A DNA stretch of 52,397 bases, taken from contig CAMBDY010000015.1 in assembly GCA_945865525.1 (NCBI GenBank), positions 1-52,397 on the forward strand, written 5' to 3'. Shown in pieces: positions 1 through 52,397 of the stretch. This DNA is from Nitrospira lenta. GTDB lineage: Bacteria > Nitrospirota > Nitrospiria > Nitrospirales > Nitrospiraceae. How positions within the stretch are numbered: position 1 is the stretch's first letter; every line of letters starts with the position of its first letter. Both the position numbers and the translations under genes were made by a program. Under the pieces are notes generated by a model. It saw only the letters and a list, made by a program, of their open reading frames with translations. It searched no databases and had not been told where the DNA came from.

Positions 1-1040
1 GACTTCGTCTGTCCCTCGAACTGCGGATTCCGCACCTTGACGCTGACCACGGCGGTGAGTCCTTCGCGGACATCGTCGCCGGTGAGCGATTCGGTATCTT
101 TCTTCAGCAGTTCGTTGGCGTTCGCGTAGCTATTGATCGTGCGGGTAAGCGCAGCCTTAAACCCCACCAAGTGCGTACCGCCCTCCTTGGTGTTGATGTT
201 ATTCGCAAAAGAAAACAGGTTCTCAGCGTAACTGTCATTATATTGGAGCGCGACCTCCAAGATCATCTCCGGCTTTTCAACCTGTACATAAATCGGCTTG
301 TGCAACGGCATCTTCGCTTCATTTAGATGCTCAACAAACGAGACGATCCCGCCCTTGTACTTAAAGATTTGTTCCTTAACAGGTTCTTTCCGCTCGTCCT
401 TGAGCGTGATCTCGAGTCCCTTGTTCAGGAAGGCGAGCTCGCGCAGCCGCTGCGCCAGCACATCAAAGCTGAGCTCCAGCACCTCGAAAATCTGCCCATC
501 GGACTTGTAGGTGACCTTCGTGCCCCGGCGTTTGGTCTTGCCCGTCATCTTAAGCGGGGCGGTTGGCTTGCCCCGTTCATAGCGCTGTTCGAATACCTGG
601 CCGTCCTGCCAAATCTCCAGCTCAAGCCATTCGGACAGGGCGTTGACCACCGAAATCCCGACGCCGTGGAGCCCACCGGAGACCGTGTACGCCCCCTGCT
701 CAAACTTACCGCCCGCATGCAAGACCGTGAGCGCCACTTCAGCGGCGGATTTCTTTTGCGTGGAATGCATCCCGGCGGGAATACCACGGCCGTTATCCAC
801 GACTGTGACGCTGTCATCAATGTGGATTGTGACCTCGATTACCTCGCCGAATCCCGCCATATGTTCATCGACACTGTTGTCGACGACTTCATAGACGAGG
901 TGATGGAGGCCATCCACACCGGTGCTACCGATGTACATCGCCGGGCGTTTCCGCACGGCCTCCAGGCCCTCCAGCACTTTGATTTGATCCGCGCCGTAAC
1001 TCTCGATTTTCGATGTGGTCTCGCTATCGTTACTGGCCAT
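1..1040 (-). CDS. gyrB: DNA gyrase subunit B, N-terminal part (cut by window edge)
   Basis: This is the ATPase subunit of DNA gyrase, which introduces negative supercoils. About 346 codons are visible and the 3' end lies outside the window. Read on the minus strand it starts MASNDSETTSKIESYGADQI. It continues through typical GHKL ATPase motifs: EVVDNSVDE for the Mg/ATP site, the DNGRGIP loop, and a glycine-rich GGLHGVG lid around residues 110-120. The transducer domain begins after about residue 220, with NNINTKEGGTHLVGF. The ATG at 1040 fits the family start. The gene lies 67 bp downstream of dnaN in the same direction. A recF gene, often found between the two, is absent here. I am very confident in the family; GyrB is preferred over ParE because of the dnaA-dnaN context. 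Confidence 0.95.
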   Translation of the reverse strand, partial: MASNDSETTSKIESYGADQIKVLEGLEAVRKRPAMYIGSTGVDGLHHLVYEVVDNSVDEHMAGFGEVIEVTIHIDDSVTVVDNGRGIPAGMHSTQKKSAAEVALTVLHAGGKFEQGAYTVSGGLHGVGISVVNALSEWLELEIWQDGQVFEQRYERGKPTAPLKMTGKTKRRGTKVTYKSDGQIFEVLELSFDVLAQRLRELAFLNKGLEITLKDERKEPVKEQIFKYKGGIVSFVEHLNEAKMPLHKPIYVQVEKPEMILEVALQYNDSYAENLFSFANNINTKEGGTHLVGFKAALTRTINSYANANELLKKDTESLTGDDVREGLTAVVSVKVRNPQFEGQTK

Positions 1041-1107
1041 CAGTCTCCCGTTCAATAAGCCTTAAAGTTTCAGCGTTCAGTGGTTCACCACTAATCGCTG
1101 GACCTAG

Positions 1108-2235
1108 CTAGATTTTAATTGGCATCACGACACACTTGAACCCAGGACTCTCTGATTCCTGAATCAAACAGGGGCTTAACGGGTTGTCCATCTGCAGAGA
1201 GATCGTCTCTCCATCCATCACGCCCAGAACGTCTAGCAAATAGCGGGCATTGAACCCCGTGTTCAAGGCCTCCCCCTCGTACTGCGCCGCAAGCTCTTCC
1301 GTCGCTTCCCCGAAATCAGGACTGCTGGAGAACAAGGTCATCTGTCCTGTGGTAAACGACACTTTTACCGCGCTTGCCTTGTCACGGGACAGGACGGAAA
1401 CACGCCGGAGCGCGCTTTCCAACTCGTTACGGTTAACCCCGATCTTCCTGCCGGTTTCTTTCGGGACCACCTGCTGATAGTTGGGATAGTTTCCTTCCAT
1501 CAACCGCGAGGTCAGCAGCAGGCCGCTCTTCCGGAAGATCATGAGGTTTTTTGTAAATCCGATCAAGGGCTCGCCCTCGCCGCCTTCTTCCAACAGACGC
1601 TGCATCTCCTGCGCCGCCTTCTTTGGAATGATAGCCTTGATCTCTTGCGGAGCACCTTTGGCTCCGGCCTTTCCAAGTTCCTGCTCAGCCACCGCCAACC
1701 GATGTCCATCGGTGCCGACCAGCCGCAAGATCATTTTCTTCTCCGAGGTAATCAGGGTCACCAGCAACCCGTTGAGAATATAACGCGCGTCATTGTCCCC
1801 GGCTGCAAAAATAGTCTTCCGAATCAGTTCCAAAAATCCGGCCCCAGCGAGGGGAATGAGCCCTTCCCGTTCGATCGCTGGCAAGGCGGGATAGTCGGTG
1901 CTAGGGAGCCCCACGATCTTGAATTGGCTCTTGCCCGCTTGAATCGTCGTCCAGTTATTCTCACCCGAGGCGATCTCAATCTCACTAACCGTCAGTTCCT
2001 TAATGATCTCGTAAAGCTTTCTGGCCGAGATCGTGACCCCTCCAGCCTTCTCCACAGTGGCCTTATAGAGACCGCGCATACCGACCTCAAGGTCCGTGGC
2101 AACGATTTCCACCCCCTCCTGCTTGGCTTCGATCAAGATGTTCGAGAGGATTGGCATCGTGTTGCGTTTCTCCACGACACCTTGAACACGCTGGAGGCCC
2201 GTCAAGAGCTCAACTCGTCCCATACGCAGTTTCAT
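1108..2235 (-). CDS. dnaN: DNA polymerase III beta sliding clamp
   Basis: This is the 375-residue sliding clamp, close to the usual length of about 366. It forms the ring that tethers the replicative polymerase. The N-terminal VEKRNTMPILSNILIEA is a standard DnaN signature, and the three clamp domains follow. The C-terminus ends in VVMPIKI, typical of the last strand of the clamp (MPMRL in E. coli). An AGGGGAAAG ribosome-binding site lies about eight bases before the ATG. The gene is 25 bp downstream of dnaA on the same strand, so the two are probably cotranscribed. Confidence 0.97.
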   Translation of the reverse strand: MKLRMGRVELLTGLQRVQGVVEKRNTMPILSNILIEAKQEGVEIVATDLEVGMRGLYKATVEKAGGVTISARKLYEIIKELTVSEIEIASGENNWTTIQAGKSQFKIVGLPSTDYPALPAIEREGLIPLAGAGFLELIRKTIFAAGDNDARYILNGLLVTLITSEKKMILRLVGTDGHRLAVAEQELGKAGAKGAPQEIKAIIPKKAAQEMQRLLEEGGEGEPLIGFTKNLMIFRKSGLLLTSRLMEGNYPNYQQVVPKETGRKIGVNRNELESALRRVSVLSRDKASAVKVSFTTGQMTLFSSSPDFGEATEELAAQYEGEALNTGFNARYLLDVLGVMDGETISLQMDNPLSPCLIQESESPGFKCVVMPIKI

Positions 2236-2260
2236 AATATCTTTCCCCTTCGCGCGTGGT

Positions 2261-3598
2261 TCACCCTCGCAAGATCTGCTCCTTTAAGCTGTCCAACGTG
2301 GCACTCAATGCGCTATCGCTATCTTTTGCTTTAATGATCTGTTTACAGGCATGGATGATGGTCGTGTGATCTTTGCCCCCAAACTGCCGTCCAATTTCAG
2401 GATAGGAAGAGTCTGTAAGCTCCCGGCAGAGATACATGGCAATCTGTCTCGGATGCACAAGCATTTTACTCCGGCGACGGGACTTTAGGTCGGAAATCTT
2501 TACCTGGAAGCGCGCACCCACCGTTTCCTGAATATCGTCCATGGACACGATCTTTCTCTTGGTGCCAATCAAATCTCGGAGCACGTTCTTGGCCATCTCC
2601 AGCGTGATCGTTTGGCCGATCAGGGAAGCATAGGCACCAAGCCGTACCAGCGACCCCTCGAGCTCGCGAATATTGCTTTTCATCGTGACCGCGAGAAACT
2701 GGACTACATCTTCCGGCAACCTAACGCCTTCATCCTCAGACTTTTTCCGTAAGATGGCAACGCGGGTTTCCACGTCCGGTGTCTGGATGTCCGCGATCAG
2801 GCCCCACTCAAACCGTGACCGCAGCCGCTCCTCAATATCTGGCATGTTCTTGGGAAAGCGATCGCTCGAGAGGACCACCTGCTTGTGCGCTTCATAGAGG
2901 GCATTAAACGTGTGGAAAAATTCTTCCTGCGTCCGTTCCTTGCCGGTCAAGAATTGAATGTCATCGATCATTAACATATCTATGTGGCGGTACCGTTTTC
3001 GCAGATCCGGCATCTTGTCGTAGCGAATAGAGTTGATGACCTCGTTTGTAAACTGCTCGGTCGTCAAATAGGCAATGCGGAGATCTGTCCGTTCCGCCAC
3101 ATAATTGCCAATAGCGTTCAAGAGGTGAGTCTTTCCCAGCCCTGTTTCCCCATAGATAAAGAGCGGGTTATAGGCTTTCGTCGGCTTCTCCGCAACCGCC
3201 ATACAGGCCGCATGGGCAAACTGGTTTCCCGCGCCTACCACAAAGCTATCAAAGGTATATTTAGGATTGAGCTGGTTGCCCCGTTTGAGCCGGGCTCCAG
3301 GGGCTCGGGGGCTCACTATAGTAGATTTTCCACCCGTCTCAGGCTGGTCCGTCGATTGCTTGAGAGAGACGGCGAACGTAATTGTAGTTTCCTCACCGCC
3401 CCTAGCGGTAGAGATCGCTTCAACCAAGAGAAGCCCATAATGCTCGCCGAGCCAGTCCATGAAGAATTTATTTGGGACCCCCAGGTGAGCCTTGGAACCC
3501 TCAATTCTTTCAAGATGAATTGGCGTGAACCATGTATCGTAAGCCTGCCTTGGCACTTTGCTTTGGATATAAACCAACGCGTCTTGCCAAATAGCCAT
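2261..3598 (-). CDS. dnaA: Chromosomal replication initiator DnaA
   Basis: DnaA is the AAA+ initiator that binds DnaA boxes and opens the origin. Domain I starts MAIWQDALVYIQ, which is why I chose the start at 3598; in-frame ATG (3607) and GTG (3616) codons lie just upstream and none has a strong Shine-Dalgarno. Walker A is GETGLGKTH, Walker B is MLMIDDIQF, and the arginine-finger region is RLRSRFEWGL. The C-terminal domain IV has the DnaA signature GGKDHTTIIHACKQI, which reads the DnaA box. At about 445 residues it matches the family. It is transcribed away from the AT-rich region at 3617-3940, the likely oriC and autoregulatory leader. Confidence 0.97.
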   Translation of the reverse strand: MAIWQDALVYIQSKVPRQAYDTWFTPIHLERIEGSKAHLGVPNKFFMDWLGEHYGLLLVEAISTARGGEETTITFAVSLKQSTDQPETGGKSTIVSPRAPGARLKRGNQLNPKYTFDSFVVGAGNQFAHAACMAVAEKPTKAYNPLFIYGETGLGKTHLLNAIGNYVAERTDLRIAYLTTEQFTNEVINSIRYDKMPDLRKRYRHIDMLMIDDIQFLTGKERTQEEFFHTFNALYEAHKQVVLSSDRFPKNMPDIEERLRSRFEWGLIADIQTPDVETRVAILRKKSEDEGVRLPEDVVQFLAVTMKSNIRELEGSLVRLGAYASLIGQTITLEMAKNVLRDLIGTKRKIVSMDDIQETVGARFQVKISDLKSRRRSKMLVHPRQIAMYLCRELTDSSYPEIGRQFGGKDHTTIIHACKQIIKAKDSDSALSATLDSLKEQILRG

Positions 3599-3647
3599 AC
3601 TAGTCATTATTGCCACACCACTCTTTACTCGCAGACCTATTCATGCC

Positions 3648-3656
3648 TGTGGATAA
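3648..3656 (-). promoter_or_regulatory. Perfect DnaA box in putative oriC
   Basis: TGTGGATAA is the complement of the consensus TTATCCACA. It lies about 50 bp upstream of the chosen dnaA start, where it could serve both origin function and dnaA autoregulation. Confidence 0.7.
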
Positions 3657-3866
3657 CCTGTTTTTCGGATTGTCTGTCTTTCTTGAATCTAAACTATTCC
3701 ACCTTAAAGGAGCGGGCGCTAATAATTTACCACCACAATTCACACAATTTACCTACTCTTTATGCAAGGGTTATCTAGAGCAAACCCCCTACTGTCTTCA
3801 CATGGACAGTGCGTGGGATTATCCATAAATTCAAGGTCTTAACTCCTACCAACAATATTCACAACC

Positions 3867-3884
3867 CTTACTCTTACTCTTACT
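3867..3884. repeat. Three tandem CTTACT hexamers in oriC
   Basis: Three exact copies of CTTACT lie directly after the near-consensus DnaA box at 3855-3863 and before the AT-rich putative unwinding element. Short periodic motifs at this position can act as single-strand DnaA contact sites (DnaA-trio-like). That role is inference here because the period is six rather than three. Confidence 0.5.
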
Positions 3885-3940
3885 CCGATGACTAACTCTT
3901 TCTTCTTTATAATAAATTAGAATAAGAACCGTGAATATAT

Positions 3941-4114
3941 TTATATAACAATGACCTGTTCCGATGAGAATATTTTCTCAATCAGGTCGTCATACGAAAA
4001 CCCACTCATCGCTGCAATAGACTCAAGCGAAATAACGGTCATATCTGACTCAGGTGCATGAAAAAGCGAAGAAGAGATCTGGCCTGGTCGTTGTCGGAGG
4101 AGATAAAGCATCAT
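3941..4114 (-). CDS. Small DsrH/TusB-like protein (57 aa)
   Basis: This short gene encodes 57 residues starting MMLYLLRQRPGQ and ending SEQVIVI. A good ribosome-binding site (AAGGGG) lies about nine bases upstream, and the start is only 14 bp after the stop of the DsrF-like gene. It is the third gene of a cluster in the order DsrE-like, DsrF-like, this gene, which matches tusD-tusC-tusB. The start (MLYLL) and the acidic-then-hydrophobic end (YDDLIEKIF...QVIVI) resemble DsrH/TusB, although it is shorter than TusB (about 95 residues). It has no cysteine, so it cannot carry persulfide like active TusB-type proteins. The gene is probably real; the family assignment is tentative. Confidence 0.6.
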   Translation of the reverse strand: MMLYLLRQRPGQISSSLFHAPESDMTVISLESIAAMSGFSYDDLIEKIFSSEQVIVI

Positions 4115-4128
4115 ACGAATAACCCCTT

Positions 4129-4470
4129 CTAAAACACGAGACTTCTATCCATCGTTCGAATTAACTGCCGAATTTCATCAGCAGTACGAATTGTTATCGA
4201 AAAACTATCAGACCAGTTATTTATGTCGACTCCCGGTTCAATAATAAAGGGAATGGATAGATGTTTAAATGAAGGAAGGTATTTTTCGAGGACATCTACA
4301 CCTAGAATCTCCTCAGTGTCTTTCATTAAAAGACGGGAAGCTAAACCTAAAAGGAAGACGGTCGTTTCATGGTCTCCAGCGCGAAGACCCAGCGCAACAC
4401 GAAGGGCTTCAACGGGGCGAGCCGTAAGAAAAGGGTCTTCTGAAATCACCACAGCAATACGTTTCGACAT
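4129..4470 (-). CDS. DsrF/TusC-like sulfur-relay family protein
   Basis: A 113-residue protein starting MSKRIAVVISEDPF and ending RTMDRSLVF, closely resembling the start (KRIAFVFS) and end (NYDVILRF) of E. coli TusC. The DsrE/F/H fold carries sulfur in tRNA 2-thiouridine synthesis or in dissimilatory sulfur metabolism. No cysteine is present, as in non-catalytic DsrF/TusC-type subunits. It sits between a DsrE-like gene and a DsrH-like gene on the same strand. The leader before the ATG is U-rich and has no Shine-Dalgarno. The fold family is likely; the exact partner and pathway are unknown. Confidence 0.65.
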   Translation of the reverse strand: MSKRIAVVISEDPFLTARPVEALRVALGLRAGDHETTVFLLGLASRLLMKDTEEILGVDVLEKYLPSFKHLSIPFIIEPGVDINNWSDSFSITIRTADEIRQLIRTMDRSLVF

Positions 4471-4497
4471 AAAAACTAAAAACTATAAAAACAACGC

Positions 4498-4818
4498 TTA
4501 CGTAAACGCAAGAAAACGATCACAGCGATCAATAATTCCAGACAACACAACCAATCCGGACAATGAAACCCTCGAGTCGACAGTAGCGGTTGCCACACCA
4601 TGCTGTTGACACCCATAGGCACAGACGGACAGTTTCACCCCAGCATCGATTAAGCCAACATAACGTGCGTCCGTGACCACCTGGACCCCCTCATCAAGAA
4701 GGTATAAATAAACCTCAACGCCAGAACGAAGTGCGGCATGAGCCAACTGAAGAACAGTTTCAACGCTGGGATGAGAAGGGGCTGTGGATAACAAAAGACC
4801 GAGTTTGCGATTTGCCAT
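4498..4818 (-). CDS. DsrE/TusD-like sulfurtransferase family protein
   Basis: A 106-residue DsrE-family protein. It begins MANRKLGLLLSTAPSHPSVE and ends LVVLSGIIDRCDRFLAF, which parallels TusD ([20 protein letters not shown]). A cysteine lies in LSVCAYGCQQHGV, equivalent to the persulfide-carrying Cys of TusD/DsrE in ICVAAALRRGV. It is the first gene of a DsrE-DsrF-DsrH ordered trio and is preceded by a plausible promoter (4875-4903). Its base composition is more AT-rich than the genes around it, and a perfect DnaA box lies inside its start region (4783-4791). The family call is good; whether it serves tRNA thiolation or another sulfur relay is unknown. Confidence 0.7.
   Translation of the reverse strand: MANRKLGLLLSTAPSHPSVETVLQLAHAALRSGVEVYLYLLDEGVQVVTDARYVGLIDAGVKLSVCAYGCQQHGVATATVDSRVSLSGLVVLSGIIDRCDRFLAFT
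4783..4791 (-). promoter_or_regulatory. Perfect DnaA box inside the DsrE-like gene
   Basis: TGTGGATAA (complement TTATCCACA) lies in the N-terminal coding region of the DsrE-like gene, about 1.1 kb from the perfect box beside dnaA. It may be a chance match or an outlying DnaA-binding site. Confidence 0.4.
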
Positions 4819-4874
4819 AAAAATAAAACAAATAAATTAATACAATCAATAACTTATAGATTTTAGCAATTACG

Positions 4875-4903
4875 ATCGTACGGGGTTTTATAGGTAAAGT
4901 CAA
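4875..4903 (-). promoter_or_regulatory. Predicted sigma70-type promoter for the DsrE/F/H-like cluster
   Basis: On the minus strand, TTGACT (4903-4898) and TACGAT (4880-4875) are separated by exactly 17 bases. They lie between hisS and the DsrE-like start, pointing at the latter. The -10 matches consensus at four of six positions. This is a prediction from sequence only. Confidence 0.4.
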
Positions 4904-4921
4904 TTCAAAAAATATGAGTTT

Positions 4922-6187
4922 TTACGAGGAGATAGTGCGAGATTGCAGGAGGGAGGCAAGGCCAATTAAAGGGAGGTCTTCCTGGGCTTTAGACTCCAAA
5001 TTACGGAGGATGACGGAGCCACGATTTACTTCATCATCGCCCAAAAGAATGGCATATCGGCACTTCGATCGATCAGCTTGACGTAAATGGGCCTTGAGCG
5101 TAGTGGCGCGATAATCACACTGGGTCGATAGGCCCAATCGGCGAAGCTCGTCGAGCAGGACGAGTCCGAGCTTTGCACCATTCTCGCCGAAGGCCGCGAC
5201 ATAATAGAGACATTCATTAAGTGAGGTCGAGGCTGTCTCCGGGAGCATCAACGACACACGTTCAAGTCCGACCGCAAACCCAATAGCTGGAACAGAGGGT
5301 CCGCCGAGCGTTTCCACTAGTCCGTCATAGCGGCCACCGGCGCCAACCGCGTTTTGCGCGCCTAAATGGGTCGAGGTAATTTCAAAGCTCGTCAAGCAAT
5401 AGTAGTCGAGCCCTCGCACTAAACGAGGATTCAGCGTGTAGGGCACCCCGATCGCCTCGAGGCCAGCCAGAACTAGATCGAAATGGGCGCGGGCTTCCGG
5501 CGCGAGATGGTCGGTCAGCCTGGGAGCCGACTCGGTCGCGGTCCGGCATTCCAGTATCTTGCAATCCAATACGCGTAGAGGATTTGTTTCCATCCGGCGC
5601 CGACAGTTGGCGCAGAGACTGGCTTCCTGTTGTGCGAGGAATGCGAGGAGAGTCGGTTTGTAGGCTGCCCGGTCGCCGGTGTTGCCCAAACTATTGATCT
5701 CGAGCGTCAGATCCGGCAAGCCCAAATCTGAGAGCAGGTGCCAAAGCAGGGCGATAGCCTCGACGTCCACGCGCGGATCCGCCGTGCCGAACGACTCGAT
5801 GCCGAATTGATGGAATTGTCTGAGCCGTCCGGCCTGGGGCCGCTCGTGGCGGAACATCGGCCCGATGTAAAAATATTTCTGCGGAAGGGGATCGGCCGCC
5901 CGATTATGTTCAATAAAGGCGCGGACCGTACCAGCGGTGCCTTCTGGGCGCAAAGTTAGCGAGGTTCCGTCTCGGTCCGGGAAGGTATACATTTCCTTTT
6001 CGACGATGTCCGTCGTCGCCCCGATACTTCTGGCAAAGAGCGCGGTCAGCTCGAAGATGGGGATTCGGATCTCCTGATACCCATAGCAAAGCGCCCAGCG
6101 CCGGGCCGTCTCCTCGATGAAACGCCACCGAGGCGTCTCCTCCGGTAGGGTATCCTTAACACCCTTGATGCCTTTGATAGTGTCCAT
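4922..6187 (-). CDS. hisS: Histidyl-tRNA synthetase
   Basis: This class II aminoacyl-tRNA synthetase charges tRNA-His. The 421-residue length is standard. It opens with IKGIKGVKDTLP (family form: ...RGxxDxLP). Motif 2 is visible as YIGPMFRHERPQAGRLRQFHQFG, and the HisA signatures are LVRGLDYY and GAGGRYDGL. The C-terminal anticodon-binding domain follows from about residue 325. Just upstream (6188-6444) lies a decayed repeat and a small hairpin. The gene reads towards the DsrE-like trio and is followed by that cluster's own promoter. Confidence 0.97.
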   Translation of the reverse strand: MDTIKGIKGVKDTLPEETPRWRFIEETARRWALCYGYQEIRIPIFELTALFARSIGATTDIVEKEMYTFPDRDGTSLTLRPEGTAGTVRAFIEHNRAADPLPQKYFYIGPMFRHERPQAGRLRQFHQFGIESFGTADPRVDVEAIALLWHLLSDLGLPDLTLEINSLGNTGDRAAYKPTLLAFLAQQEASLCANCRRRMETNPLRVLDCKILECRTATESAPRLTDHLAPEARAHFDLVLAGLEAIGVPYTLNPRLVRGLDYYCLTSFEITSTHLGAQNAVGAGGRYDGLVETLGGPSVPAIGFAVGLERVSLMLPETASTSLNECLYYVAAFGENGAKLGLVLLDELRRLGLSTQCDYRATTLKAHLRQADRSKCRYAILLGDDEVNRGSVILRNLESKAQEDLPLIGLASLLQSRTISS

Positions 6188-6201
6188 ATTCAGGGAACGT
6201 T

Positions 6202-6330
6202 TAGCAGGATGCTGAAAAGGCTCGCCTTCTTTGCGCTCGCCTCGAAAGGACTCTTAATGTAGCTAGGGGCTACACCCCCAGTGCTTCCATCTGCCATGGC
6301 TTTGCTGACGGCCACCTTAGCGATGGGATG
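6202..6330. repeat. Decayed copy of a dispersed ~125-bp inverted-repeat element
   Basis: The left end (from 6202, TAGCAGGATGCTGAAAA) matches the end of the element at 49963-50088 at about 20 of 24 positions. It also matches 38119-38136 at 17 of 18. The distal part (about 6300-6330) is diverged, so the right boundary is approximate. It contains a perfect six-base hairpin (TGTAGC, loop TAGGG, GCTACA) at 6258-6274. It fills the gap between the divergent genes hisS and thyX-like, which otherwise holds nothing recognisable. Confidence 0.5.
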
Positions 6331-6444
6331 AGGGCAAGTCAATGCAGGGCAACAGCTCACACGTCACTTGTTCTGTGTCAATTTGGTTCCGAACCAACAT
6401 TTAAGGTATAGTTCCCGACTTGTCAGGAGCTCCGTAGAAATCAT

Positions 6445-7929
6445 ATGAGCACAGATCAACCAACCCGTCGCGTCATCGCACTGGCGCCGATGCCTCCGGA
6501 AAAATCGGCCTATGCCCTGGCCCGGTACAGCCGCTCACCGGATTCAATTGAGAGCAGCCTCCGTTGGGTCCATGGCCATTCGGCCGAAAAGTTCTGGGAC
6601 CAGTTCTACTTCGATTACGGCCATGCCTCTATTGCCGATCTGGGTCACGTTATCATCTGTTTCGAAGAGATCTCCGAACTCGCGGCGATCAAGCTTGAAG
6701 ACGAGCCCCTGTGGGACGGCCAGGCGAAGTCGAGTCGGTATCAGAACTTCATATCCGGCGCCTGGTTCGTTCCTGATTCCATCCGAGGGACTGAGACGGA
6801 GGGTACCTACCAGGGCATTCTCCGCAGCCTCGGCGAGGTCTACAAGCTCTTACACCAACCCCTGATTCAATTTATTTCGGAACGCGAACCGTGCCCTGAG
6901 TCGATGAAACCAGCTGACTATCAACGAACGATCGCCGCGCGGGCGTTTGACGTAACGCGCTATCTTCTGCCCCTTGCAGCGAAGACGAACGTCGGGCAAG
7001 TCGTGAGCATCAGGACCTTGGAGAAACAAATCACCAGACTCTTATCGTCGCAATTGCCGGAACTGCATGCGACCGGAGTCGATCTTAAGGATGCGTGCCA
7101 ACGTTCACCCCAGAATCTCTGGGGCGAACTCTGTGGTCAGCCTGGCGCGCAGGAGCCCCTTGCGCCGACGCTGGCGCGCCATGCCAAGGCGAACAGCTAT
7201 CAAGCGTCGGTTTATCTGGATCTAGCTAAATATGCGAAGGCCGCGCTCATGGGAACAGGACTGGATCAGCCGGCCTCCTGGAGCGAACCGGAACCGGTGG
7301 ACCTTATCGAGTCCCACGACCCCATCGACGAAATCGTTACGACCCTGCTGTACCGCGTCTCTCACGCGCCCTATCGGAATATCCTAGCGGTTGTCCGCAC
7401 CTGGACGGAGAAGCAGAAACAGGACACCCTCGACGTCGCCATGAGCGCGCGTGGCCCCTACGATGAACTCATTAAAGAATTCCGCAGCGGCTACGCCTTC
7501 ACGTTTGACGTGTTAATGGATATCGGGGGCTGGCGCGATATGCATCGGCACCGGCGCTGTCAGCAGATCCAGCAGAACTTTACGACGGTGCACGGCTATG
7601 ATGTCCCGCCACTGCTGGTGCAGGCGGGATTGGATCGGGAGTACCGGCAGGCAATGGACGCGGTCCGTTCAGATATCGAGCAGCTTAAGAAGATTAGCGC
7701 AGAGGGATCGCTTTACGCTACGCCTTTCGGCTTCAAGGTCCGTTGCCTTTTCAAGATGGACTATGCCGAAGCTGAGTACATTGCGCGAATCCGTTCCGGT
7801 GTGAAGGGCCACTGGTCCTACCGGACTATCGCCTGGCTGATGAAACAAAAAATCGCCACCCGCTATCCCCTGCTCGGAGATCGCATGCAGGCCACCTCGC
7901 CCGACATCGAGGACACTCTCACCAGATAG
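6445..7929 (+). CDS. Long two-part ThyX-like (FAD-dependent thymidylate synthase family) protein
   Basis: A 494-residue protein, twice the length of canonical ThyX (about 220-250). ThyX methylates dUMP using methylene-tetrahydrofolate and FAD. The N-terminal half has YGHASIADLGHV, like the ThyX GHxSxxEH element, and AKSSRYQNF, like the end of the ThyX motif (ExSxRY), but it lacks RHR. The C-terminal half has FDVLMDIGGWRDMHRHRRCQ, which carries the RHR, but the serine of RHRx7S is missing. The two halves therefore look like a duplicated ThyX fold with complementary partial motifs. A TPR gene follows 15 bp downstream in the same direction. Family membership is solid; thymidylate synthase activity is uncertain. 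Confidence 0.75.
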   Translation: MSTDQPTRRVIALAPMPPEKSAYALARYSRSPDSIESSLRWVHGHSAEKFWDQFYFDYGHASIADLGHVIICFEEISELAAIKLEDEPLWDGQAKSSRYQNFISGAWFVPDSIRGTETEGTYQGILRSLGEVYKLLHQPLIQFISEREPCPESMKPADYQRTIAARAFDVTRYLLPLAAKTNVGQVVSIRTLEKQITRLLSSQLPELHATGVDLKDACQRSPQNLWGELCGQPGAQEPLAPTLARHAKANSYQASVYLDLAKYAKAALMGTGLDQPASWSEPEPVDLIESHDPIDEIVTTLLYRVSHAPYRNILAVVRTWTEKQKQDTLDVAMSARGPYDELIKEFRSGYAFTFDVLMDIGGWRDMHRHRRCQQIQQNFTTVHGYDVPPLLVQAGLDREYRQAMDAVRSDIEQLKKISAEGSLYATPFGFKVRCLFKMDYAEAEYIARIRSGVKGHWSYRTIAWLMKQKIATRYPLLGDRMQATSPDIEDTLTR

Positions 7930-7944
7930 ACTAGGCCGACTCCG

Positions 7945-8982
7945 ATGACCGATTATCAAGCACAATGTGAAGCGACCCTGCTAGCAGGTCAATGGGATGA
8001 AGCCTCGTCTACTGCGCTAGCCTGGGCCCGCCATTCCACCACGAGTACAGCCAGCGATCCGCGGCCCCATTTCGCGCTGAACGTCGTCTATCTGTTGCGC
8101 GGAGAGTTTGCCGACGCGTGGAATACGCACTCTAAGTGCCTACAAGAGCCGGACGACATTGTCAGGGTCAAAGAATGGGTCGAAGGATTCGTCGCAGGCC
8201 ATTCGGAAGAGGCCAATGCCCATCTTATAATGGGTTTATTTCTGGCCCAGTCAGGCCAGTCCGAACAGTCGATCGCGTCCTACAAGGACGCAATCAAACT
8301 CGCACCGCAATCCGTTTATCCTCATTACTTTCTTGCCCAAATCCATGAGCGGGCCGACCATCTGGAAATGGCCATCAAGGAATATCGCGAAGCCGTCAGA
8401 CTGGACCCCTCCTATGTGCCGGCGCGGACCAACTTGGGCGTGGCCTATCAAGAACAGGGCCGGTTAGAAATGGCGATCCCTCAATATCGCGAAGTGATCA
8501 AGCTGCACCCTACCGATGCGGTGGCCCATGCCAACCTCGCCTGCGCGCTTGCCGAGCAGGGCAAGTTCGAGCCAGCCCTACAGTCCTACAAGGAAGCCCT
8601 GCGCCTGAACCCCAAGGACGCTGCGGTTCATTTCGCCTTGGGAGGTTTCTACGATACGCGGGGCCGTCTGGATCTGGCGCAAAAAGAATATGAGGCGGCC
8701 CTTGTCGCCGAGCCGAACTTCGGCCCGGCTCACGCAGCGATCGGCTGGCTGGCCCTGGGCCGACAGCATATGCAGGCCGCCTACGAAGCCTTCAACCGCG
8801 CCCTCAAGGCCAACGATCAAGATCCACGGGCCTATCATGGTATTGCCGAATACTATTCCCAAAAGGGAAAGCGCCAGAGCGCGCTGGACAACTTTGCTAA
8901 GGCCCTCAAGTACTATAAAGAGCCTGAAAGGAAAAACGCGATTTTGAATCAGTTGTTCCAGGAAGGCCAAATGGCAGATTAG
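7945..8982 (+). CDS. TPR-repeat protein
   Basis: A 345-residue soluble protein with no signal peptide. From about residue 90 onward it consists of tandem 34-residue tetratricopeptide repeats, roughly six or seven. Recurrent cores include AIKEYREAVRLDPSYVPA and AHANLACALAEQGKFEPALQ. TPR arrays mediate protein-protein contacts; no catalytic domain is seen. It starts 15 bp after the ThyX-like gene and is probably cotranscribed with it. The specific partner is unknown. Confidence 0.85.
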   Translation: MTDYQAQCEATLLAGQWDEASSTALAWARHSTTSTASDPRPHFALNVVYLLRGEFADAWNTHSKCLQEPDDIVRVKEWVEGFVAGHSEEANAHLIMGLFLAQSGQSEQSIASYKDAIKLAPQSVYPHYFLAQIHERADHLEMAIKEYREAVRLDPSYVPARTNLGVAYQEQGRLEMAIPQYREVIKLHPTDAVAHANLACALAEQGKFEPALQSYKEALRLNPKDAAVHFALGGFYDTRGRLDLAQKEYEAALVAEPNFGPAHAAIGWLALGRQHMQAAYEAFNRALKANDQDPRAYHGIAEYYSQKGKRQSALDNFAKALKYYKEPERKNAILNQLFQEGQMAD

Positions 8983-9092
8983 AGTCGGCTCTTTTCTCGT
9001 TCGACCGCACGCGGAGCGCGCCCACAAGAATTATCGAACAGCTTGGGTTATCTTCGCTACAGGCTCTATTGCTCGTAATAGGAGGGGGCATC

Positions 9093-9335
9093 ATGAAGAG
9101 AGTTTATACCGTGGTGCTGATGGGCATGTTGTCGGGCTGTGTAGCAGCCCCTTCCGGGTATTGGGAGCAGGCTGGGCGAACGGAGATGGAAACTCATGAC
9201 GATCTTGCCCATTGCGAGAAAACGGCCTATTTGGATTCGCAGCGCAACAAGACCGATGAACCATTCAAGGGGCTAATCATCGAAAAAAATTGTATGCAGC
9301 GGTTGGGGTACACGTACAGCAAGACTCTAAAGTAG
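9093..9335 (+). CDS. Small lipoprotein of unknown function
   Basis: An 80-residue protein. The start MKRVYTVVLMGMLSGCVAAP is a lipoprotein signal with lipobox LSGC, so it is probably anchored in a membrane facing the periplasm. An AGGAGGGGG ribosome-binding site a few bases upstream picks the ATG at 9093 over an in-frame TTG at 9069. Two further cysteines (HCEKT and KNCMQRLGY) could form a disulfide. I do not recognise a family for the mature part. Confidence 0.7.
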   Translation: MKRVYTVVLMGMLSGCVAAPSGYWEQAGRTEMETHDDLAHCEKTAYLDSQRNKTDEPFKGLIIEKNCMQRLGYTYSKTLK

Positions 9336-9477
9336 GTCTGGCTGGCCCACCTCTAGCGAGAGTGGCGTCCTGGCCATCTGAGTGGCGCGTGCGAAGGTTT
9401 GTCGAGGGCGAGTGTCAGGGGGAAATGAAATACGGGCAGATCGGCTTAACCGAAGTACGCTTGACGACCGACGAGCA

Positions 9478-9747
9478 CTACAGTTCCTTAATCGCACTTT
9501 GTAGAACTGTAATCTGCGTTAATGGATCGCCGGAGGATTTGAGCTCGGCGTGGATTTGATGTTTGAGGTAGGAGGAGTAGCCCACTCGATCGACTAAGAG
9601 GGCGAGGAACCGCTCGACCGAGAGGGAGCTCTTGGCCTTGAGCTCTTCCACGGTCTCGTCGCTAACCGGTACGTAGCTACTCCCCATGTGGAACACCACA
9701 TTGTAGTAGCGGTCTTTTCCAATACGCTCAAACCGTAAACCCTTCAT
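9478..9747 (-). CDS. Hypothetical protein (89 aa)
   Basis: This protein starts MKGLRFERIGKDRYYNVVFH and looks like a compact soluble alpha/beta protein with a helical C-terminal half; no family is recognised. The ATG at 9747 is chosen because AGGAG lies six bases upstream, whereas it directly abuts the alternative ATG at 9753. It stands alone, convergent with the lipoprotein gene and about 100 bp from the end of the PII-like gene. Confidence 0.6.
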   Translation of the reverse strand: MKGLRFERIGKDRYYNVVFHMGSSYVPVSDETVEELKAKSSLSVERFLALLVDRVGYSSYLKHQIHAELKSSGDPLTQITVLQSAIKEL

Positions 9748-9850
9748 ACCCATCTCCTAGCAATGAAGAAAAACATTCTAGACAAGCAGGTCTCGGAAGA
9801 CAAGGGTGGAGCGATTGGGCCTGTTCCGCTTCCGTTTCGGATCTGTTGCG

Positions 9851-10189
9851 CTAGTTTGTGGGGGCCTTCCCGAAATATTCTTGCCGGCTGACGGCTACGT
9901 CGGTCACGAACATGACTCCGGAGTGCCGATCAAATAGCGGTCGCAGCCCTGCTAGGATGGGCTCCACTTTTTCCTCCAGAACGACCGTCATGATCATTTC
10001 GAGGCTTTCCTGCTCGCTGAACATGAAGTGAGCTTCGCGTACGCCATGATGCCCTTTGCCCGATACATTGCCGATGATCGTGTAGCCGGTCGCGTTGACC
10101 CGGTCCAGCAGATCCGTCACAAACGACCGATGTTCTCCCGCCACGATCACTCGGATCTCTTTCATCGGATGCAATATCAATCCGCCCAC
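9851..10189 (-). CDS. PII-like (SbtB/CPII-type) regulator of the carbon-uptake locus
   Basis: A 112-residue member of the PII superfamily. The core KEIRVIVAGEHRSFVTDLLD and the tail SGVMFVTDVAVSRQEYF match the ferredoxin-like PII fold. The T-loop region reads SGKGHHGVREAHFMF, resembling SbtB-type proteins (GKGSRxVR) rather than GlnB, and the tyrosine uridylylated in GlnB is missing. A GTG start is supported by GGAG about eight bases upstream. It is the last gene of the operon with dabA and two Nuo-like genes, so a role in sensing adenine nucleotides or carbon status and gating the transporter is a reasonable inference. Confidence 0.75.
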   Translation of the reverse strand: MGGLILHPMKEIRVIVAGEHRSFVTDLLDRVNATGYTIIGNVSGKGHHGVREAHFMFSEQESLEMIMTVVLEEKVEPILAGLRPLFDRHSGVMFVTDVAVSRQEYFGKAPTN

Positions 10190-10236
10190 GGTTCAGCTCC
10201 TTCCTAGGTGAATAATTCTGCTTAGAGCGCTCGCAC

Positions 10237-13200
10237 TCAAAAGCCGCTTCCGGAATCGACTTTAGCCCACTCGCCGGTCGGGCGATACTGATAGAGGATT
10301 CCCTCTTCTGGCTCCAGCACGACGAGGTGGACCCACTCGTTATGATAGAACTGCCGCAACACTTCATGCCGTGCGATGAGCTTTTCGATCCATTCGCGCG
10401 GCGCTTCAATCACGGACAGGAGCCGCATTGGCTCATGGTACGGCACGTCTCCGTTCATAACGGTCTGCTGGGCGAGCCCGAGCCGGAGGTCGCTCCAGGG
10501 ACCGGACATAATGCCGACCCGTCCCACGACATTATGGTAGATCTTGCTCCCGCTACCATAGGCCTCATTATCCACCGTGGAAAAATAATGTTCCATATTG
10601 ATCCACTGAGCCACGACTTGCGGCCCGATCATCAGCACCTCAAGTAAGTGGCCGCCAGGATCTTCGCGATAGTCGTACGATTGTAGAAAGACGCGTCCAC
10701 CCAGATCGACCCCTTTGGTCAAGTCTCGTCGGCCGATTACGAGGGACGCGTTGCTTGACAGACCCCATTCTGGTCGCACCTGGCTCCAGTCCGCGCTTCG
10801 GCGGTGCACATGCGCGATCGACTCAGGGATTGGTAGCGGTTCGGTGAGATCGGGAAAGCGGGAGCAGCGTTCCAGGCTCGTGCGGCGAGAGGCTTCGTTG
10901 AGGTCGTGGATTAGCCGCGCGATATCCGCGCAGTGTGCTGGCGGTGCATCCTCCAAGTCGAACAGCTGGACCTCATCGGTGGTGGTGTCGACCTGGCCAG
11001 CCAGGAAGTGCGTGTCGGACGGAATCACGAGGCCGGTTTTCGCCAGGCGCTCTCGTACTTTTTGATTGTTGGCCATCATGGCGAGCAGGCGCGCGTTGGG
11101 TTTGCCTTCGTTGCCTCCGCAGGCCCCGCAGTCCAAGGCGGATTCGAAGGGGTTATTCTCTGACGTGCTGCCGTGTGCGCAGAATAGGACAAGGCGGGCA
11201 AACTGACGCGTGAGGCCCATCATCCGCAAGGCCGTGCCCACTGTTAAGATCTGTTCGTCGAGCGTAAGGCCGGTGCGTGTGATCCGCTCCTTTTTCCGAG
11301 ACGCCGAGCGTTGAGTGATCGCATACCGTTGCCGTAAGGTGGTCACGAACCTATTGAGGGTTTCCCCTGAGAGCTTGGACGGAGTTGCAACGGAGAGGAG
11401 CGCCGCATCCGGCGCACTTTTATCGCTCAATGCCCATTGCCGCAAGGCCTCGACCAGTGCCAGCGTGATTTGAGAACTGCGCAAGCTGGTGCACTCCTGG
11501 AGCGCTTGCCTGATGGTGGTCTGTTGTTCGGCCATCAACATTTCGGCGGTTTCGGTCGGCGCCAGCTTATCGACGGTGAGGGTCGTTGCAATCGACGGAA
11601 CGAAGAGGCGCTGGAGCCAGCTGGTCAAGCGGCCGTGAAGCGTAGGCAGGAACGTTTTCCCGATGATCGGGAAACCATAGAACCAGCCCACCGACTCCGC
11701 CATTACGTAGGGCGTGACAACGTTCTCTTTCAGATCATGCAGTAGTGTATGCCCGGCATAGACCATTCTGGTCCGGGCCGTATGCTTCGAAACAACAGGA
11801 TCGTGATAGCTGCGGGGGATTTCGCGCACCTCGTTCTTGGCGCGCATGATGACGGGGAACTGTTCCGTGTCATGCTCCTTGCCCCAGGCGCGATAGCGGA
11901 TGAAGGCGGCGAAGAAGCCGGCGAACCCGTAGGTGCCGTTCGCGCCACTGAGTTCGAGATGCCGCCGGAAGGGTTCGGAGCGGACATCCATGCAGAACAC
12001 TGTTTGCGAATGGAGCCGTTCGAGTCCCGGTTCGACGTTCAATGGGGGCTGCGCGGCCGGTGATCGGGCGAGCGCTCCGAGGAGTTGTTCCTGATAGCCG
12101 GATTCGAAGGCCTTGAGCCAGACCGGTCCATGGTCCGATTCGGGGAAGGCTTTCATCCACTCGACGAGGCAGGCGAGTTTGTCCGGTGCCGTGGTCATCA
12201 ACGTGGCCGGATCGAGTTGGAGCGCCAGCGCGAGGGACCGCAACTGCTTGGCGGCGCCATGGCGTGCGACGCGGAGCTGGCGGGGCGCGACGTCCAACTG
12301 ATAACGCTCGTACAATTTGTCCCAGCCTTGCGCGCGTTGATGCTGCAGCCGGTCGACTTCTTCCGCATAGATTGCGGGAAGCCGGCTGGCAGCCCGTTCC
12401 CGACGCAGGAAATATTCTTTGGAGCGCTGCCGCATATAGTCGGTCACGGACTGGTACGTACCCGCGATACCAAGTTCCTGCTGGCAGGTTTGTTGAACTA
12501 GCTCACGCACATACCAGAGACGGATCGCGAGATACTCGACGGCTTCAACCGGATAGGCTTGTTGCCATTCGTAATCGCACTTTTCCGAACGCCATTTAAT
12601 GAAACCGGTCCATCCCGGCAGCGCCGTGAGCTGGAGCGAGAGATAATCCTGCCGCAGATCTTCGGGAATGCCGAGCGCGTCCAGACTTTCCAGCACCGCA
12701 TCTTCGGGATAGTTGGGGAGGCTAGCAATTTTTCGTTTGCTATCGGAAATCCCACAGGGCGACCATTCATGGGCCGCGAGGGCTTTCCAGGCTAGGTACA
12801 AACCCTGTTCCCGTTCCGGCATGGCCCAGGTGGCATGGCCTTCGTCGAGGAACCCTCCACACCACTTAATCAGTTCGTGGTTGATCCGGTCGACGATGGC
12901 GGAGCCCAGCACCTGATCGCACCAATGTGAGAGCGTCATCAATCGGCCGAGCGATGCTTGGGCGCAGGAGACCAGGCCCCGCACGCGCTCGTCCACATCG
13001 GGGCTGGGCAATACCGCTTCCAACCGATTGGCGATTGCGACATCTAGCTGGTAGTAGGGATCGTGCTCCCATCGCGCATCCAACGGTTCCTCGACGGGCG
13101 TACAGAGGCCTTCGGCAAGACAAGCGCAGAGGACTTCGCCGTGGGACACGCGATGCAATCCGATCGTCGTGTATTCGTCGCGCGCCAGCGGAGCCACAGC

Positions 13201-13467
13201 CGTTTCCATGTGGCGAGATTGAATCCGGCCGGAACGGAGATAGTGGCGATAGAACTCGCTGGGGAGATAGCCGTTTCCACCGAGAAATTGTTTTCCTCGG
13301 ATGACAGTTTCTTTGAAGGGAAGATATTCGAGGTTATGGAGCGGATTGTGATGCACGAAGGTTCGCATCGGCCAATATTGGGCGACGACTTCGCTGGCGA
13401 GGTGAATCACGCCTCGGAGTCCCATGCGTCTAGTTTCGATGTTGGCGAATGGGGTTAGCGATTCCAC
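10237..13467 (-). CDS. dabA: DabA-type inorganic-carbon transporter subunit (DUF2309)
   Basis: A 1076-residue DUF2309 protein. DabA has a beta-carbonic-anhydrase-like zinc site and works with a Nuo-like membrane subunit (DabB) to hydrate CO2 vectorially and accumulate bicarbonate. The expected ligands are visible: C492 and D494 in FCMDVRSEPFRRH, H765 in LFCAHGS, and C780 in LDCGACGGN. The 15-residue H-to-C spacing equals that reported for Halothiobacillus DabA, but this protein is about 250 residues longer, with a larger gap between the D and H ligands. The GTG start overlaps the preceding NuoM-like gene by 13 bp, with GGAG upstream. The PII-like gene follows after 47 bp. Confidence 0.92.
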   Translation of the reverse strand: MESLTPFANIETRRMGLRGVIHLASEVVAQYWPMRTFVHHNPLHNLEYLPFKETVIRGKQFLGGNGYLPSEFYRHYLRSGRIQSRHMETAVAPLARDEYTTIGLHRVSHGEVLCACLAEGLCTPVEEPLDARWEHDPYYQLDVAIANRLEAVLPSPDVDERVRGLVSCAQASLGRLMTLSHWCDQVLGSAIVDRINHELIKWCGGFLDEGHATWAMPEREQGLYLAWKALAAHEWSPCGISDSKRKIASLPNYPEDAVLESLDALGIPEDLRQDYLSLQLTALPGWTGFIKWRSEKCDYEWQQAYPVEAVEYLAIRLWYVRELVQQTCQQELGIAGTYQSVTDYMRQRSKEYFLRRERAASRLPAIYAEEVDRLQHQRAQGWDKLYERYQLDVAPRQLRVARHGAAKQLRSLALALQLDPATLMTTAPDKLACLVEWMKAFPESDHGPVWLKAFESGYQEQLLGALARSPAAQPPLNVEPGLERLHSQTVFCMDVRSEPFRRHLELSGANGTYGFAGFFAAFIRYRAWGKEHDTEQFPVIMRAKNEVREIPRSYHDPVVSKHTARTRMVYAGHTLLHDLKENVVTPYVMAESVGWFYGFPIIGKTFLPTLHGRLTSWLQRLFVPSIATTLTVDKLAPTETAEMLMAEQQTTIRQALQECTSLRSSQITLALVEALRQWALSDKSAPDAALLSVATPSKLSGETLNRFVTTLRQRYAITQRSASRKKERITRTGLTLDEQILTVGTALRMMGLTRQFARLVLFCAHGSTSENNPFESALDCGACGGNEGKPNARLLAMMANNQKVRERLAKTGLVIPSDTHFLAGQVDTTTDEVQLFDLEDAPPAHCADIARLIHDLNEASRRTSLERCSRFPDLTEPLPIPESIAHVHRRSADWSQVRPEWGLSSNASLVIGRRDLTKGVDLGGRVFLQSYDYREDPGGHLLEVLMIGPQVVAQWINMEHYFSTVDNEAYGSGSKIYHNVVGRVGIMSGPWSDLRLGLAQQTVMNGDVPYHEPMRLLSVIEAPREWIEKLIARHEVLRQFYHNEWVHLVVLEPEEGILYQYRPTGEWAKVDSGSGF

Positions 13468-14765
13468 GAGACTGGCTCCATGATGGCTCCGGTGCCGCTG
13501 ATTCGCGGCGCCCCTTCGAATAGATTGGTTGGTGCGAGACCCAAAGCGAACATGATTATCACTACGATCAGGAGGGCGGCGAATTCGGACTGACGCACAT
13601 CCTCATAGCGGAGCTCTAGACGTTTGTGGCCGAAGAGCAGCCCTTGCACCAGATCGAGGATGTACCACGATGCCGCGAGCCAGGCGATGGCGACAACAAA
13701 GGGGGCGATCGAGAGGGTCATCGGCAATGCGAAGAGTAACCCCATGAAGCCGGCGAAGACCCCAAAGGGAGGCAGCCCCATCGCGGCCAAGGCCAGAAGA
13801 GAAATCAGCACGGCAAACTGCGGCATCTGCGCAGCTAGGCCGCTGATAGCTCGCGGATCCACATCGTCGCCGTAGCGTGTCCGGATTACCTGCCAGGCGA
13901 GGAGGAGTCCAGCAGTTACGAGGGATAGGCTGCCCAGGAAGACCGCGCTCTGAGGGCTGACATTCCGCGAGGTGGCTACGAACCACCAGAGGAGCGAGAA
14001 GAAGGACAGGCTGCCATAGGCGAGGAGCAGCCGCACGCGCGACTGCGCCAGCGCTTTGATCGCTCCATAGAGGGCGCCCGATAAAGCCAAGACGATCACC
14101 GGCAAGGTTTCAAATTCCGATATGGCAGGGATTAGCGCAGCAAGCTTGTGCAACCCGATCGCGGGGAGCAATAACACGGTGAAGGGGGAGAGGCTGCCGG
14201 GCAATCGTGTGAGTGCCGCCACGTAGCCATAGTGGAAAGGGATCAACGGCAGCAGGATCATGCAGGCCAGTAGCGAGGGGATGGCCGAGTTTGTCATGGC
14301 GGCAATTCCCGCGCACAGCGTTCCCAGCCCGTAGGTTCCAATACCCACCCAGGAGGGGCCCCAGAAGGGATCGTGATGCCAATAGAGCACGAACGTGATA
14401 AGGCCAAGGAGCAGCGTGAGGGCAATTGCGCCGATAGGGGACGGGAGTGTGAGAATGCCCAAGCCCATTCCTAGAAACACTAAGGTCCCGACCCATGCCA
14501 GGCGATGGTCCTGGTGCACTGGCTGTCCTAGGAGCGAGACAGAGGCGGCCAGTGGAAGGAGCAGGACGAAGAGCAGTCCCTCGGTCGACCCTGTTAGCGT
14601 CAAGAAGCTCACAATGACGGCGAGCAGACTCCCCAAGGTCACGGTGACGGACCAGGCCTTCAATTTCTCAGGCTGAGACCAGACCGCGACGCCCAACAGC
14701 GCGCCCAGCAGGGGAACCGCGACTACGAGCCAGGGAGTAAGCATCGAGTTGATCATTCCGACCAT
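13455..14765 (-). CDS. NuoM-like proton-translocating membrane subunit of the Dab locus
   Basis: A 436-residue polytopic membrane protein, about 12 or more hydrophobic segments. Short NuoM/MrpD-like signatures are PLIPFHYGYVAALTR, RLLLAYGSLSF and GLPPFGVFAGF. It is shorter than NuoM (about 500). Placed between the NuoL-like subunit and DabA, it probably contributes to an ion-driven energy module for carbon uptake. It overlaps its upstream neighbour by 13 bp; an ATGA-coupled start at 14756 is an alternative. The exact ion and whether it binds DabA directly cannot be read from the sequence. Confidence 0.8.
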   Translation of the reverse strand: MVGMINSMLTPWLVVAVPLLGALLGVAVWSQPEKLKAWSVTVTLGSLLAVIVSFLTLTGSTEGLLFVLLLPLAASVSLLGQPVHQDHRLAWVGTLVFLGMGLGILTLPSPIGAIALTLLLGLITFVLYWHHDPFWGPSWVGIGTYGLGTLCAGIAAMTNSAIPSLLACMILLPLIPFHYGYVAALTRLPGSLSPFTVLLLPAIGLHKLAALIPAISEFETLPVIVLALSGALYGAIKALAQSRVRLLLAYGSLSFFSLLWWFVATSRNVSPQSAVFLGSLSLVTAGLLLAWQVIRTRYGDDVDPRAISGLAAQMPQFAVLISLLALAAMGLPPFGVFAGFMGLLFALPMTLSIAPFVVAIAWLAASWYILDLVQGLLFGHKRLELRYEDVRQSEFAALLIVVIIMFALGLAPTNLFEGAPRISGTGAIMEPVSWNR

Positions 14766-16453
14766 CTCGCATTGCGCTTGTCGATGCGGTGGATGAGACG
14801 CATGGCCGCTTTCCCTAGCGTCTGGTAGAGCTCATCCATATACAGTTGGTTCATGACGACGACATACAGGCGAATGCGCAGCCTCTCGACCCATTTCGGC
14901 ATCCACATCGTCTGGTCATGGGCACGCATGTACAGATAGCCCCAACTGAGCACCGTCAGAAGGGTGGCGATGATGACCATGCTGTCGAAGAGCCAGTTCG
15001 GTAGGGCTGCAGCCTGGAAGTACGACGCGACCTCTACCGGATTCGGATAGAGGAAGGTGGTGAAGGACTCGATAACGAAGAGATAGACGAAGACGACGAA
15101 GAGCAGGGTGAACAGCATCGCCGTAGAAACTTTCCAAGAGGCGATGGCGCGTAACCGCGTGAGCGTCAAGATCGCCTGAGACGAGGTGATCCAGATAAAG
15201 AACAGAAAGATTACGGTCCCTTGAGATTCAAGCAAGGGAATGTGGAGCACTCCATGCGTCACCAAGAGAATAAGGAGCGGAATGAAAAGCGTGGTCACGA
15301 ATCCCGTCGACCAGGTCAGGGAGGAAAATTCTTTTGCTTCTTCTTGAAGGGATGCATGGGGGGATTTCGGATCTTGACGGGCCTTGTGAATGACGTTTCC
15401 GCAACTCAAGAACATGGTCGCTTTGAAGAGGCCGTGTGCGATCAGGTGAAAGATGGCCAGCGAAAAGGCGCCTAGGCCGCACTCCATAATCATGTAACCC
15501 ATCTGGCCAATCGTTGAGAATCCCAGTGTCTTTTTAATGTCGTTTTGGGCCAGCATCATGGTGGCGCCCAGGATCGTAGTCAGAACGCCGATCACGAGCG
15601 CCACATGCAGCGTGGTTGAGCTGAGACCATAGAGTGGTGCCAGGCGGTTGATCAGGAAGCCGCCCGCATTGATAATGCCAGCGTGAAGCAATGCAGTAAC
15701 CGGCGTGGGCGCATAGAGCGACCGTGGCAGCCAAACATGTAGCGGAAATTGCGCGGACTTGCTCATCCCACCGATGAACAATAAGAGCGTGACGGCTGTC
15801 GGCCCACTGATTTCGAGGCCCGGCCAGGGTGACAGCGCGACGGGCATGTCGGCGGCCCTGTCGAACAGGGTTTGAAATTCGAGCGTCCCATATAACTGGT
15901 AGGCGAGCACGGTGCCCGAGAGAAACGCGACATCGCCAACTCGTAACAGGGTAAAGGTTTTAAACGCGCCGTCGAGCGTTGCCGCATGGGCATGGTTATG
16001 GGCGAGCAGATAGAGCATGTAGCTCACGACCTGCCAGAACAGGAACAGCATCATCAAATTCGCGCTGGACACCATGCACAGCAACACGCTGATCGTGAAG
16101 CCGATGAGGGCCAAATATCGCCGATCGTGAGGGTCCTGGTACATGTAGCCAATTGAGTAGGTGTAGATGATTGTTCCGACACCGGAGATCAGCACCATCA
16201 TGACGGCGCTTAAGCGATCGACATAGAATCCGATGGGGAATACTAGGGTGACCGGGGAGGCAGGATCGTAGAACCGGAGAGTGATGGGCCCTTGTGTGGC
16301 TACCCACCAGAGTGTGGCGATGGCGCCGAGAAAGGCTCCGCCGATGGGGTAGGCCGCCATCTTGGCGCGTTCCTGTTGTGAGTGTTTGTCACCCACTAGG
16401 ACGAGGAGCGCCGCGAGTAGCGGAAGCAACGGCACGAGAATCACCAACGACAT
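14753..16453 (-). CDS. dabB: DabB-like (NuoL/MrpA-family) membrane subunit
   Basis: A 566-residue integral membrane protein of the proton_antipo_M family. It opens MSLVILVPLLPLLAALLVLV. Family hallmarks are GTIIYTYSIGYM, the MLLFLFWQ-like segment LMMLFLFWQVVSYMLY, and the core AQFPLHVWLPRSLYAPTPVTALLHAG, which is nearly canonical for NuoL. DabB proteins are NuoL relatives that supply cation-driven energy to DabA. The start at 16453 is preferred because AGAGG lies about seven bases upstream; a longer frame reaches 16483. It is the first gene of the four-gene operon. No NADH-binding or quinone-module genes accompany it, which argues against complex I. Confidence 0.85.
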   Translation of the reverse strand: MSLVILVPLLPLLAALLVLVGDKHSQQERAKMAAYPIGGAFLGAIATLWWVATQGPITLRFYDPASPVTLVFPIGFYVDRLSAVMMVLISGVGTIIYTYSIGYMYQDPHDRRYLALIGFTISVLLCMVSSANLMMLFLFWQVVSYMLYLLAHNHAHAATLDGAFKTFTLLRVGDVAFLSGTVLAYQLYGTLEFQTLFDRAADMPVALSPWPGLEISGPTAVTLLLFIGGMSKSAQFPLHVWLPRSLYAPTPVTALLHAGIINAGGFLINRLAPLYGLSSTTLHVALVIGVLTTILGATMMLAQNDIKKTLGFSTIGQMGYMIMECGLGAFSLAIFHLIAHGLFKATMFLSCGNVIHKARQDPKSPHASLQEEAKEFSSLTWSTGFVTTLFIPLLILLVTHGVLHIPLLESQGTVIFLFFIWITSSQAILTLTRLRAIASWKVSTAMLFTLLFVVFVYLFVIESFTTFLYPNPVEVASYFQAAALPNWLFDSMVIIATLLTVLSWGYLYMRAHDQTMWMPKWVERLRIRLYVVVMNQLYMDELYQTLGKAAMRLIHRIDKRNARWSE

Positions 16454-17114
16454 ACCGTACCTCTCACTCTTCGACGCACACACGACGCCTCGTGCGGGGC
16501 GTCGGTCACGACAGAGTCCGCGGTGTCTTCGTGCACCCTCATCGATATCACCGAGTATGCGGAATCAAAAAAGCCAGTAGGCGCGCATCGAATGTCAGAT
16601 GTAGCAGGATTCCGGACACAAACGCAAAGAATTTTTGGGTCTAGCGGCACAAGAACATTGGGGCCGCCCGCATGGGCCCTTTGTCCCATTTGCATGGGAA
16701 AACAGGGGAAAGTAACAGCGGGATTATGCTGAGAATTGGCTCGTCTCATTAGCCCTGCTTGTCTCAAGGTTTCCATGATCCGTCTTGCAGGAGTAGGCCG
16801 CAGCGTACTGGTATGGCCCCCGTGAAATGAGCCATGGAACGAGAGGTTATGCACAACGCGATCAGGAAGGCAGTCATCAAATTTGAGTAGGGTTTCATGG
16901 GACGGCGACCAACGGATGTGAGAGCGTTCATCATCCGGGATATGGCGGTCGTTCGACATAAAGGCATCCTGGCCTAGGCCGAATGTTAGCTGGTCAAGAA
17001 GGATCGCTTGTCTTCGTGACCGAGCTTGCCAGGCATCCCCTGTGCTGGCTTGCGGCGAAGCTATCTCCTGATCCGGCGATGGCGATTCTTGTTCATACCA
17101 TGCTAAAAAGAGGG
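16454..17114. other. Long intergenic region between dab operon and selO
   Basis: About 660 bp separate the divergent dab operon and selO. I see no convincing gene. A hairpin with a perfect six-base stem (GACGCC/GGCGTC) lies at 16484-16503, just before the first dab gene, where it would be in the 5' leader. The region must hold the promoters of both operons. An open frame on the minus strand covers it but lacks family resemblance and has biased, non-protein-like composition. Confidence 0.5.
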
Positions 17115-18593
17115 ATGCGATCTTTGCGTACGCTTGAAGAGTTGTCGCTCGACAACACCTATGCCCGCTTGCCGGAGGCCTTTTACTCCAAGCTGCAACC
17201 CACTCCATTTTCATCGCCTACCTATCTCATCAGTTTCAATCCCGCAGCAGCCGAATTGATCGATCTCGATCCGGCGCAGGCGGCGCGTCCGGAATTCGCC
17301 GGAGTCTTCGGCGGGAGCATGCTTGCGCCGGGGATGGAGCCGCTGGCGATGCTCTACTCTGGTCATCAGTTTGGAGTCTATGTGTCGCAGCTCGGCGATG
17401 GCCGCGCTATTCTTTTGGGAGAAGCGCGGAACGAACGAGGTGAGAAATGGGATTTGCAGCTCAAGGGAGCCGGCCGTACGCCCTTTTCGCGGGAAGGAGA
17501 CGGCCGCGCGGTGTTGCGTTCAACCATCCGGGAATATCTCTGCAGCGAGGCGATGCACGGGCTTGGGATCCCGACGACGCGGGCGCTCTGCATTGTCGGA
17601 AGCGACGATCAAGTATATCGCGAACAGGTGGAGACGGGTGCGATCGTGCTACGTATGGCGCCCTCGCACGTACGGTTTGGTTCGTTCGAAATTTTCTACT
17701 ACCGGAAGCAGTATGAGCAGCTCAAAGTATTGGCTGACTATGTGATAGGGCAGCACTATCCTCATCTGGTCGAGGCGGCAGACAAGTATGCACGGTTCTT
17801 TTCCGAGGTGATGGCGCGAACCGCCAGACTCATCGCGCAATGGCAGGCTGTCGGCTGGTCCCACGGGGTTATGAATACTGATAATATGTCGATTCTTGGC
17901 ATTACCCTCGACTACGGTCCGTTCGGCTTCATGGACGACTACGATCCCGGCTTCATCTGCAACCACTCCGACCACAGCGGCCGCTATGCCTTCAATCAAC
18001 AGCCCTACATCGGGCTTTGGAATCTCAGTTGTCTGGCGCAGGCGCTGCTTCCGCTGGCCGAAAAGGACGAGCTGAAAGGGGCGCTTGATCGCTATACCCC
18101 TATGTGCGAGGGCCGGTATATAGAATTGATGAGAGCCAAGTGCGGGCTGATTGAGACGAAGGAAGAGGATGCATTGCTGATCCAAGATCTTTTGGCCCTC
18201 ATGCATCAGCACCATGTGGATTACACCATTTTCTTTCGAACCTTGAGTACCTTTCAAACCGGAAGCGCCTCATTGAACGAGCCGCTGCGCAATTTTTTCC
18301 TGGACCGTGGAGCCTTTGATCAATGGGCCGTTCGGTATGAGGCCCGGTTGCGCGAAGAAGGGAGCCGGGACGAGGAGCGCGCGGTCCGCATGAATCGCGT
18401 CAATCCCAAGTATGTGCTCCGCAACTATCTGGCACAGACTGCCATTGAGAGGGCACAGCAGAAAGATTTTTCAGAGGTTGACCGAGTGCTCGCCCTGTTG
18501 CGCAATCCCTATAGCGAGCAGTCAGGCATGGAGACCTACGCGGCGGCGCCTCCCAACTGGGGCAAACATCTTTCGGTCAGTTGCTCGTCGTAA
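17115..18593 (+). CDS. selO: Protein adenylyltransferase SelO (YdiU family)
   Basis: A SelO-type pseudokinase that transfers AMP to Ser/Thr/Tyr of target proteins. The conserved start MRSLRTLEELSLDNTYARLP sets the likely ATG at 17115, although AGAGGG directly abuts it; upstream in-frame starts (17100, 17079, 16983) cannot be excluded. Signatures are YSGHQFGVYVSQLGDGRA, GRTPFSREGDGRAVLRS and GVMNTDNMSILGITLDYGPFGF, which carries the metal-binding DYGP. The C-terminus ends SVSCSS, the Cys equivalent of the selenocysteine tail. Length 492 is normal. Its stop overlaps the next start (TAATG), so it is coupled to an esterase gene. Confidence 0.92.
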   Translation: MRSLRTLEELSLDNTYARLPEAFYSKLQPTPFSSPTYLISFNPAAAELIDLDPAQAARPEFAGVFGGSMLAPGMEPLAMLYSGHQFGVYVSQLGDGRAILLGEARNERGEKWDLQLKGAGRTPFSREGDGRAVLRSTIREYLCSEAMHGLGIPTTRALCIVGSDDQVYREQVETGAIVLRMAPSHVRFGSFEIFYYRKQYEQLKVLADYVIGQHYPHLVEAADKYARFFSEVMARTARLIAQWQAVGWSHGVMNTDNMSILGITLDYGPFGFMDDYDPGFICNHSDHSGRYAFNQQPYIGLWNLSCLAQALLPLAEKDELKGALDRYTPMCEGRYIELMRAKCGLIETKEEDALLIQDLLALMHQHHVDYTIFFRTLSTFQTGSASLNEPLRNFFLDRGAFDQWAVRYEARLREEGSRDEERAVRMNRVNPKYVLRNYLAQTAIERAQQKDFSEVDRVLALLRNPYSEQSGMETYAAAPPNWGKHLSVSCSS

Positions 18594-19312
18594 TGTCTAT
18601 GCGAGAAGAACATCTAGGCGGTCTACGGATACGGGTCATGGGTGGCACAGACGGTAAGGGTGGTGGTCGTGGCCCTCTCGTTGTGCTTCTGCATGGATTC
18701 GGTGCGCCGGGTGACGATCTGACGTCGCTGGTCGATGTCTTAACTGTGCCGGCTGGCACAAGGTTTATCTTTCCGGAAGGTCCGCTTGCATTGAGTTTTG
18801 GGCCGGGGAATGCACGGGCCTGGTGGATCATCGACATGGCTCGTATTGCCGCTGATCGAGCAGCAGGCAGACCGCGCGATCTTTCGCAAGACATTCCCAA
18901 GGGCCTCGCCCCTGCGCGGGAGTCCCTGCTGGCCTTCCTTAAGGAAGTTGAGCGGGCGTTTAACGCGGGCCCGCACAAGACGATCCTTGGAGGATTTTCC
19001 CAAGGTGCGATGCTTTCATGTGATCTGATGCTCAGAACGACACAGCCCTATGCGGGGCTGGTCCAACTGTCCGGTACGCTTCTGGCGAAACGGGAATGGG
19101 CGCCGTTGCTTCCCGGGCGCAAAGGGCTGCCAGTTTTTCAAAGTCATGGGCAGCAAGACGAAATTCTGTCCTATACAGGCGCGGAAGGGTTGCGAGACGC
19201 GTTGCTCCACGCGGGACTTTTGGTTGAGTGGCACAGTTTTCGTGGCGGCCATGAGATCCCACGAGTGGTACTTCAGCGGCTGGGGCTCTTCATCACTAAG
19301 ACGCTTGGGTAG
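18593..19312 (+). CDS. Phospholipase/carboxylesterase-family alpha/beta hydrolase
   Basis: A 239-residue serine hydrolase. The order is LHGFGAPGDD near the N-terminus (oxyanion region), the nucleophile elbow GGFSQGAM (GxSxG), an acid in SHGQQDEIL and the catalytic histidine in RGGHEIP. This layout matches the family containing YpfH and acyl-protein thioesterases. Its ATG overlaps the selO stop codon as TAATG, implying translational coupling. The substrate is unknown. An in-frame upstream start at 18581 is less likely. Confidence 0.88.
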   Translation: MSMREEHLGGLRIRVMGGTDGKGGGRGPLVVLLHGFGAPGDDLTSLVDVLTVPAGTRFIFPEGPLALSFGPGNARAWWIIDMARIAADRAAGRPRDLSQDIPKGLAPARESLLAFLKEVERAFNAGPHKTILGGFSQGAMLSCDLMLRTTQPYAGLVQLSGTLLAKREWAPLLPGRKGLPVFQSHGQQDEILSYTGAEGLRDALLHAGLLVEWHSFRGGHEIPRVVLQRLGLFITKTLG

Positions 19313-19321
19313 GAGAGTGGC

Positions 19322-19489
19322 ATGCTGGTATTAATTCACAAAAAATGTGGCGGACCGGCGATTGACGATTCGTCAATCGGTGAAATCTGCGCTATTCCCA
19401 TCAATCAGTTTCCTTTTCATTGTTTTAGCTGTCTCGAGGAAGTCGACGATGAATCGGAAGTCCGATTCTCCCAGGAGATGGGCATCTGA
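19322..19489 (+). CDS. Small cysteine-rich, zinc-ribbon-like protein (55 aa)
   Basis: A 55-residue gene starting MLVLIHKKCGGPAIDDSS and ending EMGI. It has cysteines in HKKCGG, EICAIP and FHCFSCLEE, the last forming a CxxC pair next to histidine. This suggests a single zinc ribbon. TAGGAG lies about seven bases before the ATG, and the gene begins nine bases after the esterase stop, so it looks like the third gene of a selO operon. It is too short for ordinary length cut-offs. Function is unknown; nucleic-acid or protein binding is possible. Confidence 0.65.
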   Translation: MLVLIHKKCGGPAIDDSSIGEICAIPINQFPFHCFSCLEEVDDESEVRFSQEMGI

Positions 19490-19549
19490 TCGGTAGGCGG
19501 CCTCGCCTCTTTGCGCGGCTCGCAGAAAAGAATAGGCAAGAGCTGATTG

Positions 19550-20299
19550 CTAGTTGAGAACAGGAGTTGTGGCTTGGTCGGTCACGGACTTTCCCGCTGC
19601 CGCCCGAGCCAGTAAGGCTTTCAAGCCCGCCGCCCGAGGATTTCTCACAGCTTGTTTTATGAGAATGTCAGTCGGTCTGACCTCTTTGCCGTAGTAGTTC
19701 TGATTCCACTCGTCCCGCGTGGCGATGACGGCTCCTTCCAGCGAGACCCCGCCGAATAAGCCTTTTGCCCTAGCGAACGTGAGTAAGTCCGCACTTAAGT
19801 TTATCGCGGTAGCGCCTCCGATCCCAGCGCCGAGTGGTCCGACGGCGACGGAGACGTCGCCGCCTAGCTTAAGCGTACTGGTCAAGAGAGACTCAACACC
19901 ACGTTGTGACATTACGAGCAGAACCACCTCTGAAGCTTGTGCGCCGAATTGAAATCCGACACTGCCAGCCCCCATAGAGTAGAAGGCTGGATCGCTCCAT
20001 TCACCGGTCTTGCTGTCTTTCACGAGGAACACGCCGCTGCCCCCTTCGCCTCCGATAAAGAAGGCAGCTTTGAGCAGTTGCGGGACAATAAATATTCCCC
20101 TCGCTTCCGGCATATAGTCGCGGAACCAGCCCATATTCGAGTCGGCCAGGAACGCATTTAGCGTCATGCGAGACTTTTCCACTAGGTCATTTTCTTCGGT
20201 GTCTTCGGCAGAGGAAATAGAGGGCTGCCCCAGGATCAGGAAGGTGAAGAGCGTAAGCGAGAGAGCCAGGGGAGCGATCCGCCGTACGAAGAAATCCAT
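19550..20299 (-). CDS. Exported SYLF-domain lipid-binding protein
   Basis: A 249-residue protein with a signal peptide ending near SISSAED. The SYLF (Ysc84) domain follows, with PEARGIFIVPQLLKAAFFIGGEGGSGV, the AFYSMGAGSVGFQFGAQ block and GLFGGVSLEG near the end. SYLF domains bind lipids or membranes, and this one is predicted to be periplasmic. It is divergent from ettA, with a palindrome (20328-20342) just upstream of its start. The C-terminal 30 residues are outside the domain. The cellular role is not known. Confidence 0.88.
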   Translation of the reverse strand: MDFFVRRIAPLALSLTLFTFLILGQPSISSAEDTEENDLVEKSRMTLNAFLADSNMGWFRDYMPEARGIFIVPQLLKAAFFIGGEGGSGVFLVKDSKTGEWSDPAFYSMGAGSVGFQFGAQASEVVLLVMSQRGVESLLTSTLKLGGDVSVAVGPLGAGIGGATAINLSADLLTFARAKGLFGGVSLEGAVIATRDEWNQNYYGKEVRPTDILIKQAVRNPRAAGLKALLARAAAGKSVTDQATTPVLN

Positions 20300-20327
20300 G
20301 GTCGGTCCTCATAAGTTAGATAGGCTC

Positions 20328-20342
20328 TACGCAACTTGCGTA
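20328..20342. promoter_or_regulatory. Perfect 7-1-7 palindrome upstream of the SYLF gene
   Basis: TACGCAA, C, TTGCGTA is a perfect inverted repeat with a single central base, 29 bp upstream of the SYLF start codon in the gap between divergent SYLF and ettA genes. The position fits a repressor operator for the SYLF gene. The binding protein is unknown. Confidence 0.4.
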
Positions 20343-20515
20343 ATTGTGCTCTCAGGCCTTGCGGGATGCAACTACGAAGAAGCTGGCCGGTCAGTCACCG
20401 CGTAGCAACACACGCGCCACCTCTGCTGTAGCGCGGTTGTGGTCGAAAATGGTTGTCTGATAAGCTGGCGGCTTCATGCCGTTGAACCGTAATGATGAGG
20501 AGGGTGGCAGGACTC

Positions 20516-22198
20516 ATGGCGACCACGAACGATAAACAAGTCATTTTCTCTCTGGTTAATGTCGGCAAGATCTATCCGCCGAAAAAGCAGGTGTTGCGCG
20601 AGATTTTTCTGGGATTTTATTATGGTGCGAAGATCGGCGTCTTGGGCCTCAACGGCTCGGGCAAGAGTTCGTTGCTTCGGATCATTGCCGGGACCGATCC
20701 GAACTACACAGGAGAGATTACACGCTCGAAGGGCTACAGCGTCGGTTTGCTGGAGCAAGAACCGCAGCTCGACGCGGATAAGACCGTCAAAGAAATCGTC
20801 GAAGAAGGAAAGAAAGAACTCGTGGCCATGTTGCGGGAATACGACATGGTCAGCAATAAGATGGGCGACGCCACGCCCGATGAAATGGAAAAACTGATCG
20901 AAAAGCAGGCCCAGCTCCAGGAAAAAATCGAAGCGGAGAATGGCTGGGAATTGGATAATGTGCTGGAGTTGGCTATGGACGCCCTCCGTTGTCCACCAGC
21001 CGACGCCAAGATTGGGGTGCTCTCCGGAGGCGAAAAGCGCCGGGTGGCTCTTTGCCGCCTGATGATTCAGGAGCCGGACATCCTCTTGCTCGACGAGCCG
21101 ACAAACCATCTGGATGCCGAGTCCGTGCAATGGCTCGAACAACATCTACAGCAATATAAAGGCACGGTTATCGCCGTCACCCACGACCGCTATTTCCTCG
21201 ACAACGTGGCAGGCTGGATTCTTGAGCTTGATCGCGGTCATGGCATTCCTTTCCAGGGGAACTACACCGCTTGGCTGGAGCAGAAGCAGGTGCGGCTGGA
21301 AAAAGAAGAAAAAGCTGAATCGAAACGCCGCAAGTCCCTGGAGCATGAGTTGGAATGGATCCGTATGTCGCCGAAGGGCCGTCAGTCGAAGGGCAAGGCG
21401 CGGCTTAACCGCTATGAAGAATTGGTCAACCAGAAACAGGAAGAGCAAGCCGCTGATCTGGAAATCTATATTCCGCCTGGTCCGCGGCTGGGCGACGTGG
21501 TCGTCGAGGCTAAGGGCCTTAGTAAGGCCTATGGGGACAAGGTTCTCTACGAAAATGTGAGCTTCAGCCTCCCGAAGGGCGGGATTGTCGGAGTGATCGG
21601 TCCGAACGGAGCCGGCAAAACGACGATGTTCCGCATGATTACCGGGAGCGAGAAGCCTGATACGGGCACAATCAAGATCGGCGAGACGGTCAAACTGGGC
21701 TATGTAGACCAGGATCGTAGCTTGCATCCTGAAAAGTCCGTCTACGACGTGATCTCCGAGGGACAAGACACCATCATGCTTGGCAAGGCAGAAGTGAATG
21801 CCAGAGCCTATTGCGCCCGGTTCAATTTCGCGGGCACCGACCAGCAGAAGAAGGTGAAGGATATCTCCGGCGGTGAGCGCAATCGGGTGCACCTGGCTCG
21901 CATGTTGAAAGAGGGGGCGAATCTGATCATCCTCGACGAGCCGACCAATGATCTCGATATCAATACGTTACGGGCGCTGGAAGAGGGGTTGGAAAATTTT
22001 GCCGGCTGCGCCGTCATCAGCAGTCACGACCGCTGGTTTCTCGACCGCGTCGCGACCCATATTATGGCGTTCGAAGGCGACAGCAAAGTAGTATGGTTTG
22101 AAGGTAACTATAGCGAATACGACACGGACCGGAAGAAGCGGTTGGGCAAAGAGGCCGATCAACCGCACCGTATTCGCTATCGCAAGCTGACGCGCTAG
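20516..22198 (+). CDS. ettA: Energy-dependent translational throttle ABC-F protein EttA
   Basis: A 560-residue ABC-F ATPase that binds the ribosomal E site and gates the first elongation step according to the ATP/ADP ratio. Two nucleotide-binding domains are clear: Walker [10 protein letters not shown] and signature [13 protein letters not shown] first, then GPNGAGKTT and [14 protein letters not shown]. Walker B motifs are [11 protein letters not shown] and [12 protein letters not shown]. The arm and linker lie around residues 240-300, with a charged helix [17 protein letters not shown]. There are no membrane segments. The ATG at 20516 (MATTNDKQ) is the family-like start, with an AGGAGGG further upstream. 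The RmlD-like gene follows 14 bp later. Confidence 0.96.
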
Positions 22199-22212
22199 TC
22201 CGCATATTTTTT

Positions 22213-23088
22213 ATGGCACCGCTCGCCCTCATCACCGGTGCGGCAGGACTCATCGGTCATTACCTCGTCAAGACGGCGCCTCGCTGGGCGCCTCGTTGGG
22301 AGGTGCGAGGTCTCACCAGGCAGGATGTGGAGCTGACCGATGTAGCGGCGGTGCGCAGTTTCTGGCGAAACCTGCAACCCCAGGCTGTCATCCACTGTGC
22401 TTCACAGAGCCGGCCTGGATCTTGTCAGCAGGACCCGATCCTGGCGCGCCGCATCAACGTGGAGGCTACAGTTCTCCTCGCAGAACTCTCGTCGGACATT
22501 CCCTTTCTTTTCTTATCCAGTGAGCAGGTTTTTGACGGGTCCAAGGGGTGGTACGTCGAAACCGATCCGGTGAATCCTCTGAACGTGTACGGTGAGACTA
22601 AGGCAGAAGCTGAGCGGCTTGTCTTGCAAAACCCGCAACATGGCGTGATTCGAGTGGGGCTGAACGCCGGCTTTTCGCCGATCGGGGCGCGCAGTTTCGT
22701 CGAAGATATGAGGATCTCGGTAAAGAGCAGAAAACCGCTCACGCTGTTCACAGATGAGTTCCGTTGTCCCATGCCTGCTGGTATGACGGCGCGAGCCATC
22801 TGGGAATTGATCGAGGTGGATCGGCCCGGTCTCTATCATCTCGGAGGGGCGGATCGGCTCTCGCGCTGGGAAATTGGACAGGCTCTGATTCCCTGGTACC
22901 AGGAACTGACGGGGCAGATGCAGCCCGGCTCCGTGAAGTCCTCCACCGGTGCACCTCGGCCTCCCGACCTGTCGATGCGTTGCGACAAGCTTCAGGCTCT
23001 TCTGTCGTTCCCCTTGTTGGGATTTCGCCCATGGCTGGCTGGACGTACGAGTGGCGCTATCGATCTATGGGATTACGAATCTCCATGA
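22213..23088 (+). CDS. RmlD-like NAD(P)-dependent sugar reductase / epimerase (SDR)
   Basis: A 291-residue extended short-chain dehydrogenase. The Rossmann glycine motif GAAGLIG is at residues 9-15, and the active-site YxxxK lies in NVYGETKAEAE. The pattern HCASQSRPGSCQQDP and the SSEQVFDG block match dTDP-4-dehydrorhamnose reductases (RmlD). No other rmlABC gene is nearby, so a role in dTDP-rhamnose synthesis is unproven. The stop overlaps the next start as ATGA, suggesting coupling to the DUF1295 membrane protein. Confidence 0.8.
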   Translation: MAPLALITGAAGLIGHYLVKTAPRWAPRWEVRGLTRQDVELTDVAAVRSFWRNLQPQAVIHCASQSRPGSCQQDPILARRINVEATVLLAELSSDIPFLFLSSEQVFDGSKGWYVETDPVNPLNVYGETKAEAERLVLQNPQHGVIRVGLNAGFSPIGARSFVEDMRISVKSRKPLTLFTDEFRCPMPAGMTARAIWELIEVDRPGLYHLGGADRLSRWEIGQALIPWYQELTGQMQPGSVKSSTGAPRPPDLSMRCDKLQALLSFPLLGFRPWLAGRTSGAIDLWDYESP

Positions 23089-23894
23089 CCACCCTCGATC
23101 CCCTTACGGCGCTTGTGTTGGTATATGGGGTGATGGCTTGCGTGATGTTGGTCCTGTGGCTGGTGGATCGTTGGATACACAATGCTTCGATTGCAGATGT
23201 GGGCTGGTGCGCTGGCCTAGTGGGCGCGGTGGCTTGGTATGGCTGGAGCACGACGGGCGATCTTGAACGGAAGATCCTGCTTTTTTCGATGGCCGCTCTC
23301 TATGGTGGGAGGTTGGGGCTTTACATCCTACTGAATCGTGTGATCGGCAAGGAAGAGGATGCGCGTTACCAGCAGCTCCGCCATGAGTGGGGTTCGTTAG
23401 AATCGATTAGGCTGTTCGCGTATTTTCAGTTGCAGGCTGTTGCGGTGACGCTTTTTTCTTTGCCTTTTCTTGTGCTCATGCAAAACGTTATTCCTCCTTT
23501 CAGCCTCTGGGAGCTGGCGGGGTTTCTTCTCTGGTTCGTTGCCGTGATAGGCGAAGGATTTGCCGATTGGCAGCTTGCGCAGTTTCGCTCCAAATCTTGG
23601 AATCGAGACCGGGTCTGTCGAGAGGGGCTCTGGTTTTATTCACGTCATCCCAATTATTTCTTCGAATGGCTGCACTGGTGGGCCTATGTTGTCATGGCAG
23701 TTGGTGCGTCCGGTTGGCTGCTCACCTGGGTCGGGCCCGTGGTGATGGGCTGGGCTTTGCTGAAAGCGACGGGGATTCCCCTGGCAGAAGTGCAGGCACT
23801 GCGAAGCCGTGGCGAGGAATATCGGATTTATCAGCAGACGACAAACCGGTTCATTCCCTGGTGGCCGAAACGCTGGCCTATTAAGCGGGGGTAA
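23085..23894 (+). CDS. DUF1295 (steroid 5-alpha-reductase-like) membrane protein
   Basis: A 269-residue protein with about seven hydrophobic segments. The C-terminal signature CREGLWFYSRHPNYFFEWLHWW, followed by a late R-x-x-Y element, is that of DUF1295/isoprenylcysteine-methyltransferase-like membrane enzymes. The RHPNYF block is the conserved cofactor-binding part. The ATG at 23085 overlaps the preceding stop (ATGA); an in-frame ATG at 23067 is an alternative. The substrate is unknown, probably a lipid or isoprenoid. Confidence 0.85.
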   Translation: MTTLDPLTALVLVYGVMACVMLVLWLVDRWIHNASIADVGWCAGLVGAVAWYGWSTTGDLERKILLFSMAALYGGRLGLYILLNRVIGKEEDARYQQLRHEWGSLESIRLFAYFQLQAVAVTLFSLPFLVLMQNVIPPFSLWELAGFLLWFVAVIGEGFADWQLAQFRSKSWNRDRVCREGLWFYSRHPNYFFEWLHWWAYVVMAVGASGWLLTWVGPVVMGWALLKATGIPLAEVQALRSRGEEYRIYQQTTNRFIPWWPKRWPIKRG

Positions 23895-24035
23895 GAGCGG
23901 CAAGCCACGCTCGCGCCGTTTCCGCTTCTGTGCTAGCTGGATGGAGCCGGACCACTGTAGGGAATGAGGCCGGTAAAGCCAAGTTCCTGGCTGGTCAGTT
24001 GAACGGAATTCTTGCCTCTGGCAGGATGTAGTGCC

Positions 24036-25493
24036 ATGCCCACTCCCAATAAAGATGAATTGGCCGAATTGGTCTTGAAGCGTATCACCGCTTCCGGCGC
24101 CGAGTATGGCGATATCCGATTCCTTGACAGCACGATTCAGACCGTCAACGGTGAAGATCGCCGCATCGATTCCATTCGAGATCAACAGGACAGAGGGTTC
24201 GGAATTCGTGTGCTCTATCACGGAGCCTGGGGCTTCGCAGCCAGTTCGGTGGTGTCGCTGGAAGAAGCGCCACGTGTGGCCGATTTGGCGATCGAAATTG
24301 CGAAGGGCTCGGCTTCTCTGGCGATCGAAAAAGTGACGCTTGCCGATGAGCCAGTTCATCGCGAGCGGATCGTCACACCGAATCGGATTGATCCATTTGC
24401 TGTCCCACTCGAACAGAAAACCTCGTTGCTGCTTGAGACGATGGAGTTCGTCCACCGGCAAGCTGGAGTCGTGCGGAGCAGCGCGAGTCTCTGGGCCCGC
24501 CGAGACCAGAAATTGTTCGTCTCGACCGAAGGGTCGCGTCTGGAGTTTGATCTCCTAGCTGTGGGCGGAAATTTCGATGCAACAGCAGTTCACGAGGGGC
24601 GTTTCGCGTCGCGGACGTTTAATACGCCATATCTTCGAATGGGCTATGAATTGATCGAGGAGGCTGATTTTCTGACTAAGGCTCCGCGCATCGCTGCGCA
24701 GGCGGTTGAGAAGGTGCAGGCCCCCACCATCGCGCCGGGCCGATACGATTTGGTGCTCGACCCGGAACATCTGTCTCTTACCATGCATGAATCCTGCGGC
24801 CACCCAAGCGAGCTCGATCGAGCGCTGGGCTACGAGGCGAACTACGCTGGCACCAGCTTCCTGACAACCGATAAACGAGGAACCTTTCGCTATGGTTCCC
24901 CACATGTGAGTCTCGTGGCCGACAACTGTGAACCGGAAACCCTTGCTGCGACCCGCTACGATGACGATGGTGTGGCCTGCCAGAAATGGGACATTGTACG
25001 CGAGGGAATCTTCGTTGGCTATTGTACAAACCGCGAGGTGGCCCCGAACATCGGTGAGATCCGTTCGCGTGGTTCTAACAGGGCAGACGGCTGGGGGAGC
25101 GTACCGATGGTACGCATCGCCAACATTGGCCTAGAGCCGGGTACGGCCACCCTCAATGAGCTACTGGCCGGTGTGAAGCGGGGTATTTACATCGAAGGCC
25201 ATGGGTCCTATAGCATCGATCAGCGCCGCTATAACTTTCAGTTTGGCGGCGATGCCTTCTGGTTGATCGAGAACGGGAAGCGGACACACATGATCCGCGA
25301 CGTCATCTATCATGGAATTACACCAGAGTTCTGGAATAGTTGCGACGGAGTCGCTGACCGGTCGCATCGCTGCCGGTATGGGTTCATCACCTGCGGTAAG
25401 GGTCAGCCTGGCCAATCGGGCTGGATGACCCACCCGGCTTCTCATGCGCGGTTCCGCAACGTGAGTGTCATCGGAGGGCAGGCTGGATCATGA
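24036..25493 (+). CDS. tldD: Metalloprotease TldD
   Basis: The catalytic subunit of the TldD/TldE heterodimeric protease, which degrades or matures peptides; E. coli TldD/E trims microcin B17 and degrades CcdA. The zinc motif HExxxH is H251-ESCG-H256, in LTMHESCGHPSELDRALGYE. The downstream block RGSNRADGWGSVPMVR is part of the family C-terminal domain. The ATG at 24036 (MPTPNKDELAEL) is preferred to 24012. At 485 residues it is normal length. The stop overlaps tldE by ATGA. No peptide-precursor gene is visible nearby. Confidence 0.93.
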   Translation: MPTPNKDELAELVLKRITASGAEYGDIRFLDSTIQTVNGEDRRIDSIRDQQDRGFGIRVLYHGAWGFAASSVVSLEEAPRVADLAIEIAKGSASLAIEKVTLADEPVHRERIVTPNRIDPFAVPLEQKTSLLLETMEFVHRQAGVVRSSASLWARRDQKLFVSTEGSRLEFDLLAVGGNFDATAVHEGRFASRTFNTPYLRMGYELIEEADFLTKAPRIAAQAVEKVQAPTIAPGRYDLVLDPEHLSLTMHESCGHPSELDRALGYEANYAGTSFLTTDKRGTFRYGSPHVSLVADNCEPETLAATRYDDDGVACQKWDIVREGIFVGYCTNREVAPNIGEIRSRGSNRADGWGSVPMVRIANIGLEPGTATLNELLAGVKRGIYIEGHGSYSIDQRRYNFQFGGDAFWLIENGKRTHMIRDVIYHGITPEFWNSCDGVADRSHRCRYGFITCGKGQPGQSGWMTHPASHARFRNVSVIGGQAGS

Positions 25494-26833
25494 GTATGAC
25501 CAGCCACAAGACTTGGCCAAAGCTGACAAGCCGAGAGGAATTCCAGTTTCTTGCGGAGCTGGCCATGAAACGGTCAACCGGCGATCACACGCGGGTCTCG
25601 CTGGAGGATTGGCATGGAGGGACAACGCGGTTTGCCAATAATCAAATCGTCCAGAACGTCGATACGAGGAGGGGTTCGCTGAGTGTGACGGTAGCCTTTG
25701 GGAAACGGCAGGGCACAGCCGCCACGACGGATTTTACCGCCGGATCGGTGCAAGAGACGGTGGCTAGAGCCGCGCAGCTCGCGCGCCTTTCACCGGAGGA
25801 TCCTGAGTATCTTCCACCGATGGAACCTCAAGTCTATCTGACGCCTCCGACGGCGAGGCCCGAAACGGCTGCGGCAGGGCCGGCCCGCCGGGTGGAATAT
25901 GTGAATGAAGCGATCGGGCAATGCCGGATAGAAAATCTTGCCGCCGCCGGAATCGTGTCATCGTCAGTGGCCACGGTCGGTGTGGCTGCCAGTACCGGAC
26001 TCTTTGCCTATGAACAACGGACCGATGCGCGGTTCAGCCTCACAGTTCAGGCCGGCGAGGCGACGGGTTGGGGCGCATCGGCCCATCGGTCCATCGACCA
26101 TCTGAAAATCTATGAGCGGACCATCACCGCGATCACGAAAGCGAAGCGCGGCGGGGAAGTGCGGGAACTGCCTCCTGGGCGCTATACCGTGATCCTTGAG
26201 CCTGCCGCCGTTGCAGGGCTTTGGTCGCAGCTGCTCTGGGCGCTTGATGCGAAGTCTTACGAGAAAGGCACAAGCGCCTTATCCGGTAAATTAGGTAAGC
26301 CAATCGTCGATCGGCGGCTGACGCTCCGCAATTTGCCGGTGCACGAGGATCTTCTGGGAGTTGGTTTTACCACTGAGGGGTTGCCGACTCTAGAATCAAA
26401 CTGGATTACAGAGGGCGCGCTTACCCAATTAGCATATGACCGTTTCACGGCAAAGGAGCGAGGGATCGAGAGAATTCCCACGCTTGACGCTCCTTGCCTG
26501 TCAGGCGCCGGAGCGCCCTTGCCGAACTTGCACGAGTTGATTAAGCAGACAGAACGAGCCATTCTTGTGACAAACTTCTGGTACATTAGAATGGTGAACC
26601 CGATTGATCTCACCTTGACCGGCATGACGAGAGACGGCACGTTTCTCGTCGAGAATGGAGCGATCGTATCGGCGGTCAAGAATTTTCGGTTTCATGAGAG
26701 CCCGCTGCACGCCTTCAACCGGATTGAGTCCTTCACTGGTCCAGCTGAAACAATCACGTCGGAGACCAGTAAGCTCCTAGTGCCGGCAATGAGGCTTCGT
26801 GATTTTAATTTTTCCAGCGTCACGAAATTCTAG
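25490..26833 (+). CDS. pmbA: TldE/PmbA subunit of the TldD/E protease
   Basis: The 447-residue partner of TldD. It belongs to the same U62 fold but lacks an HExxxH zinc motif, as expected for TldE. Family features include the N-terminal NQIVQNVDTRRGSLSVTVAFG strand and the C-terminal LTGMTRDGTFLVENGAIVSAVKNFRF block. The ATG overlaps the tldD stop (ATGA), so the two subunits are translationally coupled. Confidence 0.93.
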   Translation: MSMTSHKTWPKLTSREEFQFLAELAMKRSTGDHTRVSLEDWHGGTTRFANNQIVQNVDTRRGSLSVTVAFGKRQGTAATTDFTAGSVQETVARAAQLARLSPEDPEYLPPMEPQVYLTPPTARPETAAAGPARRVEYVNEAIGQCRIENLAAAGIVSSSVATVGVAASTGLFAYEQRTDARFSLTVQAGEATGWGASAHRSIDHLKIYERTITAITKAKRGGEVRELPPGRYTVILEPAAVAGLWSQLLWALDAKSYEKGTSALSGKLGKPIVDRRLTLRNLPVHEDLLGVGFTTEGLPTLESNWITEGALTQLAYDRFTAKERGIERIPTLDAPCLSGAGAPLPNLHELIKQTERAILVTNFWYIRMVNPIDLTLTGMTRDGTFLVENGAIVSAVKNFRFHESPLHAFNRIESFTGPAETITSETSKLLVPAMRLRDFNFSSVTKF

Positions 26834-26857
26834 CGAACAAGTGAGAAGGATGATTTT

Positions 26858-27475
26858 ATGAACAGACAAGCGTCGCTCTCCGTTTGTGTCGGGGTTGCGA
26901 TGGCCCTTGGAGCTTGGACCCTCTACGTGACCGATCCGGTGACGGCGGCGACTTCCAGTAAGGCCTACTTTGCGGGAGGCTGTTTCTGGTGCATGGAAGA
27001 AGTCTTCGAGAAGGGCGAAGGAGTTCTGTCTGTGACCTCTGGCTATATGGGAGGTACGGCCGCTAATCCGAGCTACGAAGAGGTTTCGGGGGGACAGACA
27101 GGCCATGCGGAATCGGTCGAAGTGGTCTACGACCAGACCAAGGTACGCTACCAGACGTTATTGGAAATCTTCTGGCGTAACGTCGATCCAATCACCCCGA
27201 ACGCGCAATTTTGCGACCACGGTAGCCAATATCGTGCTGCTATTTTTTTTCAGAGCGACGAAGAAAAGCGCGCGGCGGAATCGTTCAAACAGACTATCGA
27301 GCAATCGAAACGATTGAAGGGGGCGATTGTTACGCAGATTGTACCGACTGCTCAATTTTATCCAGCTGAGGAGTACCACCAGGACTTCTACAAAAAGAAT
27401 CCAGTGCGCTACAAATTCTATAAATACAATTGTGGCCGGGCTCAGCGATTAGAAGAGTTATGGGGAAAGCCGTAA
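26858..27475 (+). CDS. msrA: Peptide-methionine (S)-S-oxide reductase with export signal
   Basis: MsrA repairs oxidised methionine in proteins. The catalytic motif GGCFWC is seen with the active cysteine at residue 42. The family block ADDIQF-like ITPNAQFCDHGSQYRAAIFF and the C-terminal resolving-Cys region YKYNCGRAQRLEELW follow. Residues 1-32 form a hydrophobic segment ending TAATSSK, a likely signal peptide or anchor, so repair is probably in the periplasm. GAAGGA lies upstream of the ATG. Most MsrA proteins are cytosolic, so the exported form is notable. Confidence 0.93.
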   Translation: MNRQASLSVCVGVAMALGAWTLYVTDPVTAATSSKAYFAGGCFWCMEEVFEKGEGVLSVTSGYMGGTAANPSYEEVSGGQTGHAESVEVVYDQTKVRYQTLLEIFWRNVDPITPNAQFCDHGSQYRAAIFFQSDEEKRAAESFKQTIEQSKRLKGAIVTQIVPTAQFYPAEEYHQDFYKKNPVRYKFYKYNCGRAQRLEELWGKP

Positions 27476-27573
27476 CTGAGGCTCTTCGCAAGAATAACAG
27501 GACAAGTTTTCATCCACAGTGTATATTTTAAAAGGCGACAAGTGCGTCAGTACGTTTTCCGTGAGGTTTGCCT

Positions 27574-28083
27574 GTGAAACATTCGACCAGACGATCGACT
27601 AGAAAACCGATAATAGGCGTGATGGGTCCTGCCAAGGCAGGCGCCAAAGAATTAGCCGATGCTAAAACTTTGGGAGAGCTCATTGCCCGTCAAGGCTGGA
27701 TGCTTCTGACGGGTGGGCGTGCGAGCGGTGTGATGGATGCGGTGAGCGAGGGGGCGAAGTCTGTGCCGGGCAGTTTGACGATCGGGGTTCTGCCTGACAG
27801 CAAGGCCTCCGTGTCCCGATATGTGGATGTAGCGATTCTCACGGACCTGGGTCAGGCGCGTAATAATGTGAATGTTATGTCTAGCGATATCATCGTTGCC
27901 TGCGGGCTCGGGGGGACTGGGACTGTTTCGGAAGTGGCCTTGGCGCTTAAGGCCAAGAAGATCGTCATTCTACTGGGAGCCGATAAGGCAGGAGTGAGTC
28001 TGTTCACAAATCTCGCACCGAAGCTTGTTCATGCCGCTGCCTCGCCGGAAGAAGCGGTAAAACTAATCGGCGATTTGCTCTAG
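27574..28083 (+). CDS. LOG-like (TIGR00725-type) nucleotide-binding protein
   Basis: A 169-residue SLOG/LOG-fold protein. The order is IGVMGPAKAG (first nucleotide loop), GWMLLTGGRASGVMDAVSEGAK (LOG motif), ARNNVNVMSSDIIVACGLGGTGTVSEVALAL and a C-terminal VLL strand. These resemble the PGGxGTxxE type of LOG proteins, with GGTGTVSE here. The GTG at 27574 is chosen because GAGG lies about seven bases upstream; a TTG at 27568 is too close to it. A basic N-terminus (KHSTRRSTRK) precedes the fold. The substrate is unknown. Confidence 0.78.
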   Translation: MKHSTRRSTRKPIIGVMGPAKAGAKELADAKTLGELIARQGWMLLTGGRASGVMDAVSEGAKSVPGSLTIGVLPDSKASVSRYVDVAILTDLGQARNNVNVMSSDIIVACGLGGTGTVSEVALALKAKKIVILLGADKAGVSLFTNLAPKLVHAAASPEEAVKLIGDLL

Positions 28084-28207
28084 CCGTTGCTTTAGTGTCT
28101 TCTGAGACTTCCGACTAATTATTTTTTTGTTTTCGCGGACAGCCGGCCTGACTTGCTGGCAATCGCACTGCGAAAAGAGAGACTCGTTGATCTAGGAGAA
28201 ATACACG

Positions 28208-29365
28208 GTGACACGGCACATCAACCAGCGAATGGCAGACATGGCCCATTCGGAGATTCGAGCCATGACCCAAGCCTGTGTGAATGCGAAGGGTCTCAAT
28301 ATGGCGCAGGGAGTCTGCGATACGCCGGTTCCTCCTGTGGTGTTGCGAGCTGCGGAGCAGGCAATGGAGCAGGGCAAGAACGTTTATTCACGATTCGACG
28401 GACTACTCGAGCTCAGGCAAGCCTTGGCCATGAAGTTATTGCGGGACAATGGGATCACCGCGGATTCGGAGACTGACATCACGGTCAGTGCCGGCGCCAC
28501 CGGCTCGTTCCATTGCGCCTGTATGGCGTTGCTCAGTCCTGGCGATGAGGTGATCATTCTCGAACCGTATTATTCGTACCACATCAACGCGCTGCAGGCG
28601 GTTGAAGCGGTTCCGGTTAGGGTGAAGATGCAGGCTCCCGATTGGAGTGTTTCCGTTGCTGAGCTCGAGCGTGCGATTACACCCCGCACCAAGGCGATCA
28701 TCGTGAACTCCCCAGGGAATCCTTCCGGGAAAGTGCTCAGCTTACAGGAGCTGGAAACGCTCGCCGCGCTCGCCCAGCAGCATGATCTATTCGTCTTCGC
28801 CGATGAAATCTACGAGTACTTCCTCTATGACGGACGGACCCATGTGAGCATCGCCACCTTACCTGGCATGGCGGAGCGGACGATCACTCTCGGCGGCTAC
28901 TCGAAGACGTTCAGCATCACGGGCTGGCGCATCGGCTACAGCATCGCGTCGGCGCAATGGGCGAAGGCAATCGGCGCCATGAACGATTTACTCTATGTCT
29001 GTGCTCCAACGCCGTTGCAGGCCGGGGTGGCCGTGGGCATCCGGGAGCTCCCGAGTTCGTTCTACCGGGACAAGGCTCGTGATTTTCAGCGGAAGCGTGA
29101 CCAGTTCTGCGCGGCGCTCACAAAGGCCGGGCTGACTCCGTCAATTCCACAGGGTGCCTACTATGTGTTGGCCGATGCATCGCGCCTGCCTGGCACAACA
29201 GGAAAAGAGCGGGCGATGTTTCTGCTCGAACGGATCGGATTGGCCTCCGTCCCAGGCGAGGCCTTCTTTTCCGGACCAGAAGGGTCCCGGTTCATCCGAT
29301 TTAGCTATGCGAAGCGTGATGCTGATGTGGATGATGCTTGTCGGCGACTGGCGAAGCTCGGGTAG
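28208..29365 (+). CDS. Class I/II PLP-dependent aminotransferase
   Basis: A 385-residue fold-type I aminotransferase. The PLP lysine is K233 in GGYSKTFSITGWRIGY. Other landmarks are the SAGATGSFHCA phosphate-binding stretch, NSPGNPSGKVLS and FADEIYEYFLYDG. The GTG start has AGGAGA a few bases upstream. The substrate cannot be deduced; aspartate or kynurenine-type aminotransferases are the nearest general match. It stands alone in a plus-strand run and converges with the leuC operon. Confidence 0.9.
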   Translation: MTRHINQRMADMAHSEIRAMTQACVNAKGLNMAQGVCDTPVPPVVLRAAEQAMEQGKNVYSRFDGLLELRQALAMKLLRDNGITADSETDITVSAGATGSFHCACMALLSPGDEVIILEPYYSYHINALQAVEAVPVRVKMQAPDWSVSVAELERAITPRTKAIIVNSPGNPSGKVLSLQELETLAALAQQHDLFVFADEIYEYFLYDGRTHVSIATLPGMAERTITLGGYSKTFSITGWRIGYSIASAQWAKAIGAMNDLLYVCAPTPLQAGVAVGIRELPSSFYRDKARDFQRKRDQFCAALTKAGLTPSIPQGAYYVLADASRLPGTTGKERAMFLLERIGLASVPGEAFFSGPEGSRFIRFSYAKRDADVDDACRRLAKLG

Positions 29366-29383
29366 AATTGGTAGCAGAACTTG

Positions 29384-30259
29384 TTAGGTTTTGGGATTGA
29401 CCGTTTCATACAGTGCGGCATAATCGTCTTCGCCTAATCCCCTCGCAATGGTCTCCTCTAGCACCGGCTTGATTCCTTCTAGGCTGCGCGTCGTCAGTTT
29501 ATAGCCAGTGGCTTCTTTGAGGAAGAGCTCTACGTCTTTCAAGAGATGGCGAGTGGAAAAGTTCGGATGATGATAGTCTCGCGTCAGGAGTCTTGGCAGT
29601 TTCTTGTCGAAGGCCTCGGCGAATAGGGCGCTTTCCCGTAAGATAGCCATGAAGGTCTCTACGGGCACGCCGGCTCGTTGCACTAGGCCAAGGCTCAGCG
29701 CAAAGGCCGAGATTTCCGCCGCGATCAATTGATTGAGCGCGAGCTTCAGAGACGCGGCCTTTCCGACAGGACCGATTAGGCACGGCTTCCGGCTCAGAGA
29801 ACGCAACAGCGGGCTCCATTCATTAAATTGCCGTTTTGTTCCTCCGACCATCACCAAGAGGGTTCCAGCTTTTGCTTCCGTAAGGCTTCCCAGTACCGGT
29901 GCCTCACAATAAAATCCGCCAGCTCGCTCGACTTCGGCTTGGATGGCTAGGCTTTCTTCCTGCGCGATAGTGCCCATTTGGATCACGGTTTTGCCTCGCA
30001 GGATCGCTAAAGAAGCCTCGGTTAGCAGGACGGCGTGGATCGCCGCCGCATCGGCTAGCATCAGGACGACACAGTCTGCATGGGCCATCGCCTGTTCCGG
30101 CCTTGTGACGACGGTAATACCGCAGGCCTGCAGAGGAATCGCCTTGGCGGTGGTGCGGTTATAGACCGTGACGCAGTGGCCGGCTAACTGGAGCCGTTCG
30201 GCGATCGCTCGACCCAACAGACCGGTTCCCAACAGGGCGATGGTCATGGAGCTTCTCAC
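29384..30259 (-). CDS. 3-hydroxyisobutyrate dehydrogenase-family NAD(P) oxidoreductase
   Basis: A 291-residue beta-hydroxyacid dehydrogenase. The Rossmann motif GTGLLGRAIAERL is near the N-terminus, followed by VMLADAAAIHAVL. The catalytic lysine is in GKAASLKLALNQLIAA (KxxxN). The GTG at 30259 overlaps the stop of the phosphatase gene; an ATG at 30247 is an alternative. It is the last gene of the leuC operon. Related enzymes reduce glyoxylate/succinic semialdehyde; the actual substrate is unknown. Confidence 0.85.
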   Translation of the reverse strand: MRSSMTIALLGTGLLGRAIAERLQLAGHCVTVYNRTTAKAIPLQACGITVVTRPEQAMAHADCVVLMLADAAAIHAVLLTEASLAILRGKTVIQMGTIAQEESLAIQAEVERAGGFYCEAPVLGSLTEAKAGTLLVMVGGTKRQFNEWSPLLRSLSRKPCLIGPVGKAASLKLALNQLIAAEISAFALSLGLVQRAGVPVETFMAILRESALFAEAFDKKLPRLLTRDYHHPNFSTRHLLKDVELFLKEATGYKLTTRSLEGIKPVLEETIARGLGEDDYAALYETVNPKT

Positions 30260-31071
30260 TTTCTTTCCGGATGCAAGTGGGCCTGTTCGGCATGGACTCG
30301 AAGTGTGGTGCGCAGATCCTGATTGGCCGTAGCGGCCACGGCGATAACGCCTGAAAATGCTGGTAGAGGCTGATTGAAGAGGAAGGGCTTCCCTGCTCCG
30401 TCGCTGACCGTGCCACCGCCTTCTTCAATGAGCAGGACTCCGGCCGCTACATCCCATTCATGCTCCGGGTCGATGGTCAAGGCGGCCTGGACGCGGCCAG
30501 TTGCGACCAAGGCTAATGCATGGGCGATGGAATACATAGGACGGCATTGACCGGTTTTCGCGAGTGTTGACCAGCGGTCGATCCGGAATTCCTTGGCGCT
30601 GACCATGATGATGGGACTCAAGTTGTGAAGGGGTGCGAGGGTGACGCGCGTGCCGTTTACAAAGAGGCCCCCGCCGCGTACCGCCGTGAAGAGTTCATTG
30701 GTGGAGGGGTTGAGGATCGCGGCGGCGATTGGGACACCCCGTTCGATCAAGGCAGCAGAGATGCAAAAGTCCGGGACCCGATTGATTAAGGCTCTAGTGC
30801 CATCGATGGGGTCGATAATCCAGACCCGGTCGTTGTCGAGTCGCGCTAGGTCATCGGGGGACTCTTCCGAGAGCCAGCTATCGGATGGAAACTCCAGGCG
30901 CTGCATGTTGTGGAGGATGCGGTTAACCTCATGGTCCACGGTGGTGACCGGCGAATGGTCCGCCTTCGTCTGGACCTCGAATCCGTCTCGGACCAGCTCG
31001 CGCACGCGCAAGCCAGCTTGCTGGACCCCGTTGATCAACGTGGCGAGTGTTTGCTCTATGTTGTGCGGCAA
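30256..31071 (-). CDS. Inositol-monophosphatase / CysQ-like bisphosphate nucleotidase
   Basis: A 271-residue Mg-dependent, Li-sensitive-type phosphatase. The metal site is WLSEESPDDLAR, then VWIIDPIDGTRALINR, and the C-terminal element EWDVAAGVLLIEEGG. In this superfamily such proteins act on PAP (CysQ), inositol phosphates or fructose bisphosphate; CysQ is most likely from the residue pattern. It lies between the small membrane protein and the HIBADH-like gene, and overlaps the latter by 4 bp. Confidence 0.85.
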   Translation of the reverse strand: MPHNIEQTLATLINGVQQAGLRVRELVRDGFEVQTKADHSPVTTVDHEVNRILHNMQRLEFPSDSWLSEESPDDLARLDNDRVWIIDPIDGTRALINRVPDFCISAALIERGVPIAAAILNPSTNELFTAVRGGGLFVNGTRVTLAPLHNLSPIIMVSAKEFRIDRWSTLAKTGQCRPMYSIAHALALVATGRVQAALTIDPEHEWDVAAGVLLIEEGGGTVSDGAGKPFLFNQPLPAFSGVIAVAATANQDLRTTLRVHAEQAHLHPERK

Positions 31072-31077
31072 GAAATG

Positions 31078-31437
31078 TTACTCCTGAACCACGACGCGAT
31101 CGACGAAGTAGGCGGTTTCGCCGAAACAGCTCGTCGGCAGGTACCGGTATTCTTTATAGTGCAGCACCAGCCGCTTCCCCATTACCTGCGAGAGCTGTGT
31201 GGCGATTTCCTTATCCCCCACGCTGAACTCCCAGAGCACTGGCGCGACACCTGGCATCGTGGTCATCGCCAGCTCTCCTTCGTATGTCTTGCAGATCCAG
31301 CCCTTGTGGGAAAATTTTTGAATGTAGCCGGCACGGTTCCCGTCGGAGTAGCTGTAGTTGAAAGCGACGAGCAGAGAGGCAGCACCGACGAAGAGGAGGA
31401 GGAGAAGCAGCTTCGGACCCCAGCGCCACGTCATCAT
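31078..31437 (-). CDS. Small membrane-anchored protein in the leu operon
   Basis: A 119-residue protein with one N-terminal hydrophobic segment (PKLLLLLLFVGAASLLVAFNY) and an approximately 85-residue extracytoplasmic domain containing YSYSDGNRAGYIQKFSHKG. The ATG at 31437 has GGTGA just upstream; an in-frame GTG at 31446 and ATG at 31434 are alternatives. Similar short proteins occur widely as conserved hypotheticals. It is tightly packed between leuD and the CysQ-like gene. Function unknown. Confidence 0.75.
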   Translation of the reverse strand: MMTWRWGPKLLLLLLFVGAASLLVAFNYSYSDGNRAGYIQKFSHKGWICKTYEGELAMTTMPGVAPVLWEFSVGDKEIATQLSQVMGKRLVLHYKEYRYLPTSCFGETAYFVDRVVVQE

Positions 31438-31448
31438 GTGCGTCACCG

Positions 31449-32072
31449 TTACGGGCGAAGGTCCGTGAAGAGCCAGGGCGTCTCGACCTTGCGTTGGGTT
31501 TCGTAGGCCACGATGCTGGCTTCATGCTGCAAGGTTAAGCCGATGGAGTCGAGGCCCCGGTAGAGGCAATCTTTTCGGAAGGGCTCGATTTCAAAGCGAT
31601 AGCTGGTATCGTTCGGGGTCGTCACTGTCTGCTTTTCCAGGTTTACTGTCAGCTGGTAGCCTGGTGTCGCGAGCACATCTTTCATCGTCGCCAGTACCTC
31701 GTCGGCCTTTAGGACGATAGGCAGAATGCCGTTCTGAAAGCAGTTGTTGTAGAAGATGTCGGCAAAGCTCGACGCGATGACGCAGCGGAAGCCCTGGTCG
31801 AGGAGGGCCCAGGGGGCATGTTCACGCGACGAGCCGCATCCAAAGTTATCACGGGTGAGGAGAATCGTCGCACCTTGAAAGCGCGGCTGATTCAAAAAGA
31901 ACATCGGGTCTTGTGACCCATCCTTCTGTTTGCGCCAATCGTAGAATAGCCCTTCGCGAAGCCCGGTCCGTTTGATCGTTTTTAAAAATTGTTTTGGGAT
32001 GATCTGATCGGTATCGACATTGACGCGGTCCAGTGGGGCAACCAGACCTGTTAGGAGGGTAAAGGCTTGCAT
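31449..32072 (-). CDS. leuD: 3-isopropylmalate dehydratase small subunit
   Basis: LeuD, 207 residues, forms isopropylmalate isomerase with LeuC in leucine biosynthesis. Family features are [17 protein letters not shown] near the start and the [14 protein letters not shown] motif. The ATG at 32072 is chosen by GAGG five bases upstream and by the family start [10 protein letters not shown] longer open frame runs back into leuC but is a shadow. It begins eight bases after the leuC stop codon. Confidence 0.95.
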
Positions 32073-32079
32073 AGATCCT

Positions 32080-33483
32080 CTATTTCCAAGTTCGGATATC
32101 GACGAAGTGCCCCTCGACGGCGGCGGCCACAGCCATAGCCGGAGAGACGAGATGGGTGCGGCCCCCAGCCCCCTGGCGTCCTTCAAAATTTCGATTGCTG
32201 GTCGAGGCGCAGCGCTCACCCGGTTGAAGCACGTCGGCATTCATGGCCAAGCACATGCTGCAGCCGGCTTCTCGCCATTCGAATCCCGCGTCCTTGAAGA
32301 GGCGGTCAAGTCCCTCCTGTTCAGCTTGCTGCTTGACCAGTCCGGAGCCTGGGACCACCATCGCTCGCACGCCAGTGGCGACGCGTTTGCCTCTGGCCAA
32401 GGTGGCCGCTAATCGGAGGTCTTCGATGCGTGAGTTGGTGCAGGATCCGATGAATACCGTATCAATTTTGATATCGATGATGGGCATATTCGGGATGAGA
32501 CCCATATATTCCAAAGCCCGCTCTGTAGCCTGGCGTTGATTCACGTCGGTGATCGTCTGGGGGTCCGGGACTCGTTGATCGATGCCGGTGACCATGCCGG
32601 GACTGGTCCCCCAGCTCACTTGCGGCGCGATGTCCTCGGCCTTCATCGTGATGGTCATATCATAGGAGGCGTTCGCATCGGTCTTCAGATGCTGCCAGGC
32701 CTCTACGGCCTGTTCGAACAATTTTCCCTTCGGAGCCAAGGGACGGTCTGTCACATAGGCGATGGTCTTGTCGTCCGGCGCGACCATGCCGGCTCGCGCG
32801 CCAGCTTCGATCGACATATTGCAGAGTGTCATGCGCCCTTCCATGCTAAGGGCTCGGATCGCCGAGCCGGTGTATTCGATGACATAGCCAGTTCCGCCGG
32901 CTGTCCCAATCTTACCAATGATTGCGAGCGTGACGTCCTTCGCTGAACAGCGGCTAGAGAGGACTCCGTCGACCCGCACCTCCATGGTTTTGGGCCGCTT
33001 CTGGATCAAGCACTGGGTGGCCAGTACATGCTCCACTTCGCTGGTACCAATGCCGAAGGCCAAGGCGCCGAACGCACCATGCGTCGAGGTATGGGAGTCG
33101 CCGCAGACAATGGTCGTCCCCGGCAGGGTAAAGCCCTGCTCCGGCCCGATCACATGCACCACGCCTTGGCGGATATCGTTCATGCCGAAGAGAGTAATGC
33201 CGAAGTCGTGGCAATTTTCCTCCAGCGTCCGGATCTGTATCGCACTGAGGGGATCAGCGATGCCCACAGACCGGTCGGTGGTCGGAACGTTGTGGTCCGG
33301 CACTGCCAAGGTGGCACCGGGACGGCGAGGCTTGCGGCCTGAGAGCTTGAGCCCCTCGAACGCCTGTGGTGAGGTCACTTCGTGGACCAACTGGCGATCG
33401 ATATAGAGCAGGGTCGTCCCGTCCGGCTCTGCGCGGACGACGTGAGATTTCCAGATTTTGTCAAATAGGGTTTGAGCGGCCAT
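32080..33483 (-). CDS. leuC: 3-isopropylmalate dehydratase large subunit
   Basis: LeuC, 467 residues, aconitase superfamily with a 4Fe-4S cluster. The cysteine ligands are in [14 protein letters not shown] and GCSMCLAMN. Other marks are [15 protein letters not shown] and the start [22 protein letters not shown] lies about five bases before the ATG. It is the first gene of a five-gene minus-strand operon. Confidence 0.97.
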
Positions 33484-33664
33484 GGTAACTCCTCAATGAT
33501 CGATTCCCCCGGATGGCACCTCCGAGTGCATAGTATACAGAGTCCTCCCCTAGTCTGCACAAGAGCGTGCGCCACAATTCTTGCGTTGAACGGGTGGACG
33601 TGGTACCACCGCCAAGTTAGCTGGCATGAGGTCCCGTCCCTTCAGCTACACCAGAGGATTCCCC

Positions 33665-34135
33665 GTGACATCTCAAGTTTGGACCGACCCAGCCGTGATT
33701 AAGTGGTCGCAACTGCTACTCAATAGTTTTCGCCGTTGGACCGGGCGTGAACTACTCGAACGCGTGGGCGATCCCGCGTACCAGGCCCATGCCCTCTTTC
33801 TCTCTCCCTTCGTCGTCGTGTCGCACGGGGTGGATGAGGACCCTCTACTCAATTATGGGAACCAGATGGCTTTGGACCTGTGGGGGTTGTCCCGGGATCA
33901 ATTCATGTCAACGCCCTCTCGGCTCACTACCGAACCGATCAATCAAGCTGAACGGGAATGGATGTTGGAACAGGCGAAAGTCCACGGCTACCTCGACACC
34001 TATCGCGGGGTAAGAATTACCTCAACCGGCCGGCGCTTTCTCGTCGATAATGCCAGGATCTGGAATGTCATGAACACACAGGAGCAGAGGGTCGGACAGG
34101 CAGCGAGTTTTTCGCAATGGACCTGGCTCACTTGA
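33665..34135 (+). CDS. MEKHLA-domain protein
   Basis: A 156-residue protein matching the MEKHLA/PAS-like family. The family name signature is degenerate, but the order YQAHALFLSPFVVVSHG, LLNYGNQMALDLWGL and the C-terminal W-N region (IWNVMNTQ) fit. PAS-like folds bind small ligands or signals. The GTG at 33665 has AGAGGA about six bases upstream and is preferred to the longer in-frame start at 33626. It converges with the DUF1653 gene, the two stop codons being adjacent. Confidence 0.7.
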   Translation: MTSQVWTDPAVIKWSQLLLNSFRRWTGRELLERVGDPAYQAHALFLSPFVVVSHGVDEDPLLNYGNQMALDLWGLSRDQFMSTPSRLTTEPINQAEREWMLEQAKVHGYLDTYRGVRITSTGRRFLVDNARIWNVMNTQEQRVGQAASFSQWTWLT

Positions 34136-34363
34136 TCAGCTGGTTGGTTCGTCCGGGAGCCGTTCGAATCGTGGATACGGAAGACCTTTGACCAGCACGG
34201 TTTCCAGAAACATCGTCAGGGGTCTGATCCAGAGGCCTCGTTCGCCATAGAGAGCCCGATAGACGACGAACTCCTCTTCCGTTTCCGAATGCCGCGCTAC
34301 CTCGAGTACTTCATACTCGTAGCCATTTTTGTAATGTCGATAGCGGCCAGGCTGGATCATCAC
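34136..34363 (-). CDS. DUF1653 protein
   Basis: A 75-residue DUF1653 protein. The pattern PGRYRHYKNGYEYEVLEVARHSE and YRALYGERGLWIRP is characteristic of this small beta-rich family. GGAAA lies before the two consecutive ATG codons. Function is not known for the family. It ends one base after the MEKHLA gene, convergent with it. Confidence 0.85.
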   Translation of the reverse strand: MMIQPGRYRHYKNGYEYEVLEVARHSETEEEFVVYRALYGERGLWIRPLTMFLETVLVKGLPYPRFERLPDEPTS

Positions 34364-34518
34364 GTTTCCATTTCTCTCTCACACTATATGAGAATAGACG
34401 ATGGAATAACAGTGCTGAAGGGGTCGTGTGCCGATAGCAGCCGGGCGGCCCCATCGTGTATCCTGCCCGCTCTTATATGGCTATGGGGGGGTGGGTCCCA
34501 TGATAGGGTCAGGATTCG

Positions 34519-35904
34519 ATGAAGAAGAGACATGACATAATTATCATCGGCGGAGGTTCGGCTGGCTACGCCGCGGCCCGAACGGCTCGCGATGTTGGCG
34601 CGGACGTGGCCATTGTGGATCAGGGTCCGCTGGGGGGCCTCTGCATTTTGCGTGGCTGTATGCCGACAAAGGCCATCTTACGCTCCGCAGAAGTGGCAGC
34701 TCTTTTGAGGCGGGCGAAGGAGTTCGGGCTTGCTTCCGTGTCGGTCCAGGCCGATCTATCGGCGATTGTGGATCGGAAAAATAGGCTGGTCCGCGAATTT
34801 GCGGATTATCGTATCCAGCAGCTTCATGATCCACAGTTCACGCTCTATCAATCGCGGGCGGCATTTCGCTCATCCAGTGAAATCATCGTCGGGGACAGGG
34901 TCTTGTCGGCCGGCTCGTTCATTATTGCCACGGGGTCGCGTCCTGACGACGTAGCGATTCCCGGTTTGGCTCAAGCAGGTTATTTCACCAGCGATACGAT
35001 TCTGGATCTGCGTACACGACCGGATGCCTTGCTCGTCTTGGGCGCCGGAGCGGTGGGACTTGAGTTTGGGCAGTTCTTCGCACGACTCGGGACGAGGGTG
35101 ACGCTCCTTCAACGGAGTCAGACGCTCCTTTCGGGTATGGATGAAGCTGTTGGGCGCGCGTTGGAAGCTGCCTTGCTTGATGAGGGTATCGAGGTTGTCA
35201 CGGGCGCGCAGTTGCTGCGGGTGACCCATGATGCGACGGGGAAGACTGTGTGGGTCATGAAAGACGGGCGTGAGCGATCGTATGTCGGCCAGGAAATTCT
35301 CCAGGCTTTGGGCCGCCGGCCCAATATCGAAGGGCTGCAGCTCGATCTGGCAGAGGTGGCAGTCGAGGAAGGGCGGATTGTGGTCGATGAGACGCTGCGT
35401 ACGTCGCAAGCCCATATCTATGCCGTGGGTGACGTGACGGGGATCTCGCCCATCGTGCATCTCGCCATTCAGCAGGGCGAGACGGCAGCCCATAACGCGA
35501 TGCATCGAAGCGGGCCGGTCAAAGCGCTCGACCATCGGCTTGATGCTGAGGTGGTCTTTACGGACCCTCAAGTTGCCGTCGTGGGACTGAACGAATCCGT
35601 ATGTCGCACCCGAGGCCTTCCGTACCTGACGGCCTCCTATCTCTTTGCCGACCACGGGAAGGCCCTTTGTCTCGGCGCCCCCCACGGTTTTGTGAAACTG
35701 CTTTGTGCGCCACAGACGGGCGAACTTCTCGGTGCGCAGATCGTCGGCCCGGAGGCGGGTGAACTGATTCATGCACTGATTGCAGTCATGTATTACCATG
35801 GGACCGCAGCGGACCTTGTGCGCATGCCGCATTACCATCCCACGCTGGCGGAAATCGTGACCTATCCGGCGGAGTCCATGGTCGAACAGCTGGGGACACG
35901 ATGA
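34519..35904 (+). CDS. Dihydrolipoamide-dehydrogenase-like flavin disulfide reductase
   Basis: A 461-residue class I pyridine nucleotide-disulfide oxidoreductase. The FAD-binding site is IIIGGGSAGYAAA, the redox-active pair is C42/C47 in GGLCILRGCMPTK, and the NAD site is LGAGAVGLEFGQFF. The C-terminal dimerisation domain ends with HYHPTLAEIV, containing the HxxxxE catalytic dyad. It resembles dihydrolipoamide dehydrogenase and mercuric reductase, but no mercury residues or 2-oxoacid dehydrogenase genes are nearby. Its stop overlaps the TPR gene by ATGA. Confidence 0.85.
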   Translation: MKKRHDIIIIGGGSAGYAAARTARDVGADVAIVDQGPLGGLCILRGCMPTKAILRSAEVAALLRRAKEFGLASVSVQADLSAIVDRKNRLVREFADYRIQQLHDPQFTLYQSRAAFRSSSEIIVGDRVLSAGSFIIATGSRPDDVAIPGLAQAGYFTSDTILDLRTRPDALLVLGAGAVGLEFGQFFARLGTRVTLLQRSQTLLSGMDEAVGRALEAALLDEGIEVVTGAQLLRVTHDATGKTVWVMKDGRERSYVGQEILQALGRRPNIEGLQLDLAEVAVEEGRIVVDETLRTSQAHIYAVGDVTGISPIVHLAIQQGETAAHNAMHRSGPVKALDHRLDAEVVFTDPQVAVVGLNESVCRTRGLPYLTASYLFADHGKALCLGAPHGFVKLLCAPQTGELLGAQIVGPEAGELIHALIAVMYYHGTAADLVRMPHYHPTLAEIVTYPAESMVEQLGTR

Positions 35905-36578
35905 GCAAAGTTTTTATGTTTACGCTCGGTCTTCTCCTTCTCGCAGGGCCTGCCTGTCAGGAGCAGACCTGGGAGTCGGCGATGACGGCAGGGCAGCAGG
36001 CTGTGCAGCAAGGCAATTACGCCGACGCGGAACGGCTGTTCCTTGTGGCGACACGCAAAGCGGAGAAGTTCGGGTTGGAAGATCGGCGTGTGGCGGTCAG
36101 CCTGTCACAGCTGGCGCAGGTCTATGCCGGTCAAGGGAAGTATGTGGAGGCGGAACCGGTCTATCTGCAGGCGCTCAAGATTTATCAGGTCGTGCACGGA
36201 GAGGTTCACGCCGATGTTGCGGCCACACTCAATAACCTCGGCGTCCTCCATCGCATGTACGGCCAGTATGCCCAGGCCGAGCCCCTGTTGAGGCGAGCCC
36301 TTGCCATTAAAGAAAAACTTCTGAGTCTCGACCATCCGGACGTGGCGCTGAGCCTCATTAATTTGGCCCAGCTGTATGTAGCACAGGGGCAGCCCGAGAG
36401 AGTAGAACCGCTCTACCGTCGAGCCTTAGCGATTCGAGAGCGGGCGCTGGGACCGTCCCATCCTGAGGTAGCGAAGACGCTGGAAGATTTGGCTACGGCC
36501 CTGCGAAAAGTCGGGCGAGCAGACGAGGCGGCTTCGTTGGAGTTGCGCGCCAAGCGCATTCGCGCAACGCGGAGTTGA
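35901..36578 (+). CDS. Exported TPR protein (kinesin-light-chain type repeats)
   Basis: A 225-residue protein with an N-terminal hydrophobic signal ending near LLAGPACQEQ; the cysteine could be lipidated, though the lipobox is not canonical. The rest is tandem 42-residue TPRs of the kinesin-light-chain type, with repeats such as ALAIKEKLLSLDHPDVALSL and ALAIRERALGPSHPEVAKTL. It is probably a periplasmic scaffold. It is translationally coupled to the upstream disulfide reductase (ATGA). Confidence 0.82.
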   Translation: MSKVFMFTLGLLLLAGPACQEQTWESAMTAGQQAVQQGNYADAERLFLVATRKAEKFGLEDRRVAVSLSQLAQVYAGQGKYVEAEPVYLQALKIYQVVHGEVHADVAATLNNLGVLHRMYGQYAQAEPLLRRALAIKEKLLSLDHPDVALSLINLAQLYVAQGQPERVEPLYRRALAIRERALGPSHPEVAKTLEDLATALRKVGRADEAASLELRAKRIRATRS

Positions 36579-36612
36579 ACCGGTTGCATGATCCAGTGTA
36601 GCGTACCCCCCA

Positions 36613-36855
36613 ATGACGAGGCAAAACGATCCAGCCCCTATCAATTGGCGTATGAATGGGATGATTGCGCGATTTGTCGGAATTGTGGCGATTGCGCTTG
36701 GGTTCGTCGTTGGGACTTATAGCTTGGAAGAGACCGGTGCGCGGTGGCTGCAGACGGCGTTAGGCCTGCTGGCAACTGGCATGTTGGCGCAAGGCTATGC
36801 CCTTTATTGCTCCGTGAAGCGCATGCAAGAGATGAACGATCGGCCTAGGCAATGA
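36613..36855 (+). CDS. Small two-helix membrane protein
   Basis: An 80-residue protein with two predicted transmembrane helices (FVGIVAIALGFVVGTYS and LLATGMLAQGYALYC) joined by a short loop. No family is recognised. No strong Shine-Dalgarno is seen; an internal ATG at 36652 is possible. Its stop overlaps the next start as ATGA. Confidence 0.6.
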   Translation: MTRQNDPAPINWRMNGMIARFVGIVAIALGFVVGTYSLEETGARWLQTALGLLATGMLAQGYALYCSVKRMQEMNDRPRQ

Positions 36856-37280
36856 AACGAGCATCTCAGCACCTGTTGACGGTTTGCCTACTGCTCCTTG
36901 CAGAGATGATGTTCGCTTGCGGCGGCGGCCCCTGGCGTGACGTCTACTTTAAAAAGGGCGTAGATAAGCTCACGCAGGATGAGGTGCTGGGGCGATTCGG
37001 AGCGCCCCACACGGCGAAGACGCCGGTGCTCGGGGGAGATTCCGTCTGGACCTACCGCGTGCCGCTCAGCGACAGGGAGCTGGCGTCGTTACAACTGTTT
37101 AAGTTGGGTGATGCCGTGAATGAGGCAGCGTCATTAATCGGCAAGAGTAGCGCCGACGGGCCCAAGGCCATGTTATATTGCTACCTCTATAGCCTGACCT
37201 TTAACGAGCAGAAAGTTCTCAAGCAGTGGAAACGGGAAGAGTGTGTGCCGGGAATCCGTAACACGCTCAAGGCAAACTAG
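36852..37280 (+). CDS. Lipoprotein with BamE/OmlA-like N-terminal motif
   Basis: A 142-residue protein. MMFACGGG is a lipobox-like end of the signal peptide, so it is probably a lipoprotein. The mature part has LTQDEVLGRFGAPHTA followed by SVWTYRVP, resembling the GxPxxxxxxWxYR pattern of BamE/SmpA-like folds. That is a structural hint only. It is coupled to the small membrane protein upstream. Confidence 0.65.
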   Translation: MKRASQHLLTVCLLLLAEMMFACGGGPWRDVYFKKGVDKLTQDEVLGRFGAPHTAKTPVLGGDSVWTYRVPLSDRELASLQLFKLGDAVNEAASLIGKSSADGPKAMLYCYLYSLTFNEQKVLKQWKREECVPGIRNTLKAN

Positions 37281-37300
37281 CCAGCGAGGTCTTGTCCCAC

Positions 37301-38122
37301 ATGCCTGCTTGGGTACCGCATATCGATAGCTCCGTCGTGCTCGACAGTCTCAAGTCTTTTCTCCTGCTCCTCTCCCTCCTGATCTTACGGGCCTTGATCG
37401 TCCGTGCAATCGCGAAGAATCCGGCCCTCTCAATGGAAGCGAAGCGCCGAGGGGTCGTCTCCGTCCGCAATACCATTTTGTTCGCATTGCTAGTGGGGTT
37501 GGTCGTTATTTGGGCGCACGAGCTCCAGGCCTTTGCCGTGTCGCTTGTGGCGCTTGCGGCGGCGCTTGTGTTGGCGACAAAGGAACTTCTTCTCTGCTGG
37601 AGCGGAGCGGCGCTACGTGTAGGAGGGAAAGTCTATGAGGTAGGGGACCGCATTCAAATCGCCGGGTACCGCGGCGTCGTCTTGGATCACGACATTTTTG
37701 CGACTAAGCTCCTCGAGATCGGGCCGGGCCAAACCTCCCATCTTTATACCGGCCGCATTGTCGTCTTTCCAAACAGCCTGTTGTTCACGAATACGTTAAT
37801 CAAAGAAAATCCAGGTCAGGAATATGGGCTCTATCTCCTCGTGGTTCCCCTCAGGGAGCAGCATGACTGGCGGGAGGCCGAGGGGCATCTGTTGGATGCG
37901 GCGAAGGCGGAATGTTCATCGTTTCTAGAAGCGGTGGGCCGGCACATGAAGTTGTTGGAACAGACGAATCTTCTCGAGGGTCCGTCGCCGGAGCCACGGG
38001 TGACCATCCAACTTTCCGAAGCAGGGCAGATCCAGTTGGTGTTGCGATTCCCGGCACCGACTCCTAGCCGCTCACGGACTGAACAGGCGATCTTGCGCCG
38101 CTATCTCGACGCATTTAATTAG
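37301..38122 (+). CDS. MscS-family mechanosensitive channel
   Basis: A 273-residue small-conductance mechanosensitive channel. Three N-terminal transmembrane segments are visible, including LVALAAALVLATKELLLCWSG (the pore-lining TM3). The beta domain contains VGDRIQIAGYRGVV and the signature RIVVFPNSLLFTNTL. A GAGG about ten bases upstream favours the ATG at 37301 over a TTG at 37292. It is the last of a plus-strand envelope-gene run. Confidence 0.85.
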   Translation: MPAWVPHIDSSVVLDSLKSFLLLLSLLILRALIVRAIAKNPALSMEAKRRGVVSVRNTILFALLVGLVVIWAHELQAFAVSLVALAAALVLATKELLLCWSGAALRVGGKVYEVGDRIQIAGYRGVVLDHDIFATKLLEIGPGQTSHLYTGRIVVFPNSLLFTNTLIKENPGQEYGLYLLVVPLREQHDWREAEGHLLDAAKAECSSFLEAVGRHMKLLEQTNLLEGPSPEPRVTIQLSEAGQIQLVLRFPAPTPSRSRTEQAILRRYLDAFN

Positions 38123-38173
38123 CAGGCTGCTGAAAAAACTGAGCAATTCACAAAAAATTTAAAAATCCTACCC
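38119..38173. repeat. Short copy of the dispersed inverted-repeat element
   Basis: TTAGCAGGCTGCTGAAAA (38119-38136) matches 6201-6218 at 17 of 18 positions. The other end at about 38160-38173 (TTTAAAAATCCTAC) resembles the expected opposite terminus, so this may be a core-deleted copy of the element seen at 49963-50088. AGCAG-G-CTGCT within it is a perfect 5-1-5 palindrome. It lies just after the MscS stop and before xth. Confidence 0.5.
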
Positions 38174-38193
38174 TCGTATAAGAGATTAACAAG

Positions 38194-38967
38194 ATGAAAA
38201 TCGCGACGTTCAATGTCAATTCGATCCGCAAACGGTTGCCTAGTGTGCTCGACTGGCTGGCTCGGCAGAGGCCCGATGTGCTCTGTCTTCAGGAAACCAA
38301 AGTCCAGGACAGCGAGTTCCCCCTGCTGGCCTTGGCGGAGTCGGGGTACGAAATCACCTACCGGGGGATGAAGTCGTACAACGGTGTGGCGATTTTGAGC
38401 CGAGAGAAACCCCAGGCCGTGGCCTACGGATTCGACGACGGGGGGGATTCGGAGGATGCGCGGCTCTTGCGCGTGGTGATTCAGGGAGTCCCCATCGTTA
38501 ATACCTATGTGCCGCAGGGCTTCGAGATCGATTCACCCAAGTATCAATACAAGCTCAGTTGGTACGATCGGCTCCGCAAGTATTTCGAGAAACAGTTGTC
38601 ACCCGACACGCCAGCCATCTGGTGCGGCGATATGAATGTAGCACCGCGGCCGATGGACGTGCATAGCCCCGAGAAACATCTCAAGCATGTCTGTTATCAC
38701 GAGGATGCCCGGCGGGCTTATGAGAAGACGTTGGCGTGGGGATTTCAGGATGTGTTCGTGAAGCTCTATCCGGACCGACAGCAATATACCTTTTGGGATT
38801 ACCGGGCACCCAGTTCGCTAGAAGCCAATCGCGGCTGGCGCATCGACCATATTCTGGCGACGGCCCCGCTCGCCGAGCGTTGTGTCAGGGTAGAGGTGGA
38901 CGTCGAGCCGCGGCGAGCGAAAGACCCCTCGGATCATACATTCTTATGGGCGGAGTTTTCGGTCTAA
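38194..38967 (+). CDS. xth: Exodeoxyribonuclease III
   Basis: Xth, 257 residues, an AP endonuclease of base-excision repair. Catalytic blocks are MKIATFNVNSIRKRLP, VLCLQETKVQD (metal-binding Glu), IWCGDMNVAP and the final SDHTFLWAEF. No clear Shine-Dalgarno precedes the ATG. A hairpin at 38997-39034 follows the gene. Confidence 0.95.
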   Translation: MKIATFNVNSIRKRLPSVLDWLARQRPDVLCLQETKVQDSEFPLLALAESGYEITYRGMKSYNGVAILSREKPQAVAYGFDDGGDSEDARLLRVVIQGVPIVNTYVPQGFEIDSPKYQYKLSWYDRLRKYFEKQLSPDTPAIWCGDMNVAPRPMDVHSPEKHLKHVCYHEDARRAYEKTLAWGFQDVFVKLYPDRQQYTFWDYRAPSSLEANRGWRIDHILATAPLAERCVRVEVDVEPRRAKDPSDHTFLWAEFSV

Positions 38968-38996
38968 CCACAAGCGCAACGTCCACACCTGCCCCC

Positions 38997-39034
38997 GTTC
39001 GATCGGGTCGGCAAACTGCCCGCTCCGACCGAAC
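38997..39034 (+). terminator. Hairpin after xth
   Basis: GTTCGATCGG (38997-39006) pairs with CCGACCGAAC (39025-39034) with one mismatch and an 18-base loop. It lies between convergent xth and the zinc-ribbon gene and could terminate both. There is no T-run, so rho-independent activity is uncertain. Confidence 0.35.
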
Positions 39035-39079
39035 TGGTCCACGATCCCGAACGCCTCATTGTGCCGCATTCAGGACCGG

Positions 39080-39226
39080 CTATTTCGCGCGCGCTACGGT
39101 CATGCGATTCTGCGTAATTAATGGATCGATGACCAAGCCGCAATTGATACAACGGACCACAACGTCTTGCGAGAAATCTGGTCGTGATTCCTTTACCATG
39201 AGGCCATTACATTTTTGACAGGTCAC
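39080..39226 (-). CDS. Small zinc-ribbon protein (48 aa)
   Basis: A 48-residue protein starting MTCQKCNGLMVKESRPDFSQ (GTG start). It has two CxxC pairs, CQKC and CINC, that form a textbook zinc ribbon, followed by GLVIDPLITQNR. AGGAGG lies about seven bases before the GTG, which makes this a strong gene call. It is too short for ordinary cut-offs and stands alone on the minus strand. Function is unknown. Confidence 0.8.
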   Translation of the reverse strand: MTCQKCNGLMVKESRPDFSQDVVVRCINCGLVIDPLITQNRMTVARAK

Positions 39227-39313
39227 GCTGCGTTCCTCCTGCTGTCATGTATCGCGGTGTCGGGGGATTACCATTACACGCAGGGACAATAGCATTCCAA
39301 GATTAACAGGGCG

Positions 39314-39328
39314 TTAACTGGCAGTTAA
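39314..39328. promoter_or_regulatory. Palindrome before the HI0933-type gene
   Basis: TTAACT, GGC, AGTTAA is a perfect inverted repeat ending nine bases before the ATG at 39338. It could be an operator for the flavoprotein or affect its translation start. No regulator is identifiable. Confidence 0.35.
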
Positions 39329-39337
39329 AACTCTCTA

Positions 39338-40597
39338 ATGTTTATGGAAAATGACAGGCAGGATGTTGCGGTGATCGGTGCAGGCGCCGCAGGGCTCGCC
39401 GCTTCGATTTTTGCAGCAGAGGCTGCGGCGAGGGAAGGTCTTTCGTTAAAGATCGTGCTGCTGGACGGGGCCAAGACCCTCGGCGCCAAGATCCTCGTTT
39501 CTGGCGGCGGTCGTTGTAATGTCACGCATGATGTTGTGTCGGCCACCGATTTCTTTGGCAATCGCCATATCATCAAGAATGTCTTGGCCGCGTTTCCGGT
39601 TCAGGCTACGATCGAGTGGTTCGCCTCACTGGGCGTGGATCTCAAGCGCGAAGAGACCGGAAAACTTTTTCCAGTGACCGACAAGGCGCGAACGGTTTTG
39701 ACCGCGCTTGTCAATCGCTGCTACGAACTAGGTGTAGCCATCTGTCTGGACCACCGAGTGGCAGAGGTCGTCTGTCTCGCTGATTCAGAGGGCGGTTTCC
39801 GCATTCACCATACCCATGGAACCCTATCCGTAAAAAAGGTCATTTTGGCCACCGGGGGCCGCTCGCTTCCGAAAACTGGGAGCGACGGGTTTGGCTATGA
39901 GTTGGCGCGGCGCCTAGGGCATCAAGTGAACACCCCCGCTCCGGCCCTCACCCCGTTAGTGTTGGATGAGACGCTATTTCACAAGGATCTCTCAGGCATC
40001 TCACAGGAGGTGGAGCTGACGACGACGGTGCAGGGCCAGAGGGTGGATCGGCGGACCGGCAGTTTGCTCTGGACCCACTTCGGGATCAGCGGCCCCGTCG
40101 TGATGGATGCCAGCCGTTTCTGGACGGGCGCTCATGAGAAAGGTGAGGCCGTTGAGTTGTGCGTGAACTTTCTGCCGGCCTTGACCCAGGAGGTAGCCCG
40201 GCAGTGGTTCATAGAGCAGGCAGCGGAGGCGCCGCGTCGCTCGGTGACCAAGACCCTAGCGCGTCTGGTTACGGAGCGATTTGCTGAATCCCTCTGCCGA
40301 TATCTGGGGATCAACAGACAGACGGCCATTGCGCAACTTCCGCGGGAGGATCGGGATCGTCTGCGGGCAGCGCTTACGAAGTTTCGGCTTCCCGTGCAGC
40401 AGGACCGGGGATGGAACTATGCGGAAGTCACGGCGGGCGGAGTCCCACTTGAAGAAATCAATTTTCGCACGATGGAGTCGAAACTCGTCCCGAGTCTCTA
40501 TCTGGTGGGCGAAATTCTGGACTGTGACGGCTGCATCGGGGGGTTTAACTTTCAATGGGCTTGGGCCACGGGGTGGCTTGCGGGTAAGGCCCTGTAG
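39338..40597 (+). CDS. BaiN/HI0933-family NAD(P)/FAD oxidoreductase
   Basis: A 419-residue flavoprotein. The FAD motif VIGAGAAGLAASIFAAEAA is near the N-terminus, followed by the family block GAKILVSGGGRCNVTH. A second glycine motif is VILATGGRSLPKTGSDG, and the C-terminus has GEILDCDGCIGGFNFQWAWATG, characteristic of HI0933/YhiN-type proteins. Reaction and substrate are unknown. The ATG at 39344 is an alternative start. Confidence 0.9.
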   Translation: MFMENDRQDVAVIGAGAAGLAASIFAAEAAAREGLSLKIVLLDGAKTLGAKILVSGGGRCNVTHDVVSATDFFGNRHIIKNVLAAFPVQATIEWFASLGVDLKREETGKLFPVTDKARTVLTALVNRCYELGVAICLDHRVAEVVCLADSEGGFRIHHTHGTLSVKKVILATGGRSLPKTGSDGFGYELARRLGHQVNTPAPALTPLVLDETLFHKDLSGISQEVELTTTVQGQRVDRRTGSLLWTHFGISGPVVMDASRFWTGAHEKGEAVELCVNFLPALTQEVARQWFIEQAAEAPRRSVTKTLARLVTERFAESLCRYLGINRQTAIAQLPREDRDRLRAALTKFRLPVQQDRGWNYAEVTAGGVPLEEINFRTMESKLVPSLYLVGEILDCDGCIGGFNFQWAWATGWLAGKAL

Positions 40598-40698
40598 GCT
40601 TCCGCGACAATCCCAACGAACTGTCGAATTTCTTGACTTAAAACCATAATATTCGGTCCGATAGACTGCCTTACGTGGTTCCGCTAGAATTGCAACCC

Positions 40699-42315
40699 AT
40701 GGCCGATCCTACGGTTCCTGCCCCAGCTTCTGCGAACATGCAGGACGAGACTCGCTCGGTGGTCAAGGCGGCCGGCTTGATCGGCCTGGGTACCTTTTTC
40801 AGCCGTATCCTTGGGCTCATCCGCGACATGGTGCTGGCAGGGCTCTTCGGTGCCACGCCCGCGGCCGATGCGTTCTTCGTCGCCTATCGTGTGCCCAACT
40901 TACTGCGCGAGTTATTTGCGGAAGGGTCGATGTCCTCCGCCTTCATTCCAGTCTTCACGGAATATCAGACACTCAAATCGAAACGCGATACCTGGGAACT
41001 GGCGAGCGCCGTTTTTACGACATTGCTCACGATCGTAACCGGTATCACGATTCTGGGCATTATCGCCGCTGCAGGAATCGTCTGGCTTTTAGCGCCTGGG
41101 TTTCACGGCGATCCCACGAAATTAGATATGACGAGGTTGCTCACGCAGATTATGTTCCCCTATCTGATCTTTATCAGTTTAGCCGCGCTGGCAATGGGCA
41201 TTCTGAACTCTATGCGCGCTTTTGCCGCGCCGGCTTTTTCGCCGGTGTGTTTCAACATTGTGATCATCGGCTGCGCGTTCTTTCTGTCCCCCGTCATGTC
41301 AGAGCCGATTCTTGGGGTAGCCATTGGGGTCGTGGCAGGAGGAATGGCGCAGTTTGCCATGCAGCTACCAGGGTTACGGCGCCGCGGTATGTTGTTTGGA
41401 TTCCAGTTCGCACCGGGCCATCCTGGGGTGAGACAGATTGCTCGGTTGATGGGGCCCTCACTCCTCGGGCTTTCCGTCACGCAGATTAATATTACGGTGA
41501 GCACGATTCTCGCCTCCTTCTTTGCCGGTGGGCCAACCTATCTTTTTTACGGTATGCGGCTGATTCAGTTTCCGCTTGGAATTTTCGGCGTGGCATTGGC
41601 CACGGCGATTTTACCGACGCTCTCGGCGCAGGCGGCGCGCGGGGCTTTTGGTGAATTGCAGACGACGGTGGGCTTTGGCCTGCGGATGATCCTCTTTATC
41701 ATCCTGCCGGCAATGCTGGGCTTGATTCTTCTGCGTCAACCCATCGTCCACCTGCTCTTCGAGCACGGGACCTTTACCTCACACGATACAGCCGAGACAT
41801 CCTTGGCAGTGCTCTGTTACGCTGTCGGTCTCTGGGCCTTCGGCGGCGTCCGCATCATTGTTTCAGCCTTCTATTCCTTGCAAGACACCCGCACGCCGGC
41901 CATCTCCGCGGCCATCGCCGTCATCACGAACCTCGCGCTTTCGCTGATGCTCATGTCTTGGCTTGGCGTGGCGGGCTTGGCCCTGGCCACAGCCTTAGCG
42001 GCGATGGTGAATGGAGGCATTTTAGTCGCGGTGCTGCACCGCCGGTTGGGCGGTGTCGAGTGGGCCTCTGTGGGGCGATCGTCGCTGCGCGTACTCGCCG
42101 CATCCATACCCTTGGTCTTGATCTGCGCGTGGGTAGCCGCGGCGCAGATCTGGACGCAGCCTGGTGAATGGGCGGCGAAGTCGGCCATGCTTTTTCTGGC
42201 CATTGGATTGAGCGTGAGCGCCTATATAGGCGTTCATGTGCTGCTACGGTCGGAAGAACTCGGGTTGGTGTGGGGCATAATGCGAAAGAAACTGGGTGGA
42301 GTCATCAGTCGTTGA
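40699..42315 (+). CDS. murJ: Lipid II flippase MurJ
   Basis: A 538-residue MurJ/MVF-family protein with about 14 transmembrane helices, flipping lipid II for peptidoglycan synthesis. The N-terminal block GTFFSRILGLIRDMVLAGLFG and the region DAFFVAYRVPNLLRELFAEGS are the family signature. An ATG at 40699 (MADPTVPAPA) or a GTG at 40675 could start it; neither has a clear Shine-Dalgarno. Ogt follows nine bases later. Confidence 0.95.
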   Translation: MADPTVPAPASANMQDETRSVVKAAGLIGLGTFFSRILGLIRDMVLAGLFGATPAADAFFVAYRVPNLLRELFAEGSMSSAFIPVFTEYQTLKSKRDTWELASAVFTTLLTIVTGITILGIIAAAGIVWLLAPGFHGDPTKLDMTRLLTQIMFPYLIFISLAALAMGILNSMRAFAAPAFSPVCFNIVIIGCAFFLSPVMSEPILGVAIGVVAGGMAQFAMQLPGLRRRGMLFGFQFAPGHPGVRQIARLMGPSLLGLSVTQINITVSTILASFFAGGPTYLFYGMRLIQFPLGIFGVALATAILPTLSAQAARGAFGELQTTVGFGLRMILFIILPAMLGLILLRQPIVHLLFEHGTFTSHDTAETSLAVLCYAVGLWAFGGVRIIVSAFYSLQDTRTPAISAAIAVITNLALSLMLMSWLGVAGLALATALAAMVNGGILVAVLHRRLGGVEWASVGRSSLRVLAASIPLVLICAWVAAAQIWTQPGEWAAKSAMLFLAIGLSVSAYIGVHVLLRSEELGLVWGIMRKKLGGVISR

Positions 42316-42323
42316 GGTCTGGT

Positions 42324-42848
42324 ATGAGCCTGGCGATCATCTTTAAATCGCAATGGGGCTGGGTAGCTTTGTCCGAGACAGCGAAGGGGATCGACTCCCT
42401 GGTGCTGCCGAAGGCCTCGCGCCGGGCTGCGCAGTCCGAGTTGCCGCCTGGCTCGATCGAACTGCTAGAAGGCCAGGCCTCGCTGCGATTACGAAAGGCG
42501 CGGACGCAATTGACTGATTATCTGGCCGGAGCACGAATATTGTTTGATTTACCGATGGATCTTTCACGTGGAACGAATTTTCAGCAGAAGGTCTGGCGAG
42601 TTCTCCGGCATATCTCTTATGGTCAGCTGCGGTCCTATCAATGGGTGGCCCTTCGCGTAGGGGGCAGGCAGTATGCCCGCGCCGTTGGCAATGCCGTGGG
42701 GGCGAATCCGATGCCGATCTTGATTCCGTGCCATCGAGTCGTGTCGCAGGATCAGTCGCTCGGAGGATTCTCCGGTGGCGTGAGCACGAAACGAAAATTG
42801 CTTACCCTCGAAGGCGCGTTGGCGCAGCTAAGGCCAGGCAGAAACTAA
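42324..42848 (+). CDS. ogt: Methylated-DNA-protein cysteine methyltransferase
   Basis: Ogt/AGT, 174 residues, removes O6-alkyl groups from guanine by transfer to its own cysteine. The active Cys is C136 in the IPCHRVV motif. The block NFQQKVWRVLRHISYGQLRSYQW is the DNA-binding helix-turn-helix part. The ATG at 42324 has GAGG upstream and lies nine bases after murJ. A terminator-like hairpin overlaps its stop. Confidence 0.93.
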   Translation: MSLAIIFKSQWGWVALSETAKGIDSLVLPKASRRAAQSELPPGSIELLEGQASLRLRKARTQLTDYLAGARILFDLPMDLSRGTNFQQKVWRVLRHISYGQLRSYQWVALRVGGRQYARAVGNAVGANPMPILIPCHRVVSQDQSLGGFSGGVSTKRKLLTLEGALAQLRPGRN

Positions 42849-42865
42849 TTGGGCGTTAGTTTTTT
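42842..42865 (+). terminator. Hairpin plus T-run at ogt stop
   Basis: AAACTAA (42842-42848, ending in the ogt stop) pairs perfectly with TTAGTTT (42856-42862) around a seven-base loop, followed by TTT. The stem is AT-rich, so it is a weak rho-independent candidate. Confidence 0.4.
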
Positions 42866-43026
42866 CCCCGGATGGGCAATTCGCCATCAGGCATGTCACG
42901 CCTTATATAGAAGTCGGCTGGTGGAATGAGATCGGCTCGCCGAAAGTTCGAGCACAATTTCTATAAAATATTCGCACGGACTCCGTTGCCCCCCGCATGG
43001 TTCCAGCAAGCAGGCTTTCGAAACCG

Positions 43027-43755
43027 TTACGGAACTGGAGAGAGGGGCTTCCGAGAGATGAGGCGTAGGATACGATCGTGTCTGCGAGTCAGGACCATGG
43101 TTTTTTTGATCGGATCGTATTGCTGTGGCGAGGGTAGGATAGCGGCCAGCCAAGCTCCCTCATCGGCCGTCAGATCCTGCGAGGATTTTTGGAAGTGATG
43201 ACGAGCCGCCGCTTCAGCGCCGTAAATGCCCTGTCCCCATTCGGCAACGTTCAGATAGAGCTCGAGGATCCGCGCCTTCGTGAGTTGATGTTCGAGTGCG
43301 CGTGTGATTAGGGCCTCTCGCGCTTTGCGAAACAGGGATCGTTCGGAGGAGAGATAGAGATTTTTTGCCAGCTGCTGCGTAATGGTACTCCCGCCCCGTT
43401 TTAGTTCACCCGCTTTGAGATTGTACTTGGCCGCCTCCTTGATGCCTTCCCAGTCGAATCCTTCATGCGTGAAGAACGACGCATCTTCCGCCGCCACGAC
43501 CGCTTCCCGGAGGTGTGGGGAGATTCGCGCGAGGGGCACCCAGACCCAATGACGTTCAATCGTGAGCCCCTGCGCGTCAGCCTGGGCCTGGCGAGCGGTC
43601 ATCAGGGCCGTCACCGGTGGATTGTTCGCGCGCAAAGATGAGATTGCTGGCATAGTGAGCAGCCACGCGAAGAGCAGCACGCCGATCGGCAGGCCAAGGC
43701 CGATGATCAGGAAAGCCTTTACGCGGGACCGCGAGTAGGTGGTTGACTTCCGCAT
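43027..43755 (-). CDS. mtgA: Monofunctional biosynthetic peptidoglycan transglycosylase
   Basis: MtgA, 242 residues, a GT51 glycosyltransferase that polymerises lipid II. A single N-terminal anchor (FLIIGLGLPIGVLLFAWLL) precedes the enzyme domain. The catalytic Glu lies in AAEDASFFTHEGFDW, then RGGSTITQQLAKNLYLSSERS and LELYLNVAEWGQGIYGAEAAA. There is no transpeptidase domain. It is divergent from engB. Confidence 0.94.
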   Translation of the reverse strand: MRKSTTYSRSRVKAFLIIGLGLPIGVLLFAWLLTMPAISSLRANNPPVTALMTARQAQADAQGLTIERHWVWVPLARISPHLREAVVAAEDASFFTHEGFDWEGIKEAAKYNLKAGELKRGGSTITQQLAKNLYLSSERSLFRKAREALITRALEHQLTKARILELYLNVAEWGQGIYGAEAAARHHFQKSSQDLTADEGAWLAAILPSPQQYDPIKKTMVLTRRHDRILRLISRKPLSPVP

Positions 43756-43829
43756 TAGAGGCTGCGTATCACAGAGACCATGCGCGGTTGTGTCAATAAC
43801 ATGGCGTCTGATGGGTGAATAAGTAGGAC

Positions 43830-44426
43830 ATGAAAATTCTCACGGCAGAGTTTATCAGAAGTTGCGCAGGACCAGAACAGTTTTTGCAGGGCGACCTTCC
43901 GGAAGTTGCGTTCATCGGGCGGTCGAACGTTGGTAAATCCTCGCTTATCAATTCGCTTTTGCAACGCAGGGGGCTCGCCAAGGTGAGCCGCACGCCTGGC
44001 AAGACCCGTCTGGTCAATCTTTTTCGCATCACCAGCGATGATCTCGGGTTGGCGCGATTCGTGTTGGTGGATTTGCCAGGCTATGGCTATGCGAGGGTTT
44101 CGAAATCGTTGCGAGCCGAATGGGCGCCGCTAATCGAACACTATCTCGACGGCAGCAAACAGTTGCGTGCGGTGGTGGTTTTGGTGGAAAGCCGGGTGGT
44201 GAGTGAGCAGGATCGGGAGACGATCGCCTGGCTGTTGTCCGTCGGACGTCCGCCCATCGTGGTGGCCACGAAAGTCGATAAGCTGAAAATGAGTGAGCGT
44301 ATCCGGACGCTGCGCCGGCTGCACGAAGAGCTGGGATTGATCGAGGAGGCTATTCCTTACTCGTCGACGACGGGCGAGGGGCGGGACCGGTTGTGGGCGG
44401 CCCTGAAGGAGCGGATTCGAACTTGA
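43830..44426 (+). CDS. engB: Ribosome biogenesis GTPase EngB (YsxC/YihA)
   Basis: EngB, 198 residues, a GTPase needed for ribosome assembly. G1 is GRSNVGKSSLINSL, G3 is DLPGYGYA and G4 is TKVDK. Its final 77 bp overlap the 3' end of the convergent surA gene, with both reading frames appearing intact. Confidence 0.96.
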   Translation: MKILTAEFIRSCAGPEQFLQGDLPEVAFIGRSNVGKSSLINSLLQRRGLAKVSRTPGKTRLVNLFRITSDDLGLARFVLVDLPGYGYARVSKSLRAEWAPLIEHYLDGSKQLRAVVVLVESRVVSEQDRETIAWLLSVGRPPIVVATKVDKLKMSERIRTLRRLHEELGLIEEAIPYSSTTGEGRDRLWAALKERIRT

Positions 44427-45372
44427 TCTCGATATAGGCTTTGTTCTTGAGTTCTGCTAGCCACTCTTGAAAGATATCCTCGCTTTTCTGTTGAAAAACG
44501 AGTCCCTGGATTTCAACGCGGACTTCTTCGTACGGCCGGAATTGTTTGGGTTGCTTGTCTTCCAGACGCACGATATGGAGCCCCTCAGAGGTTTCGATCG
44601 TATCCGAGATGCCACCCAGTACGAGCTTTGCGATGGCTCGTTCGATACCAGGCAAGAGCTCTCCCTGCCGCACCAAGCCCAATCGCCCTCCGCGTGAGGC
44701 GTTCGGCCCGTCGGAAAAACGTAACGCGAGATCTTCGAAGGGTTCCCCCCGTTTGAGCAGGGCCGTGATCTCGGCGGCTTTGGCTTTGGCCTCTGCTGTA
44801 TCGTCAGGCGACCGTGGCTTGAGGAGAATCTGACTGAAAGTGTACTCCTCTGGGAGCGCAAACCGGTCACGGTGTTCCTGGAAGTAGCGTTTCAGTTCGG
44901 ATTCCCCGACCATCACGCCGCTCCGTACTTCCCGGTCGACGACCTTGAGCAGGATCAGCTGTTCCCGGACATTTTTCATGTTCGCTGGATTCGTCTCGTC
45001 GATCGTTTCTCCTTGTCGTTTCATCTGCTGAAGGGTTTGCCAGACCTCCTGGTCGGAGACCTCGACCCCTTTAGCCTTAGCTTCTTGGAGCTGGAGTGTG
45101 CGCTCAATCATCGAAGTCAGCGCCATGTATTCTGCCGTTCTGAGGCGGCGCATGAGGGCTTCGCCCCGATATTCCTTTTGAATCCGCTCTCTCTCTGGAG
45201 CGAGGTCCCGCTTCATCTCGGACTGCATGATGAGATCCGAGTTGACGATCGCAACGATCCGATCTTGTACCTGTGCAGCTGACAGCAGGGAGACTGGCGC
45301 AAGCAGCGCGAGCGTGTAGAGGACCATGCGGTAAAGTCGAGATGGAGGCATCATGATGAAGGGACGGTGCAT
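44350..45372 (-). CDS. surA: SurA-type periplasmic chaperone / peptidyl-prolyl isomerase
   Basis: About 340 residues: signal peptide (ending near LLSAAQ), a SurA N-terminal helical domain (residues from VQDRIVAIVNSDLIMQSEM) and one PpiC rotamase domain (EEYTFSQILLKP ... SRGGRLGLVRQGEL ... GLHIVRLEDK). It helps fold outer-membrane proteins. The start at 45372 is chosen by the signal peptide; the frame opens at 45429. It follows the PpiC lipoprotein gene and mfd on the same strand and overlaps engB by 77 bp. Confidence 0.9.
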   Translation of the reverse strand: MHRPFIMMPPSRLYRMVLYTLALLAPVSLLSAAQVQDRIVAIVNSDLIMQSEMKRDLAPERERIQKEYRGEALMRRLRTAEYMALTSMIERTLQLQEAKAKGVEVSDQEVWQTLQQMKRQGETIDETNPANMKNVREQLILLKVVDREVRSGVMVGESELKRYFQEHRDRFALPEEYTFSQILLKPRSPDDTAEAKAKAAEITALLKRGEPFEDLALRFSDGPNASRGGRLGLVRQGELLPGIERAIAKLVLGGISDTIETSEGLHIVRLEDKQPKQFRPYEEVRVEIQGLVFQQKSEDIFQEWLAELKNKAYIEIKFESAPSGPPTTGPAPRPSSTSKE

Positions 45373-45480
45373 GATTATGGCTCTGAGTCTTTTGCTGAAC
45401 TGCCGATGCGGGTTTGAGCGATTGTACACGAATTGTAGGTGGTTTGAGGAGTGTGAGTCAGAAGACGGCCAGCTGTAGAA

Positions 45481-46380
45481 TCAGGGGGTACCGATGACGT
45501 CGACAATATAGCGGGAGGTGGTGTCCAGGCGGACGGTGGCCTTCGCGCGGATGTCTACGAGCGCATCGTCAAACCGCTTTCGGTGTTGCTCGTTGAGCAG
45601 TTCCTGTCGAAGGCGGTCTCGAATGACCAAGTCGGCCTGGATCATTTCTTCGTCGAGGGCCGTGACGATGACGAGGTAATAGCCGGCCTCCGTCTTGATT
45701 GGTGCACTGACCGTTCTCGGCGTGAGGGCCTGCAAGACCGCGTCGACCTCGGGGAGGACTAAATTCTTGCGGTAGGGACCAAGATCGCCCCCCTTGGATT
45801 TCGTTGTATTGTCGAGGGAATAGCGTTGGGCAAGCTTGGCAAAGTCTTCGCCCCGGTTGATTCTCGCTTCGATATCCTTCGCGGCGTAAAGGCTAGGGAG
45901 GAGTATTTGGGATACGTGCACCTTCAAGGAAGGTAGGAGTTCGTGGGCGTGTTTCGCATACAAGGCGTCCAACTCTTCGTCCGAGAGTTCGATCTTGGTT
46001 TTGACCAAGTTTCTGAGGAGCTCGTCGAGAATCAGTTGTTCCCGATAGCGTTGAGTCTGATCCCGAATGGCGTCGTTTTGGTCAATTCCTTGCTTGCGCG
46101 CTTCCTGTAGTAGCAGTTCGCGAGTGAGGAGCTCGTCGAGGAAACGGCGCTTCCCTCCTTCTTTCTCGTACTGGGACCTGGTGGCCTCGGACAGTTCTTC
46201 CCAGCTAGCTTCGAGTTTGTTCTGTGTGATCTGCCGTCCGTTGACGAGGGCGACAACACTTTCTTCCGACGACGGAGTACAGCCGGTAAACGACAGGAGG
46301 CTCCCTCCGATAGCGCAGGACAGCCAGGCGAGAAAACAGAGGGTGACGAAGTTTCTGGAAAGGTTGGAGGGTTGAGTCAT
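45481..46380 (-). CDS. PpiC-family lipoprotein (peptidyl-prolyl isomerase)
   Basis: About 299 residues. The signal peptide ends with a lipobox-like FTGC, so it is probably a lipoprotein. It has a SurA_N-like domain (VALVNGRQITQNKLEASWEEL) and a PpiC domain (HVSQILLPSLYAA ... SKGGDLGPYRKN). It likely acts with SurA in outer-membrane protein folding. The ATG at 46380 is preferred; the frame opens at 46440 inside the mfd stop region. Confidence 0.85.
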   Translation of the reverse strand: MTQPSNLSRNFVTLCFLAWLSCAIGGSLLSFTGCTPSSEESVVALVNGRQITQNKLEASWEELSEATRSQYEKEGGKRRFLDELLTRELLLQEARKQGIDQNDAIRDQTQRYREQLILDELLRNLVKTKIELSDEELDALYAKHAHELLPSLKVHVSQILLPSLYAAKDIEARINRGEDFAKLAQRYSLDNTTKSKGGDLGPYRKNLVLPEVDAVLQALTPRTVSAPIKTEAGYYLVIVTALDEEMIQADLVIRDRLRQELLNEQHRKRFDDALVDIRAKATVRLDTTSRYIVDVIGTP

Positions 46381-46399
46381 AAGGCTTATGTGATCTTGG

Positions 46400-49300
46400 T
46401 TAGCGGGATGATTGTGAAGACAACATCGCGTTGGTATCACAGCCTCTTAGGCTTTGCAAGGTTGCGGTCAGTTCTTGAAAGATGGAACACCAGTCCTGAT
46501 GAGGTATTTGCAGTTCAAAGGTAAGGGGCGACAGAAAGCAAATCCGCTTTTTATACCGGTCCATTAGTTTATGAATCGCCTGGCTGGTAACCCGGCTTTT
46601 GGCATCGAGCGTCACCATCAGGGAGTGGGCCTTGAGCTCGATGGCAGCTAGGCGTAAGGCCTTAGCCTGGAGCCGTACCTGCATTACCTCATACAGCCGT
46701 TCAACGGAGTCAGGGGCCATTCCGTACCGGTCTTGCATTTCACCGTGCAGCAAGGCGAGATCTCCGATTTGGGTGCACGAGGAGAGCCGTTTATAAAGCG
46801 AGAGGCGCTGGTGGGGATCGGTAATATATTCATCCGGGATGAAGGCGGAGATATTGAGCCGGAGGACCGGTTCTGGCTCTTCTTCCACCACCTGGCCCTT
46901 GAGGCGCTGGACGGCCTGCTCCACCATTTGCATGTAGAGATCAAGTCCGATCGCAGCAATATGTCCCGATTGCTGTTTTCCCAGGAGATTGCCGGCGCCT
47001 CGGATTTCCATGTCTGCTGCGGCGATACGGAAGCCGGCTCCCAGTTCGGTAAATTGCTGAATGGCCGTGAGGCGCTTTTGGGCGTCGTCACTCAGCTGTC
47101 CCTCGTCCGGCACTAGGAAGTAGGCGTAGGCTTGATCGCCGCTTCGGCCCACGCGCCCCCGTAGCTGGTACAACTGGGCGAGGCCGAACATGTCGGCGCG
47201 ATTAATGATGATGGTGTTGGCCGTGGGGACGTCGATACCCGACTGGATAATGGCTGAGGCAATCAGGATGTCTGCCTCCCGGTGAAAGAATTTCAGCATG
47301 ACGGCTTCGAGCGGTTTGGCATTCATCTGCCCATGGGCCATCACGATGCGCGCGTCGGGCACCAATTGGTGGAGCCAGGCGCCCGTCTTCTCCATAGTTT
47401 CAATTCGGTTATGGACGAAGTAGACCTGCCCGCCCCGTCCCAGTTCACGCAGGACTGCTTCCCGGACGAGCTTGTCACTGGATCGGACGACCTGGGTGCG
47501 AATGGCTAGGCGACCGGCCGGCGGAGTCTCGATGATGGAAAGGTCTCGCACACTGGCCATGGCCATCTGTAAGGTGCGTGGAATTGGAGTAGCCGTGAGG
47601 GTCAAGACATCGATTTGGGCGCGGAGTTGTTTCAAGCGTTCCTTATGTTTAACCCCGAACCACTGTTCTTCATCGATGATTACGAGGCCTAGGTCGCGGA
47701 AGAGGACATCCTTCTGGATGAGCCGGTGAGTCCCGATCACGACATCTATGTCGCCGCTTGCCATATCTTTGAGAATGGCTTTGGCCTCTTTTGGTGATTG
47801 GAAGCGCGAGAGGAGAGCGACGCGAGCCGGGAAGGGTGCAAACCGTTCCACGAAGTTGTCGTAATGTTGGTGGGCCAAGAGAGTCGTAGGGACGAGCACT
47901 GCGACCTGGTGATTGGCCTCCACCGCTTTGAAGGCCGCCCGCATGGCTACCTCCGTTTTGCCATATCCCACGTCACCGCAGACGAGGCGATCCATCGGCC
48001 TACTGGACTCCATATCGCGGGTAATGTCTTCGATCGCCTTGAGTTGATCCGTCGTTTCTTCGTATTCAAAGGCGGTCTCAAACTCGCGGTACATCGTGCT
48101 GTCGAATCCATAGGCATTGCGCGTCACGAGCTCGCGGTTGGCATAGAGATCAATTAGCTCATGGGCCATCTCCTCGATGTCTTTCTTCACACGCGCGGTC
48201 GTTTTGGCCCAGTTGGCGCCGCCTAACCGTTCTAAGCGAGGCCCATGGCCTTCCCCCCCGCTATAGCGCTGCACATGGCTCAGCTTTTCCAACGGCACAT
48301 AGAGCTTGTCGCCGCCAGCGAATTCCAGGATCAAGTAATCGCTGTCGAAGTCTTGCACCGAGAGGCGTTTAAGACCTTGATAGCGGGCAATACCATGTTG
48401 GACGTGGACGACAAAGTCGCCCACGTTGAGATCCTCCAGGGAGGACAGGAAGGTGGCGGCTTTACTCTTAGCGTGCGGTTTGTGGCGCGCGCCTTTAGCG
48501 AACAGCTCCTCTTCCGTGAGGATGGCCAAACGTAAGTCCGGGGCGAGGAACCCTGAGGAGAGATCGCCATGCAAGACGAAGAACGGCGCTTTTGTTTTGC
48601 CCGAAGTGGTCCAGGTTCCTGTAGCCCATTCCATCGCCGGCACATCGTGTTCACGTAAGAGTGCTAGCAAGCGAGCCACTTGGCCTTGACTGCGCGCGAC
48701 GAGGACAACTCGGCAGTCTTCACGCAGGCGATCCATGATGGTAAGGGTTTGGCTGAAGGGCATCCCGCGCGCTGCGAGGCCGGCGCTGGCTGGGGCCTGG
48801 GCGGGAAAGGCTTGCACCGGATTCCATGATGCATCGCTCGGCGTGAGTAGCTCCAGCGCAAGTGTCGGCCAGCCGCTAGTGCGATCTATCAGTTCCGGCC
48901 AGGAGAGGAACAACCGTTTCGGCGCGGGGTAGGGGACGGCGGTCTCCCGATCGGCATGGCGGAGGTAGCCGTCGTTGATTTTTTGCCAGAGGTCTTCACA
49001 GGATCCGGTCAAGGCAGAAGGCTGATCCAGGACGAGTATTGGCTGTTCTAAGAAATAATCGAAGAGAGTTTCCATGGCCGGATAGAGATCTGGTGCGCGC
49101 CACTCTGCATCGGCCGGAATGGGAGCGAGGTCATCGAGAGAATCCTCCGCCCGTAGATATTCCCGTGCGGGCAGGACCATCCCACGATCCAGCTTCGCGG
49201 TAGATTTTTGTGTGGCGGGATCGAAGAGGCGGAGCGAGTCGATCGTTTCACCAAGAAACTCGACACGCAGCGGCTCCGCATAGGCCGTTGAAAAAATATC

Positions 49301-49873
49301 CACAATCCCGCCCCGAATACTAAACTCGCCGGGGATTTCCACCACTGAGACCTGGCGGTAGCCAAGACGCAAGAGTCCACGGGTGAGAATCTCCCGCTCG
49401 ACTGTGCCGCCCCGTTTGAATTGCAGGGTGGTGCCGGTGAAAGCCGCGACGGGTAACAGCCGTTGCATCAGGGCTGCGAGGGAGGTGACTAGGCAGGTCT
49501 GCGGGGTTGTGCGGATGTGATGTAGGGTATTCATTCGGCGCGCGATCAGACTGACATGAGGGGCGCTACCCTCATAGGGCAGGGTTTCCCATTTAGGAAA
49601 CAGGGCGAGGGATGCCGTCGATAGGCCGACGAGGTCATGAAAGAAATGCAGATCGTCAAAGAGCCGTTCGGCTGTTTCATCCGATCCTGTAATGATGAGC
49701 CAGGACCGGTTACCCAGTTTGCCTGACTGAGGCTGCAGGAGCGTGGTGAGGGCGAGGCCGGAAGTGGAGCCGTGCAAGCCGGTGACAGAGGGGCGGCCTA
49801 CCTTGCCTGCCAAGGCCGCCGCCACAGGTACGAACCATTGGGATGTTGATGCTGAAGAGATCGTTTCGGCCAT
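46400..49873 (-). CDS. mfd: Transcription-repair coupling factor Mfd
   Basis: Mfd, 1157 residues, removes stalled RNA polymerase and recruits UvrA for transcription-coupled repair. It has the UvrB-like N-terminal domains, the RNAP-interaction block VVHVQHGIARYQGLKRL, and a superfamily 2 helicase core with Walker A GDVGYGKTEVAMRA, DEEQW and LTLTATPIPRT. The length is standard. It is followed by two periplasmic folding-factor genes. Confidence 0.97.
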   Translation of the reverse strand: MAETISSASTSQWFVPVAAALAGKVGRPSVTGLHGSTSGLALTTLLQPQSGKLGNRSWLIITGSDETAERLFDDLHFFHDLVGLSTASLALFPKWETLPYEGSAPHVSLIARRMNTLHHIRTTPQTCLVTSLAALMQRLLPVAAFTGTTLQFKRGGTVEREILTRGLLRLGYRQVSVVEIPGEFSIRGGIVDIFSTAYAEPLRVEFLGETIDSLRLFDPATQKSTAKLDRGMVLPAREYLRAEDSLDDLAPIPADAEWRAPDLYPAMETLFDYFLEQPILVLDQPSALTGSCEDLWQKINDGYLRHADRETAVPYPAPKRLFLSWPELIDRTSGWPTLALELLTPSDASWNPVQAFPAQAPASAGLAARGMPFSQTLTIMDRLREDCRVVLVARSQGQVARLLALLREHDVPAMEWATGTWTTSGKTKAPFFVLHGDLSSGFLAPDLRLAILTEEELFAKGARHKPHAKSKAATFLSSLEDLNVGDFVVHVQHGIARYQGLKRLSVQDFDSDYLILEFAGGDKLYVPLEKLSHVQRYSGGEGHGPRLERLGGANWAKTTARVKKDIEEMAHELIDLYANRELVTRNAYGFDSTMYREFETAFEYEETTDQLKAIEDITRDMESSRPMDRLVCGDVGYGKTEVAMRAAFKAVEANHQVAVLVPTTLLAHQHYDNFVERFAPFPARVALLSRFQSPKEAKAILKDMASGDIDVVIGTHRLIQKDVLFRDLGLVIIDEEQWFGVKHKERLKQLRAQIDVLTLTATPIPRTLQMAMASVRDLSIIETPPAGRLAIRTQVVRSSDKLVREAVLRELGRGGQVYFVHNRIETMEKTGAWLHQLVPDARIVMAHGQMNAKPLEAVMLKFFHREADILIASAIIQSGIDVPTANTIIINRADMFGLAQLYQLRGRVGRSGDQAYAYFLVPDEGQLSDDAQKRLTAIQQFTELGAGFRIAAADMEIRGAGNLLGKQQSGHIAAIGLDLYMQMVEQAVQRLKGQVVEEEPEPVLRLNISAFIPDEYITDPHQRLSLYKRLSSCTQIGDLALLHGEMQDRYGMAPDSVERLYEVMQVRLQAKALRLAAIELKAHSLMVTLDAKSRVTSQAIHKLMDRYKKRICFLSPLTFELQIPHQDWCSIFQELTATLQSLRGCDTNAMLSSQSSR

Positions 49874-49962
49874 GGTGTACGAGCTAGAGAGCAGCTAATT
49901 CTTGATGAAAGTTTTTTGATGGCTAACAGAGTATCGAATCATACAAGAAGAGCATAGCAGAA

Positions 49963-50088
49963 CAGAATATTGAAACAGTTTGTTGACAAGGCTGGAGGTA
50001 AGTTGAATCCGGAGGCGTACCCGTGAGGGCCCGTTGAGGATTTGAATGAGCCACGAGGGAAGCTGGCGAACCGTTTCTGCATCCTGCC
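49963..50088. repeat. ~125-bp imperfect inverted-repeat element
   Basis: The ends CAGAATATTGAAACAGTT (from 49963) and the complement of the right end (GCAGGATGCAGAAACGGTT) match at about 13 of 18 positions, making the element an imperfect hairpin. The right end matches 6202 at about 20 of 24 positions. It starts exactly at the rfaE2 stop codon and fills most of the gap to mfd. A similar element is remembered from Nitrospira genomes; this recollection is unverified. Confidence 0.6.
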
Positions 50089-50570
50089 TATGTGGTAGTT
50101 GAGCGAATACGCTTGAGCAATGAGGTAGTGGACATGCCGGGAACCAAGGGAATCGTTCGGACGATTCCGCCGCGCGCTTCGACGATCTCGCGTCCGGCGA
50201 TCCGTTTCGCCGCCCAATCTCCCCCTTTCACGAGGATATCCGGCTGCAAGGCGGCGATCAGGTCCTGAGGGTCCGCTTCATTGAATAGGATAACATAATC
50301 GACTACGCCGAGCGCCGCGACCACCTCAGCCCGCTGAGCTTCTGGGACGATCGGTCGATCTGGCCCCTTATCCAAACTTTTGACAGACTCGTCGCTGTTG
50401 ACGGCTACGACCAAGACATCTCCCAGGTCTTTCGCGGCCTGAAGGTAGCGTGTATGCCCCACGTGCATAAGATCGAAACAACCGTTCGTAAACACAATAC
50501 GCTTCCCAGCTTCCCGGCAAGACTGTAATAGCGTGGTGAGTTCTTGCCGTTGTTTGACCTTCGAAGGCAT
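50088..50570 (-). CDS. rfaE2: D-glycero-beta-D-manno-heptose 1-phosphate adenylyltransferase
   Basis: A 160-residue nucleotidyltransferase equivalent to the C-terminal half of HldE, making ADP-heptose for lipopolysaccharide. The HxGH-type motif is FTNGCFDLMHVGHTRYL, followed by VVAVNSDESVKSLD. It stands without its kinase partner (HldE N-terminal domain) in this window. It is upstream of mfd in the same direction. Confidence 0.92.
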   Translation of the reverse strand: MPSKVKQRQELTTLLQSCREAGKRIVFTNGCFDLMHVGHTRYLQAAKDLGDVLVVAVNSDESVKSLDKGPDRPIVPEAQRAEVVAALGVVDYVILFNEADPQDLIAALQPDILVKGGDWAAKRIAGREIVEARGGIVRTIPLVPGMSTTSLLKRIRSTTT

Positions 50571-50805
50571 TAGAAATCTCTCCTCAATTTGAGAGGGGCA
50601 TCATAGGGGGATGCACCGACTGAATCAATGCCCATCCATTTCCCTTCTTGGCTCTCCTTCTGCAGTACCCGCGCGCGTCATGGTCATCCTCCTTGAGGGG
50701 GCACCCTAAAACGGACAGGTGATGTGCCATCTACAATGGCGAGGTAAGCTCTTGTGTGCCGGCGGAGAATTGACTAGACTGCTTTCCTACATAGAGGGTT
50801 GAACC
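50571..50805. other. Intergenic region between rfaE2 and a 61-residue gene
   Basis: This 235-bp gap between two divergent genes shows no clear gene or promoter. A short inverted repeat (CTCTC/GAGAG) lies near the rfaE2 start. Confidence 0.5.
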
Positions 50806-50991
50806 ATGGCCGACAGTCCGGACGAGCGCAACGGGAAAGCCTATAGTCTCTACACGTCCATCCGGCGCTATTTCGAGCCGCTACGGCAACATTGGGAGAA
50901 GTTGTCGGCCGAGGAACAGGGCGTTGTCATTCAGGAAGTGGAAGCCTTCTTGAACTCAGTTCGCCCGCCCGATAGTTCACGCCCTAACTGA
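50806..50991 (+). CDS. Small hypothetical protein (61 aa)
   Basis: A 61-residue soluble, probably helical protein starting MADSPDERNGKAYSLYTSIR and rich in aromatic and charged residues. GAGGG lies before the ATG, supporting a real gene. No family is recognised. It converges with dinB, leaving six bases between stops. Confidence 0.65.
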   Translation: MADSPDERNGKAYSLYTSIRRYFEPLRQHWEKLSAEEQGVVIQEVEAFLNSVRPPDSSRPN

Positions 50992-50997
50992 TCCGGT

Positions 50998-52146
50998 CTA
51001 TTCTTCCGGAATCCCCCCGAGCCGCACCACGCGACGGCCATATCGTTCGATCAATTTATCAAAGGCTGCGACAGCCTGAGTCTGGCGTTGCGCAAAGAGG
51101 GATTCGGTCGCAGGCAGGAGGCCGGATAGTGATAGGCCCACCAGCCGGTAGTCTGTTCGGGGGATGGCTAGGCGGTGAAGCGCTGATTGGATGGCTGGCC
51201 ACATGGCCGAATCGTAATTGAGCGGTTGCGGGAACTGTTGCTGCCGAGTGGTGACCCGGAATGTTGTGTCTTTCAGTTTCACGGTGAAGGATCCAGCCGC
51301 TAGGCCCTGCATTCGCAGATCATGCGTTAAGATGCCGAGAAAGCCTTTTACCGTTTCTCCTAAGATTGTTAGGTTGCAGCTGTCCTGTTCGAACGTCGTT
51401 TCACGACCAAGACTTTTGGCTCTTCGTTTGACCACAACCGGGTCGTGATCGATCCCGCGCGCTATCTCCTGCCAGGCGATCAGACGGTTGCCCCATTGCT
51501 GCCGGAGAAACAGTTCGTGCTGCGGATCGAGTAGGTCCCCGACATAGTGGATGCCGTGCCCCTGTAGGATGGTCGCGGACTTCGGCCCGATACCAGGCAG
51601 CTCGCGCACCGGACGAACCGCCAGAAAGGCCGCTTCGGTTCCCGGCTCAATCACCGCCAGCCCGTCCGGCTTGTGGGCATCCGCTGCGACCTTCGCCACA
51701 GTTTTTCCGCTGGCGATCACGACCGTGCAGCGGAGCCCCGTGATCTTGACGATCGCTTCCTTGACACAGTGGCCGAGATGCGAAGGATCGGGATAGAGAG
51801 ACTGCATGTCCGTAGTCTCCGCGTAGAACTCGTCGATGCTGGCCCATTCGACAACCGGGAGCAGGCGGCTCACGACAACCTGCATTTGTTCATGGAGCCG
51901 TTGATAAAGAGGTCTGTTCGGAGGAACGAGGATGAGCTGGGGGCAGAGCCGTTTGGCTTCGCCGGTCGGCATGGCAGAACGGACGCCGAACGCACGGGCC
52001 TCGTAACTCGCTGCCGCGATAATACCTCGGGGGGCGGCGCCTCCGACCGCCACCGGTTTACCCGCAAGGCGGGGATCTGCCAGGACCGCCGCTGAGGCGA
52101 ACATGGCATCTACGTCTCCAAAGAGGATCTGGCGAGTCCAGCGCAT
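50998..52146 (-). CDS. dinB: DNA polymerase IV (Y-family)
   Basis: A 382-residue translesion polymerase. The palm begins with the metal-binding FGDVDAMFASAA (catalytic Asp; typical form DMDAFFASVE, so the usual Glu is Ala here) and SIDEFYAE. The thumb HhH signature LPGIGPKSATIL is visible at about residue 190. The little-finger region follows. The ATG at 52146 matches the family start; a longer open frame extends upstream but overlaps the next gene. Confidence 0.9.
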   Translation of the reverse strand: MRWTRQILFGDVDAMFASAAVLADPRLAGKPVAVGGAAPRGIIAAASYEARAFGVRSAMPTGEAKRLCPQLILVPPNRPLYQRLHEQMQVVVSRLLPVVEWASIDEFYAETTDMQSLYPDPSHLGHCVKEAIVKITGLRCTVVIASGKTVAKVAADAHKPDGLAVIEPGTEAAFLAVRPVRELPGIGPKSATILQGHGIHYVGDLLDPQHELFLRQQWGNRLIAWQEIARGIDHDPVVVKRRAKSLGRETTFEQDSCNLTILGETVKGFLGILTHDLRMQGLAAGSFTVKLKDTTFRVTTRQQQFPQPLNYDSAMWPAIQSALHRLAIPRTDYRLVGLSLSGLLPATESLFAQRQTQAVAAFDKLIERYGRRVVRLGGIPEE

Positions 52147-52246
52147 GGAGTATGTCCGTTGTGCGTAAAGCGTCGTTCGTTTCTCACCGTCGATGCGGTG
52201 CAGAGTTTTGCGTTCTACAATCTTCGCGTTGGAGGAGCGGCCGCTG

Positions 52247-52397
52247 CTAGAGCGTAAAGGACAATTGCCCCAGCAGCAAGACGGTCGGCGACGGTTCGTG
52301 CTGGCTCTGACTGACTGACGGCAACTCCTGCAGCGGACCCCGGCAGCGGCCACAATGGTGGCGACGCGGCTGAATCGTTCGTCGCTGACGACGGTAC
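52247..52397 (-). CDS. C-terminal end of a SprT-like zinc-ribbon protein (partial)
   Basis: Only the last 49 codons are inside the window. The frame reads YRRQRRTIQPRRHHCGRCRG and continues to LSFTL before TAG. The HHCGRCRGPLQEL motif resembles the C-terminal zinc ribbon of SprT-like metalloproteins (YxCxxCGxxxxRRRxxxxxxCxxCxGxL). The metallopeptidase core would lie outside the window. The family call is tentative. Confidence 0.5.
   Translation of the reverse strand, partial: YRRQRRTIQPRRHHCGRCRGPLQELPSVSQSQHEPSPTVLLLGQLSFTL

Follow-up and report, generated by a model that had tools for sequence, protein, structure and literature searches.

Which complex is encoded by the four intact genes that lie head to tail on the minus strand (16453-9851) of the window, the 52,397-nucleotide stretch of Nitrospira DNA analysed here, and what does it do for its host? 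The genes follow each other in the order NuoL-like, NuoM-like, DabA and PII-like. The preliminary description took them for a Dab operon, an assignment borne out by the Pfam families of the products and by the intact zinc ligands of DabA. The operon quite probably encodes a DAB1-type energy-coupled carbonic anhydrase (CA) or pump, which would supply bicarbonate to an autotroph using the reverse TCA (rTCA) cycle; its activity and proton coupling are assigned by analogy with published work on DAB2 and DAB1.

The NuoL-like protein matched PF00361 (165 bits) and PF00662 (51 bits), DabA matched PF10070 (861 bits) and the PII-like protein PF00543 (78 bits), all far over the cut-off. The PF00361 match of the NuoM-like protein was weaker (46 bits), still over the cut-off, and confined to the C-terminal part. 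The genes had been described as joined by 13-bp overlaps. This is true of the first two junctions, where dabB and the NuoM-like gene (14753-14765) and the NuoM-like gene and dabA (13455-13467) overlap by exactly 13 bp, and the same overlaps recur in the sister genomes G001, G011 and G016. A gap of 47 bp, in contrast, separates DabA from PII, and an AGGAG motif lies upstream of the PII GTG start. Comparison with sister species yielded dN/dS values of 0.03-0.19 for all four genes, which argues for purifying selection on each of them; the PII gene was the most constrained (0.03-0.05). A stray fragment of complex I was also considered, but there was no other nuo gene among the scanned neighbours and the features of DabA and DabB speak against it. 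Elsewhere in the window dnaN adjoins dnaA (1111-3616, minus strand), thus a replication origin may be near. The plus strand carries a 494-aa ThyX-family protein (6445-7929, PF02511), which is long for a flavin-dependent thymidylate synthase and was covered by the match in part.

Features of the dab locus and of the adjoining divergent region
Feature	Position	Strand	Remarks
DabB (NuoL-like)	14753..16453	-	566 aa from ATG 16453; ORF open to GTG 16483
NuoM-like middle subunit	13455..14765	-	436 aa; PF00361 match in C-terminal part
DabA, long type	10237..13467	-	1076 aa; PF10070 861 bits
PII-like protein, CPII type	9851..10189	-	112 aa; PF00543
mpsC pseudogene, 5' remnant, divergent from dabB	16813..17004	+	PF10057 match with 3 TAG
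beta-CA deletion scar, ~40 bp of CA 3' end left	16996..17037	+	DNA alignments to G001, G011

In the alignment with DabA2 of the Halothiobacillus neapolitanus DAB2 complex (9rd0_A), residues C492, D494, R496, H765 and C780 of the window DabA are the counterparts of the zinc site and the Asp-Arg dyad, and all five were invariant among eight compared DabA sequences. The PF10070 protein thus has the features looked for in a DAB/DAC catalytic subunit, Cys2His zinc ligands (C492, H765, C780) together with D494/R496. The numbering C492/D494/H765/C780 given in the preliminary description was correct. In DAB2 the finger residue E444 is essential; its equivalent, located through the alignment of the Nitrobacter protein to 9rd0_A, is the invariant E591. 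The window DabA has a long branch, and departs from the seven other sequences at 11 of the 220 columns that are invariant among them. Two of the deviating positions, M493 and A590, adjoin catalytic residues. The deviations may reflect mild relaxation or adaptation.

DabB aligns end to end with DabB2 (9rd0_B). The proton-path residues K242, H267, K317, H346, H350 and K354 are kept, and so is the pair R181/D184. At the position of NuoL E144 there is Q151; the absence of Glu is shared with DAB2, which has Ile. A NuoL-type DabB with proton-path residues and without Glu at NuoL 144 is what was looked for in a DAB/DAC complex. The DabA zinc site, the finger glutamate and the DabB proton path are therefore common to DAB2 (9rd0) and the window operon. 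DAB2 differs by consisting of two subunits only, and by a DabA that is about 250 residues shorter.

The preliminary description had held that characterised DAB pumps contain a single DabB, which would make the additional Nuo-like subunit exceptional. This does not hold: dabB1 and dabA1 of H. neapolitanus DAB1 are separated by a PF00361 gene and followed by a gene for PII (PMC4633670, PMC13144422, PMC7714395). In the published description the H. neapolitanus locus begins with nuoL, continues with genes for a putative transmembrane protein and for a DUF2309 protein of 1046 aa, and ends with a PII/SbtB homologue (PMC4633670). Flamholz et al. assigned the interstitial gene to PF00361 ('mrpA family') and found that dabAB1, tested together with it, rescues E. 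coli devoid of CA (PMC7714395). DAB1 is a three-subunit complex according to a structure paper from 2026 (PMC13144422), and nuoL-ybcC (DUF2309)-PII operons had already been noted in the 2017 COGNAT study (PMC5700660). The window operon, which matches the published DAB1-type order nuoL, PF00361 membrane gene, DUF2309 and PII, has the layout of a known type, and the second Nuo-like subunit is not a novelty.

The four-gene order is the same as in H. neapolitanus DAB1 (hneap_0909 encoding DabB1, 0908, 0907 encoding DabA1, and PII/SbtB), and both DabA proteins are long (1046 aa in DAB1, 1076 aa in the window). The protein encoded by hneap_0908 has been called small, whereas the middle protein of the window has 436 aa, a comparison made by description only. 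DAB1 of H. neapolitanus sits in an expanded carboxysome locus of a Calvin-cycle host; in the genome carrying the window neither RuBisCO nor shell genes were found. Plasmid 1 of Nitrobacter hamburgensis X14 carries two dab copies, in which NuoL, a membrane protein, DUF2309 (1037 aa) and PII follow each other as in the window. Unlike the window operon, they adjoin RuBisCO, and their middle protein has just 253 aa. In hhalign this protein matched the middle protein of the window (probability 91%, E 1e-6) over the C-terminal half of the latter only; pairwise BLAST between the two produced no match. A plasmid search with the middle protein of the window returned one partial match only, annotated as NuoM.

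What, then, is the middle subunit? In profile comparison its C-terminal 254 residues aligned with residues 228-490 of E. coli NuoM (E 4e-11). Structure modelling from 13 close sequences gave a pLDDT of just 53.5, whereas 42 homologues yielded a good model (pLDDT 87.5, pTM 0.89). The latter matched NuoM/ND4 from end to end (best Z 38, with 405 residues superposed at an rmsd of 2.8 A), and Foldseek also returned the NuoM/ND4 fold. The residues of a working NuoM-type proton channel were looked for in the same 42 homologues. E144, K234, K265, H348 and E407 of NuoM are missing in every one of them, K234 being replaced by Leu or Phe and K265 by Pro or Leu, and H322 is missing in 40. Since the channel residues are absent, the middle subunit is unlikely to be a second canonical pump. 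The loss of every tested channel residue suggests that it probably serves as a scaffold next to DabB or as a platform for regulation.

Conservation of the gene order among relatives, proposed earlier as a check, was confirmed. DabA was found in 176 of the 196 Nitrospirales genomes searched; three genomes of the same genus are without it. A search of genome contigs with a profile of the Nitrospira middle gene yielded 73 loci, all labelled Nitrospira(e) or relatives except for one 'Nitrosospira' record, and did not reach H. neapolitanus. The middle gene lies immediately 5' of dabA in all 73 loci. PII comes next in 59, and in the remaining 14 the contig is too short. Upstream sequence was sufficient in 58 loci: 30 have a tandem DabB pair and 28 one or a partial DabB. 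With such a pair in front of the NuoM-like gene, as in L058, L060, L063, L065 and L069, the operon comprises five genes, three of them for antiporter-like subunits. The order also holds in a second Nitrospirales family, where the middle protein is divergent and 358-441 aa long; in one locus of this family (L071, 5243-6479) the middle gene is split into overlapping frames of 300 and 168 aa, by a frameshift or a sequencing error. In another DabA clade, from the same genus and family, the genes run DabB-DabA-PII and the middle one is lacking. The constant association in the 73 loci, set against the clade that lacks the gene, indicates that the middle gene goes constantly with its own clade of DabA and not with every Dab.

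The only PDB relatives of the PII protein were the 5d4n/5d4l/5drk group (E 2e-32, 50% identity over 101 residues), which we take to be CPII. As this group alone matched, the nearest solved PII proteins are of the CPII type. CPII has been described from bacteria with carboxysomes, a feature in which its hosts differ from the genome analysed here; the binding of adenylates and bicarbonate that marks a CPII protein is putative for the window protein. The CPII-type protein would probably gate the pump according to the adenylate or bicarbonate state. Starting 97 bp past the PII gene, the minus strand has a 91-aa ORF (9478-9753) without a Pfam or NCBIfam match. Over 20 other Nitrospira dab loci have it at 76-89% identity, and it may thus be another conserved neighbour.

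The host genome (1.80 Mb, 39 contigs, 99.7% complete) has a single DabA match. Its closest named relatives are the Nitrospirae/Nitrospira MAGs Baikal-G1, ZH-03apr19 and LacPavin, which suggests a lake lineage. ATP-citrate lyase, a marker of the rTCA cycle, is present. Neither RuBisCO (PF00016) nor the BMC shell family (PF00936), the components looked for as signs of a carboxysome-based CO2-concentrating mechanism, was found in the host genome, and control genomes were positive. A search for ammonia monooxygenase was uninformative, as no control genome matched. The proposal that the operon concentrates carbon for the rTCA cycle without carboxysomes thus held as to the marker of the cycle and the lack of detectable RuBisCO and shell genes, but 'concentration' is too strong a word. 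CO2 is the substrate of the main carboxylases of the rTCA cycle, pyruvate and 2-oxoglutarate:ferredoxin oxidoreductases, and for this reason the pump is more likely to feed carboxylases that use bicarbonate than to concentrate carbon for the cycle. A review from 2024 deals with inorganic-carbon transporters in rTCA Nitrospirae (PMC10880623).

The region divergent from dabB has decayed. In three sister genomes (G001, G011 and G003) it holds first an intact mpsC (PF10057), then a beta-CA gene and then selO, and mpsC is linked to the operon in most Nitrospira relatives. In the window mpsC is represented only by a stop-bearing remnant, and the beta-CA gene by a scar. The second very small genome, G016 (1.7 Mb), is also without mpsC and CA; the CA may have been lost once or twice in the two genomes, the key nodes of the tree having values of only 42-63. 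No beta-CA, alpha-CA or SulP was found in the host genome, with positive control genomes, in a search whose CA part comprised two Pfam families (alpha-CA and beta-CA). With beta-CA deleted, and alpha-CA, beta-CA and SulP not found, the pump may be the main source of bicarbonate.

By analogy with DAB2, CO2 would diffuse into the cell and be hydrated at the buried zinc site of DabA. Protons would enter through DabB, whose outer half-channel the DabA finger (E591) is predicted to complete, and their entry would drive hydration one way to bicarbonate. The NuoM-like protein would be the third membrane subunit, retaining the antiporter fold and not the proton path. Since the host seems to run the rTCA cycle and to have neither RuBisCO nor a carboxysome, the likeliest consumers of the bicarbonate would be the carboxylases that take it as substrate: pyruvate or PEP carboxylase, acetyl-CoA carboxylase and PurK.

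A different chemistry has been proposed for the MpsAB proteins of Staphylococcus aureus, an organism that has no CA and relies on them (PMC8567241). Their subunits are homologous to DabB and DabA, sodium use has been argued for them, and the linkage of mpsC in most Nitrospira relatives recalls MpsABC; the published descriptions that we compared mention neither a middle subunit nor PII. That the window complex is likewise a Na+/bicarbonate symporter, and not a proton-driven CO2 hydratase, is nevertheless unlikely. The zinc site of DabA is complete and the proton path of DabB is kept, DAB2 is active without sodium and does not rescue a sodium-sensitive strain, and in the window, unlike in MpsABC, mpsC is broken while the operon is still under selection. 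An outward ion pump driven by an exergonic DabA reaction was proposed in 2017, before the DAB work (PMC5700660), and a redox device was proposed for the Leptospirillum 'och' operon from a CXXC motif (PMC9080137). We regard either role, in place of carbon uptake, as very improbable: in DAB2 the CXXC motif region supplies C539, a zinc ligand of the carbonic-anhydrase-like site, and C780, its equivalent in the window, is invariant, as are the other ligands.

There is also the suggestion, made in the COGNAT study, that more membrane subunits move more ions (PMC5700660). Applied to the window, it would make the NuoM-like protein a second ion pump, and the complex would move more ions per CO2 than DAB2. 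The complete NuoM fold agrees with this, and relatives even have two DabB genes. The uniform loss of the five channel residues, and the near-uniform loss of H322, make such a pump highly unlikely. Our preferred reading is a DAB1-type hydratase driven by protons that would enter through DabB. Tentatively, and with more doubt than conviction, this can be extended to the history of the lineage: a DAB1 complex whose NuoM-fold subunit does not conduct might, in streamlined Nitrospira of lakes, have replaced CA as the only bicarbonate supply of an rTCA autotroph, and the predicted conflict between CA and pump might have been resolved by deletion of the CA.

The four-gene operon is now documented in two Nitrospirales families, and the unnamed middle gene of DAB1-type operons gains a predicted fold and a testable role, that of a NuoM-like protein without a proton path. 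The interest of the locus rests mainly on this lost path and on the natural CA deletion, the latter being the most interesting. A cytoplasmic CA would short-circuit a bicarbonate pump, which raises the question of a futile cycle in autotrophs (PMC10880623); the deletion of CA beside an intact pump bears on this question, here in an autotroph that does not use the Calvin cycle.
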